NCBI RefSeq assembly: GCF_018408705.1
Contig: NZ_AP023420.1
Coordinates: 1,054,001 to 1,118,000, forward strand
Direction: 5' to 3'
DNA from: Pusillibacter faecalis
Lineage (GTDB): Bacteria; Bacillota; Clostridia; Oscillospirales; Oscillospiraceae
DNA: 64,000 nt
Part shown: piece after piece, positions 1 to 64,000 of the stretch
Layout: every line of letters starts with the position of its first letter
Position numbering within the stretch: the stretch's first letter is position 1
Position numbers and translations under genes: made by a program
Notes under the pieces: generated by a model
The model's input: the letters and a program-made list of their open reading frames with translations, nothing else
Database searches by the model: none
Told to the model about the DNA's origin: nothing

Positions 1-165
1 AGCTGAGGTCTTTATTTCGGTGACTCTTGCATAACGAGCCATGAAATCTTGGTAATATCGGCGGCTGATGGAAACGGACTCTCCTGTGTCCAGGGTATCG
101 CGATCCGGCTGTGCCACATAGCCCAGATTGACCAGATCATTCCACGAAAAACCACGGTTCTGTTT
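1..165 (-). other. Open reading fragment running off the left edge
   Basis: On the minus strand a frame is open from about base 165 to the window edge. It reads plausibly as protein (WNDLVNLGYVAQPDRDTLD, then SRRYYQDFMARYARVTEIKT). A stop lies immediately upstream and no start codon with a ribosome site precedes it, so it is probably either a truncated remnant or the end of a frameshifted gene. I do not recognise the family. It runs opposite to the immunity island. Confidence 0.3.
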
Positions 166-201
166 TTATGGTCATCAAGGGACAGCAGCAGGAATTTTTA
201 G

Positions 202-230
202 TTGATAATTTTCACAAAATTAGGTATGAT
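202..230 (+). promoter_or_regulatory. Sigma-A promoter ahead of the immunity island
   Basis: TTGATA (202-207) and TATGAT (225-230) are separated by exactly 17 bp in an AT-rich stretch unlike the GC-rich coding DNA around it. Transcription would start near 237 and run into the terminator-like hairpin at 419-450 before the first gene at 538. The region 166-537 otherwise shows no gene I can support. Confidence 0.55.
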
Positions 231-418
231 GGAAAAAATAGTCCTACTATATTATTTGAATAAAGAATCCACCAGACATACAAGTATTACATGATACCAG
301 CGTGCGCTGTATACGTTGAATCCAGCATAATGAAGCTAGAAGTTTTTGGGATGTGTGTACGAATCCGTCAAAGATGACCTCGTTTATATATAAAAAATTG
401 ATTCTGTCTGTGGAGGAA

Positions 419-450
419 ACCACATCTGGAGGTAGATGTGGCTTTTCCTT
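419..450 (+). terminator. Intrinsic terminator or attenuator in the island leader
   Basis: The stem CCACATCT (419-426) / AGATGTGG (433-440) has a 6-nt loop and is followed by CTTTTCCTTT. It sits about 180 nt after the predicted promoter start and about 90 nt before the first immunity-like gene. It therefore ends either a small RNA or, if read through conditionally, attenuates the array. Confidence 0.5.
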
Positions 451-537
451 TGTGACCTTTTTGCACCCTGCGTCAGCCTGTCCAAGTGACAGAGTATCGC
501 AGGGCGCTTTTCTATCTTCCGAAAGGAGTCCAAGTAC

Positions 538-738
538 ATGAGTTTGAAATACGTTTGCCCCCTCTGCGGGACACCTCTGGGATATAAGGGCCTGTGCTGG
601 AAGTGTAAATCTGCGCAGGAGCGAGAAGCAGTTCTTGCCTGGACACCAGAGCAGATTAAGGAAAAACAGGATTGGCTGATCCAGAACATCCAACGGCTGG
701 CGGATGGTGGATATGCTGGTGCTGGATGGCCGGGATAA
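538..738 (+). pseudogene. Zinc-ribbon N-terminal fragment of a frameshifted immunity-type gene
   Basis: The fragment has 66 codons and starts after a good ribosome site (GAAAGGAG). Its N-terminus is a small zinc ribbon, CPLCGTPLGYKGLCWKC. The frame ends abruptly in a Gly-rich non-protein-like tail just where the next frame (704 onward) opens with protein-like sequence. I infer that a single frameshift near 700-712 has split one gene into this piece and the next. If it is not a frameshift, it would be a free-standing zinc-ribbon peptide. Confidence 0.45.
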
Positions 739-1186
739 CCGGCTGAAGTTTCTGGGGCTGGACGGTATTCTGACTGCCACCTGCTGTCCCCATTGCGTAG
801 GATTCCTGCAAGGCCCCGCGTTCAACCGCTTTACCCTGAACGGCGGCGTGGAGGTCTTCCCTTCCAAACTCTATGACGGAGGAGAAAAGATGCAATGCTA
901 TGTCCGGCCCGAGGATTATGAGGCTCTCACTAAAAATTCCTTCGTGCTGGGCAAAACGACCGTCCCCCTGTTTTACGGCTCTGCCTGCGAGGATATAAAC
1001 ACGGTGGGCGGCTTTGCCAACTGGGTACAGGATTGGGAATATACCGCTTGCCCTCACTGTGGTAAGGCCATGAAATATCTGGCCCAAATCCAGTGGAATA
1101 CGGTGTATGACGGCGCAGAGGGAACGCTTTATATCGAATTCTGTCCGGACTGCTATATCGTATCCATGCAGCACCAGCAGACCTGA
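704..1186 (+). pseudogene. DUF1963-like protein, 3' part of the split gene
   Basis: This frame of 160 codons contains two Cys-pair motifs, TATCCPHCVGF near residue 24 and the segment GGFANWVQDWEYTACPHCGKAMKYLAQI in its last third. The latter resembles the DUF1963/YwqG pattern (Gly-Gly-x-Pro/Asn-Trp-hQ-x-x-x-x-x-Cys-Pro-x-Cys). DUF1963 proteins are common in immunity loci of polymorphic toxin systems. No ribosome site precedes codon 704, which supports the idea that it continues the gene starting at 538. The family assignment is by eye. Confidence 0.45.
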
Positions 1187-1192
1187 GAGGAG

Positions 1193-1887
1193 ATGGCAAT
1201 GCGTTTACCAAAGCGCAATGGCGTGAACGGACGCTATTGCCTGATCCATAAGCCGGATGCTGACCCCTAAGTACTGGAGCACGCGGATCAGTGCATCCAG
1301 GACATCCTGGACGGTACTGTTCGCGAAAGCCATTCTGACTACCCGACGGTGGTGCGGAACCACAACGGGGCGTCTTTTCTCCCCGATCAACTGCTGGAGC
1401 GTTATCTGTCCCGGCTGCCGTTGAAGGGATTTCCCTATGAGGATGCCGTTGCCATGTGCGATGTCTATGCGGCGGCTGGTAGGATGGGAGTCCATCCGCT
1501 ATGAACTGGCGCAGTACATAGAAAAACAAGTACAGGCGCGTTGCTTTGAGGTTGGAGAGGATCATCCTATCCAACCTGTACCATATGGCTGGAGCTGCGT
1601 CCAGAGGACGTGGATGATGCGCGGCTGCTCTTTGCGTGCGGTGCGGTATCCCAGTCTGCACCCCGCTATGGAACGGCATGCCCGCCTTGCCATGCGGGAG
1701 TATGAGTGGTATAACAACCTCTCCGATGAATTCTATGCTATGCCCGGTCCCTTTGCTGTGTTCGCCTTGGGGCTGGAGGGATGTACTCCGGGCTATCTGG
1801 GGCCGGGCGTCTGAGAATGGCGGCAGCAAGATCATCAAGGCAGCCCCCGCACAGCTGTGGGAGCGGTATGAGCAAATATTTTGCTGA
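1193..1887 (+). pseudogene. Degraded immunity-type gene remnant
   Basis: A ribosome site (GAGAGGAG) and ATG at 1193 open a frame starting MAMRLPKRNG that meets an in-frame TAA at 1268-1270. The same frame then continues as protein-like sequence (VLEHADQCIQDILDG, YEDAVAMCDVYAAAG) to a TGA near 1504. Protein-like sequence resumes in another frame (WESIRYELAQYIEKQVQARC, then YNNLSDEFYAMPGPFAVFALG) and changes frame again near 1790. There are at least one nonsense mutation and two frameshifts. I do not recognise the original family. Confidence 0.5.
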
Positions 1888-1902
1888 GAAAGGGCCACGA
1901 AA

Positions 1903-2004
1903 ATGAGAACAGCCAAGGATTTGATTTCCCTGTATGCTTCAGAAGACGTGGAAAAGTTGGTACTCATCCAAAGCGGTCCCAGGGCAGATAAGGCCAGACA
2001 ATGA
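1903..2004 (+). pseudogene. Short gene remnant
   Basis: A start codon after CACGAAA opens a 33-codon frame (MRTAKDLISLYASEDVEKL) that ends early. It reads like the N-terminus of an immunity-type protein. The following bases up to 2196 contain stops in all frames and no recognisable gene. Confidence 0.3.
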
Positions 2005-2196
2005 TTGAGCGGCCCAGACCCACGCCATGTTAGATGCGCAGAGCGGTCAGGTGATCTCCGACTGCTGCTTTTCCTAAGCCGGCCCCTTACGGACTAGGAG
2101 CGGGATGCTGGTGAGTATGCCAAACGCTTTTCCACAGGATAGCTCAGATCAAAGCGCGCGGCCGGAAAGGCACTGCGCTCAACGAACCCAGGCGGT

Positions 2197-2715
2197 ATGT
2201 TGCAGGGGGTGCTGGTGGAAAGTGTGCCCTGCCCGGCGCCGGAGGAACTCCGGCCGGAGTATACAAAGCCCAAGGTTTTAGAAGGCGAAGTGTTGAGGAC
2301 TCTTACGCTGGATCGTAAGGGGGAGTTTTTTCAATGGAACATGCCAGTGGATGGCAAAAAAATCAGAATTCTCCCGGATTTCGATATGAAAAACCAAGAC
2401 ACCTGGACCCGCGCCCGGAATGTAATGAGGAAACTAGCAGCGGATCAGGAGAGCTGAGGCAAGTGGGCTCTGGCCGCCACGAAACTCACTGGACTGGCTA
2501 ACGAGTGGCTGTCGGCCGATGACCAGACCAGCCGGAAACCAGAGCCTCCCATTAACGAGGAGGAGTCTGCCCCGCGCATCCTCCCGAGTTTATAGGACCT
2601 CCCAGCGGCAGTTTTGCCGTCTGGTAGAAAGATGATAAGATGTTCTGGGACCATGATTGCCGTGGAGACTACACTGAAAAGGGGTCCCTGCGCGCCGATA
2701 TGCAAGGGTTGAGAG
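2197..2715 (+). pseudogene. DUF2262-like gene, broken
   Basis: The frame from 2197 reads 86 codons to a TGA at 2455-2457. The same frame then continues with TKLTGLANEWLSADD and NEEE, and another frame gives KMFWDHDCRGDY. The order 'LTxLANEWLxDD ... NEEEF ... FWGH' is the DUF2262 pattern, a family found in immunity arrays. There are at least two stops and one frameshift, so it is not functional as a single protein. The segment immediately precedes the intact Imm17 gene. Confidence 0.5.
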
Positions 2716-2726
2716 GAGGAAACCAA

Positions 2727-2957
2727 ATGGACAGCGAAAAGATTACAGCTTTTTTTCAGGAGCATTGGTACTTTGTTACGCTGATTGTGGGTGTTGTGAT
2801 TCTGATCGGAGCACTTATGAATTGGAACTGGCTCTGCGATCCCACTGGAGCGCCTCACTCCCACCGCTATGGCCGCGGCTCCCGGCGGGCAATCTTCTTC
2901 CTGCTGGGTGTCCTTCTGATCGCGGTGAGTATCTGGGGCTTTGTGTTGGCTCTGTAA
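2727..2957 (+). CDS. Imm17-like small membrane immunity protein
   Basis: This is a 76-residue protein with two hydrophobic spans, at residues about 16-33 (VTLIVGVVILIGALMNW) and 56-74 (FFLLGVLLIAVSIWGFVLA). Between them is a polar loop with DPTGAPHSHRYGRGSRR. The arrangement and the NWNWLCDPTG / RYGRG signature fit the Imm17 family of two-TM immunity proteins, which are thought to protect against membrane-active or membrane-delivered toxins. I chose the ATG at 2727 because GAGAGGAGG lies just upstream. A longer frame from 2640 reads through DUF2262 remnants. The assignment is from remembered family pattern. Confidence 0.65.
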   Translation: MDSEKITAFFQEHWYFVTLIVGVVILIGALMNWNWLCDPTGAPHSHRYGRGSRRAIFFLLGVLLIAVSIWGFVLAL

Positions 2958-2968
2958 GGAGAACGGTT

Positions 2969-3364
2969 TTGAATACAGTCATTCAATCTTTCGACAATCT
3001 GCACGACAACAGAATCCTGCGCTATTGTGCTGACTTCGAGTGCCACACTCTGCACACTGTTACCCTAAGTGAGACCGGAGAAAGTATATCTGTCCGCTTT
3101 ACCGGACTGCTGGCCCACTGGTTTGAGAATGTGATCCAAGACAATATCCTCTTTGGAATGGATGAAATCACCGCGGACGGATTGTTTGAACGGTATCAAG
3201 AACTGCTGAGTCACTCTCTCCAATATGGCTTTCCTGCCTGCTGCAGTGCCGAAGAACTGCGGGAGCGAATGGCACGAGAAAAGATTCGGGTGTTTGTCAT
3301 TGGCTCTTCCCTTGGACTGTGCGGATTCGTGTTGGCTCAGGAGGTAAACATACAATGTCAATGA
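2969..3364 (+). CDS. Unknown immunity-type protein
   Basis: The protein has 131 residues from a TTG start preceded by AAGGAGA. It starts 11 bases after the Imm17 stop. It is mixed alpha/beta, with a central segment VRFTGLLAHWFENVIQDNILFGMDEI and a helical C-terminal half. It shows no signal peptide and no obvious catalytic motif. I do not recognise the family. Position in a tightly packed array of immunity-like genes suggests an immunity role. Its last ten codons overlap the start of the next gene. Confidence 0.5.
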   Translation: MNTVIQSFDNLHDNRILRYCADFECHTLHTVTLSETGESISVRFTGLLAHWFENVIQDNILFGMDEITADGLFERYQELLSHSLQYGFPACCSAEELRERMAREKIRVFVIGSSLGLCGFVLAQEVNIQCQ

Positions 3365-3942
3365 CCGCTTATGAAGTGCAAGCCCACGGGCATGACCGAA
3401 ACGGCGATGACTATGGCTATGTGAATATCATGTACCGCTATGGCGGCAAGATGCCCTGCCCCAGACCGGATCAGTGCGAGAAGATGGAGGTCATGTGGGC
3501 AGACGAGAGCGTTTATGGGCCGCCCGCCCCCGGCTGTAAGGTGGGGGATTTTATCATGAACTGGCTAATGGGGTCCTGTAACTGCGGGGTGTTCACCCAC
3601 CGGGAGATCGCCCAACGGCTAGCGGAAACCTTCACTGGTTTGAAGATCAAGGAACTGGAATGGTTCGAGAACCCCAGAGAGAAAACGCTGAAAAGCGGCA
3701 AACCCCGGATACGGCGGGCCAAGTGGCTGCCGGAGCGGGAGGTGGATTTGGTGTACCTCTACTCCGACCACTATCTTGACGCAAGAAATCCGACTCCCGC
3801 TGAAACCGACTTCTTCACGGTCACGAGGATGGACTTCTGGGGCGAAAGCACCTGGTTTATGTGTACTTCGGAGGCCGCCGAGAAATTGAGAGCGATGGAT
3901 TTTGAAAATCTGACTGTCAAGGAAACCGCCATTGTTGGATAG
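3355..3942 (+). CDS. Unknown immunity-type protein
   Basis: This 195-residue soluble protein starts at ATG 3355, eight bases after AGGAGG, and overlaps the previous gene by ten bases. The N-terminus has HGHDRNGDDYGYVNIMYRYGG and a Cys-containing stretch (MPCPRPDQCEKMEV). The middle is basic (KSGKPRIRRAKWLPERE), and the C-terminal part is acidic and beta-rich (FFTVTRMDFWGESTWFMCT). There are no membrane segments. The family is not recognised. It is intact, unlike the genes on either side at 2197 and 3961. Confidence 0.5.
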   Translation: MSMTAYEVQAHGHDRNGDDYGYVNIMYRYGGKMPCPRPDQCEKMEVMWADESVYGPPAPGCKVGDFIMNWLMGSCNCGVFTHREIAQRLAETFTGLKIKELEWFENPREKTLKSGKPRIRRAKWLPEREVDLVYLYSDHYLDARNPTPAETDFFTVTRMDFWGESTWFMCTSEAAEKLRAMDFENLTVKETAIVG

Positions 3943-3960
3943 CGAGAAAAGGCGCATACC

Positions 3961-4440
3961 GATGAGAGACCCCTGGAACAACGCCATCCAGCATTTCTAG
4001 GGTATTGAACAGGTAAATCGCCTGCCAAGTGCCCAGAAAGGGTATATACCTGCTCCTTGGGCAGGGTGATCCTCTCTGCGTCTTCCCTCAGAAAACAGTA
4101 TACCCCCAGCATTTTGGGCGAGGCTTTTCCCCGCATCAGGGCAAGTCAGAACGGAACCTGCGCCCTCTCTGTCCTCCTTCCAGTATTTTGTGTCCGCCGC
4201 ATCCAGCAGCTTGGAAAGCGTCTTGAGGATGACCGGGCAATTTGTTCTGCAACACAATCGGAGAGGGGATTTACCATAACACCGCTGCCCATACCATGAT
4301 GCCGTGGCGTACTTTATGGGGTTTCATCGGGATGAGGTAGCCCCGGCACAGCGGCGTCTCTGTTCCCTGAAACTGACCCAGTTGCCTTGTCTTTCGAGGA
4401 AATATCGGACTGCCCACACATCTTGTCCGTATTATTATAG
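3961..4440 (+). pseudogene. Degraded gene remnant
   Basis: An ATG at 3961 opens MRDPWNNAIQHF and stops at a TAG at 3997. Protein-like stretches continue afterwards in more than one frame (GIEQVNRLPSAQKG, then AQRRLCSLKLTQLPCLSRK near 4350), interrupted by stops. There is no single usable frame. The original function is unknown, and by position it was probably another array member. Confidence 0.35.
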
Positions 4441-4998
4441 ATGCCCGCCGGATTTTATGTTAGGAAGGGTTACCGCCGGCTGATGGAATACGCTGGTTGG
4501 TATGAAGGGCGAAAGGTTGACATCTCCATTGCGGAGCAGCATTACGCCGACCATGGCGCCCCAAGAGTGAATACCAGCAAGCGGTTTTCCCCCAAGCATT
4601 TCGTTTTGTGCTTCCAGTGGTACTTGGCTCAAAAAAAGATGGGCTGGACGGCTGACTTTGAGTGCGTGCTGTTTTCTTGCCTTACCAACGGGATCAAAGG
4701 CCATTTGGCGAATATCGGTTTCGGGATATGTCCGGCTGTGAGCTGGCAAAAATCGAAGATGACCGAACAGTATGTGGAAAGGGCCGGCTCGGGGATACCC
4801 AAGTCTTGCCCCGCCTGCTGGCGATTTGGGAGAACTGAAAAAACAACCGGGCTACCGGTTTTCCTACTGTTCCTTGGGAACCTACAAGGGAGAGCAGTTC
4901 TTCGATGCGGAACAGATTACTCGAAACAAACTCTGCATCTACACCAAAGAGAAACATACCGGCTTTGACCGCCGCTTTTTGATGAAGCGGGTCGGGTG
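4441..4998 (+). pseudogene. SUKH-3-like immunity gene, broken
   Basis: The frame from 4441 contains RLMEYAGWYEGRKVDISIAEQHYADHG and later ADFECVLFSCLTNGI. This fits the start of a SUKH-3 family protein (Gly-Trp-Tyr-x-Gly-Arg followed by a helical region). From about 4740 the frame loses protein character, while the next frame gives KKQPGYRFSYCSLGTYKGEQFFDAEQI to 4998. The gene therefore carries a frameshift and probably an internal deletion or a fusion with another remnant. SUKH proteins are the most widespread immunity superfamily of contact-dependent toxins. Confidence 0.45.
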
Positions 4999-5302
4999 AC
5001 GGCTGGAAGATCGATGCTGTGCAGGAGCGGCCGGACGTCTGACAGCGCATGGATTGTGAGGGATGAACATGGCATGGAAATTGGAAGCATTTTGGGCGAG
5101 TGGTCCGTGCAAACCGTTCAGGGTAAACATCTTTGACTATGACTGGCAGACCGCGGTCAGGCAGACAAACGTTCAGCCCCCTCTATTATCAGCACCGCAT
5201 CTTTGAAGTCTGGCAGGCAGAAATTGAAGGACAAATCCGCCGCTTTACCGCAGGGGAGTTCTCCAACTGCATGTGGAGATTTGATCTGGAAACTTATCCA
5301 TA
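4999..5302 (+). pseudogene. Degraded gene remnant
   Basis: Two protein-like pieces lie in different frames: one reading AWIVRDEHGMEIGSILGEWSVQTVQG (5048-5136), and one reading DYDWQTAVRQTNVQPPLYYQHRIFEVWQAEIEGQIRRF to a stop near 5302. The second looks like a genuine C-terminus. The family is not recognised. The next gene starts 20 bases later. Confidence 0.35.
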
Positions 5303-5321
5303 AACGAGGAGAGGCACAGCC

Positions 5322-6797
5322 ATGAAAGCTAAAGCTGGAGATGTTTATACGGTTTATAACAAATATCTGAAACGCTACACCGCCTGTCAGGTGGCCTACA
5401 TCACGCCGCCGGACGGGGTAAGCAAGCAGCCCCGGGCGGTGGTTCTCTCTCTGGATTGGGTGGGCGATGCGCCTTTGACGGTGGAGAAACTCCCCCACCT
5501 CCGCCCGCTCTACAAGGACTTCATGTACTGGCACAGGGAACTCCACCTGCTGCGGGTAAGTGTGGAGGTCCCGCCCCAGTACACTCTGGTAGGAACCCTG
5601 CCGCCATTCACCGACGAGCTATGCAGCACATATGGCAGCTGGAACGACGGCTATGATGTGTATTTGCAGATGAAGTGGCAGGAAATTCCGGAAGAGCGGC
5701 GGCGAGCCTTCAAGGAGGCTATGGAGAGCGATGCGGAAACCGAAATCGGCAGCAACCTTGTGAAAATCAGCAGCCACCGGGTAATGGACAAGTATACGCC
5801 CTTTGGCTCAGCGCTGGAACTGGAGTTGCTGCCCTGTCTCTCGGACATCATCTGTGAGCAATGGCACCCGGATTTGATAGAATTTTTGCGTGGGAATCCC
5901 TTTATCCACGAACTGACCCTGCTGAACCACAGCCAAAAATCACTTGACCTGCGAGGCACCAGCGTTGGAAAGCTGATGCTGGACATGACCGGTCTGGAGG
6001 AACTGTGGCTGGGCGAGGAAACGGAGCAGCTTCTGTTTCAGAACGAGGGCCCGGACACTTGTACCATCTATGCCGCCGGATGTGGCAGTGGGCTGACCCT
6101 CCAATTCATCGGGGGATACCGTCCCCACCCAGAGCTGTCAGGCCTCTGGGGGCTTCACGGCATCCGGCTGAAAGACTTTGACCTGAGCGCCCTGACCGCT
6201 GTCCATCCCCACCTGAAGGAGCTGCGGCTCTGGGGCGCGCCGGGAAATCTGCAAAACTTCTCCGCTGTGGCTCAGTTTCGGGAGCTGACAAACCTTTCCA
6301 CCTTCGACCTGTTCGGCTTCGACGCGGCCGACCTTCCCACCCCAGAGCAGATACCAGAGCTTCGCTGGTTCTGGATGACCAGCCTGCCGGAGACGGCAGC
6401 ACAAGCGGCAAAGCAGCTTTGGAAAGGCAAGCCGGGAATGGACCTGCGGATCACCAAGCCCCGAAAGCCGGAGTGGTTGGCGCAAAATCTGGACAATCCC
6501 TTCCGGGGCTGGGACGGCGCGGAGCATATCCCTGCCGCCGCTGCGAAAAGGGCAGCCCGTCAATACCGCAAGACCCGCTCCCAGCTGATGAAGCTGGCCA
6601 GTCAGCCGGGCGGGGACGCCCAGGCGCTGGAGGCCGTAGCCGCCTATACCCAGGCCTTCAACAAGATGGGCTTTATCGAAACCGAGGAGAGGGATGAAAT
6701 CTACATGGCCCTGCGGGGTATTCTGGATGCTCTGCCGGACGGCACACTCCAGAAAGATGCCCTGATTGAACAGTTTAAGCAGCTGCGGGATTTTTGA
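5322..6797 (+). CDS. Imm26-like / leucine-rich immunity-island protein
   Basis: This 491-residue intact protein starts at ATG 5322 after GAGGAGAGG. The N-terminus (MKAKAGDVYTVYNKYLKRYTACQVAYI) resembles the Imm26 beta-barrel start. A central part, about residues 190-350, has leucine-spaced segments (LDLRGTSVGKLMLDMTGLEELWLGE, LKELRLWGAPGNL) like an irregular leucine-rich repeat. The C-terminal 120 residues are helical and charged, ending in EQFKQLRDF. It is cytoplasmic, with no signal peptide. Relatives are sometimes labelled gliding-motility protein, for which I see no support. Role in toxin neutralisation is inferred from context. Confidence 0.55.
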   Translation: MKAKAGDVYTVYNKYLKRYTACQVAYITPPDGVSKQPRAVVLSLDWVGDAPLTVEKLPHLRPLYKDFMYWHRELHLLRVSVEVPPQYTLVGTLPPFTDELCSTYGSWNDGYDVYLQMKWQEIPEERRRAFKEAMESDAETEIGSNLVKISSHRVMDKYTPFGSALELELLPCLSDIICEQWHPDLIEFLRGNPFIHELTLLNHSQKSLDLRGTSVGKLMLDMTGLEELWLGEETEQLLFQNEGPDTCTIYAAGCGSGLTLQFIGGYRPHPELSGLWGLHGIRLKDFDLSALTAVHPHLKELRLWGAPGNLQNFSAVAQFRELTNLSTFDLFGFDAADLPTPEQIPELRWFWMTSLPETAAQAAKQLWKGKPGMDLRITKPRKPEWLAQNLDNPFRGWDGAEHIPAAAAKRAARQYRKTRSQLMKLASQPGGDAQALEAVAAYTQAFNKMGFIETEERDEIYMALRGILDALPDGTLQKDALIEQFKQLRDF

Positions 6798-6811
6798 GGA
6801 GAATGAGAAGC

Positions 6812-7363
6812 ATGATAGAGTTCAGCAAGGATCATGGCCGGGCATGGATGGAAATGATGTCAGCCTATCAGATTTTTCGGGCAAAACTGTTTGATTGGGC
6901 CCATGAACCAGACCAGATAAAACAAAAGGACTTGTTGCTGGAGCTGGACTCTTGGGAAAATCGGGAGCTTCACAGAAGAATGCTGGTGGTAGATCTCCTG
7001 CGCAGCACAGAGATGTGGGACGAAAAAGCACTTCTCTTAGTCCAGAAAGAATTGACTGCGATTGCCCTACAAGAACAGGATGAGGTCGCTGCCTATGCTC
7101 GAATGGCGCTGTTTAAACTCAAAGGCCAGTCGGAGCGGCTTTCTATTGCCAATGAGGTGCTTCGTCTGGCAGCGGTCGAGGAAGAGAAGGCGGAACCTGA
7201 TCCTGTTGTATTCCACAACGGCTGCCTACTGCTGCATGAGCTACCGTGTGCGGCGCAGTTCTCGCAGTATACAGAGCGGTATGGGACTTTGATTGAACAG
7301 GCATACGGTTTGGATGAAAACGGCTTAGCAGACATAAAGAAAACGCTGTCCGCTGCCCTTTAA
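6812..7363 (+). CDS. Unknown helical protein
   Basis: The 183-residue protein is almost entirely alpha-helical, with many Leu and Glu (LLLELDSWENRELHRRMLVVDLL, LFKLKGQSERLSIANEVLRLAAVEEE). It may be a HEAT- or TPR-like repeat protein of the island. GAGGAG sits about ten bases before ATG 6812, whereas the ATG at 6803 and the TTG at 6794 lie too close to it. It is the third intact gene in this run. No catalytic motif is seen and the family is not recognised. Confidence 0.5.
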   Translation: MIEFSKDHGRAWMEMMSAYQIFRAKLFDWAHEPDQIKQKDLLLELDSWENRELHRRMLVVDLLRSTEMWDEKALLLVQKELTAIALQEQDEVAAYARMALFKLKGQSERLSIANEVLRLAAVEEEKAEPDPVVFHNGCLLLHELPCAAQFSQYTERYGTLIEQAYGLDENGLADIKKTLSAAL

Positions 7364-7446
7364 CAGCGGGCAGAAATTAAAAACTTTGAAGCAATTTCGA
7401 TTTCGGCTGGCAGCCGAGCCTGAGATAGGAAGGAATGTGAGGGCGC

Positions 7447-8046
7447 ATGAGCCGAAGCATTGATGAACCCTACTTTACATACAGTGCATACAACGCCCTG
7501 ACCTCCGGCATCCAGGTGAAATGCCCCAAATGCCACGGCGCAGGTGTTGTGACAGCGGATGATGACAACGCCTATTTCCGATGCCTGAGTTGCGGTCATC
7601 AGGAAACTCGTGACCGGACGATCTACCGCTACGATATCCATAACCAGTGCAAAAACTGCGGCAGATACTACCGGGTGGATATTGAAGATGAATCAAGGCA
7701 GCGCTTCTCTGTTCTCCATGTTGCCTGCCCCTATTGCGGAATGACCATGTCAGGAGAAGTTCATAAAACAGCTGAGGCTTTCTCTTATGGCGCGGAGATT
7801 CAGGGCGGCAAGGACCCTTGGTTCGGCTTGGAACTGTGGTTTTTGACCTCCTTCCAGAGCAAACCGGTTTGGGCGCTCAACCGGGAACACCTTGCCTATC
7901 TGATCGACTATCTCAGCGCCGACCTGCGGGAAAAGCCCTTGGGAAGCCCCCAAAAGACTCAGGCCGACCATCTCCCCGCCTTCATGAAAACCGCAAAGAA
8001 TCGGGAGCGGATCGTGAAGCTGCTGAAGAAGTTACAAGAGAAATGA
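7447..8046 (+). CDS. Multi-zinc-ribbon protein
   Basis: The 199-residue protein has three Cys-pair knuckles in its first 110 residues: VKCPKCHG with RCLSCGHQE, QCKNCGRYY, and ACPYCGMTM. These would form one and a half to two zinc ribbons. A C-terminal helical half follows (LAYLIDYLSADLREKPLG, RERIVKLLKKLQEK). Its stop codon overlaps an alternative start of the next gene, indicating translational coupling. Zinc-ribbon proteins of this kind recur in immunity arrays. The target is unknown. Confidence 0.5.
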   Translation: MSRSIDEPYFTYSAYNALTSGIQVKCPKCHGAGVVTADDDNAYFRCLSCGHQETRDRTIYRYDIHNQCKNCGRYYRVDIEDESRQRFSVLHVACPYCGMTMSGEVHKTAEAFSYGAEIQGGKDPWFGLELWFLTSFQSKPVWALNREHLAYLIDYLSADLREKPLGSPQKTQADHLPAFMKTAKNRERIVKLLKKLQEK

Positions 8047-8057
8047 GGGAAAACCCT

Positions 8058-8927
8058 ATGGCACTACAAGATCAGAAAATGATGCCTCCCCCTTGGCTGG
8101 CCCACCGGGAGATCGAGCGATACTCCATCGGCTGGCGCATGGGCTATGGGGAGGATTACATAGACCGATTTGGTGATTGGCTGGGCACTCTTTCACCGAA
8201 AGAGCGGGCGGAATACCGGGTCCTCTTTCCTGAGCCAGTCACCTGGAAGGGCTGGTGGGATGACGAGGACAGCGGCGAAGTGCTGGAACACGGCGATTTC
8301 TGGGTGGACGCGTGGCAGCCGGAAGGCCAGCCCAAGTACACCCGGCAGTGGCTCCAGCAGGAATTTGCCGCTGGGAGAACGCGGGAACTGTGCCTGTTCT
8401 GGGGTCACCAGCCTGCTCAGGACAGCATCATTACAAAAAGCTGCCTCAGCCAGTGGTGGATAGAGGACTTCTATTCTATCGCCAACTCCTATCTTTGCAT
8501 GGAGCAGTATATGATGGCGAGCAAAGCCCAACTGTTTGGCGACGAGGAGAGGTGCAAGGAGATCCTGGAGTGCAGCGTTCCAAAGCAGATCAAGGCCCTG
8601 GGCCGTAAGGTACGGGGCTTTGACCAGAAGGTGTGGGACAGGTTGAAATATGCCATTGTGCTCAGTGGAAACTGGTGCAAATTCAGCCAGAACCGCGATC
8701 TGCGGGAGTTCCTCCTCTCCACTGGGGACAGCGTACTGGCGGAGGCCAGCCCCTACGATAACATCTGGGGCATCGGACTCTCAGCCAGCTCTCCGGAGAT
8801 GCAGGACCCGCAGAAGTGGCGGGGACAAAACCTGCTGGGCTTTGCACTGATGGAGGTACGGGACGAACTGCGCCGGGTGACACAGAATGAAATGCTTTGC
8901 GATTGGAGTACGGTATGGGAACAATGA
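8058..8927 (+). CDS. NADAR domain protein (ADP-ribose N-glycosidase superfamily)
   Basis: The protein has 289 residues. From about residue 138 to the end it matches the NADAR/YbiA pattern: FYSIANSYLCMEQYMMASKAQLFGD, KQIKALGRKVRGFDQKVWD, the AEASPYDNIWGIGL segment and WRGQNLLGFALMEVRDEL. NADAR enzymes cleave N-glycosidic bonds, and some reverse ADP-ribosylation of guanine bases made by DarT1-type toxins. The first 130 residues (PPPWLAHREIERYSIGWRMGYG) form a separate unnamed domain. ATG 8058 has GAGGG upstream, and ATG 8043, overlapping the previous stop, is an alternative. In an immunity island, a repair-type antitoxin role is the natural inference. Confidence 0.75.
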   Translation: MALQDQKMMPPPWLAHREIERYSIGWRMGYGEDYIDRFGDWLGTLSPKERAEYRVLFPEPVTWKGWWDDEDSGEVLEHGDFWVDAWQPEGQPKYTRQWLQQEFAAGRTRELCLFWGHQPAQDSIITKSCLSQWWIEDFYSIANSYLCMEQYMMASKAQLFGDEERCKEILECSVPKQIKALGRKVRGFDQKVWDRLKYAIVLSGNWCKFSQNRDLREFLLSTGDSVLAEASPYDNIWGIGLSASSPEMQDPQKWRGQNLLGFALMEVRDELRRVTQNEMLCDWSTVWEQ

Positions 8928-9373
8928 AGCTCTATGAACTGGTCAATCATTATCACATCGGCACGGAACTGACCTGCGCCGAGGCGATGTTCCTGGCCTG
9001 CAACGAATATTACCATCTGAATTTATCCGAGGAAACCCGGAAGATGTTCTCCGTCATGGGCCTTGGGATGCAGACCGAGCAGTCCTGCTGCGGCGCCTTT
9101 ACCGTGGCGGTGGGAATTATCGGTTTGATGACCGCCAAAGAGGGCCAGACCGATGTGGACAACATGGAAGGCTATCAGATGATCGCCAAATTAACAAACT
9201 TTATGCTGGACTTCTATGGAACACTCCACTGTGTGGAGCTGCAAAAGCTGGAGATCGTGGGCTATGAAACCCCTTGCCATGCCATTGTGGAGGCGCTGGC
9301 CAAGAAGCTGGAGGAGCTACTGGCGGGCCGCAGTGTCTCCCGCCCGGCAAATGCAGGGCAGATCGGTTCCTGA
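8915..9373 (+). CDS. C_GCAxxG_C_C family protein
   Basis: The 152-residue protein carries the spaced Cys pattern of the C_GCAxxG_C_C family: LTCAEAMFLACNEYY near residue 20, SCCGAFTVAVGIIGL in the middle, LHCVELQKLEI and finally ETPCHAIVE. The family is predicted to be redox-active and is often linked to membrane or energy genes, so its place here is unusual. ATG 8915 has GGAG six bases upstream. ATG 8924 forms an ATGA overlap with the NADAR stop and is an alternative. Co-translation with the NADAR gene is likely. Confidence 0.65.
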   Translation: MGTMKLYELVNHYHIGTELTCAEAMFLACNEYYHLNLSEETRKMFSVMGLGMQTEQSCCGAFTVAVGIIGLMTAKEGQTDVDNMEGYQMIAKLTNFMLDFYGTLHCVELQKLEIVGYETPCHAIVEALAKKLEELLAGRSVSRPANAGQIGS

Positions 9374-9395
9374 TATGCCAGAAAAGGAGAACACC

Positions 9396-9833
9396 ATGAA
9401 AGACCTTTGCCAATACGGAAACCGGCGGGATAACGAGTGGGAGCTCCTCCCCTGGATACCTGATCCGCGCCCACCTTTCAAAATTTGGGTGAAGCCGGAG
9501 CAAATCGCGCCATTCTTTCTTATTCCCCACCACCCTTATGCGCTCTCCCTTCTGCTGAAGATCAGCGACGGCTTCCGGGCAGAAGAATTCTGCCGGTTGG
9601 GGCTGACCGGAAGCTGTGGGGACTGGGAGCGGCTTGTCAGAGGTGTGATCCGGGAGTTCGAGGAAAACAACAGCGGCAAGGATCTGTTTCACTTCGACTC
9701 CGATGAGGACATATTCTGCGTGTACTCCCAATATATCGACGATTTGATGCTGCTTTCCAAGATGATCCGGGCAGCCTGTAAGAATGAGGCTGCTATGAGG
9801 GAGTATTTCAAAAAAGGGCAGGAGGGCTTATGA
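9396..9833 (+). CDS. Imm51-like immunity protein
   Basis: The 145-residue protein has a C-terminal half (SCGDWERLVRGVIREFEEN, FHFDSDEDIFCVYSQYIDDLM) that follows the Imm51 layout: Gly-x-Asp-Trp-Glu, an acidic FDxE segment, an aromatic FxVYS strand, then a helix. ATG 9396 lies behind AAGGAGA. The stop overlaps the next gene in ATGA. It is soluble with no signal peptide. Family is from remembered pattern, and confidence in the function as toxin neutraliser is moderate. Confidence 0.5.
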   Translation: MKDLCQYGNRRDNEWELLPWIPDPRPPFKIWVKPEQIAPFFLIPHHPYALSLLLKISDGFRAEEFCRLGLTGSCGDWERLVRGVIREFEENNSGKDLFHFDSDEDIFCVYSQYIDDLMLLSKMIRAACKNEAAMREYFKKGQEGL

Positions 9834-10855
9834 TGAACGAAATCTTATACCGTTCACCATTTAATCAAATGAAAGCACCCGAAAAGCTGATGCTGATGAA
9901 GGAACTAGCGGCCCGCTATAATATGACCTTTCTGGGTTTACATACCTTTGCCCGTTGGGGGCAGAACTGCACCACCGGCGTGTTTGGAAAGAACGGTCGG
10001 GAATTCGTCTTTGTTCCCGGCGATACAGTCACGCTGGGCTGGGAACGGTTCGCCGTGGGGCTGAATCAGGAGAGCCGGGAGGAATTGGCGTACCTATTCC
10101 GGGAGTGGGAAATGGAGCGTGACCCGGAAGAACTGATTGGAGAGAACATGGCTCCCGTGCGGCGGGCGGCCATCGCCCCTATGCTGGCAGGCCGAGAGCT
10201 GGAGGAACTTGGATGGGAGCCGGTACAACTGAATGATCCTCGGCTGCGCCCAGACTGGCTGGAGGATTTCCGTCAATTCGCCCTGACCGGCAGGGACAGC
10301 CTGACGCTGGCAGGCCGCGCTCGCTTTGAGCGGGAAGGCGACAGCTGGCAGGCATGCCTCTACCATGAAGTAGACTATCTGGACTTTCAAAAGCAGTTGC
10401 AAAAGCAGGGCTTCTCCCTGCCCACGGCAGAGGAGTGGGCCTACCTGTGCGGAGGCGGGTGCCGGACTCTGTTCCCTTGGGGAGATGGGCTGGACTACTC
10501 CATGCGCCTCCGCTGGTTTGAGGACACGGAGGACGAGGGCAGGCCCTACGACATGGAGGAGCCCAACTTCTTCGGCCTGTCCATCGCCTACGATCCCTAT
10601 ATGCGGGAAGTGGTGCAGGCTGACAAGTTCACCACCTGCGGCGGTGACGGAGGGTGCAATATCTGCGGCGGCATGGGCCCTTTCCTTGGTTTCCTTCCCT
10701 GTTCGCCGCACTATAAGCCAGAAGTACAGGAGGACAACGCACTGAATGGAGACTACGACTTTTATCGGCCCATCATCCGGGTAGAGATGGATGAAAGGAG
10801 GCATCAACATGGAAGTAATCAAACTGCCCAAAAAATTTCGCATGGTCTGCTATGA
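9830..10855 (+). CDS. FGE/SUMF1-fold protein of the immunity island
   Basis: The 341-residue protein starts in a 4-nt overlap with the Imm51-like gene. Residues about 50-75 (NGREFVFVPGDTVTLGWE) and 185-300 (GFSLPTAEEWAYLCGGG, LFPWGDG, NFFGLSIAYDPYMREVVQ) follow the formylglycine-generating-enzyme fold (Leu-Pro-Thr-Glu-x-Glu-Trp-Glu; Pro-Asn-x-Phe-Gly-Leu). No sulfatase lies nearby, so a sulfatase-maturation role is unlikely. Such domains also occur as binding modules in conflict systems. The C-terminus has clustered Cys/Gly (CGGDGGCNICGGMG), odd for the fold. The last 16 codons overlap the next gene in another frame. Confidence 0.55.
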   Translation: MMNEILYRSPFNQMKAPEKLMLMKELAARYNMTFLGLHTFARWGQNCTTGVFGKNGREFVFVPGDTVTLGWERFAVGLNQESREELAYLFREWEMERDPEELIGENMAPVRRAAIAPMLAGRELEELGWEPVQLNDPRLRPDWLEDFRQFALTGRDSLTLAGRARFEREGDSWQACLYHEVDYLDFQKQLQKQGFSLPTAEEWAYLCGGGCRTLFPWGDGLDYSMRLRWFEDTEDEGRPYDMEEPNFFGLSIAYDPYMREVVQADKFTTCGGDGGCNICGGMGPFLGFLPCSPHYKPEVQEDNALNGDYDFYRPIIRVEMDERRHQHGSNQTAQKISHGLL

Positions 10856-11648
10856 GATCATGGATGGCAAAGAAGCCTTGGACTCTCTGGAATCCTTTTC
10901 CGATAAATACCCCCATCAGGTGGCAGCGGTCAAAGCAGAGATCGCCTATTTTCACTTGGACTATGAGCAGGCGCTGAACCTGGACTTGACGGTTCTTCCC
11001 TATCTGGAGGAATGGTACTACGGAAATGTGAGCGATGAGCACATGACCGCCATGGCCGTGGCTGCTATCCGGCTCCATCGGGAGCAGGAGGTGTTGGATG
11101 CGCTGACGAAGGAGCAACAGCGCATCCAGTCTGAGAATGGGTGCCCCCAGCGGGACCGTTTCTGCGATATTTTGATCAACGGTCTCAAACAGGGAATTCT
11201 TCCATTCTCCAATCAAAGCAACAATTTCCCCGAACCTGAGAATCCACAGACAAGGGAACAGCTATGGGAGCAGATCAAAGCCAAGAACCCAAAATTGACG
11301 CCGGACGATCCCAAAGGAAAATCCAAACTGTTCCACTTATGCTGCATGTGCGGCTTTGCAAAGGATGTTTTGGCGCTGTTTGAGGAACTGCATGAAACCC
11401 CGCTGGGGCAGGCTGCCTATGAAAATGTGATTGCCCGCTGTCTCTATCTGGGGGATCGGGAAAAGGCCCTGCGGCTTGCGGAAGAATTAGCCACTTCCAG
11501 ACTGTGGGCCGCAGCTGCGCCGACCCAAGTGCGGCCGATGAACTTTTTTGAGAACCCAAACCTGAGGGAGTTCTTGCTGGAGCCGGAATCACTTCGGCGC
11601 ATCCGGGAGGCTGCCTTCATTGATAATGGGAATTTGATACGGAAATAA
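10809..11648 (+). CDS. TPR-like helical protein
   Basis: The protein has 279 residues from ATG 10809, which has AAAGGAGG correctly placed, although it overlaps the previous gene by 47 bases. It is helical throughout with TPR-like helix pairs (KEALDSLESFSDKYPHQVAAVKAEIAYFHLDYEQALNLD, AYENVIARCLYLGDREKALRLAEELA). It is likely a scaffold or binding protein of the island. There is no catalytic motif, and the exact family is not recognised. Confidence 0.5.
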   Translation: MEVIKLPKKFRMVCYEIMDGKEALDSLESFSDKYPHQVAAVKAEIAYFHLDYEQALNLDLTVLPYLEEWYYGNVSDEHMTAMAVAAIRLHREQEVLDALTKEQQRIQSENGCPQRDRFCDILINGLKQGILPFSNQSNNFPEPENPQTREQLWEQIKAKNPKLTPDDPKGKSKLFHLCCMCGFAKDVLALFEELHETPLGQAAYENVIARCLYLGDREKALRLAEELATSRLWAAAAPTQVRPMNFFENPNLREFLLEPESLRRIREAAFIDNGNLIRK

Positions 11649-11673
11649 AATGCTTTGGAAAGGAGAATCTGCC

Positions 11674-12018
11674 ATGAGTAAGGAGCTGTATAAAGCATTC
11701 ATTGACGGCCTTGTGGAGCGGAAAGACAGTATGACTTCCCGATGGATTAAGGGCGATGGTTTCCCCCAGACGGATGACAACAAGGCGAAAAACGTTTTTT
11801 TAGCCGCACTGACACCGGAGCAGAGAGAAGTGCTGGCGGAGCTGCTTCAGGACGAACATATTGCAGGCATCCATGATACCCTTGCATATATCAATGAAAT
11901 GATGGATCTGGAAGGACTGGAACTTCATCAGGACGGTGAATCCTATCCCAACGACTATTTTGAGAGTCTGCACTATGACTTCATCTGCCGTTGTGACGGT
12001 GATGAGTGGCCGGAATAA
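11674..12018 (+). CDS. Small acidic immunity-type protein (DUF6547-like)
   Basis: The 114-residue acidic protein starts at ATG 11674 after AAAGGAGA. It is helical (KELYKAFIDGLVERKDSMTSRWIK, LTPEQREVLAELLQDEHIAGIHDTLAYINEMMDLEG) and ends HYDFICRCDGDEWPE. The ending and the IHDTLAYINEMM helix recall DUF6547, but I hold this loosely. It is followed after 15 bases by the giant poly-immunity gene and is probably co-transcribed with it. Confidence 0.5.
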   Translation: MSKELYKAFIDGLVERKDSMTSRWIKGDGFPQTDDNKAKNVFLAALTPEQREVLAELLQDEHIAGIHDTLAYINEMMDLEGLELHQDGESYPNDYFESLHYDFICRCDGDEWPE

Positions 12019-12033
12019 AAGGAGGCGTGACGA

Positions 12034-15000
12034 ATGTATATCAACAAATACTGGGGTAAGTTTATTGGAGGTTCCGATGACAGTCTGAACCTTGTGGCCT
12101 TTTTGGAGGACCAGAGGAAAGAGGAAATCCCACTCAGCGAAATTTTCGCCAAGATCGGGCTGGACAAGCAAAACGGGGACTTCCGCCAGACAGTGGAGTA
12201 TCTGGAATTTACCCACTCGGATGGCGTGGAGATGGACTTTCACTTCGCCATTGATGTGGTCACCGATCTGGCCGCCATCCTACTGGAGTGCAGCGTCAGC
12301 GGCAGTGTGAACCTCCACGATCTGGACAAGTACAACACCCCCTCCCGCCGTATCCGCATCACCGCCACGCCAGAGGAGCATGACGCCATGAACAAGGCTC
12401 TGGCGGACTTTGTCCATGCCCCGCTGGAATACGACCTCAGCGAGATGATGGGCGAGGATGAGATCACGGATATGGCTTATCAGGTGGAGATGCTGCGGAA
12501 AGAGTTGTACGAAGCCTCCGGCCGTAACCGGAACTACCATGTAAAGGCGGAAGATGTGAGACATCTGCTTCACGACTGGGAAGGCGCCGATGGCTGCATT
12601 GCCACCAACCGCATCACAGTGGAGGGCTGCAAGGTAGGCTACTGCTACCGGGAGGAGCCGGACGGCGGCTGGGACAGCGGCTGGCGGTTCACTGCCGGGG
12701 ACGAGAGCGGGTCTTACATGGATGACCCCAACAACGCCGGCGTCTATAAGCTGAACACCATCTGCAACGACGACCCGGAGATCATCTCCCTGCTGAACAC
12801 CCCCGCCCCCTGCGCCTTTGAGCGGGATGAGAATGGTATGTTCCAGCAGATCAAAGACTGGAAGCCGGAACAGGACGAGGAGGACTTGGATATGGCCATT
12901 TTAGAGCGGTGCCAGAAGTGGCATGAGGAGGACAAATTCCAGAAAATCATTGACGCGCTGGAGGCCATTCCCGCCCAGGAGCGCACCCCTGAGATGGATA
13001 GTGAGCTGGCCCGCGCCTATAACAACTGGGGTGCTCCGCGTTCCAATCGGGAGGCCCTTAAAAAGGCCATCGCCCTGCTGAAGCCCCATGAAGAATATTT
13101 TGCGGGTGATCACTTCTGGAACTTCCGCATAGGTTATGCCTATTACTATCTGAATCAGGAGGGCCGCGCTCTGCGATACTTTGAAAAGGCTTTGGAAGCC
13201 CGCCCCGACGATGAGGATACCAAAGAATTCATTGATTGGTGCAAGAAAGGCATCGCCCTGCCTCAGTTTAGTGAGTGCTTCCGAGAGCGAACGGAAGATT
13301 GGTGGGAAACCTTTGCCGAGATGGAAGGGGCACTGCGCCAAATGATGGACGATGACAAAGACCATACCCGTGGCGCAGAGATTGTGGCCCAGATGGAGAA
13401 TGCCCTGAACCTGGTCTTTGATGATATTTCCTTCGAGATGGGTTTCAATGGAGAAAAATATGAGCTGATCCTCACCCCGGAGGGAGACAAGGTCAAGCTG
13501 TTTGAGTTAGTCTATTTCCAAAAGCACGCGACTAAAGAAGTGCTGGAGCACTGGAACATCCTGGTGGGCCGTCAGCCCATCCAGAACATCGGCCTGCGCA
13601 CCGATGACGGCTGGGAAATCTCCGGAGAGGATGTGCAAATTTGGCTGGAGGGGCAGGGCGAAAACAGTTTTGCCATCTCCGCCTACTGTGAAAAGCTGCT
13701 GCCTATGCTTGGGGAGGAAGAAGGCCGGGCCTGGTGGATGCTCACTACCCTCACCGACCAGGTGCTGGGTGAGATCCCCCACATGCGGTACATAGACAGC
13801 TTCGATGTGCTGGAGGAACCCAAAGAGGAACCGTCCATTCTCATGTCTCAGCTCCCCGAAAAGCTGCGGGAAAAAGGGCTGGAACTCTCCACCGACCCAG
13901 AATCCTTTTTGGAAACCTATATGGGCTACCAGATGAAGCCCCATGAGGACCCGGACGCCGACTGGCGCTTGGATGTGGTGGTTGGCTCCACCTGCTGCGC
14001 CCCTCTTGTCAACGGCTATCTGAACGCGGATAACGATTTTATGGACAATCTCCACGCCGACGGCGTGGTGGCGGGCTTCTTCTGCTACCCCCTGGATACC
14101 CTGCGGGAGGAGGAAGGCAGTGAAAAGATCTTCGACTTCCGGGACAGGCTGGAGGAATCCCTCGCCACTGGGGACGGCCCGGAGGCGCTCACCCTCACTG
14201 GCGGAGCCACCGGCCTCTACTGCGGCTATGTGGACTTTATCGCCTGGGACATCCAGACGGCACTGAACAAGGCGAAGGAGTTCTTTGAAGGGACGGACAT
14301 CCCCTGGGCCAGCTTCCACACCTTCCGCCGTGAGGCGGGCTCGGTACGCCTGAAGCAGCAGGAGGATGAACCGGATGCCAAGGAGCAGGAGAACGAGCTT
14401 GAGGAAACCCTGACGGGCATGGACTATATCCCCTACACCCCGGAAAATGCCGAGGCGTTCTTCGCACAGATCGAGCAGTGGAACGACGAGGACGAGTACA
14501 CCCGCTGTATCCAGGCGCTGAACGCCATCCCGGAGGATTGGCGGAACTACCGCACCGCCTATGCTCTGGCGAGGGCGCTGGAAAACTACGCCATCATCGG
14601 GGACCATGACGAGGGCACCCCCAACTACAAGGGGGACAAGGCTCTTCTGCGGGCCATTCAGGTACTGGAGTCCGTCCGGGAGGAAGGACAGGACAAGGCG
14701 GAGTGGAATATGCGTATGGCTTATGCCTATCAGTATCTCCACGGTCAGGAGGAAAAGGCCATCCCCTACGCCCAGCGGTGGGCAGAGCTGGAGCCGGAGG
14801 ATGAAAATGCCCCGGCGGTGATTCGGGAGTGCAGGACGGAGATCCGGAAACGCCAGCGCAGCCGGAACAAAAAGGCCAAGTTCATTCCTGGGGATACCCC
14901 TTTCGAGGGCTTCGATCTCACCAACTTCTGGGATGACAATCTGTATGCGCAAAAAGAGTATATCAGCGAGCCGCCCTCTGACGGGCTGATCGCCAGCGTG

Positions 15001-18000
15001 GAGGAGGAGCTGGGCTACAAGCTTCCTGCCTCCTACATCTGGCTGATGAAACAGCACAACGGCGGAATTCCAGTAAACACCTGCTATCCCTGCGATGAGC
15101 CAACCTGCTGGGCAGAGGATCATGTGGCCATTACCGGCATTTTCGGCATCGGGCGGGAAAAGAACTGCTCTCTCTGCGGAAACTTAGGCAGCCAGTTCAT
15201 GATCGACGAGTGGGAGTATCCCGCCATCGGCGTAGCCATCTGCGACTGTCCCAGCGCCGGACACGACATGATCTTCCTGGACTACCGGGCCTGCGGCCCC
15301 CAGGGAGAGCCTGCGGTAGTCCATGTGGATCAGGAGAACGACTACAAGATCACCCATCTGGCAGACAGCTTCGAGGAATTCATCCGCGGACTGGAGCATG
15401 AATCTCTCTATGATCCGGATGAAGATGCAGACGATCTTGACGAGGAGGATGATGCTGACGAGGAGGAAACCGACCGCACGGGCCCCTTTGCCGGTTTTGT
15501 TTTGCTGTCCAAGGGAGCATGGGACAAACAGCAGTTCATCCGGGACATGAAGGAGACATGGAACATCACCGTGGAGGAATGCGACGCCAGTGAGGAGAAG
15601 GACGACGATGCGCTGGTATTCGAGGTAGGCGATATGCTTGCCGCTGTCAGTCTGGCGACTTATCCTATCCCCAACGGCGAAGCGGAACTGAATGCCGAGA
15701 ATAACTATATGTGGGAGGATGCGGTCCAAGTTGCCAGGGAGCACCGCGCCCATATCATGGTGGCTGTGCTGGGTAAAGAGGAAAAGGTTCTGGAGAAAGG
15801 CAAGCTCTTCACTAAGCTGGTGGCCGCCTGCTGCCGCCAGGAATACGCCACCGGCGTCTACACCAGCGGTGTGGTATTTGAGCCCCGGTTCTACGAGGGC
15901 TTTGCCGATATGATCAAAGAGGACGAACTGCCCATCTTCAATTGGGTCTGGTTCGGCCTGTATCGGAGCGAGGGCGGCTTGAACGCCTACACCTACGGCA
16001 TGGACGTGTTCGGCAAGGAGGAGATGGAAGTGCTGAACACCGACGCCGAGCCGGGGGATCTGCGGGACTTTTTGGCCAGCCTTGCCTCCTATGTGCTGGC
16101 GTGTGATGTCATGCTACAAGATGGCGAGACCATCGGCTTTTCCGCGGACGATAAGCACACCATCACCCGCAGTCCCGGCGTCTCTCTGCCGGAGGAGCAG
16201 ATGACCCTGAAAATCAGCTGGGAACCGCTGGATGGCGATCCGGATGAGGGCGGTGAGAACGGCCCGGAGGGTGACGGTCCCCAGGAGGAAAGCCCCGGCG
16301 GGCCTGAGGCCTACACTGAGGAGGAGATGGCGGCCGTCGAGGGGCACATTGAGCAGTATTTCGGTGAAGTTGAGAATGTGTTCCACGAGCTGGTCTCCCC
16401 GGACATCCATGTGGACATCTGCATCGTGCCGCCCTCTGAGAAGCGGGACTACTACACCCTAGTGACGATGGGTATGGGCGCTCACCGCATGAAGGTGCCG
16501 GAGGAATTGGCGGAATACAAGCTGGAACGGGCGGAGCTTGCCATCGCCCTGCCGAGGGACTGGAAGCTGGATCAGGAATCTATGAAGGATGAGCGGTGGT
16601 ATTGGCCCATTCGCCTGCTGAAAGTCCTGGCCCGTCTGCCCATTGCCAGCAATACCTGGCTGGGCTTCGGCCATACCATGGACAATGAGCAGCCCTTTGC
16701 AAAGGACACAAAGCTGTGCGCCGCTATTCTGACCGGCCCCCAGGACACCGAAGATGGCAGCGAAGTCTGCATCCTGCCGGGCGGCGAGGAGGTCAACTTC
16801 TATCAGGTGATCCCCCTCTACCGGGATGAATTGGAGTTTAAAATGGCCCATGACGCAGACGCCCTGCTGGACAAGATGGCGGGGATCAGTTTTGTCGTAA
16901 ACCCAAGCCGCCAGGATGCTATCACTCGTGGCACCCTTTCCAATGATGATTTTGACGGCGAGATGGACGATGCCTCCTATCATATCGAGAGCATTGAGGA
17001 GAAGGAACTGCCCATTGACCCCATCAATGCCTACAACCACATGGCAATTTACTTGCGCTGGTGCATGGAGCACGACCTGATGGGGGAGGACTTCATGGAG
17101 GAATACGGCGAAGTGGTCAAACAGGTCAAGACCAATCCCAGCAGCGTGGACCTGCGGGAGTTCATCCGGGATGAGCTGGACGGCTGCCTGTTCTCTGTGT
17201 TGTTCCATCAGCAAGGCCGGGCCTTTGCGGGCTATTACTACGGAGAGGGCGACAGCCCCTACTATCCTGCCGATGTTGATGACAACGCCCTCCGCTTCTT
17301 CGGCCCGGAACGGTATCACTCCGACGAGTTCCAGGACGAAGCCTACCTGTTTATCCCCTTTGACGAGGACTACTACCAGGCCATGGCCAAAGTAATCGAA
17401 GAACGCTTTGAGAACTGGCAGGGGCAGGACTTTGACGAGGATACGCTGGAGCCCTCTGAGGTGGCCCAGGCCATCATGGAGTATCTGGACTGTGAGTGTA
17501 CCTATTTCCCCTCCATGGCGGACGACGATCCCATCATGTCGGCTTACAGCTATGCCAAGCGGAACAGCGCCCATGAGGGTTTTATTCCCGTGCTCATCAA
17601 GGCGGATGACGAAACACTGTTGGAGTGTCTGGTGATGAATGCCGACCCGGAGCACGACGCAGACTGCTATGCATTTGACCTCAAAACTGTGGAGGAGTAC
17701 CGGAAAAGGCTGCTGGCCGCTCCCGTCAAGGATGGAAAGTCCGTTCTGGAGGGATTGACCAGCCAGCGCAAGGAAGAAGCCGAGGACGATGACATGGACT
17801 GGGAGGAGGAAGTCCTGGGCGAGATGGAGGGCGGCTATGACAATGACCGCTTCTCCTGCTACTGGGATTCGGATAGCCACATGACCCATCCTCTCATTCT
17901 GGTCAAAATTCCGGTGAAGAACCCCTGGGAGATCTTCGCCTACCTGCCCTTTGGAAATTGGAATGAGTGCCCTGACACGCCGGAGCTGATGGCGGTGGCG

Positions 18001-18225
18001 AAATACTGGTTTGAGCGGTATGGCGCTATTCCTGCGGCCATGAGCCACGACGAGCTGGAATTTGACCTTCCGGCCCCTGTTTCCAAGGAGAAGGCTATGG
18101 AAGTCGCCACAGAGCAGTACGGCTTCTGCCCAGATATCGTAGACCAGGAACAGGATGACCCCACAGTGGGCAATCTGGCAGATGTCCTGCGGCAGTCCAC
18201 CGTCTGGTACTTCTGGTGGGATTGA
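12034..18225 (+). CDS. Giant poly-immunity protein, 2063 residues
   Basis: The intact frame starts at ATG 12034 (GGAGG upstream). Domains in order, by eye: an unnamed N-terminal domain (1-165; MYINKYWGKFIGG); DUF2185/Imm33-like (about 185-275; VGYCYREEPDGGWDSGWRF); TPR block (293-407); an unnamed bipartite domain (414-775); second TPR block (807-933); SMI1/KNR4 (957-1125); acidic linker (1126-1152); DUF4261 (1151-1397); acidic linker; SUFU-like (1431-1615); DUF7832-like (1663-1820); DUF4253 at the C-terminus (about 1918-2063; PWEIFAYLPFGNWNECPD, ending VWYFWWD). It is cytoplasmic and strongly acidic. Single-domain versions of most modules are immunity proteins, so this chain probably neutralises several toxins. 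Lengths of several hundred residues are usual for poly-immunity proteins, so 2063 is exceptional. Confidence 0.75.
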   Translation: MYINKYWGKFIGGSDDSLNLVAFLEDQRKEEIPLSEIFAKIGLDKQNGDFRQTVEYLEFTHSDGVEMDFHFAIDVVTDLAAILLECSVSGSVNLHDLDKYNTPSRRIRITATPEEHDAMNKALADFVHAPLEYDLSEMMGEDEITDMAYQVEMLRKELYEASGRNRNYHVKAEDVRHLLHDWEGADGCIATNRITVEGCKVGYCYREEPDGGWDSGWRFTAGDESGSYMDDPNNAGVYKLNTICNDDPEIISLLNTPAPCAFERDENGMFQQIKDWKPEQDEEDLDMAILERCQKWHEEDKFQKIIDALEAIPAQERTPEMDSELARAYNNWGAPRSNREALKKAIALLKPHEEYFAGDHFWNFRIGYAYYYLNQEGRALRYFEKALEARPDDEDTKEFIDWCKKGIALPQFSECFRERTEDWWETFAEMEGALRQMMDDDKDHTRGAEIVAQMENALNLVFDDISFEMGFNGEKYELILTPEGDKVKLFELVYFQKHATKEVLEHWNILVGRQPIQNIGLRTDDGWEISGEDVQIWLEGQGENSFAISAYCEKLLPMLGEEEGRAWWMLTTLTDQVLGEIPHMRYIDSFDVLEEPKEEPSILMSQLPEKLREKGLELSTDPESFLETYMGYQMKPHEDPDADWRLDVVVGSTCCAPLVNGYLNADNDFMDNLHADGVVAGFFCYPLDTLREEEGSEKIFDFRDRLEESLATGDGPEALTLTGGATGLYCGYVDFIAWDIQTALNKAKEFFEGTDIPWASFHTFRREAGSVRLKQQEDEPDAKEQENELEETLTGMDYIPYTPENAEAFFAQIEQWNDEDEYTRCIQALNAIPEDWRNYRTAYALARALENYAIIGDHDEGTPNYKGDKALLRAIQVLESVREEGQDKAEWNMRMAYAYQYLHGQEEKAIPYAQRWAELEPEDENAPAVIRECRTEIRKRQRSRNKKAKFIPGDTPFEGFDLTNFWDDNLYAQKEYISEPPSDGLIASVEEELGYKLPASYIWLMKQHNGGIPVNTCYPCDEPTCWAEDHVAITGIFGIGREKNCSLCGNLGSQFMIDEWEYPAIGVAICDCPSAGHDMIFLDYRACGPQGEPAVVHVDQENDYKITHLADSFEEFIRGLEHESLYDPDEDADDLDEEDDADEEETDRTGPFAGFVLLSKGAWDKQQFIRDMKETWNITVEECDASEEKDDDALVFEVGDMLAAVSLATYPIPNGEAELNAENNYMWEDAVQVAREHRAHIMVAVLGKEEKVLEKGKLFTKLVAACCRQEYATGVYTSGVVFEPRFYEGFADMIKEDELPIFNWVWFGLYRSEGGLNAYTYGMDVFGKEEMEVLNTDAEPGDLRDFLASLASYVLACDVMLQDGETIGFSADDKHTITRSPGVSLPEEQMTLKISWEPLDGDPDEGGENGPEGDGPQEESPGGPEAYTEEEMAAVEGHIEQYFGEVENVFHELVSPDIHVDICIVPPSEKRDYYTLVTMGMGAHRMKVPEELAEYKLERAELAIALPRDWKLDQESMKDERWYWPIRLLKVLARLPIASNTWLGFGHTMDNEQPFAKDTKLCAAILTGPQDTEDGSEVCILPGGEEVNFYQVIPLYRDELEFKMAHDADALLDKMAGISFVVNPSRQDAITRGTLSNDDFDGEMDDASYHIESIEEKELPIDPINAYNHMAIYLRWCMEHDLMGEDFMEEYGEVVKQVKTNPSSVDLREFIRDELDGCLFSVLFHQQGRAFAGYYYGEGDSPYYPADVDDNALRFFGPERYHSDEFQDEAYLFIPFDEDYYQAMAKVIEERFENWQGQDFDEDTLEPSEVAQAIMEYLDCECTYFPSMADDDPIMSAYSYAKRNSAHEGFIPVLIKADDETLLECLVMNADPEHDADCYAFDLKTVEEYRKRLLAAPVKDGKSVLEGLTSQRKEEAEDDDMDWEEEVLGEMEGGYDNDRFSCYWDSDSHMTHPLILVKIPVKNPWEIFAYLPFGNWNECPDTPELMAVAKYWFERYGAIPAAMSHDELEFDLPAPVSKEKAMEVATEQYGFCPDIVDQEQDDPTVGNLADVLRQSTVWYFWWD

Positions 18226-19104
<879 letters not shown>

Positions 19105-19122
19105 CAATATGGAGGAACCATC

Positions 19123-19482
19123 ATGTCACAGATCCCGTCTTTTTATCTAATAAGGAATGTCCAAAAGAAGGAATTGTCCGATGGTGGCTGCTCCGGCGGG
19201 GTTTACACGGCCATCTGGGACTGGTGTGAGGACGAACTGGATATGGATGTTCGTTCCCGTGCGCCACAGACGGAAGATGCCTTAGATTGTGTTCTGCTGG
19301 ATGGAGCACTGGCAGCAGAGCTGCTGGCGGAACTGCAACAGCAGAATCTCCCTGAGCTGGCCACCCAGATCGCTCCGGATTGGGACCTGCCAGCCGATGC
19401 GGTAGAGAGCGGTCTGAAAACTCTGCGCTCTCATTTAGAACAAGCAGAGGGCGGGGCCGCCCTACTGTATGAGATGACTTGA
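19123..19482 (+). CDS. Unknown small immunity-type protein
   Basis: The 119-residue acidic protein starts at ATG 19123 after TGGAGG, 18 bases behind the CbrC gene. The first half holds GCSGGVYTAIWDWCEDELDMD, and the second is helical (LAAELLAELQQQNLPELATQIA). There is no membrane segment and the family is not recognised. It is the last intact gene of the island. Confidence 0.5.
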   Translation: MSQIPSFYLIRNVQKKELSDGGCSGGVYTAIWDWCEDELDMDVRSRAPQTEDALDCVLLDGALAAELLAELQQQNLPELATQIAPDWDLPADAVESGLKTLRSHLEQAEGGAALLYEMT

Positions 19483-19516
19483 TAGGCCATGCCCTATAGA
19501 ATATTGCGAGGGCACC

Positions 19517-20176
19517 ATGATCGAAATTAAAGGAAAATATAACGAGGCGAGGATCTTCACCGATGTGGTAGACAGCGCCTCTATCGCGCAGATACAAGAG
19601 CTGTGCAATCAGGCATTCACGGCAGGCAGCCGCATCCGGCTCATGCCCGATATCCACGCCGGGGCGGGCTGCACCATCGGCGCCACCATGACCATCACCA
19701 ACAGAGTGGTGCCCAATCTGGCGGGAGTGGACATCGGCTGCGGCATGGAGACCTCCTGTATCCAGGAAGGCCGGCTACAAGGTTCTCAGCCGCACTGATG
19801 ATGCTTCGATCTCGGCCCTGGTCGCCCAGATGAAGGCGGAGGGACAAGATAGGAAATTCAAAAAGAATGAAAGAAGCTGAAAAATCCCAAGCAGACCAGC
19901 ATTCCCAAGAGGCTGGCCTATGTGTCCGGGGAGCTGTTTGAGCAGTATATCCACGACATGAAGATCGTCCAGCACTTTGCCATGCTCAGCCGGCAGGCTA
20001 TCATGGATGAGATTGTCAAGGGCATGAAGCTCCATGTAGAGGAGCAATTCACTACCATCCATAACTGTATTGACACCGACGCCATGATCCTGCGGAAAGG
20101 GGCTGTATCCGCTAAGGCAGGCGAACAGTTGCTTACCCCCATCAATATACGAGAGTTTGCTTCCGGAAAACGTTGA
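19517..20176 (+). pseudogene. rtcB: RtcB RNA ligase, truncated and frameshifted
   Basis: The frame from 19517 gives a clear RtcB N-terminus: RLMPDIHAGAGCTIGATM and NLAGVDIGCGMET, which hold the metal-binding Asp, His and Cys. At about 19780 the frame breaks. RtcB-like sequence resumes in another frame from about 19870 (LAYVSGELFEQYIHDMKIVQHFA, HNCIDTDAMILRKGAVSA) and stops at 20176 before the guanylated-His region. Intact RtcB is around 400 residues, so both the middle and the 3' end are lost. RtcB seals RNA cut by ribonuclease toxins, which makes sense at the edge of an immunity array, but this copy is dead. Confidence 0.75.
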
Positions 20177-20561
20177 TGCTGGTATATCCACTGTCTGTGC
20201 AGTCAGAGGAAACGCCCGTCATTCCCCCAGGCGGGTGTTGCGTTCAGCAGGCGTATTCTTGGGTCTATAGCATGATAAGCACGGATACGCCTAAGGAGCG
20301 GAAATGTCTTGCCTTCAGGCTTCGTCACATACCCCAAGCATATGGAAAAGAGCCCTTCTGGACAGGCGGTGGCAGCTGAGCCGTGCCTGATCAAGAAGGG
20401 CTTTTGACTATATGTTTGACCGCGTGGGGTTTGACAGCTGATGAGCCGCATCTGGGCCGGAAATCGTCCCTCCGTACGGAGTGCAATGCATCTGAGTTAT
20501 GGAACAGGAACTGCCCTGTTGGAAATGGCTGTCTTTTACTGACAGCGCAAAGCGGCAAACA
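20177..20561 (+). other. Gene-free stretch with one terminator
   Basis: No coding region with both start signal and protein-like composition is seen on either strand. Apart from the hairpin at 20346-20405 the stretch appears to be spacer, or eroded sequence at the end of the island and rtcB. Confidence 0.4.
20346..20405 (+). terminator. Terminator closing the immunity island
   Basis: Arms AGCCCTTCT (20351-20359) and AGAAGGGCT (20394-20402) are flanked by AAAAG on one side and TTTTG on the other. It could act in both directions: for the immunity island on the plus strand and for the Lrp-type gene on the minus strand. The loop is long (34 nt) and contains a smaller GC-rich stem. Confidence 0.5.
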
Positions 20562-21020
20562 TCAAAGCCGCAGACCCTTAATGTCTTTCATGCGGGACAA
20601 AATCATGTTGGTGCTCACGGAGACCACGCCTGGAAGCGGGTCCATCGTCTCCTGAAGGAAGCGGTCCAGCTCCTCCGGGCTAGCGGCGACTGCATGGACA
20701 TGAAGACGGCAGTTTCCCGTAGTCCGGTAGATTTGGGTGACGATTGGACAGGCCTGAAGCTGCCCGGCAACCTGTGTGAAGGTCTCAGGCTGGGTCTCAA
20801 TCTCAAAATAGCAGGACACCGCGCTTCCCAGTTTTTGGGGGTTGATGATGGTGGTGTACCCCTCAATCACGCCCCGTTTTTCCAGGGCATCCACATGGTT
20901 TTTAATTGCCACCCGGGAGTACCCCAGCTTTTCTCCGATCTCCGAATAGCTGTACCGGGCATTCTCCACCAGCAGGGCCAAAATTTTTTGATCCAGCTCA
21001 TCCAAACCACTCAAAAACAT
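20562..21020 (-). CDS. Lrp/AsnC family transcriptional regulator
   Basis: The protein has 152 residues. An N-terminal helix-turn-helix (residues about 5-50: LDQKILALLVENARYSYSEIGEKLGYSRVAIKNHVDAL) is followed by the GVIEGYTTIINPQKLG linker and an alpha/beta RAM (ligand-binding, oligomerising) domain (TGNCRLHVHAVAASPEELDRFL). I chose the ATG at 21020 because GAGAGGTGAT sits just before it. It is divergent from a MATE pump, with overlapping promoters and an inverted repeat, so it most likely controls the pump and itself. Confidence 0.85.
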   Translation of the reverse strand: MFLSGLDELDQKILALLVENARYSYSEIGEKLGYSRVAIKNHVDALEKRGVIEGYTTIINPQKLGSAVSCYFEIETQPETFTQVAGQLQACPIVTQIYRTTGNCRLHVHAVAASPEELDRFLQETMDPLPGVVSVSTNMILSRMKDIKGLRL

Positions 21021-21037
21021 ACGATCACCTCTCATTT

Positions 21038-21066
21038 ACCATAGCACATCCCACGCAAGAATACAA
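21038..21066 (-). promoter_or_regulatory. Promoter of the Lrp-type regulator
   Basis: On the minus strand TTGTAT (21061-21066) and TATGGT (21038-21043) are 17 bp apart, just upstream of the regulator ribosome site. The -35 element abuts the left arm of the 9-bp inverted repeat at 21053-21087. Confidence 0.5.
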
Positions 21067-21087
21067 TACGAAATATATTTCTTGCGT
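21053..21087. promoter_or_regulatory. Putative Lrp-type operator, inverted repeat
   Basis: ACGCAAGAA (21053-21061) and TTCTTGCGT (21079-21087) form a perfect 9-bp inverted repeat with a 17-bp AT-rich spacer. The right arm covers the -35 of the MATE promoter, and the left arm lies in the spacer and -35 region of the regulator promoter. Binding would block both, the classical autoregulated divergent layout. Confidence 0.6.
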
Positions 21088-21110
21088 TTTGTGAGAATCT
21101 ATCCTATAAT
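21082..21110 (+). promoter_or_regulatory. Promoter of the MATE transporter
   Basis: TTGCGT (21082-21087) and TATAAT (21105-21110) have an exact 17-bp spacer and lie 32 bases ahead of the start codon at 21143. Confidence 0.65.
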
Positions 21111-21142
21111 AGTTTCAAAAACGAATTGATTAGGTGTAATAT

Positions 21143-22480
21143 ATGTATCAGGACTTAACCAAAGGAAGCATTACCAGGGGGCTCCTTCTCTTTGCTCTGC
21201 CCATGGTGGCGGGAAATCTGCTGCAGCAGCTCTACAACATCGCGGACACGCTGATCGTCGGCCAGGCTCTGGGGCGAAATGCCCTGGCCGCCGTGGGTTC
21301 CGCTTTCACGCTGATGACCTTTCTCACGTCCATTTTTCTAGGGCTTTCCATGGGCGCCGGGGCGCTGTTCTCCATCTATCTCGGCAGGAAGGATCACCTG
21401 GCTTTGCGCAGCGCGGTGGCCCATGCCTTTGTCCTGATTGCGGCTGTAACCCTGGTGCTGAACCTCGCAGTCTATCTGCTGATGGACCCCATCCTGCACT
21501 TTCTGCAAATTCCACCGGAGCTGTATGCCTCCATGCGGGAATATCTCTGGATCATCTTCGCCGGCCTGCCGGCCACCTTCCTCTATAATTTCTCCGCAAG
21601 TCTTCTGCGCTCGGCAGGAAACTCTGTGGCGCCGCTGTGGTTTTTGGGAGCCTCAGCGCTTTTGAACATTGGTCTGGACCTTCTCTTTGTTCTGGTCTTT
21701 CACTGGGGTGTTGCGGGAGCAGCCGTTGCCACGGTGATTGCTCAGTACCTGTCCGGCGTGGGGCTGGGACTCTATGTGCTCCTGCGCTGCCGGGAGCTGC
21801 TGCCCAGGCGGAGCGAGCTCCGATTCAGCGGACGCATTCTGCGGGAGCTGCTGGACTTATCCCTCCTGACCTGCGCCCAGCAGTCCGCCATGAACTTCGG
21901 CATCCTGCTGGTACAGCGTCTGGTAGACAGCTTTGGTCCCGTCACCATGGCCGCTTTTGCGGCGGCTGTGAAGATCGACGCCTTTGCATATCTTCCAGTC
22001 CAGGACTTCGGCAACGCATTCTCCACGTTTGTAGCCCAAAACTACGGCGCGGGGCAGGTGGAGCGGCTGCGGGAGGGCGTGCGAAAGGCAACGGCGGTAA
22101 GCGCGGCCTTTTCCTGCCTGATCTCCGCGGCGGTGGTGGTTTTTGCCCGGCCCCTCATGCGCATCTTTGTGCAGGCGGGAGATACCGAGGTGCTGGCGGC
22201 AGGAGTGCTCTACCTGCGGGTGGAGGGCGCCTTCTATGTGGGCATTGGGTGCCTCTTTCTGCTCTACGGCTTCTACCGGGCTGTCAAACGGCCGGGGATG
22301 TCGGTGGTTCTCACGGTGATTTCCCTGGGCACCCGGGTGGCGCTGGCCTACGCGCTGGCGGGGCCAGTGGGAGAGGTGGGGATCTGGATGGCGATTCCCA
22401 TCGGCTGGTTCCTGGCGGACGCCACGGGGTACGGATATTATCTCCGGCACCGGCGGGCTCTGCTGGGAGAGAATGAATAG
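21143..22480 (+). CDS. MATE family efflux transporter
   Basis: The 445-residue integral membrane protein has about 12 hydrophobic helices. Its start, LTKGSITRGLLLFALPMVAGNLLQQLYNIADTLIVGQALG, is the hallmark of NorM/DinF-type MATE proteins, repeated at mid-protein (LLDLSLLTCAQQSAMNFGILLVQRLVDSFG). MATE pumps export drugs or metabolites in exchange for Na+ or H+. The length is typical. A bidirectional terminator follows. The divergent Lrp-type regulator suggests an amino-acid-like or related inducer, but the substrate cannot be read from sequence. Confidence 0.9.
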   Translation: MYQDLTKGSITRGLLLFALPMVAGNLLQQLYNIADTLIVGQALGRNALAAVGSAFTLMTFLTSIFLGLSMGAGALFSIYLGRKDHLALRSAVAHAFVLIAAVTLVLNLAVYLLMDPILHFLQIPPELYASMREYLWIIFAGLPATFLYNFSASLLRSAGNSVAPLWFLGASALLNIGLDLLFVLVFHWGVAGAAVATVIAQYLSGVGLGLYVLLRCRELLPRRSELRFSGRILRELLDLSLLTCAQQSAMNFGILLVQRLVDSFGPVTMAAFAAAVKIDAFAYLPVQDFGNAFSTFVAQNYGAGQVERLREGVRKATAVSAAFSCLISAAVVVFARPLMRIFVQAGDTEVLAAGVLYLRVEGAFYVGIGCLFLLYGFYRAVKRPGMSVVLTVISLGTRVALAYALAGPVGEVGIWMAIPIGWFLADATGYGYYLRHRRALLGENE

Positions 22481-22484
22481 GGCA

Positions 22485-22522
22485 AGGCCCCCGGCGTAAG
22501 CCGGGGGCCTCTCTTTTGTTTT
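22485..22522 (+). terminator. Terminator between MATE and S-layer genes
   Basis: AGGCCCCCGGC (22485-22495), loop GTAA, then GCCGGGGGCCT (22500-22510), followed by CTCTTTTGTTTT. It serves the MATE gene and possibly the convergent S-layer gene. Confidence 0.85.
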
Positions 22523-22544
22523 GCTTAGGAAAATTGTGTTACAA

Positions 22545-25500
22545 TTACACCTTGTTACCAGCCTGAACGGTGAGAGTGTTGGTACCAGCCACAACCGTGT
22601 AGCTGCCCTCAACCTCAACGTCAGTGCCAGTGGTCACATCGGTGCCCTGGCCAGCAATGGTGATCGTAACACCGTTGCCAGAGACACCAGGAACAGTCAC
22701 AACCACGGCCACGGTGGAGCCAACGTCCAGCCATTCGGACTCAATGGCAGCCTTGTTTTTGCCGTTGTAGGTCGCGGTGGCATTGCCAGTCAGGTTGGTG
22801 GTGGTAGCCGTATCCAGAGAATTCTCGGCGACAGTCACCTTCGCCTGGACCTTCACGCCAGTCACAACGATTTCGGTGTTGGCATTCACAGTCTCCTGGA
22901 TCGCAACAGTCTGAGTAGCGCTGGCAGTCGCAGCATGTGTCATGCTCTTCGGCGTGCCGTTCACGGTGTACTCCACAACCACCTGGTTGGTGGAAGCCAC
23001 CAGAGCGGTACCAGTCTGTACAGTCAGATTCACAGTGGCTTGAGCACCAGAATTGACAGACTTGGAAGTCTCACTGCCGGAGAAGTAGGCTGCATCTACG
23101 CCCTTGCCGTTTACAGCACCAGACTTCACAGAGGAGGTAACGGTCACAGCGGCGTTATTGTAGTTCAGTTTGACTTCGGGCTGAGTGCCAGCGGCAGTCA
23201 GCTTCACGGTGTAAGCCTGGTCAACGGTCAGGTTGCTCTGAGCCAGCGCAGCAGGCCTCACAGCAGTGATATTAGCGCTGCTATTGTCCTGAATATCATA
23301 CTTGGAAGAACCGGCGGGCTGCTTGACCGTGAAGGTGAACTCCGTATCCGCAACATTCTTCACGGTCTCAGTCTTGTTGGCGTACTCGGCAGAGCCAGAG
23401 TACTTCACGTACCACTCGGTCACATTCTCGGTAGCAGCCTGCACAGTGATCTTGTTGCCAACGATCACAGTGCCAGTCAGCTCGGTAGCCTTGTAGTCCA
23501 TGACATAGACCTTGGAGGTCTTGCCGTCCAGGTTGGTGGTCTTGACCACACCCAGGTCGTTGATGTCAACGTACTTGCCGCCGCCGACAGCGTCGCTGAC
23601 ATACACGCCGGGCAGGCTGACCTTGGAAGCGCCGGGAGTCAGGTCGGTGAACTGCAGGTACAGCTTGCCGTTCTTGGCGTCATAGCGACCAGCGCCCTTC
23701 TCAGTGCCAGTGAAGTCCACAAACAGATCGGTGGTGCTGGGCAGGGTGGTGTCAGTGCCGTTGTCAGTGAAGTCACCGCCCTGGCTGCCGGTGTTCAGCG
23801 GGGTGGCGGAGTCAAACACGACCCACTGAGCAAGCCCATTGCTGTTCAGAACAGCATAGATGTTGCCAGCGTACTGGGTGCCAGCGGTGTTGGTGTCCGC
23901 GTCAGCCAGGTGGCTGATGGCAGAGCCAACAGAGGTGAACTCGGTCTTGACGTCAGACTTCTTGTTCTCGTCCTGGATCACAACCGCCTTGGCGTCAGAG
24001 GCGAAGGCCAGACCCACATCCTCGCGGTTGGCGGTGATGTACATGGTGCGGCCCTGCAGGTTCAGGGTGCTGGTGTTCGCAGTCAGGCCGACCATCTGAT
24101 AGACGTCCTCGCCGTCGATCGCGACCTTCATGTTGGTGTAGACATCCTCAGCCTTCACAGCCTTGATGGAGGTGACATAGTCGCCGTCGAAGCGCAGCTC
24201 CATAACGGTGCCCTTGGTCAGAGGCGTGATGGTGCTGCTGTACTTGCTCTTGGCGGTCAGGGTCTGGACCTGACCATTCAGGACGGCCTCGAAGGTCCAA
24301 TAATAGGTGTCGTCCTTCTTCTCCTCGCTCTTGGCGCCGGAGAGGATGTAAGCCAGGTTCTGCGCGGAGCCGGTGGCCTCGCCGATCACGACGGCACCGA
24401 TCACATAGTAATCGCTGTCATACACGGTGAAGACCTGGCCCAGAGCCACAGCCTCAGCGTCCTTGTCGATCTCGATGTCCACGTTCTGCACGCCGGTGTA
24501 CACGCCGTCCACGTCGGTAATCACCTTTGCAGAACTGCCGGCGCTCACAGCATCCAGATCCACAGTGACAAACACGGTGGCGTCCTCGCCGTAAACGCGG
24601 TTGTCATTCTTGCTGTCGCCGACGATGCTCAGGTTGTCGGTGCGGATGACGTCTTCCTTCGCAGTGTCGGTGTAAGCGGTGGTGGTCATGCGGACGGCGG
24701 GCTTCAGGGTGTAGGTGCCGTCAGCGTCCACCGTGTAGGTGTACCACTGGTTCAGCTTCTCATTGCCGCCGGACCATTTGTTGAAGGACATCGCGGCATG
24801 ATCGTCCGCGGTGGGAGCATTGTTGCTGGCATCGGTCCGAGCCTTCTCAATGTTGGTGTTGGTGTCCTTCACATCAACGGTAATGGTCTTCATGGTGCCG
24901 TCCAGGAAGATGGCGGAAGCCTTGGCAGTGCTGGTGCCGATGTGGCTGCCGTCCAGGTCATAGCCGGGGATGAAGACATAGTTCTTGGTGCCCTCGAACA
25001 GCTCGATGCCCAGGAAGTAGCCGTTGGCGTCCACATACACGGTGTAGGTGTTGTCGGTCAGCAGGGACTCGTTGTACTCGTTCAGAACGTCCTTGTCATA
25101 GAACGCCTTCACGTTGGCCTTGTACTCCTCGCCGCCGATGGTGACCTTGGAGACCTGGTCCTTGTTGGTCTCGTCGTTCTTGCTGGTGGAGAACTTGGTG
25201 ACAGTGCTGTCCTCCAGGACCTCCACGGCGGACACGGCCTTGACCTCGCCCAGCGTGTCATTGTCCTTGTAGGAGATGTTCACCTGGTAGTAGGTGTCGT
25301 TCTTCACGTCCACAACGTTGGCAACGTCCTCGACGTCCACGTTGTAGTTGCGGCCATCAGCATCCTTCACATATACATTGAGGGGAGCGTACTCCTTGCT
25401 CTCGCTGTAATCAGAAGTAGCCTTGGCCAGATAGCTGTTGACGGACACGATGGTGATCATGCCATCATCGGAATCCAGGTAGACCTCGGTCACAACGCCG

Positions 25501-26519
25501 TCGCCGGTGCCGGTCAGGTCGTTGTTGTTGGAGCGGACCAGATCGGTCTTCTTGATGGAGTTCTCCTTGCCGTCCACATAGGACTCCAGCTTGTTCTTGT
25601 CGATCACGCCGGACTTGAGCAGATCATAGACCGTCTTGCCGGTCACGCCGGTGGTGTAGCTCTCCACCAGCAGGGTGTGATCAACATAGGTGCCAATATC
25701 GGTCTTGTCATAGACCCAGTTGTTGGCAGGACGCATGAAATCGTCGCTGTCCTTGCGGCACTCCAGCTTGGGGAAGAACTCCTCGGCAAACTGCACGAAG
25801 CCGTCGTTCTTGATGTTGCCGTCCTCGTTGATGCCCTCGCTCCAGGTCACAGGCTTGGAGCTGCCCTGGGAGATGGTCACGTCCACGCCATTGACGTTGG
25901 TGGTGATCTTCTGATCGTAGTCCACCATCGTGGCCTGCAGGGTGTTGAAGGCATACAGGGCAGCTTCCTCACGGGTGACGAAGTCCACACCGTTGAACTC
26001 GTCGGTCAGGCCGGCGTTCAGGCCGATGCCGATGGCCTGCTTGGCAACGTTGATGGACCAGTTGCCGCCGGTGTAGCCCTCATAGGTGGCGTCATAGCCC
26101 AGGGCGCCCAGCAGCATCTTCATGAAGGCATAGCCGGTCAGGGTGCCAGCGGGACGGAAGGTGCCGTCCGCGTAGCCGGAGATGATGCCCTCCTTGGCGC
26201 AGTAGGCGATGTAGCCGGAGAAGGTGTTGCTGGTGGGCACATCCTTGTAGGGAGCGGTGTCCGCGTGCAGCTCCGCTGCGGTGGTGGGGCCCAGGATCAG
26301 GTTGCAGATGATCTTGGCCGCAGCCCCACGGCTCAAATTGTCCGTGGGAGCGAAGCTGCCGTCCTCACGGCCATCCACAACCCCGATTTCGGAGATCACG
26401 GCGACAGCTTCATCATAGGTGATGTCTTTGTCGTCCTTGAACTCCTTGGCGCCGGCGTTGATCGTGACGAGAGACATCATCATGGTCAGCGCCAGCACCA
26501 GAGAAAGGAATTTCTTCAT
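22545..26519 (-). CDS. S-layer protein with N-terminal SLH domains
   Basis: The 1324-residue secreted protein has a signal peptide at residues 1-24 (MKKFLSLVLALTMMMSLVTINAGA). Three SLH motifs cover about 30-200: ISEIGVVDGREDGSFAPTDNLSRGAAAKI, GYIAYCAKEGIISGYADGTFRPAGTLTGY, and KQAIGIGLNAGLTDEFNGVDFVTREEA. SLH domains anchor proteins to pyruvylated wall polymers. The rest is beta-rich, Thr/Val/Asp/Lys-rich, with Ig-like C-terminal repeats. A very strong ribosome site (AGAAGGAGG) and uniform codon choice suggest high expression, so it is likely the main surface-layer protein. It lies immediately downstream of the degenerate recombinase-winged-helix regulator. Confidence 0.85.
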   Translation of the reverse strand: MKKFLSLVLALTMMMSLVTINAGAKEFKDDKDITYDEAVAVISEIGVVDGREDGSFAPTDNLSRGAAAKIICNLILGPTTAAELHADTAPYKDVPTSNTFSGYIAYCAKEGIISGYADGTFRPAGTLTGYAFMKMLLGALGYDATYEGYTGGNWSINVAKQAIGIGLNAGLTDEFNGVDFVTREEAALYAFNTLQATMVDYDQKITTNVNGVDVTISQGSSKPVTWSEGINEDGNIKNDGFVQFAEEFFPKLECRKDSDDFMRPANNWVYDKTDIGTYVDHTLLVESYTTGVTGKTVYDLLKSGVIDKNKLESYVDGKENSIKKTDLVRSNNNDLTGTGDGVVTEVYLDSDDGMITIVSVNSYLAKATSDYSESKEYAPLNVYVKDADGRNYNVDVEDVANVVDVKNDTYYQVNISYKDNDTLGEVKAVSAVEVLEDSTVTKFSTSKNDETNKDQVSKVTIGGEEYKANVKAFYDKDVLNEYNESLLTDNTYTVYVDANGYFLGIELFEGTKNYVFIPGYDLDGSHIGTSTAKASAIFLDGTMKTITVDVKDTNTNIEKARTDASNNAPTADDHAAMSFNKWSGGNEKLNQWYTYTVDADGTYTLKPAVRMTTTAYTDTAKEDVIRTDNLSIVGDSKNDNRVYGEDATVFVTVDLDAVSAGSSAKVITDVDGVYTGVQNVDIEIDKDAEAVALGQVFTVYDSDYYVIGAVVIGEATGSAQNLAYILSGAKSEEKKDDTYYWTFEAVLNGQVQTLTAKSKYSSTITPLTKGTVMELRFDGDYVTSIKAVKAEDVYTNMKVAIDGEDVYQMVGLTANTSTLNLQGRTMYITANREDVGLAFASDAKAVVIQDENKKSDVKTEFTSVGSAISHLADADTNTAGTQYAGNIYAVLNSNGLAQWVVFDSATPLNTGSQGGDFTDNGTDTTLPSTTDLFVDFTGTEKGAGRYDAKNGKLYLQFTDLTPGASKVSLPGVYVSDAVGGGKYVDINDLGVVKTTNLDGKTSKVYVMDYKATELTGTVIVGNKITVQAATENVTEWYVKYSGSAEYANKTETVKNVADTEFTFTVKQPAGSSKYDIQDNSSANITAVRPAALAQSNLTVDQAYTVKLTAAGTQPEVKLNYNNAAVTVTSSVKSGAVNGKGVDAAYFSGSETSKSVNSGAQATVNLTVQTGTALVASTNQVVVEYTVNGTPKSMTHAATASATQTVAIQETVNANTEIVVTGVKVQAKVTVAENSLDTATTTNLTGNATATYNGKNKAAIESEWLDVGSTVAVVVTVPGVSGNGVTITIAGQGTDVTTGTDVEVEGSYTVVAGTNTLTVQAGNKV

Positions 26520-26574
26520 GTTCTTTCCTCCTTCTAAAAGTCAGCCGCGCAGGCGAAGGCGCCAGATGCCTCCT

Positions 26575-26599
26575 ATGGAGATGCTAGCCATATCTCCAT
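26575..26599 (-). promoter_or_regulatory. Hairpin in the S-layer mRNA leader
   Basis: ATGGAGAT (26575-26582) and ATCTCCAT (26592-26599) form an 8-bp stem about 55 bases upstream of the S-layer start. It is not followed by a U-run, so a 5' stability element or a translational control structure is more likely than a terminator. Confidence 0.4.
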
Positions 26600-26640
26600 A
26601 AAAAACATCCCTTGCCCCGCACTCCGCCGCTGCTGGCGCT

Positions 26641-26669
26641 ACTGTACCATCCGATTTTTGGGATGTAAA
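26641..26669 (-). promoter_or_regulatory. Possible S-layer promoter
   Basis: On the minus strand TTTACA (26664-26669) and TACAGT (26641-26646) are 17 bp apart, about 120 bases before the S-layer start. The match is fair, not strong. The 26520-26779 gap holds nothing else I can identify besides the leader hairpin. Confidence 0.35.
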
Positions 26670-26779
26670 TGCTTTTGCCAGAAGTGTTACAGAAGCGAAA
26701 AACGGGTGCAAATGACGCCCTTTTCCTGTAACAATCTTGTGATTTTTACTCCGCCGGTTTCCAGCTGCCGGGGCGGCTC

Positions 26780-28048
26780 TCAGGCGTCCCGGAGCGTGTA
26801 GCGGTACTTCTCCCGGCTGAGTTTCCCCTCTTCTACCAGGTGCTGGAGAATCACCGTGCACTGCCTTGGTTCAATGCGCAGCAGCCGGGCGATATCCTGT
26901 CGGTAGGCCGCGCCCTCTTCCTGTAAATACTCCCGGATGACCTGGTACTGCCGCTCCGGTGGAACCACCGCCGCAGGCGGATAGTACCGCGTGCCCACCC
27001 GTACCAGGCGCCCTTTGTCCGTCAGCGCTGTAAGACGGCGGTAGGCGGTAGGCTTGGAAACATGCAGCAGCTCTGTCAGTGCATTTCGGGTGATAAAGCC
27101 ATGCTGGCGGACATACTGCAAAATCCTGGTCTCGCCGCCGGCGCGGATCGCGTAGTCCTGACGCAGGTCCCGGACGGTGAGATCGTCAATCCCAGCCCGG
27201 ACCAGCGCTGCCCGTACTACGCGGGAAAGGCGGTCCGGACGCATGGGCAGACGGGAGCGTGGCGCGCGGAGGACGGTTCCCCCGCTCTCTCCCGACTCCA
27301 TCCGCAGTCTTTCCAAAAATTGTGCCAGGCCATCATTCATAGGGACTGTTTTTCCGGGGATGGGCTCTAAAAGGCGCCGCTGAACGTCCACCTGGTCCCA
27401 GGTGAGCGCCGTGATTTCCTCCAGCGTCAGCCCAGCCTGCCAGGTAAGCTGCAGGGCAGTTCCCGCCGCCGAGGTCCCCTCGCTGTGCAGGAGCCGGGAG
27501 AGGAGAATTTCATTGACGTCCGGCGCTCTCTCCGGCAGAACCTTTGTGGACACCCGCTTTTCGGGCAAAAACTCCGCAAAGTGCTGCCCCAACGCCACAG
27601 CCGCGACGCCGGTGATGCGGGAGACATACTGCCAGTCATGCCGCTGCAGCTGACGGATGATGAAATCGTGCCGCAGATCGATGAGACGGACCTCCCTCTG
27701 TCCCTCCTCATCCAGCGCCCTGCGCACGATATGCGAGACGGGCTGCGGCTGCATGGGCTTATGCAGCCGATCCGAGAGCAGCACATAGTTGCTTCCCCAG
27801 TCCAGCCGCTCGCTCATGCGGGCCAGGTATTCCTCCAGTTCTTGGCAAAGCGGGATACTTCGGTCAGGCAGCTCTATTTCCTGATTCAAAAAATTGACAG
27901 CATCCCAGCGCAGAGACACAATCTCATTACGAAGGAGGCCCGCCATCCAGGCAAGACGCACCGCCATTCCCACGGCGTCATAGGGGTGCTTTTCCAAAAT
28001 CCGCCGGATGGCGGCCTCATCGGGGCGATGTACGGTATAAGGCTCCAT
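26780..28048 (-). CDS. Tandem degenerate tyrosine-recombinase domains fused to two winged helices
   Basis: The protein has 422 residues. Residues about 5-165 match a tyrosine-recombinase catalytic core: AVRLAWMAGLLRNEIVSLRWDAVNF and RLIDLRHDFIIRQL. Residues about 175-320 repeat it: ALQLTWQAGLTLEEITALTWDQVDV and LTVRDLRQDYAIRAG. The H of the HxxR motif is Ile in copy 1 and Arg in copy 2. The nucleophile position of copy 1 reads GQHFAEF (Phe for Tyr), and copy 2 lacks the final segment. The C-terminus holds two winged helices (RILQYVRQHGFITRNALTELLHVSKPTAYRR; QVIREYLQEEGAAYRQDIARLLRI). It is most likely a DNA-binding regulator derived from a recombinase, acting on the adjacent S-layer gene or switch. 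Confidence 0.7.
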   Translation of the reverse strand: MEPYTVHRPDEAAIRRILEKHPYDAVGMAVRLAWMAGLLRNEIVSLRWDAVNFLNQEIELPDRSIPLCQELEEYLARMSERLDWGSNYVLLSDRLHKPMQPQPVSHIVRRALDEEGQREVRLIDLRHDFIIRQLQRHDWQYVSRITGVAAVALGQHFAEFLPEKRVSTKVLPERAPDVNEILLSRLLHSEGTSAAGTALQLTWQAGLTLEEITALTWDQVDVQRRLLEPIPGKTVPMNDGLAQFLERLRMESGESGGTVLRAPRSRLPMRPDRLSRVVRAALVRAGIDDLTVRDLRQDYAIRAGGETRILQYVRQHGFITRNALTELLHVSKPTAYRRLTALTDKGRLVRVGTRYYPPAAVVPPERQYQVIREYLQEEGAAYRQDIARLLRIEPRQCTVILQHLVEEGKLSREKYRYTLRDA

Positions 28049-28092
28049 GTCAACCCTCCCACGAAAATCACAGTTATGTTACTGATTTTTTC

Positions 28093-28428
28093 CTATCTCC
28101 CGTTCAGCACAGCCGCCTCTCCGGGCGGAGGCGCAGCGGTGGCTCCCTCCAGCGTCCAGTCGCCCCACTCTCCCACGATGGAACCCCGAATGGCATCCTG
28201 GCCGCAGAGCCGAAGGAGCATGTCGCAGTCCTCCTCCAGGATTTTGGTCTTCAGCCGCATGGAAGCAGCATACCGGTTTTTCCGAAGCATTTTCCCCTGA
28301 AAATAGCTCTGACTCCCATCCAGGTTCACGCTGCCGGAGACATCCGTCCCGTCGACCTGTAGTGTCAGCTCCCCCTCGACCTCCTGGAACTGGCCTTTGA
28401 GTGTAATATGATATCGCAATATCCGCAT
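28093..28428 (-). CDS. Unknown small beta-rich protein
   Basis: The 111-residue protein starts at 28428 behind AAGGAGA. It is beta-rich (YHITLKGQFQEVEGELTLQVDGTDVSGSVNLDG), has no signal peptide or membrane span, and ends in a Pro/Ala-rich tail. It is 44 bases upstream of the recombinase-like regulator and probably in the same operon. It is the first gene that the inverted promoter of the adjacent switch would reach. The family is not recognised. Confidence 0.55.
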   Translation of the reverse strand: MRILRYHITLKGQFQEVEGELTLQVDGTDVSGSVNLDGSQSYFQGKMLRKNRYAASMRLKTKILEEDCDMLLRLCGQDAIRGSIVGEWGDWTLEGATAAPPPGEAAVLNGR

Positions 28429-28485
28429 CCGTGTTCTCCTTGCCTTCCTAGGTCCGCCGTGTTTTCCCCGCCGCGAACATAGATA

Positions 28486-28499
28486 AAATTGTTATTTTG
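28486..28499 (+). repeat. Left arm of the 14-bp inverted repeat (IRL)
   Basis: AAATTGTTATTTTG is an exact reverse complement of 28735-28748. Internally AAAT-TGTT-ATTT is a dyad around an asymmetric 4-nt core, as expected for a tyrosine-recombinase crossover site. It is AT-rich within a GC-rich region. Confidence 0.65.
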
Positions 28500-28597
28500 T
28501 TGATAGAGCCGTTCCGTTCCGAGGAGAACAGCCGTGTGAATGCGAACTAAAACACGCCGGATTCCCCCTGGCGGCAGAAATCAGGCGTGAAAAAGCG

Positions 28598-28632
28598 GAG
28601 CCGAAAGTCAGACGCTAATCGGCTCGGATTTT
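28598..28632 (-). terminator. Terminator of the tyrosine recombinase, inside the invertible segment
   Basis: GAGCCGA (28598-28604) and TCGGCTC (28619-28625) form the stem, with a T-run on either side (GATTTTTT on the plus strand; CGCTTTTTC on the minus strand). It would end recombinase transcripts now, and after inversion would lie upstream of the flipped promoter. Confidence 0.6.
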
Positions 28633-28657
28633 TTGCGCCCTAAAACGGGCGGCTATC

Positions 28658-28686
28658 TTGTATTTTGCTGTGGGAGCTGTTATAAT
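28658..28686 (+). promoter_or_regulatory. Consensus promoter inside the invertible segment
   Basis: TTGTAT (28658-28663), a 17-bp spacer and TATAAT (28681-28686). In the sequenced orientation it points into the 3' end of the convergent recombinase gene and has no sense gene to serve. Flipped about the 14-bp repeats it would occupy about 28548-28576 on the minus strand, some 120 bases from the start of the 28428-26780 operon. Confidence 0.65.
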
Positions 28687-28734
28687 TTAACAAAATATGT
28701 AGGGAGCAGTGTTGTTTTGTTCCTTTACGATTGT

Positions 28735-28748
28735 CAAAATAACAATTT
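28735..28748 (-). repeat. Right arm of the 14-bp inverted repeat (IRR)
   Basis: CAAAATAACAATTT is the exact reverse complement of 28486-28499 and ends four bases before the recombinase stop codon. Spacing between the arms is 235 bp. Confidence 0.65.
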
Positions 28749-28752
28749 CGTC

Positions 28753-29598
28753 CTACGATACAAGGCCGAGCTTTTCCATCTGCCGCAAATGCTCCACCCC
28801 CGTCGTCACCAGATAAATGCGGGTGGTTTCCATGGAGCTGTGCCCCAGTACGTCAGCCAGACGGGCGATGTCCCGGCATGCCCGATAAAAGGTCCGTGCA
28901 AACAAGTGGCGGAGATTATGGGGATATACCTTGGCAGGGCATACCCCGCTCAGTGTGCACAGCTGCTTCATCTCAGCCCAGATCTGTTTTCTGGACATCC
29001 TTCTTCCGCTTCTGGTGATAAAAATTTCACCAGAAGCGATTTTATGTTTCCGGGCATACTTCAAGAGCTTCCGGCAAAGCTTGTCCGGCAGCAAAATGAC
29101 CCGGATCTTCCCCTTCAGCGCAATCTCCGCGCGGCCAACCCTGGCGGTCTCCACCGTGATATAGGGTACTTCGCTCACCCGGATTCCCGTGCCGCAGACC
29201 GTCTCCATCAACAGGGCGAGCCGCTCTTTTCCATGGTCTCTGGCTGTACCCACCAGATGCGTGTACTCTGCCCGCGTCAGCTCCCTGGACTGATCCCGGA
29301 AGGCCCGGCGCTGAATTCTTAAAAATTTCACCCGGCAGTCGTCCCATCCCAGGAATCCAAACAGTCCATTGAGTGCTGCTACCATGGAGTTCACCGTTAC
29401 TGGCGCATGGCTCGTCGCGAGCAGCTCCGTCTTCCACTCTGCGGCCCGTTCCTGGGTGACGGCTCTGCCGTCCAGCCAGCGAAGAAACGCCCGCAGGTCC
29501 CGCTGGTATTTCTCCACGGTGCCGGGTGCGCGCTCCTCTGCCAGCAGATGGCCCCGAAATGCCTCAATCTGCGCGAGGGTCAGGTTGTGTTCGTCCAT
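28753..29598 (-). CDS. Tyrosine recombinase, probable DNA invertase
   Basis: The protein has 281 residues. The N-terminal SAM-like arm-binding domain covers about residues 1-90 (TLAQIEAFRGHLLAEERAPGTVEKYQRDLRAFLRWL). The catalytic domain has all key residues: R in GTGIRVSEVPYIT, K in LKGKIRVILLP, HxxR in YPHNLRHLFAR, H in LGHSSMETT and the nucleophile Tyr in RIYLVTTG. The size matches XerC/D-type invertases and integrases. ATG 29598 has GGGAGGA upstream, and the open frame beyond it (to 30015) has no ribosome site and poor protein character. The 14-bp inverted repeat next to its 3' end makes site-specific inversion the best guess. It is too distant from the phage cassette to be an obvious phage integrase. 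Confidence 0.85.
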   Translation of the reverse strand: MDEHNLTLAQIEAFRGHLLAEERAPGTVEKYQRDLRAFLRWLDGRAVTQERAAEWKTELLATSHAPVTVNSMVAALNGLFGFLGWDDCRVKFLRIQRRAFRDQSRELTRAEYTHLVGTARDHGKERLALLMETVCGTGIRVSEVPYITVETARVGRAEIALKGKIRVILLPDKLCRKLLKYARKHKIASGEIFITRSGRRMSRKQIWAEMKQLCTLSGVCPAKVYPHNLRHLFARTFYRACRDIARLADVLGHSSMETTRIYLVTTGVEHLRQMEKLGLVS

Positions 29599-30089
29599 TT
29601 CTTGATTCCTCCCAAACCTTATGGTATCTCTAGTCTTCCTGAATCCGCGGCCGCTATGTACATCGTCCTCTCCGCCTGCGGACATGACCGCGGGCGCAAA
29701 GCGGCGGACAAGCCTGCGGCGCCGGCAAAAGTGGGGTTGTCCGTTTCTTGATGGAGTGAGCGCATTTTTAAAGGCCTTCTGACCTGCGCAGCTATGTGCA
29801 AGCCGGACCAGCGGTTCTCTCACACTCCCGGCAGCTGTGCGATTCGCGCATAGACAGCCGCCACACCGCATCCGGACCCCGCCGCCCCTCGCAAGGCATG
29901 TTCCAGCGCCGGGTTTTGTCGTTGATTGGTAACATGATAGCAAGGGCTCCGAAAAAAGCGCAAGGCTCCTTGATGAGATACCGGCAGGCTCCCATGACAG
30001 GTGGGGCTTGCTCATTTGCCGATCTTCCTATACAATAGAGATATTCCTGATGGATTCTTTGAATCTTTGCTTTATTTTAGGAGGGTACT
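29599..30089 (+). other. Intergenic stretch without a supportable gene
   Basis: About 490 bases between the recombinase start and the AIM24 start. Frames are open on both strands because of GC content, but none has a start signal and protein-like sequence. Only the AIM24 promoter at its right end can be named. Confidence 0.4.
30008..30036 (+). promoter_or_regulatory. Promoter of the AIM24 operon
   Basis: TTGCTC (30008-30013) and TACAAT (30031-30036) are separated by 17 bp, about 50 bases before the start at 30090. Confidence 0.5.
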
Positions 30090-30866
30090 ATGTCTTATCA
30101 AATTTCAAACTTCACGGATAATGACGACATCAAGACGCTGGACCAGCAGGGTCCCTTCTCCATTATTGAGTATCAGAGGGATTTGAGCGTAACTCCAGCC
30201 TCCGCTCTAAACGCCTATTACTGCTCCCAGATGAATGTACGCAAGCGGCAGGTGGTCTGCGATCTTTCCAAGGCAGATATCACGACTCAGGCTGGCGCCA
30301 TGCAGTGGATGCTGGGAGATGTCAATGCCACCACTGGTATCAAGGGAGTCGGTGATCTGCTGGGAAAAGCGGTACGAGGCAAGGTTACTGGCGAGTCTGC
30401 TATTAAGCCGGAATATACCGGCAGCGGCATTTTGGTGCTGGAGCCCACCTACCGGCATCTGATTCTCATGGATGCCGGCAGCTGGAATGGCGCCGTGGTG
30501 CTGGATGATGGGCTTTTCCTGGCCTGCGACTCCAAGCTCAAGCACAAGGCCGTGGCTCGTTCTACCTTTTCCTCGGCAGTGGCTGGCAATGAGGGCCTGT
30601 TCAACTTGAGCCTCAGCGGGCAGGGCATCTTCTGCATTGAGGCCGAGTGCCCCAAGGAGGAGCTTGTGGAAATCAGCCTGCAGGACGATGTGCTGAAAAT
30701 CGATGGAAACTACGCCATCGCCTGGAGCGCCTCCCTGCAGTTTACCGTGGAGCGCTCTGGCAAATCCCTCATTGGCTCCGCCGCCTCCGGAGAGGGGTTG
30801 GTGAATGTGTACCGCGGCACTGGAAAGGTTTTGATGATGCCTACAGCCAAGATGCCCAACGTTTGA
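30090..30866 (+). CDS. AIM24 family protein
   Basis: The 258-residue protein has the AIM24/DUF124 beta-roll pattern: repeated Gly-rich turns (STFSSAVAGNEGLFNLSLSGQGIFCIEA), a C-terminal WSASLQFTVERS and the closing GEGLVNVYRGTGKVLMMPT. The family folds like the TRAP beta-ring. Mitochondrial Aim24 affects membrane organisation, and the bacterial role is unsettled. GGAGGG precedes ATG 30090. It is the first gene of a five-gene operon. Confidence 0.85.
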   Translation: MSYQISNFTDNDDIKTLDQQGPFSIIEYQRDLSVTPASALNAYYCSQMNVRKRQVVCDLSKADITTQAGAMQWMLGDVNATTGIKGVGDLLGKAVRGKVTGESAIKPEYTGSGILVLEPTYRHLILMDAGSWNGAVVLDDGLFLACDSKLKHKAVARSTFSSAVAGNEGLFNLSLSGQGIFCIEAECPKEELVEISLQDDVLKIDGNYAIAWSASLQFTVERSGKSLIGSAASGEGLVNVYRGTGKVLMMPTAKMPNV

Positions 30867-30941
30867 TTCCCCTGTCCGGCGCGGAGCGCGGTCCTCTAGC
30901 CAGCCATGGACCGGCGGTCCGCTATGAAAGGAGGCATGCGT

Positions 30942-31184
30942 ATGGCCGAAATTTTTGAATTTCCCCCGTGCGGGGACGAAGGCGCCCCCGCCGCCGGGAG
31001 CCGCAAGGAGCTGCTTGCATATTTAGCGTCCGTGGAGGAGCAGATAGATCAGCTGAATCAGCAAGAACCGCCGGGGATGTCTGGAGAGGAATACGAGGCC
31101 TGGGCCGACCGCCACGAGGAGCTGGAGGACTTGGCGGACGATCTGCGTGACCGGCTGGATGAACTAGGAGGCTCCCATGACTGA
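30942..31184 (+). CDS. Small acidic coiled-coil protein
   Basis: The 80-residue, highly acidic protein has a long helical segment (RKELLAYLASVEEQIDQLN) followed by EEYEAWADRHEELEDLADDLRDRLDEL, a predicted coiled coil. AAAGGAGG lies seven bases before ATG 30942, so the ATG at 30936 and the upstream extension are unlikely. Its stop overlaps the next start by eight bases. Function is unknown. Confidence 0.6.
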   Translation: MAEIFEFPPCGDEGAPAAGSRKELLAYLASVEEQIDQLNQQEPPGMSGEEYEAWADRHEELEDLADDLRDRLDELGGSHD

Positions 31185-31509
31185 CTTTCCTTGCTACAAG
31201 CTGGAAATTTTTATTCCGGAATCCCATCTTTCCGTTTTACAGCAAGCCCTGTGGGAAACGGATGCCGGTCACATCGGCAAGTATGACTGTTGCCTCTCTT
31301 ACAGTCCTGTCACCGGCTGCTGGCGTCCGCTGGAGGGATCGCACCCCTATCTTGGCACTCTGGGGCAGCTCCGTACAGAGCCAGAGCTGAAGGTGGAAGT
31401 CGCCTGTCCCACCGGGCGGGTAGAGGCGGTGTTGGCAGCCGTGAAGCGGGTGCATCCCTACGAGGAGCCGGTGATCAATGTCATTCCTCTGTACCGCACC
31501 GGCCTTTAG
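31177..31509 (+). CDS. Stand-alone NIF3-type PII-like domain protein
   Basis: The 110-residue protein equals the insert/C-terminal domain of NIF3-family proteins (YqfO): YKLEIFIPESHLSVLQQALWETDAGHIGKYDCC, the Gly-x-x-Arg-Pro-like CWRPLEGSHPYLG, and VKRVHPYEEPVINVIPL. The domain resembles CutA/PII folds and may bind metal or a nucleotide. It is found alone here without the metal-dependent NIF3 core. It is translationally coupled to the gene before it. Confidence 0.7.
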   Translation: MTDFPCYKLEIFIPESHLSVLQQALWETDAGHIGKYDCCLSYSPVTGCWRPLEGSHPYLGTLGQLRTEPELKVEVACPTGRVEAVLAAVKRVHPYEEPVINVIPLYRTGL

Positions 31510-31535
31510 CGGGTGTACAGGAAAGGAGTTTTCCT

Positions 31536-32282
31536 ATGCCAGAGAATCCATATGACGACCCAATATTTTTTAAAAAGTATGCGCGAATGTACCGCTCCCT
31601 TCACGGTCTGCGCGGGGCCGGGGAGTGGCCCATGTTACAAAAGCTCCTGCCGGATTTCACCGGCAGGAAGGTGCTGGATTTGGGCTGCGGCTATGGCTGG
31701 CACTGTCAGTATGCCGTGGAACACGGCGCGGCTGAGGTGGTGGGTGTTGACAGCTCCCGCCGCATGCTCTCCCGGGCCCGTGAGCTTCATACGGACGAAC
31801 GCATTGCCTATCGTCTCGCTGCTATGGAATCGCTGGACTTTCCAGCGGCATCGTTTCATGTGGTACTCAGCTCCCTGGCCTTTCACTACGTGGCAGACTT
31901 TCCAGCTCTGGTAGGCCGCATTGCCCAGTGGCTGCGCCCCGGCGGAAGCTTTGTCTTCTCCGTGGAGCACCCAGTATTTACCTCCTATGGAACGCAGGAC
32001 TGGTGGTATGGTCCCGACGGGACCATACTCCACTTTCCGGTGGACCGCTATTTTGAGGAGGGGCCTCGGGAGGCGGTCTTTCTAGGCGAGACCATGACCA
32101 AGTATCACCGCACTCTGACCACCTATCTCCAGACGCTGCTGGAGCAAGGCTTGGTTCTCCGGCAGGTAGTGGAGCCCCGGCCCCCACAGGAGATGATGGA
32201 CCTTCCCGGCATGCGCGAAGAGCTGCGCCGGCCCATGATGCTGCTGGTGGGCGCGGAAAAACCGGGGGAGGCGTCCATATGA
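31536..32282 (+). CDS. Class I SAM-dependent methyltransferase
   Basis: The 248-residue protein has motif I at residues about 46-56 (KVLDLGCGYGWHC), an acidic residue ending strand 2 (VVGVDSSRRM), a post-I segment AMESLDFPAASFHVVLSSLAFHYV and LRPGGSFVFSVEHP. These are typical of a small-molecule methyltransferase of the UbiE/Methyltransf_11 type. AAAGGAG precedes ATG 31536. The C-terminal half (WWYGPDGTILHFPVDRYFEEG) forms the substrate cap. The substrate is unknown. The stop overlaps the next gene by 4 nt. Confidence 0.85.
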   Translation: MPENPYDDPIFFKKYARMYRSLHGLRGAGEWPMLQKLLPDFTGRKVLDLGCGYGWHCQYAVEHGAAEVVGVDSSRRMLSRARELHTDERIAYRLAAMESLDFPAASFHVVLSSLAFHYVADFPALVGRIAQWLRPGGSFVFSVEHPVFTSYGTQDWWYGPDGTILHFPVDRYFEEGPREAVFLGETMTKYHRTLTTYLQTLLEQGLVLRQVVEPRPPQEMMDLPGMREELRRPMMLLVGAEKPGEASI

Positions 32283-32986
32283 ACCATCCACCCATTGCGG
32301 CATTCCCCTTTGGAGCAGTGCCTGCCATTTTATATGGCGCGGACAGCCCCCATGTCTGGTTGTACCTCCACGGCAAGCTGGGGCGCAAGGAGGAGGCGGA
32401 ATCCTTTGCCCAGCTGGTGTGTCCCAGCGGCAGCCAAGTGCTGTCCATTGATCTCCCCGAGCATGGGGAGCGTTGCTCCGACAAATCCTTTGCCCCTTGG
32501 GACGCCGTGCCTGAGCTGGAAAACCTCTTGACATTGGCTCAATCCCGCTGGGATCATATCTCCCTGCGGGCCACCAGCCTAGGGGCTTGGTTTTCCCTGC
32601 TGGCCTTTGCCGGCAGACCGCTGGAACAAGCCCTTCTGGTCTCGCCGGTGCTGGATATGGAACGGCTGATCCGTGGTATGATGGCCGGAGCCTGCGTCAG
32701 CGAGGAGGAGCTGCGGGCCAGGGGCGAAATTCCTGTGGAGTTTGGGGAGACGCTGTCCTGGCGGTATCTCCAGTACGCGCAGACTCACCCCCTTGTGGTC
32801 TGGGATACTCCCACCGCCATATTGTACCCCGAGCACGATGCCCTCACCAGCCGGGAGACGGTCGAGGCCTTTGTCCGGCGTTTTCGGTGCCGCCTGACGG
32901 TGCTGGAAAATGCCCAGCACTGGCTCCACACGCCAGAGGAGCTCTCCGCCCTGCACCGCTGGGAGTCATCATCAGTGCTTGTTTGA
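32279..32986 (+). CDS. Alpha/beta hydrolase
   Basis: The 235-residue protein starts in an ATGA overlap. It has an oxyanion-side strand VWLYLHGKLGRK, a nucleophile elbow ATSLGAWFSL (Ser with Ala in place of the first Gly), an acid loop PEHDALTS and the catalytic His in ENAQHWLHTPEE. The fold and size match small esterase/thioesterase-like hydrolases. It is the last gene of the AIM24 operon and is followed by a strong terminator. The substrate is not predictable. Confidence 0.75.
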   Translation: MNHPPIAAFPFGAVPAILYGADSPHVWLYLHGKLGRKEEAESFAQLVCPSGSQVLSIDLPEHGERCSDKSFAPWDAVPELENLLTLAQSRWDHISLRATSLGAWFSLLAFAGRPLEQALLVSPVLDMERLIRGMMAGACVSEEELRARGEIPVEFGETLSWRYLQYAQTHPLVVWDTPTAILYPEHDALTSRETVEAFVRRFRCRLTVLENAQHWLHTPEELSALHRWESSSVLV

Positions 32987-33078
32987 TCTGCCCCTTAATT
33001 AAAGAGGCAGGCCATACAGAACTGTTCGCCCGCCGGGCGTATACTTTCAGAGAAACGTGCTACATAAGCATCCCGTCA

Positions 33079-33123
33079 AAAACAGCCGACCGGTTTCAGA
33101 GAAACGGGCCGGCTGTTTTTTAT
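33079..33123 (+). terminator. Terminator of the AIM24 operon
   Basis: The near-palindrome AACAGCCGACCGGTTTC (33081-33097) pairs with GAAACGGGCCGGCTGTT (33101-33117), followed by TTTTAT. The rest of 32987-33381 holds an AT-rich upstream region and the promoter at 33247. Confidence 0.85.
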
Positions 33124-33246
33124 AAAATAAATTTCTTTTCTTGCAATTTCCTGCAAAAACAGCAAAATTCCCCCGCTTTTTTCTATGTATGATATTATAA
33201 AAAGAGCTATGATGTCATACAACGAGCGCGTTGTCATTTTTTTCTC

Positions 33247-33275
33247 TTTACAAATTAGACATAATCTGTTATGAT
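33247..33275 (+). promoter_or_regulatory. Promoter of the M20 peptidase operon
   Basis: TTTACA (33247-33252) and TATGAT (33270-33275) have a 17-bp spacer, in a strongly AT-rich stretch, leaving a leader of about 100 bases. A small hairpin with a T-run lies just upstream (33219-33241). Confidence 0.6.
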
Positions 33276-33381
33276 AAGCATAATCTAAACGAAATGCATA
33301 AAATGTTTATAGCGTGCTTCTTGTTTGTTGTCGAGGATTTCAATGAAATTCCTCGTTTACCGTCAATCAGGAGGAATCAGG

Positions 33382-34659
33382 ATGGTCCGGAACCAACTCG
33401 TCTCTCAAATTGATCAGGCTGTGGAAAGTCTTACGGACGAACTGACGGAGTTCGCCTGCACCATATTTGGCATTCCCACACAGAATCCTCCCGGCAACAA
33501 CTACCGTCAGTGTGCCGAGGCCATCGGTGCCATGATGCAAAAAATCGGCATGGACGTGGAGTATGTGGAGGTGCCGCAGGAGCGTCTTTCCGAGCTGGCT
33601 CCTCGGGGCGAGGGACTTCCTCGCATTAGCGTGGTGGGGTACTTAGGAGACAAGGCCCAGCGTCCCAATATTCACTTCACCGGGCATTACGATGTGGTGC
33701 CGGAGGGCACTGGCTGGACCACAGATCCGTATGGCTGTGAAATCCGGGATGGGAACATTTACGCCCGGGGCTCCGCTGACCAGAAAAGCGGCATTGTATC
33801 TGAGGTGATCGCCGCTTATGCCCTGCAAAAGGCAGGACTCAAATTGAAGGGGACCTTGATCGCCTCCGCCACGCCGGATGAGGAAACCGGCGGGCAGGCT
33901 GGCGTTGGCTACATGGTAGAGCAGGGCTATTTTACCAGAGAGAGCACCGACTACTGTGTGATTACTGAGTGTCTGGATGTGGACAAGGTCTGTATCGGGC
34001 ACCGGGGTACGCTATGGTTTGAGATTGACATTACCGGGCGGCAGAGCCATGGCAGCATGCCAAGCGAGGGCGTCAACGCTCTGGAATTTGCACAGCGGCT
34101 TATGCAGGCCATTGACGAGGATATCCGTCCTCTGATTGCGGAGCCCACCCCTCTGCCGGTTCAGCCCCCCGCCTGCCGGCAAACCACCCTCACCCCCACC
34201 ATTTTGCAAGCGGGTGAAAAGATCAACACCGTGCCCGGCAGCTGTCGGATCGGTTATGACTGGCGGCTGATTCCGGAGTTGAGCGTGGAGTGGGCAAAGG
34301 AGCAGATCACCGCCGTGTGTGAAAAGGTGAAGGCCTCCATGCCCGGGAGTGATTATACCATTCATTATCTGGGGGAGGATAACCCCACGCTGGTTCCGAA
34401 GGATACGGACCTTGTCAATACGTTTCTTGCCAATGGCAAAACATATCTTGGCCGGGAAATGGAGTTCTCTGTCAGCCCTGGGATGGATGATCAGAAATAT
34501 GTGGTGCAAAAGGGAAAGCTGGATCACTGCATCGTCTACGGCCCCGGGCGGCTTACCCTGGCCCACAAGTCGGATGAATACGCCAGTATTGAAGAGATGA
34601 AAATGGCGGCCAAAATCATGGCTCTCTCCGCAGTGGACCTGCTGGGCCTTGCAGAATAA
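33382..34659 (+). CDS. M20 family metallopeptidase (ArgE/DapE type)
   Basis: The 425-residue protein has the first metal His/Asp in HFTGHYDVVPEG, the bridging Asp in ARGSADQKSG, the catalytic Glu-Glu in TPDEETGGQAG, a metal ligand in ITECLDVD and the late His in GPGRLTLAHKSDEY. The dimerisation domain lies at about 215-320 (HGSMPSEGVNALEFAQRLMQAI). Such enzymes hydrolyse N-acyl amino acids, small peptides or carbamoyl compounds. AGGAGGA precedes ATG 33382, and the longer frame from 33325 lacks a ribosome site. Followed by a sodium symporter pair, it probably handles a substrate imported by that transporter. Confidence 0.85.
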   Translation: MVRNQLVSQIDQAVESLTDELTEFACTIFGIPTQNPPGNNYRQCAEAIGAMMQKIGMDVEYVEVPQERLSELAPRGEGLPRISVVGYLGDKAQRPNIHFTGHYDVVPEGTGWTTDPYGCEIRDGNIYARGSADQKSGIVSEVIAAYALQKAGLKLKGTLIASATPDEETGGQAGVGYMVEQGYFTRESTDYCVITECLDVDKVCIGHRGTLWFEIDITGRQSHGSMPSEGVNALEFAQRLMQAIDEDIRPLIAEPTPLPVQPPACRQTTLTPTILQAGEKINTVPGSCRIGYDWRLIPELSVEWAKEQITAVCEKVKASMPGSDYTIHYLGEDNPTLVPKDTDLVNTFLANGKTYLGREMEFSVSPGMDDQKYVVQKGKLDHCIVYGPGRLTLAHKSDEYASIEEMKMAAKIMALSAVDLLGLAE

Positions 34660-34684
34660 GTTAGACTGCGGCGCACCAGCTGAC

Positions 34685-34705
34685 GGTGCCTATCATGCAG
34701 GCACC
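34685..34705 (+). promoter_or_regulatory. Hairpin between peptidase and transporter genes
   Basis: GGTGCCT and AGGCACC form a 7-bp stem with a 7-nt loop, without a following T-run, in the 166-base gap before the YhdT-like gene. It may set relative expression within the operon. Confidence 0.35.
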
Positions 34706-34825
34706 GGCGGCATACCGGCCGCTTTCTATAGAGGTAAGGAGGCGCAACTCATTGAAAGGGAGGAGAGAAGCGCCTCCGAGCTGAACCATTCTTTTGTAAT
34801 TTTTTGAAGAGGAGGAGATTGCAAA

Positions 34826-35086
34826 TTGAAAAAGTTAAGTCGTGAAGAGCTTGAGAAAGAGCTTCGGAAAGAAGCCCAGGGCACATGGATTCTGACCATT
34901 GTCTGCGCCCTGATCCACATTGTTCCGGCATTCCTTCTAAATGGAAACGGACAACAGATGTTCCATATGCCTCAGTGGTTTGTCGTCAGCGTGTTTGGCT
35001 CCGGCATCGTCGCTATCATTGGCATCATTATTTTAACGAAAAACTTCGCCGACTTCGATTATGACGAAGAAGCCGCAGAAGAGTAA
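34826..35086 (+). CDS. yhdT: YhdT/DUF997 family small membrane protein
   Basis: The 86-residue protein has a charged N-terminus (KKLSREELEKELRKEAQGTW), two membrane helices (about 22-40 and 52-71) and an acidic tail. This is the YhdT/DUF997 layout, a family encoded next to PanF-type sodium symporters and thought to be an accessory subunit. The start is TTG at 34826 with AGGAGGAG nine bases before. It ends 20 bases before the symporter gene. Confidence 0.75.
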   Translation: MKKLSREELEKELRKEAQGTWILTIVCALIHIVPAFLLNGNGQQMFHMPQWFVVSVFGSGIVAIIGIIILTKNFADFDYDEEAAEE

Positions 35087-35106
35087 AAAAGGGGGTAATT
35101 TAAGTC

Positions 35107-36594
35107 ATGACATCTAGTCAAGTTGTTATTCTTTGCATCATGATCGGTTACCTCGTTTTGAACGTGACAATCGGCATGATCATGTCCAAGCGCCAAGAGC
35201 GCGCCAGCACCATGAGCCAGGAGAAGAAGTACTTCATTGGCTCCCGTGGCATGAACGGCTTGGTTCTGGCTATGACCACCATGGCTACATACACATCCGT
35301 CAGCTCCTTTATTTCCGGCCCTGGCGCTGCTGGCATGACCTATGGCTATGCCCAGGTGTGGGTGGCGGCCGTGCAGTTCGGCGCGGTGTTCCTGGTGATG
35401 GGTGTGCTGGGCAACCGGCTGGCCATCGTCTCCCGCAGAACCGGTGCTGTCACCATCGCCGGCTATCTGAAGGCTCGCTATAAGTCTGACGGTCTGGTCA
35501 TTGTCACCAGCCTTCTGATGGTGGCCTTCTTCATCGCTCAGATGATCTCCCAGTTCACCGGCGGCGCCACCCTGGTGGAGTCTGTCACCGGTCTGCCCTA
35601 CTGGGCCTCCCTGCTGATCTTTGCCGCAGTGGTAATTATCTATACCTCCTTCGGCGGCTTCAGCGCAGTGGTCATCACCGATACTATCCAGGGCATCATC
35701 ATGGTGCTGGGCACCTTCCTGTTCATGTTCTTCGTGGTTCGCGCCGCCGGCGGTCTGTCTGGTATTGACGCCGGCCTTGCTACCAACCTGCCCGATGTTT
35801 ATGACAACCTGACCGCCGTTTATAAGCCCGGCGCTCTGTTGTCCTTCTGGGTGCTGGTTGGTATCGGCACCATCGGCCTGCCTCAGACCGCGGTGCGCTG
35901 CATGGGCTTCAAGAACACCAAAACCCTGAAAAACGCCATGGTCATCGGCACCATTGTCTGCGTGGTCGTGATTGGCGGCATGCACCTGGCTGGTGCTTGG
36001 GCCGGCGCTCTGCTGGATGCCGAGAATCTGCCCACCTCCGACTACATGATCCCCATGCTGGTGCAGCGGATTATGCCCACTCCTCTGGCTGGTCTGTTCC
36101 TGGCCGCTCCTCTGGCCGCAGTCATGTCCACGGTGTCCTCTCTGCTGATTCTGGCCTCTGCCGCCATCATCAAGGACCTGTATCGGACCTATATTGTGAA
36201 GGACAACAGCCAGAAGGTTGCTGCCTACAACAAGAGCTTCTCTAAGCTGAGCTTCGGTGCCACTTTGGTCATTGGTATTATCACCTATTTCCTGGCTTTG
36301 GACCCCCCCGACATCATCTTCTTCCTGAACCTGTTCGCCATGGGCGGTCTGGAGTGCGCATTCTTCATGCCTCTCGTGGGCGGCGCCTTCTGCAGGTTCG
36401 GTACCAAGCAGGGCGCCATTGCTGCCGCTCTGGGCGGATGCGCGGTGTATGTGTTCTGCTACTACAATGTCACTTGGCAGGGCGTCAACGCCGTGGTCTG
36501 GGGCCTGCTGGCCAGCGTCATCCTGTACCTCGTCGTCAGCAAGGCCACCGTCGGCAAGGGCTTGGATCAGGATATTCTGGAAAAATGCTTCTAA
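35107..36594 (+). CDS. panF: PanF-like sodium:solute symporter
   Basis: The 495-residue polytopic membrane protein has about 13 helices. SSS-family signatures include KKYFIGSRGMNGLVLAMTTMATYTSVSSFISGPGAAG, FTGGATLVESVTGLPYW, YTSFGGFSAVVITDTIQGIIM and LFLAAPLAAVMSTVSSLLILASAAIIKDLYRTY. Together with YhdT this is the pantothenate permease layout, but relatives transport other organic anions. With an M20 peptidase first in the operon, an acylated amino acid or similar acid is also plausible. Confidence 0.85.
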   Translation: MTSSQVVILCIMIGYLVLNVTIGMIMSKRQERASTMSQEKKYFIGSRGMNGLVLAMTTMATYTSVSSFISGPGAAGMTYGYAQVWVAAVQFGAVFLVMGVLGNRLAIVSRRTGAVTIAGYLKARYKSDGLVIVTSLLMVAFFIAQMISQFTGGATLVESVTGLPYWASLLIFAAVVIIYTSFGGFSAVVITDTIQGIIMVLGTFLFMFFVVRAAGGLSGIDAGLATNLPDVYDNLTAVYKPGALLSFWVLVGIGTIGLPQTAVRCMGFKNTKTLKNAMVIGTIVCVVVIGGMHLAGAWAGALLDAENLPTSDYMIPMLVQRIMPTPLAGLFLAAPLAAVMSTVSSLLILASAAIIKDLYRTYIVKDNSQKVAAYNKSFSKLSFGATLVIGIITYFLALDPPDIIFFLNLFAMGGLECAFFMPLVGGAFCRFGTKQGAIAAALGGCAVYVFCYYNVTWQGVNAVVWGLLASVILYLVVSKATVGKGLDQDILEKCF

Positions 36595-36614
36595 GCTCCT
36601 GATAAATTCCTCCC

Positions 36615-36655
36615 AACCAGCAGCCCATTTTGGGCTGCTGGTTTCCTTATTTCCC
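36615..36655 (+). terminator. Terminator of the symporter operon
   Basis: AACCAGCAGCCCA (from 36615) pairs with TGGGCTGCTGGTT, loop TTT, followed by TCCTTATTT. Confidence 0.8.
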
Positions 36656-36665
36656 GGTTTCATAA

Positions 36666-36704
36666 CATGAAGAGGCGAGGGACCATATCCCTCGCCTCTT
36701 CATG
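36666..36704 (-). terminator. 17-bp perfect stem at the end of the phage cassette
   Basis: The arms 36666-36682 and 36688-36704 are perfect complements (CATGAAGAGGCGAGGGA) with a 5-nt loop. The stop codon of the last phage gene lies inside the stem. There is no clear U-run on the minus strand, so it may be a transcript-end protector rather than a classical terminator. Confidence 0.5.
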
Positions 36705-37272
36705 TCTCCGGCGGTACCGCCAGCTGGAAGCTCTTCCACGTATGTTCCGCCGCTTCTATGATCTCCCAGGTGTAGCCAGCTCGCTCACATTCTCTCCAGG
36801 TCAGGTAGCGAAAATAGAACTCTGCCTCCAGATGACAGGGCAGAATGTCCAAAATGATCCTCTGAATCTGGTCAAACTCCGCCGGGACACCTGCCACCTC
36901 TGGAAAAATAACCCGCAGCTTCCCGCCGCCCATCTCCACTGCCCGAGCCCGGATGCCGCAGCCGCCCAAAGTACGGTTGATCGCGGCGGGCGTCAGGCTA
37001 TCTCCATCAATCTGCAACAGCGCTGCAATCGCTGCCCGGCGCTCCTCAGGCGTGAAGGCAGCGGGACGGCGGGCAAACAGTGCCTCCCGGCGGCTCAGCC
37101 CCTCGTCCTCCGCCGTGGCAGTCAATGCCTCCCGCTCCGTAAGGTCCAGCTGTTCACTGACGCCGTCAAAGCCCTTGCCCAGCGCATAAAGCTCTGCGCC
37201 GTTGATGGTGCCTGGCCGCAAATCATAGACCCGCAGCGGCGCCAGCAACGCCTTCAAATAGTCCTCATACAT
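36700..37272 (-). CDS. Phage tail protein XkdU/YmfQ-like (DUF2313)
   Basis: The 190-residue protein starts MYEDYLKALLAPLRVYDL and contains FDGVSEQLDLTEREALTATAEDEGLSRREALF, the DUF2313 pattern of the baseplate protein encoded last in PBSX (XkdU) and in Mu-like phages. The C-terminal half is helix-strand mixed with EFYFRYLTWRECERAGYTWEIIE. GGAGGCGTGAG precedes the start. It is the last gene of the cassette. In PBSX the tail-fibre and lysis genes follow, and here nothing does. Confidence 0.75.
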   Translation of the reverse strand: MYEDYLKALLAPLRVYDLRPGTINGAELYALGKGFDGVSEQLDLTEREALTATAEDEGLSRREALFARRPAAFTPEERRAAIAALLQIDGDSLTPAAINRTLGGCGIRARAVEMGGGKLRVIFPEVAGVPAEFDQIQRIILDILPCHLEAEFYFRYLTWRECERAGYTWEIIEAAEHTWKSFQLAVPPET

Positions 37273-37275
37273 GGC

Positions 37276-38334
37276 TCACGCCTCCATCTCCGTCACGGTC
37301 AGCGCGCCCAGCACCGGCAGCACCGTGTCGTCTGCCGCCACATCCGCCGCAGGCGCTGTAAAACGATAGTTCTCCACGCCCTCCAGGGCGTACAGACGGC
37401 TGCCCAGCTCTGCGAGGCGCACGGCCTTTCCCAACAGACGTCCAGTAAAAAACGTAGTCAATGTCTTCTCCGCCGCCGCCTTCACAGCTTCAAAATCCGC
37501 TCCCTCTGCTGGTGCCACTGTAACAGTGACATCAACCTCCCGGACTGTCGGAGCCTTCACCTGCACATCCACGGCAATCTCTCTTTTTTCCTGTAGCTCC
37601 GCCTGCAAGCCCTCCAGCACTTCTGCCGCCGGAAGGCCTCGTTCTTCCGCCACATATACATCCACGGTGCCAATGCCCCTGGCGCGCCCAACCGCCCGGG
37701 CGGCCACCACCCCCTCATATCCTATGGCGGTCTGCTCGTACCACGCGGCGTTGGCGCCGTTGGGGAGCCGCTGATAGCTCTCCAGAATCCGGCGGCGCAA
37801 GGCCTCGTCATCCTCCATATCACTGCCGCCGGAAAAAGCCTTGGGATTCGTACAGGCGGTAATGGCCACCGGGCACGCTGTCATGATGCAGATCGCCCCC
37901 GGAGCCGCGTTCCCCGCAGTGCCGCCCTCCAACGCCTCTGCCGGGATTTCCACAGACAGGGTTTCCGCCGCCAGCACCCCTGCCTGGGTCGTTTGGAACC
38001 GGGTTCCTGCTTCCGTCATGCAGACCGTTCCCTCCGACACTGTGATGTCTGCTGCCGGCGGTAGTTTTACAGAAAACTGCAGGGTTCCCACCGCTTTTGC
38101 CGCCGGCAGGCGCACAAGCCCCCGCATAGCTGCGTGGCGGTCCAGGTAGATGCCCTGCGCCGTCTGTGGAAAGCTCTGGTCCAGCACCCAGTCCGCCTGG
38201 ATGCCAAGTGCCTGAATCTGTGCTGCAGCCGCCCAAAACCGCACCGCCAGATCGCAGCCCTCCTCCGGCGTAAAGCCGGCCCGCTGTGCAAACGCTGCCA
38301 GCAGTTCCTGATAAAGTTCCTCTGTGCTCCTCAC
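37276..38334 (-). CDS. Baseplate J-like protein (XkdT-like)
   Basis: The protein has 352 residues. GIYLDRHAAMRGLVRLPAAKAVG near residue 65 and the middle region (GGTAGNAAPGAICIM, FSGGSDMEDDEALRRRILESYQRLPNGANAAWYE) are the Baseplate_J / gp47 signatures. This wedge protein links baseplate hub to periphery in contractile tails. A GTG at 38334 has GGGAGGAG five bases upstream, whereas the ATG at 38352 is internal to that site. It overlaps or abuts the genes on both sides, as expected for a late operon. Confidence 0.85.
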   Translation of the reverse strand: MRSTEELYQELLAAFAQRAGFTPEEGCDLAVRFWAAAAQIQALGIQADWVLDQSFPQTAQGIYLDRHAAMRGLVRLPAAKAVGTLQFSVKLPPAADITVSEGTVCMTEAGTRFQTTQAGVLAAETLSVEIPAEALEGGTAGNAAPGAICIMTACPVAITACTNPKAFSGGSDMEDDEALRRRILESYQRLPNGANAAWYEQTAIGYEGVVAARAVGRARGIGTVDVYVAEERGLPAAEVLEGLQAELQEKREIAVDVQVKAPTVREVDVTVTVAPAEGADFEAVKAAAEKTLTTFFTGRLLGKAVRLAELGSRLYALEGVENYRFTAPAADVAADDTVLPVLGALTVTEMEA

Positions 38335-38348
38335 ATGCTCTCCTCCCA

Positions 38349-38696
38349 TCACTTCAACTCCAGCGAGACGGAGAGCGCTGTTTCCCGATAGCGAAGCTCC
38401 ACGGTCAAAATTCCCGCACCGCTGTTTTCAATCAGAGCAACATCCGTCACAGTGAGTCCCTGTTCCTCGGCCAGCGCCTCCGCCACATACTGTCTGGCGG
38501 CCGGCAGCCGGGCGGCGGCGGGAAGCCGCCCCAGTTGCCAGAGCTGGCTTCCCAGCGTTCCCCAGAAGGGAAACGCCCCCCGCCGGGCGCTTAGGCGGAA
38601 CAATACCCTCTGCAGCAAGGCCTCGGCTCCCTCCACCCTGCAAAGCCTCGCTGCGCCGTCAAGCACATAGTCGCCGTTTTGCAGCTTCAGCTCCAT
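38349..38696 (-). CDS. Baseplate wedge protein (gp25/XkdS-like)
   Basis: The 115-residue protein with ARRGAFPFWGTLGSQLWQLG, then RQYVAEALAEEQGLTVTDVALI and a beta hairpin (ILTVELRYRETALSVSLELK), follows the gp25/DUF2634 wedge fold. It occupies the xkdS position, between spike and baseplate J genes. GGAGGC precedes the start. Confidence 0.65.
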   Translation of the reverse strand: MELKLQNGDYVLDGAARLCRVEGAEALLQRVLFRLSARRGAFPFWGTLGSQLWQLGRLPAAARLPAARQYVAEALAEEQGLTVTDVALIENSGAGILTVELRYRETALSVSLELK

Positions 38697-38699
38697 TCC

Positions 38700-39086
38700 T
38701 TATGCCTCCATCCCGCATTGACAGGGTGTGTACGGAATACCGTTGATCATCAGCCGCCCTCGAATGTCCACCACACCATTTTCCCGCAGGTAGACAGAGC
38801 TGCCGCCGGGGCCATGGAGATAAATCTCTCCCGGCTGCATGTCCCTGGGCGCTTCGCTCTGCGCCGTCCCGGCCACACACTGTTCCTCGCCGCCAGGGCC
38901 GCCCTTGATCACCAGCACCTCCGCGCCATTTTCCGGCAGCCAAACATAGCCGCCTGGACCATAAACCGGCAGTTCCCGCACCTCGCCCCGGGTCAGCACG
39001 CCCACCCGATCCCCTGCAATAGTAGTCACGCCCATGTCTGCGTCCGCCGTGGGCGGCGCGCTCCGCATCTGTCTTGCCAGCCACAT
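38700..39086 (-). CDS. Baseplate spike protein (gpV/gp45-like)
   Basis: The 128-residue protein has an N-terminal OB-like part (MGVTTIAGDRVGVLTRGEVRELPVYGPGGYVWLPENGAEVLVI) and a C-terminal beta-prism strip (GEIYLHGPGGSSVYLRENGVVDIRGRLMINGI), typical of the membrane-piercing spike of contractile tails. Known spikes often bind iron through HxH at the tip. This one ends PYTPCQCGMEA, so a CxC tip is possible. AAGGAGGGG precedes the start. Confidence 0.65.
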   Translation of the reverse strand: MWLARQMRSAPPTADADMGVTTIAGDRVGVLTRGEVRELPVYGPGGYVWLPENGAEVLVIKGGPGGEEQCVAGTAQSEAPRDMQPGEIYLHGPGGSSVYLRENGVVDIRGRLMINGIPYTPCQCGMEA

Positions 39087-39087
39087 G

Positions 39088-40035
39088 CTAGATCCCCTCC
39101 TTTAGTGTTAGCGTTGCCGTGAATCCGTCCCGTTGAGAGCAGACGTTCTCCGCCTCCGCCACCCGGAACGTGCCCGAGAGTCCCAGACGGGACAGCGACA
39201 GCTCCACCCGATCCCCGGGATAGGCCAAAAAGCTTCCTGGCATCGTCACCGTGATCAGCCGCTGCTCCTCCCGGGACTTTTGAATCTGATATTCTCCGGT
39301 GTACCGCATGGCAGCCCAGGTGCTCTGTCCCGGCGTGTACACCACCCTGCGGCACTGTCCGCCCTTGGCAATCATGTCCGGATTTTTCACGGAGTAGGAG
39401 ACGTTCCGCTTCTTGTCAATCACCAACGCCTCTGTCAAAACGCCGTAGTGGTCCTCCCGCCAGGAACAGTGAAGCACCGGGTCCGCATCCCCGATACAAA
39501 GCCGTCGGCCATTATCCCGCTCCGGAGCCGCTAACAGCGCGCCGTTTATCGCGAAGCGTGGGGCGAAGCCGCCGTAAGTCCGGCAAAAGCTCTCCAAGAC
39601 CTTCCACTGGCTGGTCCCTGCTGCCACGGTGTACACAGAACGCGCCTGGACATCCGCTACCTCCCGAGCAACGACGCCGTAGGGCGTTACATGGCGCCGG
39701 ACAATCTCCTCCAGCGTGGCGTCCTGGTAGGTCACTGGGCGGCTTTCATTGTCCAGCAGGCGTGCGGCAGCGCCTCGTCCGGTGATGGTGACGGTGGTGC
39801 CGCCGCCGTCGAGGTCCACCGAAAAATCATCCACAATGCCCCGGGCCACCAGCTGTCCGTCCTCAAAGCCAATGAAGCCGGCAGCCAGGGGAAGAATGGG
39901 CGCCATCTCTTTGCTGTAAAGGCATGTGACCGTATAGCTGTCACAGGGCACCGTGCCCGTATGGACTACGCTCCAGCTCAGCAGCGGCGGCAGATCATAG
40001 GTCTGGTGGGTACTGGTGAAGATTCGTCCTGTCAC
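39088..40035 (-). CDS. Baseplate hub protein XkdQ-like
   Basis: The protein has 315 residues. It corresponds to the gp27/gpD-type hub encoded as XkdQ in PBSX: early beta-barrel regions ([30 protein letters not shown]), a segment [16 protein letters not shown], and a C-terminal barrel ([25 protein letters not shown]). A GTG at 40035 overlaps the previous stop as GTGA with GGTGGTGAT upstream, and the frame from 40143 has no such site. Confidence 0.75.
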
Positions 40036-40601
40036 GGAATCACCACCTTGTCCCCCGGATAAATCAGGTTGGGGTTTTTGATCTGCGGGTTGGCAGAGAT
40101 CAGTGCCGTCAGGGACACTCCATGGCGTTTTGCAATTCCCCACAGAGTATCTCCCTTGTGAACGGTATCGCTGCTCCCTTCCGGCTGCCGCGCCGGAAGA
40201 GGGGGCACATCCGCGCTTTCCTTCACTGCGCTCAGCCCGTTTCCGTAGCCGGTCCAGTCCTCCCAGAACTCAAAGCTGTAGCTCACATAGTCCGGCAGCG
40301 GTTCCTCTTCCACGGTCAGGGACGCGAACCACGCTTGCTCTGTCGACCACACCGGGTGAACCAGCATGCCGGAGCCGCTGTCCTGAAAGACCTCCGCCAA
40401 GCGGCGGAACTCCTCGTAGGCCCCAGCCCCGGTAAAAACGCCATGCCCCCGGAGGACCCGGTAGCTTCCCCCCAGGTCCTGGACCACGCACCGGCCATAA
40501 GGCACTGGGTGGACCGCCAACCGTCTCCGGCGCTCCACTGTGTAGACCTCCGGGTTGTGAGGCCAGGTGTAGTCCTTATATCGCATCGGTGATAGCAGCA
40601 A
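40032..40601 (-). CDS. LysM tail protein XkdP-like
   Basis: The 189-residue protein has an N-terminal phage domain ([31 protein letters not shown], then FEFWEDWTG) and a C-terminal LysM motif ([30 protein letters not shown], ending [10 protein letters not shown]). It matches PBSX XkdP, a baseplate-proximal protein. The start is TTG at 40601 or ATG at 40586, and the ribosome site (GGGGGAAGAGG) fits the TTG better. Confidence 0.75.
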
Positions 40602-40615
40602 AGCCTCTTCCCCCT

Positions 40616-41107
40616 TTAGTAAAGCGTAAATCCGCCGTCATACCGGCGGGCGTCCCGCTGGACGGCCCGGGACACGGCCCACACGTTCGCCGCCATGCGA
40701 GTTGCGGTCTCAGGCTCCATCTCCCACACCGTGTTCACAGCTTCTGGAACAAGACCGCCCCAGGCCCATCCGCCGCTCTCCGGCTGGTGCCGAAGGGGCA
40801 GTGCGCGCCGTCCTTCCCCGCGCTCCGCCGCATGGAAGAGACTCCCCTTCTCCGAACGCAAGACCGTTTTCTCCGCATCGCCTGTCTGAATGATCGGCAC
40901 TGGCTCCGCTTCTTTGATTGTACGCCCCTCCAAAAATCTTTCCCAGTCGGAGACCGCGCTTGTTTGGCCTCTTTTTATCAGGGTTTGGGACTGTAAGTCC
41001 GGCGCCACCTCGGCTTTCCGTTTCTCCCAGACCGCCTGTCCCCGCAGCAGCGCCGCCAGCGCCAACTGCTGACGTGCCAGCTCCTCCTGGATATAATCCA
41101 ACCTCAT
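40616..41107 (-). CDS. Unknown protein in the tape-measure position
   Basis: The 163-residue protein starts in an ATGA overlap with the chaperone gene. The N-terminus is helical ([30 protein letters not shown]). The middle is polar and the C-terminus reads [35 protein letters not shown]. In PBSX this position holds XkdO, a tape measure of more than 1000 residues. This protein lacks the long coiled coils and membrane spans of a tape measure. It may be a miniature length-determinant or a replacement. Confidence 0.55.
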
Positions 41108-41409
41108 CCCTCCCACAGCGCCTCAAACCGCGCCTCATCAAATACCGGGTTCTCCTCCGCCGGCCCCAGAGCTGTGCCGGAGGAAAGGCGGCGCAGCAAC
41201 CCCTCCATCTCCCGTGTGGTCAGCGACTCCAGCACGGCCTCCCCATCCCTGAATACCGGCTCCCCCTGATAAAAGCAGCTCTCCGCCAGTACCCGGGCGT
41301 TGCATAAAAGAGAGCGCTCCATAGGGTCCTCCGCCGCGTCCCGGCTTGCCCGCCACAGATACAGCAGCCTGCCGGCGGTGGGCGGACGCAATTCGTCCCA
41401 AGGTCTCAT
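41104..41409 (-). CDS. Tail assembly chaperone (XkdN-like)
   Basis: The 101-residue, acidic helical protein (DAAEDPMERSLLCNARVLAESCFYQGEPVFRDGEAVLESLTTREMEGLLRRLSS) lies between tail tube and the tape-measure position, where XkdN-type chaperones are always encoded. The assignment rests on position and composition more than on motifs. Confidence 0.6.
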   Translation of the reverse strand: MRPWDELRPPTAGRLLYLWRASRDAAEDPMERSLLCNARVLAESCFYQGEPVFRDGEAVLESLTTREMEGLLRRLSSGTALGPAEENPVFDEARFEALWEG

Positions 41410-41789
41410 GCCGCGGTCTCAATTCGTTTGGAGGCTACCACTGTCACCTTCTCGGCCACCATGGCGTTGAGCTGTCCCTCCTCCTGAATGTCGCTCCACT
41501 CGCAGCCGCTGTAAATTACCTTTCGGTCCGGCTTGCAGATCACCAAAGAGAAATCTGAGAGCTCATAAAAGTTGATACCGTCTGATATCGCGTCCTCCGT
41601 GGCGTACAGCCGCGTCAGCTCCAAGACATACTTCCGCTGGCCTGCGATAGTGGCCACCGGCTCAATCTCGCCGAAAGCCTCTACATTCCTAGAGGACTTG
41701 CTTGCCCGGGTAGTGTAACTCTGCACCACTGCCACCTTTTTCCCGTCCATCTCCAGGTAGATGTCCGCGCTGGTGGGAAATCCTGTCAT
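41406..41789 (-). CDS. Phage tail tube protein (XkdM-like)
   Basis: The 127-residue protein (TSADIYLEMDGKKVAVVQSYTTRASKSSRNVEAFGE, then YVLELTRLYATEDAISDGINFYELSDFSLVI) has the beta-sandwich pattern of XkdM tail tube proteins, which form the inner tube of contractile tails. It is directly downstream of the sheath gene, as in PBSX. Confidence 0.8.
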   Translation of the reverse strand: MTGFPTSADIYLEMDGKKVAVVQSYTTRASKSSRNVEAFGEIEPVATIAGQRKYVLELTRLYATEDAISDGINFYELSDFSLVICKPDRKVIYSGCEWSDIQEEGQLNAMVAEKVTVVASKRIETAA

Positions 41790-41811
41790 ATCTACATGCG
41801 CCTCCTCTGTG

Positions 41812-42864
41812 TCAAACGGTCATGTGAACCGTCAGATAAATCTGGTTGAGACCGTGGGCCACGGCGAAGCCAAACTCCACCAGACACACGGTAGGGTCCT
41901 CTTCCAGGGCGTTTACCATCACTTCGCCATAGCTGTCGATGATCTCCGCCGCCACCTTTTTCTCCAGCTCCACAATCACCTGGGAGCGGATGGCGCTCCG
42001 GCCGCGGGCGGTATTCTTGGCTCTGGAAAACCGGCTGCGCAGTGCCGTCCGGATGGAGGGAATGATATCGTCCACAATCAAAATGGTGGTCAGTTCCCGC
42101 CAGGTGCTGTCCGCCGCGCCGCCGGTGGTGGTGCGGGTGGTAATCCCCCGGACCGGCGAGATCACACCGCCCACACTTTCCAGGGGCGTTACGCCGCCCC
42201 GAACCAGGAGATCAATGTCGTTGTCGGTATAATCCTCTGTCAGCCCCTCCAGCCCGGAGAGTTCCGCACCGTTGAGAGGGATCGCCGGGTCTGTCCCGCT
42301 GGCAATCGCTCCGGCCAGTGCTGCCGATGCAAATACCCCCGGCAGCGTGCCCTCGCCCCGGACCAGATCCGGTCCCACCAGCACCATGCGCTCGCTGTTG
42401 AGTTCCGCGGCCCGCTCCACCAGCTCTGACGCCTTGAGGCCACTACCGCCCACCACGGCAATTCGCTCCCGCCGCTGCTCCGACGCGGTCTCCACCGCCG
42501 TCCGCAGGGCCTGCTGCACGCTCAGCTCCCCGCTGTCACAGACCAGAATCTGCGCCTCTACCTTACCAAGGACCCCAAAGGCCCCCGCGTAGTCCGGCTC
42601 TTCGTCCGCCACCCGGACCGCCGCCACCGTGGAGGCGCCGTTCAAAAATAAAAGCCGCAAAATGGTACTCATGCCAGGATCTACATCCTCTCCAAAGGCA
42701 GCAACACCGGCGGTATACCCGGTGAGAGTCACCACCTCTCCCACCGTGCCGGAGGCGGCCTTTGCCGCCACGCCGATGATCTTACTGCCCCGGCCGGCGG
42801 TCACAACCGCCGAGGCATCGTAGCTGGAATACACCCCAGGCCGCTCGTGCCTGCTCTCACTCAC
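41812..42864 (-). CDS. Contractile tail sheath protein (XkdK-like)
   Basis: The 350-residue protein begins with RPGVYSSYDASAVVTAGRGSKIIGVAAKA and has the sheath C-terminal subtilisin-like-core and handshake region (VISPVRGITTRTTTGG, RELTTILIVDDIIPSIRTALRSRFSRAKNTARGRSAI, VNALEEDPTVCLVEFGFAVAHGLNQIYLTVHM). It is slightly shorter than PBSX XkdK (around 460) and so is a minimal sheath. The start is GTG 42864, overlapping the previous gene by eight bases. Confidence 0.85.
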   Translation of the reverse strand: MSESRHERPGVYSSYDASAVVTAGRGSKIIGVAAKAASGTVGEVVTLTGYTAGVAAFGEDVDPGMSTILRLLFLNGASTVAAVRVADEEPDYAGAFGVLGKVEAQILVCDSGELSVQQALRTAVETASEQRRERIAVVGGSGLKASELVERAAELNSERMVLVGPDLVRGEGTLPGVFASAALAGAIASGTDPAIPLNGAELSGLEGLTEDYTDNDIDLLVRGGVTPLESVGGVISPVRGITTRTTTGGAADSTWRELTTILIVDDIIPSIRTALRSRFSRAKNTARGRSAIRSQVIVELEKKVAAEIIDSYGEVMVNALEEDPTVCLVEFGFAVAHGLNQIYLTVHMTV

Positions 42865-43351
42865 GTTTCATAACCCCTTTCAAAATAAAGTCCAGAAATC
42901 CCTCGCCGTCCTCCCGGCTCTCCGCCGTGAATACCGCCTGACACCGCAAATTTCCCCGCCGCAAAAACATTCCCGTGGCTCTCTCCCAGGTCAGCGCCTC
43001 CCAGCGAAGCTCCCCGGGTCGAATGCCTGCCGGAAGGCTCCCCAGCAGCGCCTCCGTCGCCGTCTCGCTGCCTGCCTCACAGTCCCCGGCCCGCTCCGCT
43101 CGGATGTCCACGGTGATATTGCCCTCCAGCTGCTTGCCGTAGAGCTCCCGCACCGCACCAGTGGCGCTGTCCTGGACCTCCCCCAGATAGTTACAAAACC
43201 CTAAGGTCTTTCCCTCCGCAGCGCCCACCGTCACCGCCGCCACGGCTCCCTCATAGCGCTTGGCACTGTCCGGAAAGGCTTCAAGAGCCGTAACTCCTGC
43301 GCTCTTCAGCGCCTCAACCACCGCCTTGCATACCTGTGTCAGTTCTCTCAT
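42857..43351 (-). CDS. Phage neck/tail-completion protein (XkdJ-like position)
   Basis: The 164-residue protein (MRELTQVCKAVVEALKSAGVTALEAFP, AVRELYGKQLEGNITVDIRAERAGDCEAGSETATEALLGSL) ends in a beta-rich half. Its size, and its place between the connector genes and the sheath, fit a tail terminator or completion protein. GCGAGGGAG precedes ATG 43351. Confidence 0.6.
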   Translation of the reverse strand: MRELTQVCKAVVEALKSAGVTALEAFPDSAKRYEGAVAAVTVGAAEGKTLGFCNYLGEVQDSATGAVRELYGKQLEGNITVDIRAERAGDCEAGSETATEALLGSLPAGIRPGELRWEALTWERATGMFLRRGNLRCQAVFTAESREDGEGFLDFILKGVMKRE

Positions 43352-43668
43352 ACTTTCTCCCTCGCCCGTTCCAGGTCCGCCCACCAGTAGACTGTGGTCT
43401 CACCGACGGCATAGGGTCGGCTGCTGCGCACCCGAAAATCTTCCCCGTTCCAGCGGAGAAGCTCTCCCGCATGCACCGCCTCCGGCCCCAGGTACAGCCA
43501 CAATCGTCGGTCCAGCCCACCGAGGCTTACAACTGTGTCTACCGCTGTCTCACCTTGCTCCGGCAGCGGCTGGAAAAAGGCCCGCGCGGTAATTTCTCCG
43601 TCTTCCCGGAGAATGAGGACGCTCTGCCCGTACCGTTCCGCGATTCTCCGCATCCATCCCTCTCTCAT
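43348..43668 (-). CDS. Phage head closure protein
   Basis: The 106-residue beta-rich protein (REGWMRRIAERYGQSVLILREDGEITARAFFQPLPE, RWNGEDFRVRSSRPYAVGETTVYWWADLERA) is typical of head-closure/stopper proteins in length and strand pattern. It overlaps both neighbours by four bases. Confidence 0.55.
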   Translation of the reverse strand: MREGWMRRIAERYGQSVLILREDGEITARAFFQPLPEQGETAVDTVVSLGGLDRRLWLYLGPEAVHAGELLRWNGEDFRVRSSRPYAVGETTVYWWADLERAREKV

Positions 43669-44018
43669 CCCGGAATTCCTCGAAGGCAGACCTCTCCCGA
43701 CTCCCCATAGGGGGCCATGATCCGCTCCGCCGCAAGGCGCAGCGCGGTGGAGAGAGCTGCGCTGTCCGCCACGGCCCCAGCCTTGATGGAAACCGCTCCT
43801 GCGGTGAAGGCGTCAATGCCGTCTCCTCTCCGGCTCAATCGATAGTCCGCCGCCGCAGTAAAGGCCGCGGCACAGCAGAGTGCGTCCTCCCATTCAACAG
43901 CCTCCGGGCGGAGGCGGCTCCGCCAAGCCGCCTCTGCCGAAAGGCACAGCGTTTTCAAAAGCTCTGTTGGCTCTTCACCGGTGATCTCCGCTGCCAGCCC
44001 CAGAATTCTCTCCTCCAT
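43665..44018 (-). CDS. Head-tail connector protein (gp6-like)
   Basis: The 117-residue, mostly helical protein (EERILGLAAEITGEEPTELLKTLCLSAEAAWRSRL, DALCCAAAFTAAADYRLSR) lies directly after the capsid gene. Helical proteins of about 110 residues here usually form the connector ring (XkdH / HK97 gp6 type). Confidence 0.6.
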   Translation of the reverse strand: MEERILGLAAEITGEEPTELLKTLCLSAEAAWRSRLRPEAVEWEDALCCAAAFTAAADYRLSRRGDGIDAFTAGAVSIKAGAVADSAALSTALRLAAERIMAPYGESGEVCLRGIPG

Positions 44019-44034
44019 TTCTTTTCCTACCGCC

Positions 44035-45069
44035 TCACTGGACTGTCAGCACTTTGGATGCGTCTGCAAACAGCTTGGCAAACCCAGAGATGGACGTAAT
44101 CGCCGCCCGCTCCAGCTGGCGGTCGATCAGCTTGTCGTACTCCACCGTGATCTCGCTGCCACAGATCTGCTCCAGGGCGTACCCCCGGTCCAGGCCGATC
44201 ATGGTGCCTGCGGGCAGAGCGCTGGTGCGCAGGAGCTGGGCCCCCAGCGGGGTGGAAAGCGTGCCGGTGCCCTGGAAATTCAGTCCCGTCAGAGGGTTCT
44301 GGAATTCGCTGAGCTTCAGCATGGCCAGCATCATATCGCCGCTGACCAGCATAGTGTTCATGGTATATGGGTCAAACTGGCTCCAAAAATCCAGCAGCGC
44401 CTCGTAGCTCAGGGTACCGGCGGTACCGGAGATGGGCTTAGTCCCTACCTGGAAGGCCTGCGCGGGGTTTTCGTTGCCGTCGCCCTGGCGCAGCACGCCG
44501 ATGGCGTCCTCCAAGTGCATGCGGCCGATGTACGCGCCAATCTGCCGCAGCGTTACGGAGAACAGGTCCAGCCGCTGGAAGCGGATGGCCTCATAGGACG
44601 CCACCAACATCCGTCCCCGTTTGTGGAGCCGCACCAGATTTTCCTGGGTGCGCACAGTGGTCTGGGGAATTTCCGCCCCCTCCTCTACCCGCAGCAGCTT
44701 CTTGTCTGCCTCCGAGGGCACCGAGGCAATGGAGCGGTAGTCCATGCCGTCAAACCGGGTCACTGTGGCCGTGATACGGGGCAGGACGCTCTCCTCCTCC
44801 ACCCCCTGGCGCACCACCCGGGCTACAAACTCCGGAAACAGCACGCTGGACTCACTGGTATGGAAGAATTTTTCCACCCGGTCAGAACCAGCGCCCTTCA
44901 CTTTAATGTCAAATCGCTTGAGCTGCCGCTGAAAGGCGTCCAACCCCTCCAGGGATGTGCCCCGGTAGGGTTCGCTGGGGTCCAGCTCCTCCAGTGTCTG
45001 GGAAAACGTGCAGCCGCTGCGCCCGTACATCCCCTTTTCCAGTTTCACCGTTTCAAAATGATAAGCCAT
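44035..45069 (-). CDS. Major capsid protein
   Basis: The protein has 344 residues with an HK97-like layout: N-terminal arm, an E-loop region (SVPSEADKKLLRVEEGAEIPQTTVRTQENLVRLHKRGRML), spine helix (LDLFSVTLRQIGAYIGRMHLEDAIGVL) and A-domain (SGDMMLAMLKLSEFQNPLTGLNFQ; TSALPAGTMIGLDRGYALEQ). It is the expected size for a protease-processed or scaffold-less capsid. AGGGAGGA precedes ATG 45069. Confidence 0.8.
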   Translation of the reverse strand: MAYHFETVKLEKGMYGRSGCTFSQTLEELDPSEPYRGTSLEGLDAFQRQLKRFDIKVKGAGSDRVEKFFHTSESSVLFPEFVARVVRQGVEEESVLPRITATVTRFDGMDYRSIASVPSEADKKLLRVEEGAEIPQTTVRTQENLVRLHKRGRMLVASYEAIRFQRLDLFSVTLRQIGAYIGRMHLEDAIGVLRQGDGNENPAQAFQVGTKPISGTAGTLSYEALLDFWSQFDPYTMNTMLVSGDMMLAMLKLSEFQNPLTGLNFQGTGTLSTPLGAQLLRTSALPAGTMIGLDRGYALEQICGSEITVEYDKLIDRQLERAAITSISGFAKLFADASKVLTVQ

Positions 45070-45081
45070 GTCTTTCCTCCC

Positions 45082-45432
45082 TTACAGTATAAATGTCACA
45101 TATTTCCCGGCAGTATCCACTTCCACCGCCAAAGCCCGCACGCCGGACTCCTGCTCTCCGACCTCCGCCTTAACGCCGCCGCTGCCGTCAGCGGTCAGTG
45201 TCGTCCAGCCCAGAGCGGGAGCCGCGCCGCTGTAAGCTGCCGTCAGCATTCCGCCCAGCGCCACGGAGCATGCGGCACCGTCCCTTGCGGCGGAGATCAC
45301 CACGCCGCAGAACGCCTCGCCGGCGGCGCAGGCACTGACGGCACCGCTGCCGCTGATTTTTGCCACCTGTCCCTCTGGAACGTCTCCGGAAAAGGTGGCG
45401 GCCCACTGGCCAATTCCCATGTAAGAACTCAT
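45082..45432 (-). CDS. Capsid decoration/cement protein (DUF2190-like)
   Basis: The 116-residue Gly/Ala-rich beta protein (FSGDVPEGQVAKISGSGAVSACAAGEAFCGVVISAARDG, TTLTADGSGGVKAE) resembles DUF2190/cement proteins and is encoded between protease and capsid. ATG 45432 has GAGGGAGGA upstream. The frame beyond it overlaps the protease gene and is spurious. Confidence 0.65.
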   Translation of the reverse strand: MSSYMGIGQWAATFSGDVPEGQVAKISGSGAVSACAAGEAFCGVVISAARDGAACSVALGGMLTAAYSGAAPALGWTTLTADGSGGVKAEVGEQESGVRALAVEVDTAGKYVTFIL

Positions 45433-45469
45433 CTCGTTTGTCCTCCCTCTATTTTTTTGTTGTCCCCGA

Positions 45470-46303
45470 TCAGACAAGGAACGCTGTCTCATCGCCCGCC
45501 TGTGCTGCGGTTCTCTGCCGCAGCTGCGGCGGCGCGGGAAACCGTTTAGCCGCCCGAACCTCATAGCACCGCTTGAGCTCCAGAAGTTCCGGCTCCTCCA
45601 GGCGCTCTGCTACACTGGCAAAAACTGTCCCGTCCACTCCGTCATCCGCCAGCATGGCGAGCCGCGTCACCTCTTTGCGCAGCTCCTGGAGATATTTCCT
45701 TCCCAGCGCGGCCTGTTTTTGTAAAAGTGCCCCGCCGTCCATCTGCGTGAATCGTTTGAGTACCCCGGCCTCCCGCTGGGCCGGTACCGCCACAAAGGAC
45801 CACTCATAGGCATCCGTTGGCTCCCTCAGCTCCGTAAAACAAAGCTGTTCCCCATAGGTCCGTCCTTTCTCGTGGGTGCAGGTACCAGCCTCCGCTCCGC
45901 AGATGGAGCAAACCCGTCTTGCCACACTGCACCCCACGCTGACCTCCTTTTTGATGCCGCCCTCAATCTCTGCAATGAGATCTGCGTTTTTCTCCGTCCG
46001 CAGCAGATACGCCCAGCCTTTTAGCCAGCAGTATGGGTCTCCGGCCACCGTCACCCGGGACGGCTCCCGCACCATCTCGGTACGATAAATACGGGCGGTT
46101 TGCCCACGGGCTGACCACTGGTGGTCAAAGATGCCGCTCTTCCCCACAAATAGTTCTCCCAGTGTCTCCAGGGCCTCTGCCGCAAACCGCTCCAGATCCC
46201 GGTCCACCTCGTTATCGCACAGCCGCACGCTGAAGATGTACACCTGCTCCTCCGTCAGCACGGTTTTGGCAAAGCGGTTGACGGCTTCCAATTCTCTCTC
46301 CAT
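45470..46303 (-). CDS. Prohead protease-like protein (XkdF position)
   Basis: The protein has 277 residues. GIFDHQWSARGQTARIYRTEM near residue 57 and EGGIKKEVSVGCSVARRV near residue 115 fit the catalytic His and Ser of phage prohead proteases. Directly after is CSICGAEAGTCTHEKGRTYG, a Cys2-Cys-His zinc-knuckle-like insertion that is not usual in the family. A helical C-terminal half (RKYLQELRKEVTRLAMLADD) resembles the scaffold part of XkdF. GAGGAGGGA precedes ATG 46303. Confidence 0.65.
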   Translation of the reverse strand: MERELEAVNRFAKTVLTEEQVYIFSVRLCDNEVDRDLERFAAEALETLGELFVGKSGIFDHQWSARGQTARIYRTEMVREPSRVTVAGDPYCWLKGWAYLLRTEKNADLIAEIEGGIKKEVSVGCSVARRVCSICGAEAGTCTHEKGRTYGEQLCFTELREPTDAYEWSFVAVPAQREAGVLKRFTQMDGGALLQKQAALGRKYLQELRKEVTRLAMLADDGVDGTVFASVAERLEEPELLELKRCYEVRAAKRFPAPPQLRQRTAAQAGDETAFLV

Positions 46304-46304
46304 A

Positions 46305-47507
46305 TCATCGTTCCCTCCTCATGGTTCCGGCGGTGGAATCGCTCCCCCCGGCGTTTTTTCCCTGTTCCACTTCTGCGGCTTCGTTTTCCAGCCGCAGCTT
46401 CCTCGCCTGCTGGCGGTAGAGCTCCGCCCGGGCCTCTTCCACCTCGTCCTGGAGGTTGATCTCATCCCAGACCACCTCAAAGCCACAGGGAAAACCATGC
46501 ATCCGCAGCCACAGACGGCAGATGCGCTCCAGAACCGGTGTCAGCGTCCGACGCAGCGCGGTAATCTCCGTGGTCAAAAGATCCGCCTGCTGGCTGCTCA
46601 TCCGCTCTGTGGAGCTCCAGCTCAGCCCCAGCATAAAGGGCGGAATCCCGGTTTTTGCAACAATTTGTTCCAAAAGCTGGCGTACTGGGATTTCACTGTC
46701 CAAAATCGGCGCGTCGCCGCCGATGACCTGGATACCCACATCGCCTACCGCCACAAAATCCCGGACGCTGCCTCCCCGGGTATCGCGCATAGCCCGGCTC
46801 CACTCCTCCGCCAGCATCCGGCTTCGCTCCGCCGCGCTAACTCCGTCTCCACCGGAGCAGGTCACGGCAAACCGCACGTTTCCGCACCGCTCCCAATTGA
46901 CGCCGATGGTGTGGTAAATCTTCATCAGCACATCGGCCAAAAACGGAAGAGACCGCAGCAAGGAAACCCCGTAGGGGCTGTTCGCCTCTGGATTCAGAGG
47001 CGTAAACAGCAGCAGCTCCTGGCAGGGGAGCTCCGTCATTCTTCCGCACTCGTCAGGTCCGCAGAGGGTAAAGTCCAGAGGGCTGATGCCCTCTTTGATC
47101 TCAATGTCCTCCACCCGCCCGCACAGCAGCGCCGCGATATCCCGGTTCCCCAGCGCTGGCACAATCTCTCCCACCGCCTGTCCACAGGTTAGCATGGAGT
47201 CCAGGTAACAGTCCAAAAAGGCGTTCATTCCAAATTGGCCCCGGCCCACAGGCACGGTCCGCAGGAACTCCGCCAGCGCGGCTTCGGCAACGCTGTCACT
47301 GCAGCGGACCGTCACCCCGCCCGCCATGCGGATAAGTTTGTAAATCGCGGCGTCCACCACCGGCACCGCTTCCCGCACAGCCCGGTACAGCCGCGCCTCT
47401 CCCCGCCCTAGGGGCACATACTCCCGCAGCACGCCGAAGGGGTGTCTCTCCCCGCTTCGCAGCTGCACGGAAGGCGGTGCCTCCCGCTGTTTCCGCCAGT
47501 TCCGCAT
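46305..47507 (-). CDS. Phage portal protein (XkdE-like position)
   Basis: The 400-residue protein has the portal landmarks: VVDAAIYKLIRMAGGVTVRC near the start, FNPxSPYGxS-like FTPLNPEANSPYGVSLLRSLPFLADVLMKIYHTIG, and the crown-side GIPPFMLGLSWSSTERMSSQQADLLTTEITALRRTLTPVLERI. Portals form the DNA gate of the capsid. ATG 47507 has GAGGAGGAGAGAG upstream and is preferred to 47522, which overlaps the terminase stop. Confidence 0.8.
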   Translation of the reverse strand: MRNWRKQREAPPSVQLRSGERHPFGVLREYVPLGRGEARLYRAVREAVPVVDAAIYKLIRMAGGVTVRCSDSVAEAALAEFLRTVPVGRGQFGMNAFLDCYLDSMLTCGQAVGEIVPALGNRDIAALLCGRVEDIEIKEGISPLDFTLCGPDECGRMTELPCQELLLFTPLNPEANSPYGVSLLRSLPFLADVLMKIYHTIGVNWERCGNVRFAVTCSGGDGVSAAERSRMLAEEWSRAMRDTRGGSVRDFVAVGDVGIQVIGGDAPILDSEIPVRQLLEQIVAKTGIPPFMLGLSWSSTERMSSQQADLLTTEITALRRTLTPVLERICRLWLRMHGFPCGFEVVWDEINLQDEVEEARAELYRQQARKLRLENEAAEVEQGKNAGGSDSTAGTMRRER

Positions 47508-47518
47508 CTCTCTCCTCC

Positions 47519-48763
47519 TCATCTCCGCTCCACAGCCACCGCCGCGAAGCCTCTTTCCTCCTCGTGGGTCAGATCCATGGCAAAATACCGCATTTCATCC
47601 ATGGCGTGGTCATGCTCCTTTCTGGGGGCATCTCCCCCACTCCGTTCATCCCAGCAGTAAAGGGCCATCTCCCGTAGACAGTCCCGGCATTCCCTGCAGA
47701 TTTGGAGCCGCCCGCTCCGCAAACAGTCCGCTGTCACCCGAATCCCATCCGTTACGGTGTTGTCCGCCTTCACCACACGGAAGCCCCGGCGGCGCAGTAG
47801 TTCGATAAAGCTGGCTGCCGACGGGTCGACAATCACCCTCTGAATGACCCTCCCTGCCGCCAGACGTTCCAGATCCTCCGCATACTCCGCGTCGGTTTTT
47901 TGACATCCAGTCTGGTGAGAGTCGTAGTAAAATTCCTCCGTCCGGTACCAGACTCCGTCCTTTTGCCCCCACAGGCCAAAGGAGGCAGGGTTGGATGTGC
48001 CGTAGTCCACGGAGATTCTCCAGGGTCCCATCATGTCTGATGGCAGTGGTGCCGCGTCCCGCTCTGAGTCAAAGAAATCGTAGATCAGCCCCTGGGCCGC
48101 CGTCCACTCTCCCCGCACGAACCGCCGGTAAAAGACTCCGGAGTAAGACCTCTCATACCGCTCCCGGATTTCCGGGGAGAGGGCGGGATTGTCCGCCATG
48201 GTAAAGTGCAGCCGCAGCGCCCGCCGCTCTTCGGCGCGCAGCACCCACTCCTGGTAAAACCAGTGCTGCGGCCCTTCCGGGTTGCAGTTGAACCACAGCC
48301 GGCTCCCTGGCACGCTGCAACGGGCAATGGCCTGCTCTACAAAGGAACGGGGCATAAGGGCTGTCTCGTCCAGCAGCACGCCCGCCAGCGTGCTGCCCTG
48401 GATTAGGGCGGCGCTGGATTCATCCCGCCCGCCGAAGAGCAAAAAACGGTTCTCATGGCCGTGAAAGCGCACTAGCAGCAGATGCTCCGACCGTCGTTCC
48501 CGCACCGTCATGCCGATCTGCCGGAGATAGGGAATCAGTTCCGCCAGAAGATTCCTCCGCAGTGAGCCGATGGTCTTGCCGCAAAGTCCAAACTGCCTGC
48601 CATGGAAGCTGTGGGCCGCCCACAGGAAAAAGGACAGCCCCATGGAAAAGGTCTTGCCGCTTCTCACCGCTCCGTCACAGATGATCGCCTCCCAATGCGG
48701 ATTTTTCCACCAGCTCATCACCCGGACCTGCTTGGGGGAAAAACGCATGCCTTTATTCCCCAT
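47519..48763 (-). CDS. Terminase large subunit (XtmB-like)
   Basis: The 414-residue protein has a Walker A at about residues 30-37 (GAVRSGKTFSMGLSFFLWAAHS), an acidic Walker B-like strand in GSTLAGVLLDETALM, the motif III region WFNCNPEGPQHWFYQEW, and an RNase-H-like nuclease domain with acidic residues in RISVDYGTSNPASFGLWG and VIVDPSAASFI. It packages DNA into the prohead. It starts at 48763, overlapping the small subunit gene by 11 bases. Confidence 0.9.
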   Translation of the reverse strand: MGNKGMRFSPKQVRVMSWWKNPHWEAIICDGAVRSGKTFSMGLSFFLWAAHSFHGRQFGLCGKTIGSLRRNLLAELIPYLRQIGMTVRERRSEHLLLVRFHGHENRFLLFGGRDESSAALIQGSTLAGVLLDETALMPRSFVEQAIARCSVPGSRLWFNCNPEGPQHWFYQEWVLRAEERRALRLHFTMADNPALSPEIRERYERSYSGVFYRRFVRGEWTAAQGLIYDFFDSERDAAPLPSDMMGPWRISVDYGTSNPASFGLWGQKDGVWYRTEEFYYDSHQTGCQKTDAEYAEDLERLAAGRVIQRVIVDPSAASFIELLRRRGFRVVKADNTVTDGIRVTADCLRSGRLQICRECRDCLREMALYCWDERSGGDAPRKEHDHAMDEMRYFAMDLTHEEERGFAAVAVERR

Positions 48764-49211
48764 CCTCGTCCCCCAGCGCCCCAGCCACGGCCTCCAGAGC
48801 CTGATACAGCCCCTCTGCCCCGTCGTTGTCGCCCTGCTCCAGCAATCTGAATAGAGTTTCCAGTGCCCGAATCCGGTCCACAAGCTTGAGCTCCACACCC
48901 TTTTCTGTTACTTTCAGCTCTGACAATGCGGACAAATCCATCTGTGCCGGATTCGCTGTCTCTGGCCGCAGCGCCAGCTCCACGGCGTCGTTGACCCTGC
49001 CAAAGGCGATCCGTGCCAAATGGCGCAGCACATCCTCCCGCCTCAGCTGTCCCGCTGCGGCGCCGCGCATTCGTTCCATTCGCTTCTGAATGGATTTTCT
49101 CCCCAGCAGGGCCAGTCCGTCTCCCTGTCCTGTCGCTGCGGCTGCCTGTTCCGGGTCCATCGTTTCAAGATACACCCGACAAAACACCCTCTCATTCCAG
49201 TTCTTCTCCAT
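48753..49211 (-). CDS. Terminase small subunit (XtmA-like)
   Basis: The 152-residue protein is helical with an N-terminal DNA-binding segment (WNERVFCRVYLETMDPEQAAAATGQGDGLALLGRKSIQKRMERM), DVLRHLARIAFGRVNDAVELAL and an oligomerising helix (KLVDRIRALETLFRLLEQGD). It is the first gene of the phage operon, with GGGAGG six bases before ATG 49211. It is preceded by the attenuator-like leader. Confidence 0.8.
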   Translation of the reverse strand: MEKNWNERVFCRVYLETMDPEQAAAATGQGDGLALLGRKSIQKRMERMRGAAAGQLRREDVLRHLARIAFGRVNDAVELALRPETANPAQMDLSALSELKVTEKGVELKLVDRIRALETLFRLLEQGDNDGAEGLYQALEAVAGALGDEDGE

Positions 49212-49304
49212 ATTGCGCCTCCCTGTTGCCTTCTCACATTGATCCTCCCCACTGCGCAGACATTGCACGTCCATATACACGCAATCGGAAAATTCCATGT
49301 TCAG

Positions 49305-49560
49305 AGCAAAAAAGACACCGCGGATTTTTTCCGCAGTGTCTCAAACTTGATTTTATATTCAGCAGAACAGCTGCTTCCACAAGGCATGCTCCGGTCCATC
49401 GCCCAAAAATCTTTGTTCTGGCATCGCCTGCCGGCGGGGGAAACACAGCACCGTTTTGCTTTTTCAGAGAATCTGCTCATCCTTCCACAGATACTCTCTG
49501 AAAGTCTTTCCGCAGACCATGTTCTCAAAGCCTGTCCCCCGCAGTATTTGACACCGCTGC
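49305..49560 (-). ncRNA. Structured leader RNA of the phage operon, possible attenuator
   Basis: Read on the minus strand, a terminator stem (49330-49340 with 49314-49324, loop of about 5 nt) is followed by a six-U run (49308-49313). The upstream segment 49550-49557 repeats the distal terminator arm and can instead pair with 49333-49340, preventing the terminator. Between them are further stems: GCGGGGGA/TCCCCCGC, CAGAGA/TCTCTG with an inner CTG-type helix, and GTCT/AGAC. Such mutually exclusive pairing is what riboswitches and attenuators show. I could not match it to a known class: no T-box, c-di-GMP, cobalamin, 6S or tmRNA signature. Confidence 0.5.
49308..49340 (-). terminator. Intrinsic terminator in the phage-operon leader
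   Basis: On the minus strand GACACTGCGGA pairs with TCCGCGGTGTC, followed by TTTTTTG. It lies about 95 bases before the terminase small-subunit start, so it must be bypassed or must end a separate small RNA. Confidence 0.75.
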
Positions 49561-49665
49561 CCCTTTTGATTATGATAAACTTGGATTTTGTTTAGCCGCC
49601 GACAAGCCTCTAGGCTTTGGCGTTAATCCTCTATTAATATTTTAGCACCACTTTAACAGGCTCTC

Positions 49666-49674
49666 TGCTATAAT
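49666..49674 (+). promoter_or_regulatory. Extended -10 promoter of the kinase-regulator pair
   Basis: TGC followed by TATAAT (49669-49674) is an extended -10 element. No good -35 is seen at the usual distance. The start codon at 49701 is 27 bases downstream. Confidence 0.45.
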
Positions 49675-49700
49675 ATTTTCTATCAGAAGGGATGGGTGTT

Positions 49701-50777
49701 ATGCGCGCAAAGATTGTTCTGCTTAAACGACTGTTCCCCTTTTCTATACGGGATTTCCTGGTTACAACCGTGATATTCTTTTGTGCTACAGGGGTATGCG
49801 CGCTGCTGCAGCACGTCAACAGCATTGACGGGTTTGCCTTTCCGGTGTTTGTGCTGGCGGTGCTGCTGGTTTCCCGTCTGACCACCGGATACCTCTTCGG
49901 TTTCCTGGCCTCTGTGCTGGGAGTGGTATGTACCAACTTTATCTTTACATATCCCTATTGGGCGGTCAATTTTACTCTCTCCGGCTATCCGACCACCTTT
50001 TTGGTATTCTTAGTCGTTTCCATTATCACCTGCGCCCTCACCACCCAGGTCCGCCAGCAGGAGCGCCTCCGGGCGGAGGGAGAGAAGGAAAAAATGCGCG
50101 CCAACCTGCTCCGCTCCGTCTCCCACGACATCCGCACACCCCTCACCTCGATTGTCGGTTCCACCTCCGCGGTGCTGGAAAATCCGGGTCTATCTCTCAC
50201 AGAGCAGCATGAGTTGCTGGAGGATGTCCGCAACGAGGCCCAGTGGCTGATCCGTGTGGTGGAAAATCTGCTCTCTATCACCCGTATGGGGGATCATCAA
50301 ACCCATATCACCACGGTCCCAGAAGCTGCCGAGGAGGTTCTGGGGGAGGCTGTACAGAAATTTCACCGCCACTTTCCATCTGTCACCGTCTCCGTTTCCG
50401 TTCCAGACGAACTGCTGATCGTACCGATGGATGCCATTTTGATTGAGCAGGTCCTGTCCAACCTCATGGAAAATGCCGTGGTTCACGGCAAGACAACCAC
50501 TGAAATCCAGCTGACGCTCCGTGCACGGGGAAATGATGCCTGCTTTACGGTATCCGATAACGGAGAGGGAATTCCCCCAAAGGAATTGAACACCCTGTTT
50601 GACGGCACACTCAAGCACAGCGAAACCGAGGGCTGTGACGGCAAACGAAACATGGGCCTTGGGCTCTCCGTATGTCAGGCCATTGTCCGGGCCCACGGCG
50701 GCAGCATCTCTGCCAGAAATCTATCAGAAGGCGCGGAATTTACCTTCCGCCTGCCCCTGCCTAAGGAGGAACATTGA
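49701..50777 (+). CDS. KdpD-like sensor histidine kinase, short form
   Basis: The 358-residue protein has four closely spaced membrane helices in residues about 20-110, like the DUF4118 region of KdpD. A HisKA domain follows (SVSHDIRTPLTSIVGS, phospho-His near residue 138), then a HATPase domain with N-box NLMENAVVHG, G1 DNGEGIP and G2 NMGLGLSVCQAIV. The N-terminal KdpD sensor and UspA domains are missing, so it equals the C-terminal half of KdpD. ATG 49701 fits the AGAAGGG ribosome site better than ATG 49692. No kdpFABC genes are present in the window. Confidence 0.8.
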   Translation: MRAKIVLLKRLFPFSIRDFLVTTVIFFCATGVCALLQHVNSIDGFAFPVFVLAVLLVSRLTTGYLFGFLASVLGVVCTNFIFTYPYWAVNFTLSGYPTTFLVFLVVSIITCALTTQVRQQERLRAEGEKEKMRANLLRSVSHDIRTPLTSIVGSTSAVLENPGLSLTEQHELLEDVRNEAQWLIRVVENLLSITRMGDHQTHITTVPEAAEEVLGEAVQKFHRHFPSVTVSVSVPDELLIVPMDAILIEQVLSNLMENAVVHGKTTTEIQLTLRARGNDACFTVSDNGEGIPPKELNTLFDGTLKHSETEGCDGKRNMGLGLSVCQAIVRAHGGSISARNLSEGAEFTFRLPLPKEEH

Positions 50778-51487
50778 TGAATATTCGGGAGAAAATATTG
50801 GTGATTGAAGATGAAAAGACCATTTCTCACTTTATCTCCACCATTTTAAACAACAATGGCTATGAGGCTATGCAAGCCCGCACTGGGAACGAAGCACTGT
50901 CCATGATCTCCTCCCATTGTCCGGATTTGGTGATTTTAGACCTGGGGCTTCCGGATATGGACGGGCTGGACATTCTGCGCCAGCTGCGGGAGTGGTCCAG
51001 TCTGCCTGTTGTGGTGGTATCTGCCCGCTCTCATGAGAAAGATAAGGTCACAGCCTTGGACTTGGGTGCCGATGATTATCTCACCAAGCCCTTTGGCACG
51101 GATGAACTTTTAGCCCGGGTCCGCACGGCCATCCGCCACACCCGCACCGCCAGCGGCAATGACGAGATTTCCCAACGGGGCACCTACACAGTGGGAGATA
51201 TGGTGATTGACTACAACAAGCACCAGGTCTTGGTCCGCGGGGAAAATGTGAAGCTCACCCTCAGTGAGTTCCGGATCGTGGCTCTCCTTGGAAAGTATGC
51301 CGGCAAGGTGCTGACCTATGACTTCATCATCAAGGAACTCTGGGGCCCCAGGGCCAGCGGGGATAATCAAATTCTTCGGGTGAATATGGCCAATATCCGC
51401 CGGAAGATTGAGAAGAACCCTGCCGCGCCAGAGTATCTGTTTACAGAGGTAGGTGTGGGCTACCGTCTGGCAGAGGGAGATTCCTAA
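50774..51487 (+). CDS. KdpE-like response regulator
   Basis: The 237-residue OmpR/PhoB-type regulator has a receiver domain with EDE (residues about 12-14), the phospho-Asp in LVILDLGLPDMDG, the Ser/Thr in VVVSARS and the Lys in YLTKPFG. A C-terminal winged helix follows (VKLTLSEFRIVALLGKYAGKVLTYDFIIKELWG, RVNMANIRRKIEKNP). The start overlaps the kinase stop by 4 nt. It is the closest family to KdpE, and its target is unknown. Confidence 0.85.
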   Translation: MMNIREKILVIEDEKTISHFISTILNNNGYEAMQARTGNEALSMISSHCPDLVILDLGLPDMDGLDILRQLREWSSLPVVVVSARSHEKDKVTALDLGADDYLTKPFGTDELLARVRTAIRHTRTASGNDEISQRGTYTVGDMVIDYNKHQVLVRGENVKLTLSEFRIVALLGKYAGKVLTYDFIIKELWGPRASGDNQILRVNMANIRRKIEKNPAAPEYLFTEVGVGYRLAEGDS

Positions 51488-51491
51488 TAAG

Positions 51492-51526
51492 AAACCGGCC
51501 GGACAGATGTCCGGCCGGTTTTCTGT
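51492..51526 (+). terminator. Terminator between kinase pair and ZIP gene
   Basis: AAACCGGCCGGACA and TGTCCGGCCGGTTT form a 14-bp stem with a 3-nt loop followed by TCTG. The convergent arrangement suggests use by both sides. Confidence 0.75.
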
Positions 51527-51536
51527 GTTGGCCCTC

Positions 51537-52277
51537 TTATCCCGCGATCCACATTCCCACCACGACACCTGCCACCGCAGCCAGAGCCGGGGCCCTTCCC
51601 CGCCACAGTCCTACCGCCTCCGGCAGCAGCTCCCCAAACACCACATACAGCATGGCCCCTGAGGCAAAGCTCAGCGCCGCAGAGAGTGCGGCAGGGCCCA
51701 GCGTCCCCACCCAAAAGCCAAGAATGGCGCCCAAGACAGTTGGAGCACCTGTAACCGCCGCCAAGGACGCGGCCCTCCACCACTGTGTCCCTCCGGCAGT
51801 CAGCGGAGCGGCCACCGCCATTCCCTCTGGCACATTATGCAATCCAATAACCGCCGCCATCACCCAGCCGCTGCCGGCCTCGCCGGATGCAAAAGCGGCC
51901 CCGATCACCATTCCCTCCGGAACGTTGTGCAGAGCAATGGCCGCTGCCATCACGATGCCGGCTAGAATCAGCTCCCCGCGCCGCCCTCCGTCTCCTTCCA
52001 GACCAGGTCGGCAGGATAGGCATGCGTTGAGTCCTGCAGTGATTAAAAAGCCTGTCAGCACACCTGCTGCCGTCAGTGGCAGGTGCCCCTGAGAGAGCGC
52101 CTGTACCAGCAGATCAGCGCATACCACCGCAATCATAACGCCGGCTGCAAAGCTCAGCATCAGGCTCACCATGCGGTCCGACTCCCGCCGCAGCAGGCAT
52201 GCGGCGCCGCCGCCCAATCCAGTTCCGCCAATACCGGCCGCAGCTGTCACCAAAACTGCTGTCCCAAGTTCCCCCAT
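51537..52277 (-). CDS. ZIP family divalent metal transporter
   Basis: The 246-residue membrane protein has about 8 helices. Both metal-site helices carry the ZIP signature: IALHNVPEGMVIGAAF and IGLHNVPEGMAVAAPL. The family imports zinc, iron or related cations into the cytoplasm. ATG 52277 has GGGGTG upstream, and longer frames to 52343 would add a non-membrane, Arg/Gln-rich leader. Confidence 0.85.
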   Translation of the reverse strand: MGELGTAVLVTAAAGIGGTGLGGGAACLLRRESDRMVSLMLSFAAGVMIAVVCADLLVQALSQGHLPLTAAGVLTGFLITAGLNACLSCRPGLEGDGGRRGELILAGIVMAAAIALHNVPEGMVIGAAFASGEAGSGWVMAAVIGLHNVPEGMAVAAPLTAGGTQWWRAASLAAVTGAPTVLGAILGFWVGTLGPAALSAALSFASGAMLYVVFGELLPEAVGLWRGRAPALAAVAGVVVGMWIAG

Positions 52278-52406
52278 GAAAACACCCCAATCCGCAAGCC
52301 TCTCTAATTGCAGTGTATTTCTTTCTTGCCTGAAACATGCCATGTCCTATTTTCCGCATATCCTCCCTGGGACCAGCATAGGCTTTTCCAACGAGGTGAT
52401 GACAGT

Positions 52407-53687
52407 ATGACGATCCATGTCGTTCAGGCCGGTGAAACCATCGGCTCTATCGCAGCCTACTATGGGGTGAATCCCACGCAGGTAGCCACAGATAATACCG
52501 TTCCCGCCAGCGGTGCCCTAGCTGTTGGGCAGACGCTGGTCATTCGCTTTCCCAGGCAGGTGCATGCCGTCCAGCAGGGAGAAACCCTTTCCTCCATCGC
52601 CGCCTACTATGGGACCACGGTCCGCCAGCTCTGGCGGAACAACTGGTCTTTGAGGGGCGGGGAGTCCCTCTCTCCCGGCCAGCCTCTGGTCATCTCCTAT
52701 TTTGAGGAAAAGTTGGGGACCGCTGTTACCAATGGCTATGCCTATCCCTACATTGAGCCGGAGCTTTTGGCGGAGCAGCTCCCCTACCTCACCTATCTGG
52801 CCCCTTTCACTTATGGCATCAATGCCTCCGGCGGCCTGTTGCCGTTGAATGATGACACCCTGTTGTCCGCTGCACGGCTGCGGGGTACGGCGCCCGTCAT
52901 GCATCTTTCCACCCTCACGGAATCAGGTCAATTTGATACACAGCGGGCAGAACTGGTGCTGACTGACATGGAGGTTCAAGACCGTTTGGTGTCTGAGGTT
53001 ATCCAGACCACCCTCCGCCGTGGTTATGCCGGGGTGGATGTGGACTTTGAATTTCTTCCCGGCCAGCTTGCGGCAGCCTACGCCGCATTTTTGGACCGCC
53101 TGCGCCGGCGCCTGCAGCCGCAGGGCCGCTTTCTCTGGGCGGCACTTGCCCCTAAGACCAGCGCAGGCCAGCCCGGCCTCCTGTATGAAGGACACGACTA
53201 TGCCGCCGTTGCCGCCGCCACCGATGCAGTTTTGCTCATGACCTATGAGTGGGGCTATACCTATGGTCCCCCCATGGCGGTGGCCCCGCTGCCCAACGTC
53301 CGGGCTGTCCTGGACTATGCTGTTACCACAATTCCATCTGAAAAAATATTTCTTGGTATTCCAAATTATGGTTATGACTGGCCCCTGCCCTTCGTCCAGG
53401 GAACAACCCGGGCCCAGTCTATTTCCAATCAGCGTGCTATTGAGCTGGCGGTCCAGTACCAAATCGCCATTCAGTATGATGAAACTGCCCAATCCCCTTA
53501 TTTCCACTACACAGATCACGCAGGTGTCGTTCACGAGGTCTGGTTTGAGGATGCCCGCAGCATGGATGCCAAGCTCCGCCTCATCGCAGAGTATGGCTTC
53601 AAAGGCGCAGGATTCTGGAATCTGATGCGACCCTTTTCCCAGACCTGGCTGGTTCTGGACAGCCTGTATGACATCTCTGAGTCATAA
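52407..53687 (+). CDS. LysM-GH18 spore germination / cortex-lytic protein (SleL/YaaH-like)
   Basis: The 426-residue protein has two LysM domains (residues 2-47 and 50-95: HVVQAGETIGSIAAYYGVNP; HAVQQGETLSSIAAYYGTT) and a GH18 domain to the end, with the active-site strand GYAGVDVDFEFLPGQ (Glu as acid) and the strands LLMTYEWGYTYG and GIPNYGYDWPLPF. SleL-type enzymes are N-acetylglucosaminidases that degrade cortex fragments in germinating spores. There is no signal peptide, as usual for forespore- or mother-cell-made coat enzymes. GAGGTGAT precedes ATG 52407. It supports a sporulating host. Confidence 0.85.
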   Translation: MTIHVVQAGETIGSIAAYYGVNPTQVATDNTVPASGALAVGQTLVIRFPRQVHAVQQGETLSSIAAYYGTTVRQLWRNNWSLRGGESLSPGQPLVISYFEEKLGTAVTNGYAYPYIEPELLAEQLPYLTYLAPFTYGINASGGLLPLNDDTLLSAARLRGTAPVMHLSTLTESGQFDTQRAELVLTDMEVQDRLVSEVIQTTLRRGYAGVDVDFEFLPGQLAAAYAAFLDRLRRRLQPQGRFLWAALAPKTSAGQPGLLYEGHDYAAVAAATDAVLLMTYEWGYTYGPPMAVAPLPNVRAVLDYAVTTIPSEKIFLGIPNYGYDWPLPFVQGTTRAQSISNQRAIELAVQYQIAIQYDETAQSPYFHYTDHAGVVHEVWFEDARSMDAKLRLIAEYGFKGAGFWNLMRPFSQTWLVLDSLYDISES

Positions 53688-53688
53688 G

Positions 53689-53717
53689 AACAGGGCAGCC
53701 TAAAGGCTGCCCTGTTC
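53689..53717 (+). terminator. Terminator after the LysM-GH18 gene
   Basis: AACAGGGCAGCC (53689-53700), loop TAAA, GGCTGCCCTGTT (53705-53716). The following 160 bases up to the Gx transporter stop hold no gene I can support. Confidence 0.75.
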
Positions 53718-53879
53718 TATGCGGAAAAGTCTTTTCATATTCGGAATCTCTCCATGTCGGACTACCTGCGCTGTAAACTTCTGCACAAAGCCATTCTCTC
53801 CAGTCCGTCCAGTGCATCCTGCTTTTCCCGTGGCAGCAAGGCAGTTATTTCAGAGAACCAGGACCTTTCTCCCAGCTTC

Positions 53880-54404
53880 TCACGCTCTGGATTCTCGCAG
53901 GAGGCCTGTATGTGCCAGTCCCCGAAACAGCCCAGCCGCAATCACGCCTGTCAAAGTCCCTGTTCCCAGAGAGACTCCCAGCAAAACCGGCAGATAATAG
54001 AGCGGAGCGGTGTTGCCCAGCGTCCATACTGCCGCTGCCACCTGGCCGCAGTTGTGTGCGGCGGCTCCCCCGATGGAAACACCATAGATGGAAAGTCTTC
54101 TTCCCCTGGACAGAAGCATCATCATTGCTAGTGCCGCAGCCCCCCCCAGCAGCGAAAACAGCAAGGCGTTTATGTTCCCTGCAAACATTGCTCCAAGAAA
54201 ACACCGTCCCAATAAAATCAACACAGCCTGCCCTGGCCCCAGTGCGTATAGGGCGAACAGCGTCACCACATTGGCAAGCCCCAGCTTAACACCTGGCAGT
54301 GGAATGACCAGGGACAGCGGGAAAAAGCTCTCCAAATAGGACAGCGCCAGCGCCAGTGCCACCAGCATGGCACAGACCGTCAATTCTCTTGTCGTCAGTC
54401 TCAT
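53880..54404 (-). CDS. Gx transporter family protein (EetB-like)
   Basis: The 174-residue membrane protein has about five helices, starting TTRELTVCAMLVALALALSYLESFFP. The segment PLPGVKLGLANVVTLFALY is the Gx/COG4769 signature, formerly called heptaprenyl diphosphate synthase component I. In Listeria the equivalent EetB belongs to the flavin-based extracellular electron transfer locus. It is last in a three-gene operon with a NusG_II protein and ApbE. Confidence 0.8.
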   Translation of the reverse strand: MRLTTRELTVCAMLVALALALSYLESFFPLSLVIPLPGVKLGLANVVTLFALYALGPGQAVLILLGRCFLGAMFAGNINALLFSLLGGAAALAMMMLLSRGRRLSIYGVSIGGAAAHNCGQVAAAVWTLGNTAPLYYLPVLLGVSLGTGTLTGVIAAGLFRGLAHTGLLRESRA

Positions 54405-54413
54405 GACTCTCTC

Positions 54414-54824
54414 CTATCCAATGATAAGATCCGGTCCGCCGTCGGGCTCCGAACCGCCCTCCAGCCGGATGATGATTCGCGCCGGCAGGCACACGATGCT
54501 CTGCCCAGCCCGGGTAATGATCCCGGTGTGTACGCAGTCCTGAGTCGGGCAGTCGGCATGCTCTACCCGCACTCCTGGCTGCCCGTCCGGCCGCAGGTTC
54601 ACTTCCAGGGTGTAGCCATGGCCGGAATAGCTGCGGATGCCTTCCTCACTCTCCAGGTTTATCCGTTCCACCTCTTCACCATCCACCGAGACAACCGCCG
54701 TCAGGTTCTCTCCCGTCCCCTGTCCGCCCCAGACGACGGCCGCGCAGGCCACAGCCAGCACCACTACAGCCAGGGCTGCCAGTCCGTCCCATCCTGTGGG
54801 GTGAAGCTTAGGTGGCTGTCTCAT
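54414..54824 (-). CDS. NusG domain II membrane protein (EetA-like)
   Basis: The 136-residue protein has one N-terminal membrane helix (LAALAVVVLAVACAAVVWGG) and an outside NusG_II domain (ENLTAVVSVDGEEVERINL, then VRVEHADCPTQDCVHTGIITRAGQSIVCLPARIIIRLEG). The CPTQDC pair is the family hallmark. It is encoded between ApbE and the Gx transporter, as in electron-transfer and Rnf-associated loci. ATG 54824 overlaps the apbE end by 17 bases. Confidence 0.8.
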   Translation of the reverse strand: MRQPPKLHPTGWDGLAALAVVVLAVACAAVVWGGQGTGENLTAVVSVDGEEVERINLESEEGIRSYSGHGYTLEVNLRPDGQPGVRVEHADCPTQDCVHTGIITRAGQSIVCLPARIIIRLEGGSEPDGGPDLIIG

Positions 54825-55890
54825 AGAGATATCCGCTCCCCTTCTCCGGTGTAAAGCTGTCCGCAATTCCAGACGTAACGACCACCCGTCCGTCTCCAGT
54901 CACCAGAATCAGATCAAATTCCTGCGTCCTGTCCCGCCAGAAGTCCAGTGCCTGTTCCTCACCCATAACAAACAATGCCGTGGAGAGCGCATCGCACATG
55001 GTCCCATTTCCAGGAAGCTTGGCTCCCCCTTCGCCGCTGCCCGCAGCGTCTGCCACTACCGTCACAGACATCAGATCGCTGTCCGCTGGATATCCAGTGT
55101 CCGGATCAAGGATATGGTGGTATGTGACTCCGTCCTCTTCAAAATACCGCTGGTAGCTGCCAGAGGTCACTGCAAAGGCATCCTGCAAACCCACCAGGCC
55201 CACGACCCGCTCCTGCTCTGGGTATTGGGGGTCCTGCACCCCTATCTGCCATGCCTTACCGTCTGGCCGTGTTCCCCAGGCCAGCACATTGCCGCCCAGA
55301 GACGCCCATCCCTGCTTCACGCCCTGATCTGCAAACAGCTTGGCCAGACAATCCGTTGCATAGCCCTTGGCAATGCCTCCCAGATCCACAGACTGCCCCG
55401 CGCCCAGCGTCACCCAGTATGCATTTTCATCGGCCTCAGCGCTCACGGTACTGCTGTCCACCAGTGGCAGCAGCTCCTGCAGCTCCGCCTGTTCGGGCAC
55501 ACGCTGCCTCTCAGAGCCAAAGCCCCACGCCTCCACTACAGGCGCCACGGTCATGTCAAATTCCCCGCCTGTAACCAGCGCATATTGCTTTGCAGCCACA
55601 ATCAAATCATACAAAGTCTCGCTCACCGCTACACGTTCTCCCGCCCGGGCGTTCAAATTGGTCACTTCGCTGTCCGGGGCGGTTCGGGAGAGTCGTCCCT
55701 CCAGCCGCTGCACCTCCTCCACGGCTGTCTGCACTGTTGCCTCGGCCTCTTGTCCATAAATGGTAAACTGCATCAGTGTGTCCATGGCGATGATCTGGCG
55801 GCTGGCCGGCGCAGCGCCAGCAACCGCGGGTGCACTGCAAGCCGTCAATAGAATCAGCCCTCCTAGCATCAGCACTCCAAAACCTCTCAT
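54808..55890 (-). CDS. apbE: FAD:protein FMN transferase (ApbE), lipoprotein
   Basis: The 360-residue protein has a lipoprotein signal: MRGFGVLMLGGLILLTACSAP, with the lipobox Cys at about residue 19. ApbE signatures are MDTLMQFTIYGQ, GGEFDMTVAPVVEAWGFG, VDLGGIAKGYATDCLA, HHILDPDTGYPADSDLMSVTVV and CDALSTALFVMG. It attaches FMN covalently to Thr/Ser of exported flavoproteins. GAGGTG precedes ATG 55890, and the frame beyond lacks a start. It is the first gene of the operon with NusG_II and Gx proteins. No FMN-acceptor protein is seen in the window. Confidence 0.9.
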   Translation of the reverse strand: MRGFGVLMLGGLILLTACSAPAVAGAAPASRQIIAMDTLMQFTIYGQEAEATVQTAVEEVQRLEGRLSRTAPDSEVTNLNARAGERVAVSETLYDLIVAAKQYALVTGGEFDMTVAPVVEAWGFGSERQRVPEQAELQELLPLVDSSTVSAEADENAYWVTLGAGQSVDLGGIAKGYATDCLAKLFADQGVKQGWASLGGNVLAWGTRPDGKAWQIGVQDPQYPEQERVVGLVGLQDAFAVTSGSYQRYFEEDGVTYHHILDPDTGYPADSDLMSVTVVADAAGSGEGGAKLPGNGTMCDALSTALFVMGEEQALDFWRDRTQEFDLILVTGDGRVVVTSGIADSFTPEKGSGYLYETAT

Positions 55891-56020
55891 ACCGCACCTC
55901 TTTGTACAAAGCCCCGAAACCATTCCACTGACGCAGGGAGGTTCTTCCCCACACACGTCGAAATTTTTACAGCGGATTTCATCCTGGGCTGGTTTTTGTC
56001 GTTCAATTCCGGAATAATAT

Positions 56021-56049
56021 AGTATAGCACAGTTCTCTCCGTATCTCAA
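56021..56049 (-). promoter_or_regulatory. Promoter of the apbE operon
   Basis: On the minus strand TTGAGA (56044-56049) and TATACT (56021-56026) are 17 bp apart, about 130 bases before the apbE start. Confidence 0.6.
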
Positions 56050-56099
56050 CCAAGAATCGCTTCCAGGAGAAAAACGTCAAAAACATCCGATACAGCCCC

Positions 56100-56128
56100 T
56101 TGCAATTACAAGTAAAATCTGTTATACT
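56100..56128 (+). promoter_or_regulatory. Promoter of the membrane protein at 56195
   Basis: TTGCAA (56100-56105) and TATACT (56123-56128) with a 17-bp spacer, about 60 bases before the start codon. Confidence 0.6.
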
Positions 56129-56194
56129 ATCTGAGCATGTCGGATGTGTGCCCGGCATGTTTGGGAGAAATACAACCCTTGGAGGTTTTGATAG

Positions 56195-56938
56195 ATGTCG
56201 AAGAATCCAAACAAACGGACAAAGCCCGCAAGGCGGGACGAGCCTATGAACGGCGCCATGAAGTTTTTTCTGGCTGGCTGTGTTGCGGAGCTGTATCTGC
56301 TTCTGATTCGCCGGTTTTATGTAAATGCAGATTCCGATCTTCAGCGAATCACATGGTATGACAGCTATCTCTGGGTTTTGGTGGGTGTCGGCGCGGCGGT
56401 TCTGGTCGCCGGCGTGGTATGTGCCTTTCTATGGCGGGGCAATCCGAAGTTTCGGATTGGCTGTCTGGTGATCGGCGCTGGTTTCTATATCAGTGCAGTA
56501 GCCGGACTGGTCCGCTGGAATATGTCATTTATGACGCTTTTGATGGTTGTCGTCCCTGTTGTGATGCTGTTGGGCATTTTGTGGAGCCTGTATGACCGGG
56601 AATGTGCACTGTCCCTTACCATTCTTGGCGTAACACTGATCGCCCTCTGGGTTTGCCGGCGGGCGCTTTCCAGTGTGGTTGTGGGACTATATGTGAAGAT
56701 TGCCGCCATTATCTATCTGGCGTTGCTGGTGATTTTGTTGGTTCAGGTGGCACGGAAAAAGCTGGACAAGCTCCTTCCAGCAAAGGCAGACCCCCTGCCG
56801 GTATATGTTGCCTGCGGTCTCTCCCTTGCCGCCATGGTCATTGTTCTATTCAGTTCCACGGCTGCCTATTATGTCATGTGGGCCCTTGCAATTATCGTGT
56901 TTGGCCTGGCGGTTTATTATACGGTCAAGCAGTTGTAA
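56195..56938 (+). CDS. Unknown polytopic membrane protein
   Basis: The 247-residue protein has a basic N-terminus (SKNPNKRTKPARRDEP) and about seven membrane helices grouped in pairs. There are no transporter or enzyme motifs. TTGGAGG precedes ATG 56195. It is monocistronic between its own promoter and a strong terminator. The family is not recognised, though relatives are common hypothetical proteins of Clostridia. Confidence 0.6.
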   Translation: MSKNPNKRTKPARRDEPMNGAMKFFLAGCVAELYLLLIRRFYVNADSDLQRITWYDSYLWVLVGVGAAVLVAGVVCAFLWRGNPKFRIGCLVIGAGFYISAVAGLVRWNMSFMTLLMVVVPVVMLLGILWSLYDRECALSLTILGVTLIALWVCRRALSSVVVGLYVKIAAIIYLALLVILLVQVARKKLDKLLPAKADPLPVYVACGLSLAAMVIVLFSSTAAYYVMWALAIIVFGLAVYYTVKQL

Positions 56939-56952
56939 GATGTCTTTTTACG

Positions 56953-56984
56953 CGCATCCGTTCCAATCGGAACGGATGCGTTTT
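56953..56984 (+). terminator. Terminator of the membrane protein gene
   Basis: CGCATCCGTTCC (56953-56964), loop AATC, GGAACGGATGCG (56969-56980), then TTTTC. Confidence 0.85.
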
Positions 56985-57051
56985 CATCTGGCTGCCGCAA
57001 TGTTCCGCCTTGGCTATCTGTGCCGCATCTGTCCATAGAGCAGGAGATGGG

Positions 57052-57080
57052 AAAGCCCAGGCGCTATGCGCCTGGGCTTT
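57052..57080 (-). terminator. Hairpin at the end of the PepD-like gene
   Basis: AAAGCCCAGGCGC (57052-57064), loop TAT, GCGCCTGGGCTTT (57068-57080). It overlaps the stop codon of the peptidase gene. Confidence 0.65.
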
Positions 57081-58504
57081 CAGGTCCTTATCAGAATCTG
57101 TTTCAGATATTCATAGGTGCGGCAGAAAGAATCCACATTCATACGCTCCTGTGGGGTATGTACATCCAGCACGGTGGGCATGACCACAATCATATCCGAA
57201 ATGCCCAGCCGCTCGCAGATGGTCCCTGCGTCCAGTGCGGAGTGCATATAAGTAAGCCTCAGCGCCTGCCCGGTATTCTCCCGGTATACCGCATCCCACA
57301 GGCGGATCAAGGGTGAATCCGTGGGGACATGATATCCTGCGTAATCCATCGTCATCCTGCCATCCACATGGAACTGCTCCCCGTAGGCCTGTGCTGTCTG
57401 CCAAAGCTCCTCTATGGAGACCGGGTAGTTGGAACGGCATACCAGGTCGCAGTCCAGCGTGCCGTTTTGAAACTGGAGGATCGACAGATTGAACGAGCCC
57501 TCCACCTGCTCATACTTTCCCGCTGTCCGCTTCTGGGCGCCCACAGGCAGCAGGTAGAGAAAATCCAGCAGCCTCCGGCTGTCCGCCTCTGTGGTCCAGG
57601 CCGTCTCTCCTGCATCTGCGCGTTCCAGGACCATCTCCATTCCCGGGTCGGTCTCCGCGTACTCCGCGTGAATTTGGCGCATCAAGCCGGATAGTACCTC
57701 CCGCAGAACCTCCAGGTCCGGTGTGGCGGCAAATACCACCGCGCACTCCCGGGGAATCACATGAATGAGCCCACCGCCCCGTATCTCCGAAAGCCGGATT
57801 CCGCAGGCTCTTGAGAGCTGCCGCAGCAGGCGGGCCGCTACCTTGATGGCATTGGCCCGCTCCGCGCCAATCATCAGCGCCCCATGTCCGGAGGTCAAGC
57901 CGGAAACCGTCAGCCGGTATGTGTTCTCTGCCGGTGCGGCGTCCTGGCAGAACTTCGCCTGGAATTTGCAGCCCCGCACAGCGGAGGCGGAGTAGATGGT
58001 GGTCCCCTCCTGAATGCCGTCCAGACCAATCATTCGTCTGCTTCGCAGCGCGGACATGTCCAGCCCCTTGGCGCCGCCCATTCCATCTTCCTCCTGCACC
58101 GTGAACACACACTCCAGCGGCGGATGCGAGAGCGCCGGCTCATCCAGCAGCCCCAGAATATTGGCAACTCCAGCCCCGTCGTCAGCCCCCAGAGTTGTTC
58201 CATTGGCCATCATCCAGCCGTCCTTCTCCCGGATTTCAATAGGGTCCCTCAGAAAATCATGCCGACTCCACGGCTCCTTGGCACACACCATGTCTGTGTG
58301 TGCCTGCAGCATCAGCGGCGCCTCCTGTTCCCGTCCCGCGCTTCCGGGCTTTTTGAATACGACGTTATGCAGCTGATCGCGTGTGTGCCAGAGGCCATGA
58401 GTCCGTGCAAACGCCTCCAGATAGTCCGCAATCTTTTCCTCGTGGAAGGATTTTCTGGGAATTGCACTGATCTCCCGGAAATAGTGGAGATTCCGAAGTT
58501 CCAT
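57080..58504 (-). CDS. pepD: Aminoacyl-histidine dipeptidase (PepD-like, M20)
   Basis: The 474-residue protein has catalytic and metal motifs MLQAHTDMVCAK, TTLGADDGAGVANILGLL, FTVQEEDGMGGAKGLD, MIGLDG and the late MHSALDAGTICERLGISDMIVV. The lid/dimer domain spans about 190-380. Length and motifs match the PepD/PepV-type Xaa-His dipeptidase family, which cleaves dipeptides in the cytosol. GGGAGG precedes ATG 58504. It is followed directly upstream by ilvD with a 13-base gap, so co-transcription with ilvD is likely. Confidence 0.85.
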   Translation of the reverse strand: MELRNLHYFREISAIPRKSFHEEKIADYLEAFARTHGLWHTRDQLHNVVFKKPGSAGREQEAPLMLQAHTDMVCAKEPWSRHDFLRDPIEIREKDGWMMANGTTLGADDGAGVANILGLLDEPALSHPPLECVFTVQEEDGMGGAKGLDMSALRSRRMIGLDGIQEGTTIYSASAVRGCKFQAKFCQDAAPAENTYRLTVSGLTSGHGALMIGAERANAIKVAARLLRQLSRACGIRLSEIRGGGLIHVIPRECAVVFAATPDLEVLREVLSGLMRQIHAEYAETDPGMEMVLERADAGETAWTTEADSRRLLDFLYLLPVGAQKRTAGKYEQVEGSFNLSILQFQNGTLDCDLVCRSNYPVSIEELWQTAQAYGEQFHVDGRMTMDYAGYHVPTDSPLIRLWDAVYRENTGQALRLTYMHSALDAGTICERLGISDMIVVMPTVLDVHTPQERMNVDSFCRTYEYLKQILIRT

Positions 58505-58517
58505 TGTGTGCCTCCCG

Positions 58518-60185
58518 TCAGAGTGTATCCCGCAGGATCGCACCCTCATCGGCGGAGGAGACCAGCTTTTGATACCGTGCCAGCCAGCCGCCCCGCACCC
58601 AGGACTCTGGCATCACCTGGGAGTTCCGGCGCCGGGCAAACTCCTCCTCTGTCACCCGGGCCTCAATCGTGTAGTGATCCATATCGATGTCAATCACGTC
58701 GCCGTCCTCTAACAGGCCGATTTCCCCGCCAGCCGCAGCCTCTGGAGACACATGGCCGATGGAGGCCCCCCGGGAGGCGCCGGAGAAGCGGCCGTCTGTC
58801 AGCAGCGCCACCTCTCGATCCAGCTTCATGCCCGCCAGCGCGGAGGTGGGGACCAGCATCTCCCGCATGCCGGGGCCGCCCTTGGGACCCTCATACCGGA
58901 TGACCACAATATCCCCCGCATGGATGCTCCCGCCGTAGATGGCCTCAACCGCCTCGTCTTCGCTGTTGAACACCCGCGCCGTGCAGGAGTGGACCCGCAT
59001 CTCCGGCGCCACGGCGCTGCGCTTGACCACACACCCGTTTTTCGCAATATTGCCGAACAAGAACGCCAGACCACCGGTGGCGGAATAGGGATTGGACAGG
59101 GGCCGGATGATCTCCGGGTCCCGGTTTTCGGCGTGGGCGACATTCTCGCCCAAGGTCTTGCCAGTCACTGTGAGAACGTTGTCATCCAGGAACCCCGCGT
59201 CCGCCAGTTCCTTCATCACGGCGCTGACGCCGCCGGCCGCCTCCAGCTCCTCCATGTAGTGCTCGCCGGCTGGCGCCAAGTGGCACAGGTTCGGCGTCCG
59301 TTCGCTGATCTCGTTAAACAGCTTCAAATCCAGCCTGAGCCCCGCCTCATGGGCAATGGCGGGCAGGTGCAGGGCACTGTTGGTGGAGCACCCCAGGGCC
59401 ATGTCCACGGTGATGGCGTTTCGCAGCGCCGCCATGGTGACAATATCGCGGGGCCGAATATCCCGCTTCACCAGTTCCATGATCTGTCCCCCGGTGTGCT
59501 TAGCCAGCAGCAGCCGGTTGGAGTATGGTGCGGGAACGGTTCCGTTTCCCGGCAGCGCCAGCCCCAGCGCTTCGCATAGGCAGTTCATGGAGTTGGCGGT
59601 GAACATCCCGGAGCAGGAACCGCAGGTCGGGCAGCTGGCCAGCTCCCGGCGGCGCAGCTCCGCCTCATCGATCAGACCTGCCTTGTATGCCCCCACCGCC
59701 TCAAACATCTGGGAAAGACTGGTCTTTTTCCCGTCCACGCATCCCGCCAGCATCGGGCCGCCAGAGCAGACAATCGCCGGCAGGTTCAGCCGCAGCGCCG
59801 CCATCAGCATGCCGGGCACGATCTTGTCACAGTTTGGAATCAGCACCAAGCCGTCAAAGCAGTGGGCTGCCGCCAGGGTCTCCACCGAATCCGCAATCAG
59901 CTCCCGAGACGCCAAGGAGTAGTGCATCCCCTTGTGCCCCATAATAATCCCATCACACACACCAATCGCAGGAACCACCACCGGCGTTCCGCCGGCGGCG
60001 TAGATACCGGCCTTTACCGCTTCCGCCAGCTTGCTCAGGTGCATGTGGCCCGGAATGATATCACTTTGGGCGCAGACCACGCCAATCAGCGGCTTGCTCA
60101 GCTCCTCATCTGTAAAGCCTGCGGCGTAAAATAAGGACCGGTGGGGCGCTCGGTCTACACCTTGCGTAACTTTATCACTGTTCAT
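58518..60185 (-). CDS. ilvD: Dihydroxy-acid dehydratase
   Basis: The 555-residue protein is of typical IlvD length. Fe-S ligands sit in [13 protein letters not shown] and [18 protein letters not shown]. Other landmarks are [51 protein letters not shown] and [23 protein letters not shown]. It makes 2-keto acids for valine, leucine and isoleucine from dihydroxy acids. ATG 60185 has GAGGAGACGGAG upstream. No other branched-chain genes are in the window. It is probably controlled by the adjacent divergent GntR regulators. Confidence 0.93.
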
Positions 60186-60209
60186 GTCTCCGTCTCCTCT
60201 CAAAATATA

Positions 60210-60236
60210 TCAGACAGGTTTTAATCTTGTCAGACA
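60210..60236. promoter_or_regulatory. Paired TCAGACA sites downstream of the ilvD promoter
   Basis: The heptamer TCAGACA occurs at 60210-60216 and 60230-60236, exactly 20 bp (two helical turns) apart, between the ilvD -10 element and the gene. This is a good position for a repressor, for example one of the two GntR proteins encoded divergently. Confidence 0.4.
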
Positions 60237-60238
60237 TC

Positions 60239-60267
60239 ATTATGCCATTCTCCTGTCAAAATGTCAA
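60239..60267 (-). promoter_or_regulatory. Promoter of ilvD
   Basis: On the minus strand TTGACA (60262-60267), a 17-bp spacer and CATAAT (60239-60244), about 55 bases before the ilvD start. The -35 is a perfect consensus. Confidence 0.7.
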
Positions 60268-60340
60268 TGCCTCCTTCATTCCCTTCTATCAAATCACGCC
60301 GACCTTCCGCGGCCTGTCCCGGAGGCGGCGGTCAGCCCTC

Positions 60341-60369
60341 TTGCTTTTCGCCGGCGGCTCCCGTATAAT
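60341..60369 (+). promoter_or_regulatory. Promoter of the first GntR regulator
   Basis: TTGCTT (60341-60346), 17-bp spacer, TATAAT (60364-60369), 29 bases before the start codon. Confidence 0.65.
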
Positions 60370-60397
60370 GAGGGAATCTACATCAAAAGAGGAGCGG

Positions 60398-61111
60398 ATG
60401 CCTTTGAAAAAGCGTAGCCTTGCCCAACAGTCTGCGGACACCTTGTATGAGATGATTACGGATGACGCCCTCTGGCAGGCCGGCGACCAGCTGCCCAATG
60501 AAAATGAGTTGGCGGTCCAGCTCGGTATCAGCCGCGCTACTTTGCGGGAGGCGATCCATCTCCTGGCCGCTCAGGGTATTCTGGTGGTTCACCGGGGCAA
60601 GGGGACTTTTGTGGCGGCGGAGGCTCAGCGCAGCGGCCGGTGCGACTTGGGCAGCCTGTCAGCGGTGCGCTCCCGCCTGCGGGATTTGTTTGAGGCCCGC
60701 CTCCTATTTGAGCCAGATCTGGCCGCCATGGCCTGCCGGCGGGCATCCGACGAAGAGATTGCGCACATTCTGTCTCTGGGTGCCGCAGTGGAGGATGCCA
60801 TTCGCACTGGACGAGACCGGACTGAATATGACCAAGCTTTTCATCAGGCCATTGTCTCCGCCTCTCATAACGACTTTCTCATCCGTCTGGTGCCCATCAT
60901 CAACCGTGCGGTGATGGAAGCCATTCAGCTGCGCAGCATGGAGACGGTACTGGAGGAAATCACCTTGCAGGATCATGCCCTTTTAATGGAATTTATGAAG
61001 GCCCGGGATGCGGCCGGAGCCAAGCAGGCCATGGCCATTCACCTGCATCGGGCGATCAATCATCTGCACCTGCAGGCGGAGATGGAGCTGCCACCCTTCT
61101 CCGCCTGCTAA
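60398..61111 (+). CDS. FadR-type GntR transcriptional regulator 1
   Basis: The 237-residue protein has an N-terminal winged helix (residues about 8-75: SADTLYEMITDDALWQAGDQLPNENELAVQLGISRATLREAIHLLAAQGILVVHRGKGTFVA) and a C-terminal FCD domain with the metal/ligand pattern (EARLLFEPDLAAMACRRAS, DQAFHQAIVSASHND, HLHRAINHL). AGAGGAG precedes ATG 60398. It is divergent from ilvD and followed by a close paralogue. The ligand is probably a small organic or keto acid. Confidence 0.85.
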   Translation: MPLKKRSLAQQSADTLYEMITDDALWQAGDQLPNENELAVQLGISRATLREAIHLLAAQGILVVHRGKGTFVAAEAQRSGRCDLGSLSAVRSRLRDLFEARLLFEPDLAAMACRRASDEEIAHILSLGAAVEDAIRTGRDRTEYDQAFHQAIVSASHNDFLIRLVPIINRAVMEAIQLRSMETVLEEITLQDHALLMEFMKARDAAGAKQAMAIHLHRAINHLHLQAEMELPPFSAC

Positions 61112-61197
61112 GTCCTCTCAGATTGCGTACCCTCTCTGCCTGTTTTTATGCAGGTGTCTCGCAATCCCTGTTTGATCCAGCAAAGGAGATAATCTAT

Positions 61198-61896
61198 GTG
61201 AAAAAACGAAATCTCTCTCAGCAAACGGCGGATACGCTGTACGAAATGGTCGCTGACGGCGTATTGGCCCCGGGCGAGCAGCTGCCCAATGAAAATGAGT
61301 TGGCAACAAAGCTGCACATCAGCCGCACAACGCTGCGGGAGGCGATTCATATTTTGGCTGCCCAGGGCATTTTGGTCATTCACCGGGGACGGGGCACTTT
61401 TGTGTCCTCCCAAATTCATGCGGGGGACCACTGTGACTTTGAACAGCTGACCCCGGCAGGTTCCCGCCTCCAGGACCTGTTGGAGGCCCGCCTGCTGTTT
61501 GAGCCGGGCATGGCGGCGATGGCCTGCCGGCGGGCATCTGACCAGGAAATTGATCACATTTTGTCCCTGGGCGCTGCGGTGGAGCAGGCCGCTCTTTCTG
61601 GCCAGAGCCGATTGGAGGCAGACCGGGCCTTCCATCAGGCCATTATTGCCGCTTCCCGCAATGTGTTTTTATCCCGTCTGCTTCCCGCCATCAACTGTGC
61701 AGCCACAGAATCCGCCCGGATGCAGCGGGCCGAGGATATGCTGACAGAGTATACCCTTCAGGATCACGCCCTGTTGATGAAATTTCTCAAGGTGCGGGAT
61801 GCTGATGGAGCAAGACAAGCCATGGACCTGCACCTGCGTCGGACTATGCTGTGTCTCAATCTGCATGAGGAGGGCGATCCCTGGGATCACTCCTGA
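61198..61896 (+). CDS. FadR-type GntR transcriptional regulator 2
   Basis: The 232-residue paralogue of the gene before it is nearly collinear (QTADTLYEMVADGVLAPGEQLPNENELATKLHISRTTLREAIHILAAQGILVIHRGRGTFV; EARLLFEPGMAAMACRRAS; DRAFHQAIIAASRN). GTG 61198 has AAAGGAGAT eight bases upstream. The ATG at 61196 would stop at once. Gene duplication is obvious, and divergence in the recognition helix (SRAT versus SRTT) is slight, so both may bind similar operators. Confidence 0.85.
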   Translation: MKKRNLSQQTADTLYEMVADGVLAPGEQLPNENELATKLHISRTTLREAIHILAAQGILVIHRGRGTFVSSQIHAGDHCDFEQLTPAGSRLQDLLEARLLFEPGMAAMACRRASDQEIDHILSLGAAVEQAALSGQSRLEADRAFHQAIIAASRNVFLSRLLPAINCAATESARMQRAEDMLTEYTLQDHALLMKFLKVRDADGARQAMDLHLRRTMLCLNLHEEGDPWDHS

Positions 61897-61901
61897 CCAA
61901 C

Positions 61902-61932
61902 AAAAAAGAGCGGCTTTTGCCGCTCTTTTTCT
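61902..61932 (+). terminator. Bidirectional terminator between GntR 2 and the DUF4179 gene
   Basis: AAAAAGAGCGGC (61903-61914), loop TTTT, GCCGCTCTTTTT (61919-61930). The same stem recurs at 63592-63620. Confidence 0.85.
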
Positions 61933-62984
61933 TATTCTGCGGGAATGGGGAACTCCACGCCGCCCACACTGACGCTTGCCAACTCCTCCAGGGGAAGAAT
62001 CTCATCAAACACCTCGCCCTTGGAGCACACCGTCTTCCCATCCTCCGGGCCGATGCTGCCGCCGGCATTGGAGAGGTCGATTACCGTGCCGTCGGTCTTG
62101 GTCAGCAGAATCTCTACATTTTCCAGATACTGTTCCATCTGGCGGGCGTCCTCCGGGTCCTGCCGTCCGCTCCCACTCTCACTCCAGACCACTTCCCTGT
62201 CCACCGCGTAGTCCACCTTATAGGCCACGGGAGAAATCGTGACAGCGTCAATGGTAAAGGTCATGCCGCCCTGGGAGAAGGTCTCTCCGCTGCCCAAGGT
62301 GATGGAGCTGTCCTCATAGGCCATCTCAAACTTCAGCTTCCACTTTCCCTCCACGATGGGGACTGCCTCGCCGGTCTCCTCGTCCCACTGATAAAGATTC
62401 TCAAACACCGCCGTGGCGGTACAGTCGTTGAGAGGAACGTCCGAGCTGCGGGTCTCCACCATCTGGATGGAGCTGGCGGCGGGGTCCTCCACCACGAAGT
62501 AGCTGCCGCCATGAGTGCCGCCCAGAATGCTCAGGTCTGTGCCATTTCCGTGAACCAGCAGCATGGCGTCCTCCGCCCCCTCCGGCAACAGGGCGGTGCC
62601 GTCGTCCCGGCTGATGGTATAGATGACAACGGCGTTGTACCGGTCGCCCATCACGGCGTCGGCGGTGATGGTCACACCATTGTCCGTGTCGCTGGCGCCC
62701 ACGGGATAGCCGATTTTGTCGATGATCTCCGTCTGGGCGGCGCTGCCGCCGAAGATGGGCGAGAACACGTCGATGGCGGACTTCAAAACGCCGGTTGCCC
62801 CGGCGCTCACCGCCAGCACCACGGTCAGGCATGCAGCGATCAGCGCAGTCCGGCCGATGGGCCGCCGCTTCCGGCGAGGCGCGGCCTGTGCCGCCTCCGC
62901 CGCCCGGGCCGCGATCTCCACCTTTTGCTGCGGGGTGAAGTGCAGGTCCTGCATGGCGCTGGTATATTCAAACTGTCTGTTCAT
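61932..62984 (-). CDS. DUF4179 membrane protein, likely anti-sigma factor
   Basis: The protein has 350 residues. A short cytoplasmic N-terminus (residues 1-45, with FTPQQKVEIAARAAEAAQ) is followed by one membrane helix (about 46-65: ALIAACLTVVLAVSAGATG) and a large extracytoplasmic beta-rich domain (DUF4179, then a DUF5643-like C-terminus). This layout, with a sigma factor gene overlapping its start, identifies a probable membrane anti-sigma factor that senses a cell-envelope signal. Confidence 0.75.
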   Translation of the reverse strand: MNRQFEYTSAMQDLHFTPQQKVEIAARAAEAAQAAPRRKRRPIGRTALIAACLTVVLAVSAGATGVLKSAIDVFSPIFGGSAAQTEIIDKIGYPVGASDTDNGVTITADAVMGDRYNAVVIYTISRDDGTALLPEGAEDAMLLVHGNGTDLSILGGTHGGSYFVVEDPAASSIQMVETRSSDVPLNDCTATAVFENLYQWDEETGEAVPIVEGKWKLKFEMAYEDSSITLGSGETFSQGGMTFTIDAVTISPVAYKVDYAVDREVVWSESGSGRQDPEDARQMEQYLENVEILLTKTDGTVIDLSNAGGSIGPEDGKTVCSKGEVFDEILPLEELASVSVGGVEFPIPAE

Positions 62985-63456
62985 ATTCCGTTCCTCCCAA
63001 AAGTTCTCTCAGCCTCGCCCGTCCCCGGGCAAGCCGTGTGTGGATGGTGGCCGTGGGCACCCCCAAGATCTCCCCGATCTCAGACGCCTGATAGCCCTCA
63101 TAGTAAAAGAGGTAGATCACTGAGCGGTAGTGGGCCGGCAACTGATTCACCGCCGCGAGCACCGACCCGTCGGACGTCTCCGGGGCTGGAACCTGGGCAC
63201 AGGCTTCCAGGTCGCAGGTGCGCCGCCGCCAAGGGCTTTTCAGCAAGTCTTTGCAGGCGTTGGCCGCCATCCGCAGGATGTAGGCCCGCTCGTGCTCCCC
63301 GCTCTCAAATTCCCTGGGTTCCGTCAGCAGCCGGACGAATACCGTCTGGCACACATCCTGGGCGTCCTGGGTATTTTTCAAATAGGCATAGCTCAGGCGG
63401 AGAATCGCGTCGGCATAGGTGTTGGCCAGCCGTTCCGCCTGCTGTTTATAGTCCAT
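62968..63456 (-). CDS. ECF RNA polymerase sigma factor
   Basis: The 162-residue protein has sigma region 2 (residues about 8-75: ADAILRLSYAYLKNTQDAQDVCQTVFVRLLTEP, RAYILRMAANACKDLLKS) and region 4 (about 100-150: LPAHYRSVIYLFYYEGYQASEIGEILGVPTATIHTRLARGRARLRELL). Its 3' end overlaps the DUF4179 gene by 17 bases, so the pair is translationally coupled. AAGGAG precedes the start. An ECF-type promoter lies just upstream, so autoregulation is expected. Confidence 0.88.
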   Translation of the reverse strand: MDYKQQAERLANTYADAILRLSYAYLKNTQDAQDVCQTVFVRLLTEPREFESGEHERAYILRMAANACKDLLKSPWRRRTCDLEACAQVPAPETSDGSVLAAVNQLPAHYRSVIYLFYYEGYQASEIGEILGVPTATIHTRLARGRARLRELLGGTEYEQTV

Positions 63457-63490
63457 TCTATCAACTCCTTTGGAGCGCGCTCATAAGGAA

Positions 63491-63517
63491 TACGACGCAC
63501 TGGCGGAAAAACTTTCA
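63491..63517 (-). promoter_or_regulatory. ECF-type autoregulatory promoter
   Basis: On the minus strand TGAAAG (63512-63517) followed by T-rich sequence, then CGTA (63491-63494) after 17 bp, with CGTC just before. This is the usual ECF shape (TGAAAC, about 16 bp, CGTA/CGTC), about 35 bases before the sigma factor start. Confidence 0.5.
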
Positions 63518-63591
63518 TCCGCTTCAAAAAACGGTGCAGCCGTCATGTGGCTTGCACGAAACCGCTGGGTTTCCAGGCCCCGCAGGACAAT

Positions 63592-63620
63592 AAAAAAGAG
63601 CGGCTGAGCCGCTCTTTTTT
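63592..63620 (-). terminator. Terminator of the cupin gene
   Basis: AAAAAAGAGCGGC, loop TGA, GCCGCTCTTTTTT. The arms are the same as in the terminator at 61902. It overlaps the cupin stop codon. Confidence 0.85.
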
Positions 63621-63963
63621 ACTCCGTCACAATCAGGGCGATCAGTTCCACCGGCTCCTTGCCCCGGTTTTCCAGGGCGTGGTGCTGGCCGAACCCGGTG
63701 GCGCAGATGTCGCCGGGATGGACCGGCACCTCCGTTCCATCGTCATTGAACACCGCCTCGCCCCGGAGGATATAGTAGAACTCTGTCTCGTGCTGGTGGT
63801 CATGATAGCCGATGGAGCAGCCCGGGTTTACCACGATATGGGAGAACATCTTCCCGTGGCCGTACAGCCCCTCCCGGTCGGTCAGGTCCTTGATGTGGAC
63901 AATCCCCTCTCCGCCCTGGATCCGGGCGGTCCTGCGGGGACAGTGATCAGAGCGTGTTACCAT
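63619..63963 (-). CDS. Cupin domain protein
   Basis: The 114-residue single-cupin protein has motif 1 in GYHDHQHETEFYYILRG (metal ligands His, His, Glu) and motif 2 in VHPGDICATGFGQHHALEN (last His). Such small cupins bind a metal and a small ligand, often as isomerases or sensors. AAAGGAGGAG precedes ATG 63963. Transcribed from beyond the window edge. Function is not specified by context. Confidence 0.8.
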   Translation of the reverse strand: MVTRSDHCPRRTARIQGGEGIVHIKDLTDREGLYGHGKMFSHIVVNPGCSIGYHDHQHETEFYYILRGEAVFNDDGTEVPVHPGDICATGFGQHHALENRGKEPVELIALIVTE

Positions 63964-64000
63964 GTGATCTCTCCTCCTTTGGTGTCATCCTACCATAGCT

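Follow-up and report, generated by a model that had tools for sequence, protein, structure and literature searches.

Invertible promoters beside tyrosine recombinase genes are well known from the fim switch of E. coli, in which the OFF promoter points toward a recombinase gene. S-layers are phase variable in Bacteroides, C. fetus, and L. acidophilus. Phase variation of S-layers has also been treated in PMC12548429. In C. difficile, RecV operates switches at cwpV (PMC2784873) and at the flagellar and Cdi loci (PMC5903667). More generally, Clostridia carry invertons near tyrosine recombinases, and their flipping was seen in reads in the hCom2 study (PMC11892184), where 32 of the 33 invertons of inverton group 139 with invertase group 35 lie in Clostridia.

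Here, we describe a locus of this type in the window, by which we mean the whole stretch of 64,000 nt of Pusillibacter faecalis DNA that was analysed. It resembles fim in having a putative invertible promoter beside a tyrosine recombinase gene, with the promoter of the OFF-like state directed toward that gene. As in the phase-variable S-layers, expression of an S-layer is the likely variable output; unlike in those systems, the invertible promoter would drive a dedicated regulator and not the S-layer gene itself. With the RecV switches it shares a tyrosine recombinase, short inverted repeats, a surface protein as the likely output, and a host in Clostridia, whereas RecV acts on more than one locus and each recombinase described here adjoins its own pair of sites.

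The switch is most likely of the same kind as the published Clostridia invertons (PMC11892184). We liken it to groups 139 and 35 of that study by host class and recombinase type, that is, a host in Clostridia and inverted repeats near a tyrosine-type recombinase/integrase. That study observed flipping in Intestinimonas butyriciproducens, where members of the present recombinase family, with their repeats, also occur (L069, L141). The published inverton of this species has arms of 14 and an interior of 227, whereas L069 and L141, both in strain An565, have interiors of 262 and 253 and do not match it.

The hCom2 passages on groups 139 and 35 name neither a dead-recombinase partner nor an S-layer regulator. 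Our searches of open-access PMC, at the level of titles and the starts of abstracts, likewise gave no S-layer regulator circuit of this design and no dead-recombinase partners, and nothing on an S-layer in the genus named for one of the two orthologous loci (L047). The target circuit and the recombinase-like genes just beyond the switch look new. The locus offers a compact and testable circuit (recombinase, flipping promoter, dead-integrase regulator, operator, and S-layer gene) in little-studied gut Clostridia, and surface variation in these bacteria may bear on phage and host contact.

The repeats, the segment and the recombinase

The elements of the putative switch are as follows.

28483..28500, no strand: target-proximal recombination site, with the left arm (28486-28499) inside
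28500..28734, no strand: putative invertible segment, the 235 nt enclosed by the two arms of 14 bp
28590..28636, no strand: two-way terminator hairpin in the middle of the segment, stem GAGCCGA/TCGGCTC, flanked by an A tract and a T tract
28658..28686, plus strand: extended -10 promoter, TTGTAT-17-(TGn)TATAAT, facing the recombinase (from sequence, top score in the segment, and family likeness)
28734..28751, no strand: recombinase-proximal recombination site, with the right arm (28735-28748) inside
28753..29601, minus strand: tyrosine recombinase of 281 aa, catalytic residues present, presumed invertase (Pfam)

The first-pass annotation of this DNA had proposed a perfect 14-bp inverted repeat around 235 bp, with its right arm four bases from the stop of an intact tyrosine recombinase, and all of this stands. 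The two arms are perfect and inverted, with 235 nt in between and the right one at that distance from the stop, and they exceed chance: none of 5000 dinucleotide shuffles of 28430-28760 equalled the repeat (five reached 12), and none of a further 386 stretches of 331 nt from the window contains such a repeat. The arm 14-mer has no further copy in the 3.4-Mb genome. Each arm forms the core of an 18-bp near-palindrome (ACAAAAT-N4-ATTTTGT; one mismatch in one site and two in the other), and beyond the central 14 bp the arms diverge.

The adjoining recombinase matches PF00589 (3.6e-22) and PF02899 and is catalytically complete: R140, K164, H227, R230, H253, and Y262, which we take to be its catalytic residues, are invariant in 10 aligned rows (itself included). 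Its start was placed by eye at the ATG at 29601, behind a ribosome-binding site, and the maximal ORF of 420 aa was rejected in favor of the 281 aa that follow from this start. Unlike fim, it falls far below the NCBIfam cut-offs for tyrosine-type DNA invertases (22.5 vs. 222 and 21.2 vs. 221 bits). Nor does it reach the equivalog cut-offs for XerD (104.5 vs. 329.6) or XerC (97.7 vs. 335.15). We infer that this recombinase would bind both near-palindromic 18-bp sites and invert the 235-bp segment.

The segment had also been credited with a consensus promoter, a description that fits the perfect TATAAT and the spacer of 17 and fails for the -35 hexamer, TTGTAT, which matches the consensus at only three of six positions. 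It was because of this poor -35 that our strict promoter scan did not list 28658-28686. The element also has an extended -10 TG, and it ranks first in the segment under a home-made weighted score that rewards this feature and takes its weights from the general promoter consensus; segments of the family have a promoter of equal type at the equal place. An outward promoter therefore lies within the segment as far as sequence can tell, with a weak -35. The scanner's own alternatives, a weak promoter at 28731-28759 on the plus strand and a hairpin at 28636-28651, were not relied on.

The terminator that had been noted inside the segment is there as well. Because the hairpin has an A-tract before it and a T-tract after it, it looks like a terminator from either strand; its folding energy is modest on the plus strand (z -2.08) and unremarkable on the minus strand (z -0.40). 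Here, a switch of the C. difficile cwpV type has to be considered, in which the promoter lies outside the segment and inversion makes or breaks a terminator. The segment does contain a terminator, and transcription of the recombinase gene would run into it. In cwpV, however, the promoter is outside and the mechanism is one of termination, whereas the best promoter of the window's locus, going by its letters only, is a good one inside the segment; moreover, since the hairpin looks like a terminator in both directions, inversion should not change termination. We consider a cwpV-like terminator switch highly improbable here.

Toward the operon on the other side, no promoter in the window's segment scores above 4.1 and the scan of 28380-28800 lists none on the minus strand, in agreement with the first-pass observation that no convincing minus-strand promoter serves this operon. 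For an invertible promoter the following would hold. As sequenced, the sole good promoter is directed at the recombinase gene, whose 3' end it would read in antisense, and the two-way terminator in the middle would shield the operon beyond, giving the OFF state. After inversion, the promoter would lie ~120 bp before the gene for a 111-aa protein and would transcribe it together with the gene for a 422-aa regulator, giving the ON state. That orientation sets transcription of the operon in this way is what we infer from the layout. The first-pass proposals, an invertible promoter whose present orientation is OFF-like and whose target is the minus-strand operon, are upheld, mainly by comparison with 95 non-duplicate loci.

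Relatives of the recombinase and their segments

Gut MAGs and isolates contain many relatives of the recombinase; among the best 80 of at least 591 matches, most come from genomes named Oscillospiraceae or Lachnospiraceae. We examined 97 loci, each with at least 380 nt past the stop, which comprise part of the unnamed-genome matches, the named loci, and the window. An inverted repeat follows the recombinase in 80 of the 97, or in 78 of 95 once duplicates in the segment are dropped (L053 equals L004 and L090 equals L088). For the named set alone, a repeat of at least 11 nt was found in 59/72 loci as against 12/484 control windows from the same loci. The remaining 17 of the 95 yielded no repeat under the search used; they include search-window misses (L019 and L042 do have one) as well as imperfect or single arms. 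The search for the repeat leaves out L021-L030 (≤32% identity), unfetched matches, L238-L292, and, in one further set of loci, all but L141.

The 78 segments share more than their repeats. A two-way central terminator is present in 47 of them, compared with 1.1 after shuffling. The best promoter is typically of the extended -10 type and lies about one quarter along the segment when it faces the recombinase, or about three quarters along when it faces the next gene. At a score of at least 13, 45 of the 78 segments have a promoter, which faces the recombinase in 33 and the target in 12; none is directed inward, none is central, and no segment has both. Shuffled segments reach this score in 5.9 cases, spread across all classes. 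A promoter at score 13 is absent from 33 of the 78; at score 11, 64 segments have one (45 recombinase-facing, 16 target-facing, and 3 inward).

Both orientations are also seen when homologous segments are compared directly. L063 and L073, which lie in one MAG, have homologous segments in reversed orientation (82% over 157 nt), and so do L063 and L108 (72% over 133 nt) and L075 and L079 (72% over 139 nt). At E 1e-3, 22 segment match pairs are on the minus strand and 37 on the plus strand. Some of the reverse-strand matches are short, come from the shared hairpin (as for L004/L053, 21 nt), and were rejected as reversals, so that only long ones were counted.

A tree of the recombinases from 61 loci with an orientation label (45 OFF and 16 ON) shows 16 changes of orientation, the maximum that 16 ON rows allow. 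This is not below the figure for shuffled labels (mean 14.2), that is, orientation is not clustered. The tree is poorly resolved, with 7 of 58 inner branches starred, and the starred ones alone force only six changes.

In addition, 8 of the 80 named contigs break off no more than 275 nt from the recombinase stop, L125 immediately before it. L112 breaks off precisely where a site ends, and L051 one base earlier. On the 5' side, none of the 80 named contigs ends within 500 nt of the match. Mixed orientations would produce such contig ends in assembly. The window and its orthologues L047 and L048 are OFF-like in all three cases, and comparison of these three genomes reveals no flip at this locus.

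Alternatively, the repeats might be mere operators through which the recombinase represses the promoter that faces it, while the segment stays as it is. This reading can draw on loci with three sites, one of which overlaps a -35-like hexamer (L032, by eye), and on the fact that inversion at this locus is unobserved. Against it, outward promoters occur at one end of the segment or the other and never at both, homologous segments occur reversed, and orientation is unclustered on the tree; we regard the operator-only reading as very improbable.

Viral contigs bear on another reading, in which the recombinase would be the integrase of a mobile element, decayed or small, and the repeats its attachment sites, with no regulatory switch. 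The enzyme is a tyrosine recombinase and relatives are also found in viral contigs, which would suit such an element. However, the close viral-contig relatives too have a repeat pair beside the recombinase: among 21 of 80 loci scanned for the repeat, it is present in 11/11 with enough sequence and at least 47% identity (L223 and L224 look like copies) and in 0/9 at 31-35% identity. Moreover, the sites are inverted, and the ~250 nt that separate them contain a recurrent promoter and terminator. A mobile-element origin of the arrangement without a switch appears to us extremely improbable. The viral or prophage contigs with a recombinase and a repeat pair behind it are L214-L217, L219, L220, L222-L224, L226, and L228; L227, with 185 nt, has no repeat, and L213, L218, L221, and L225 end at the stop.

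The locus is very probably a recombinase-operated invertible promoter, that is, an inverton. The first-pass view that its layout is that of phase-variable switches is borne out by the repeat in 78 of 95 relatives, the promoter at either end but never both, and the unclustered orientation. Putative switches of this kind, in both orientations, are found beside related recombinases in many gut Clostridia.

Some loci of the family are arranged differently. A third copy of the site lies ~34-65 nt from another in L011, L031, L032, L036, L037, L043, L083, L098, L099, L101, and L114, and therefore more than one segment could invert there, or a short piece could be lost. In L064, L126, and L059, the recombinase is followed by a single site, with the next gene within ~100 nt; the missing segment reflects either deletion or assembly collapse.

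The genome of the window itself encodes three paralogues of the recombinase (62-66% identity). Each of these loci (L031, L032, and L033) has a repeat pair with a different central spacer, which could keep the switches from cross-reacting, and their switches are followed by large proteins with signal-peptide-like starts. The same genome has a lone exact site, ACAAAATTTTTATTTTGT, at G000:C2:232985-233002 (L297), which shares its core with the L033 inverton; it lies ~500 nt from a distant recombinase match, and no second site is listed nearby.

The operon, its regulator and the S-layer gene

On the far side of the segment, the following features are relevant.

28093..28428, minus strand: protein of 111 aa, first gene of the putatively controlled operon (no Pfam/NCBIfam match at 1e-3)
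28064..28082, no strand: candidate operator before the regulator gene (imperfect repeat pair I1)
26780..28048, minus strand: putative regulator of 422 aa, two integrase-like domains without catalytic residues plus winged helix-turn-helix domains (Pfam)
26728..26746, no strand: candidate operator before the SLH gene, inverted relative to the regulator copy (imperfect repeat pair I1)
26641..26669, minus strand: promoter-like element before the SLH gene, TTTACA-17-TACAGT (both hexamers fully or almost fully conserved in three species)
22545..26519, minus strand: SLH-domain surface protein (S-layer type) of 1324 aa, probable final target (Pfam SLH PF00395, 7.5e-18)

The 422-aa protein matches PF00589 in two stretches (1.2e-13), and HTH_24 and other winged helices. 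Its assignment to the integrases is based on Pfam and a PDB profile match; comparison of its profile with that of the recombinase is weak (probability 0.3% with 3 rows and 35% with 18). In the alignment to the XerC-like 4a8e, which stops short of the Tyr, the first domain has Leu for the first catalytic Arg and Ile for the His of HxxR. The second, aligned to 5vfz (E 0.0064), has Thr for the first Arg in the window and no His at the aligned place. The protein thus lacks the Arg, HxxR, and Tyr of an active tyrosine recombinase. A structure predicted from 3 rows was of low quality (mean pLDDT 49, pTM 0.28) and was set aside.

The orthologous loci, in MAGs named Dysosmobacter (L047) and Oscillibacter (L048), share the recombinase, the sites, the segment, the 111-aa gene (61% in both), and the 422-aa gene (76 and 75%), and the SLH gene is also kept in both (the same loci as L185 and L186). 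The regulator is mainly a genus-level gene, present in 47 of 86 genomes of the genus and in 3 of 150 of a family sample, two of these being of the same genus. We fetched 32 non-duplicate regulator loci, 8 of them on contigs that end before 450 nt downstream; an SLH-like gene follows the regulator in 21 of the 24 with at least that much sequence and is absent in 3. The link between switch and regulator rests on three species because the recombinase and the 111-aa gene lie upstream of the regulator in only three of the fetched loci, namely the window and both orthologues (1.5 kb was examined in most loci). It follows that the switch was apparently added to a pre-existing regulator-SLH module.

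The regulator and the SLH gene are further tied by a shared motif. Exact matches to AAATCACA-N4-TGTTAC number exactly two in the genome, both at this locus, and each of 22 further matches listed has two mismatches. The SLH copy is exact in L047 and L048, and the regulator copies there have one and three mismatches, respectively. Among the 32 regulator loci, GTAACA stands before the regulator in 26 (shuffled mean 1.4, maximum 5), TGTTAC stands after the regulator and before the SLH gene in 28 (shuffled 0.9, maximum 3), and the two occur in inverted arrangement in 24 (shuffled 0.05, maximum 1). The regulator would presumably bind this motif before its own gene and before the SLH gene and so raise or lower S-layer expression. 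We hold the step from regulator to SLH gene to be moderately probable. The account as a whole, from inverton through regulator and motif to S-layer expression, is one in which we have good confidence.

The operon had been said to lead to the S-layer gene. The link between the two more likely runs through the regulator and the motif than through read-through alone, since a conserved promoter-like element of its own lies before the SLH gene. Under simple read-through, the operon transcript would continue into the SLH gene, the switch would act in cis, and the regulator would have another role. A gap of 260 nt separates the stop of the regulator from the start of the SLH gene; both genes are on one strand, and the scan lists no minus-strand terminator in the gap. 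Against this, the promoter-like element and the motif are kept between them in three species, the half-site is present in most of the genus loci examined, and regulator-SLH pairs occur without the switch. We consider such read-through rather unlikely, and favor control through the regulator. The SLH gene may also be expressed whatever the state of the switch.

The genome has two paralogues of the 422-aa regulator (G000:C1:1674597-1675844 and 1717634-1718866; L181 and L182), each before another SLH-like gene and without a recombinase or 111-aa gene upstream.

Genes beyond the switch in other loci

A recombinase-like gene starts within 1.3 kb after the active one in 25 of the 95 loci. The 23 that could be judged all lack both Tyr262 and H227; the other two, L052 (cut) and L126 (short), stop before the active site. 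In a quick tree, these 23 dead recombinases and L034 form one branch (support 100) apart from 33 active recombinases sampled from the 95 loci. Taken with the 422-aa protein, these genes point, tentatively, to a self-referential family in which the first gene behind the flipping promoter is often a dead relative of the recombinase, and in which such pseudo-recombinases might act as DNA-binding regulators, feeding back on the switch or relaying its state, here to the S-layer gene via a private operator. A dead-recombinase lineage tied to the switches of its active relatives would be a possible route from mobile-DNA enzymes to transcription regulators.

L034:4210-5034 (G000 C1, ~2048200) is the stand-alone dead recombinase of the genome, with neither the catalytic His nor the Tyr. 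By eye, it lies after a flagellin-like gene, and no repeat pair was found upstream.

Other clusters of genes beyond the switch encode AP2-like/zinc-ribbon proteins (14 sequences from 13 loci), DUF4379 proteins (8 sequences from 7 loci), and secreted proteins; Pfam was run on nine representatives, and the AP2 match is below Pfam's cut-off. AP2-like/zinc-ribbon genes were seen at L061, L063, L078, L086, L088, L095, L101, L106, L108, L110, L115, and L124, and DUF4379 treble-clef genes at L049, L058, L069, L079, L081, L089, and L098. Domains of both types also occur in homing nucleases.
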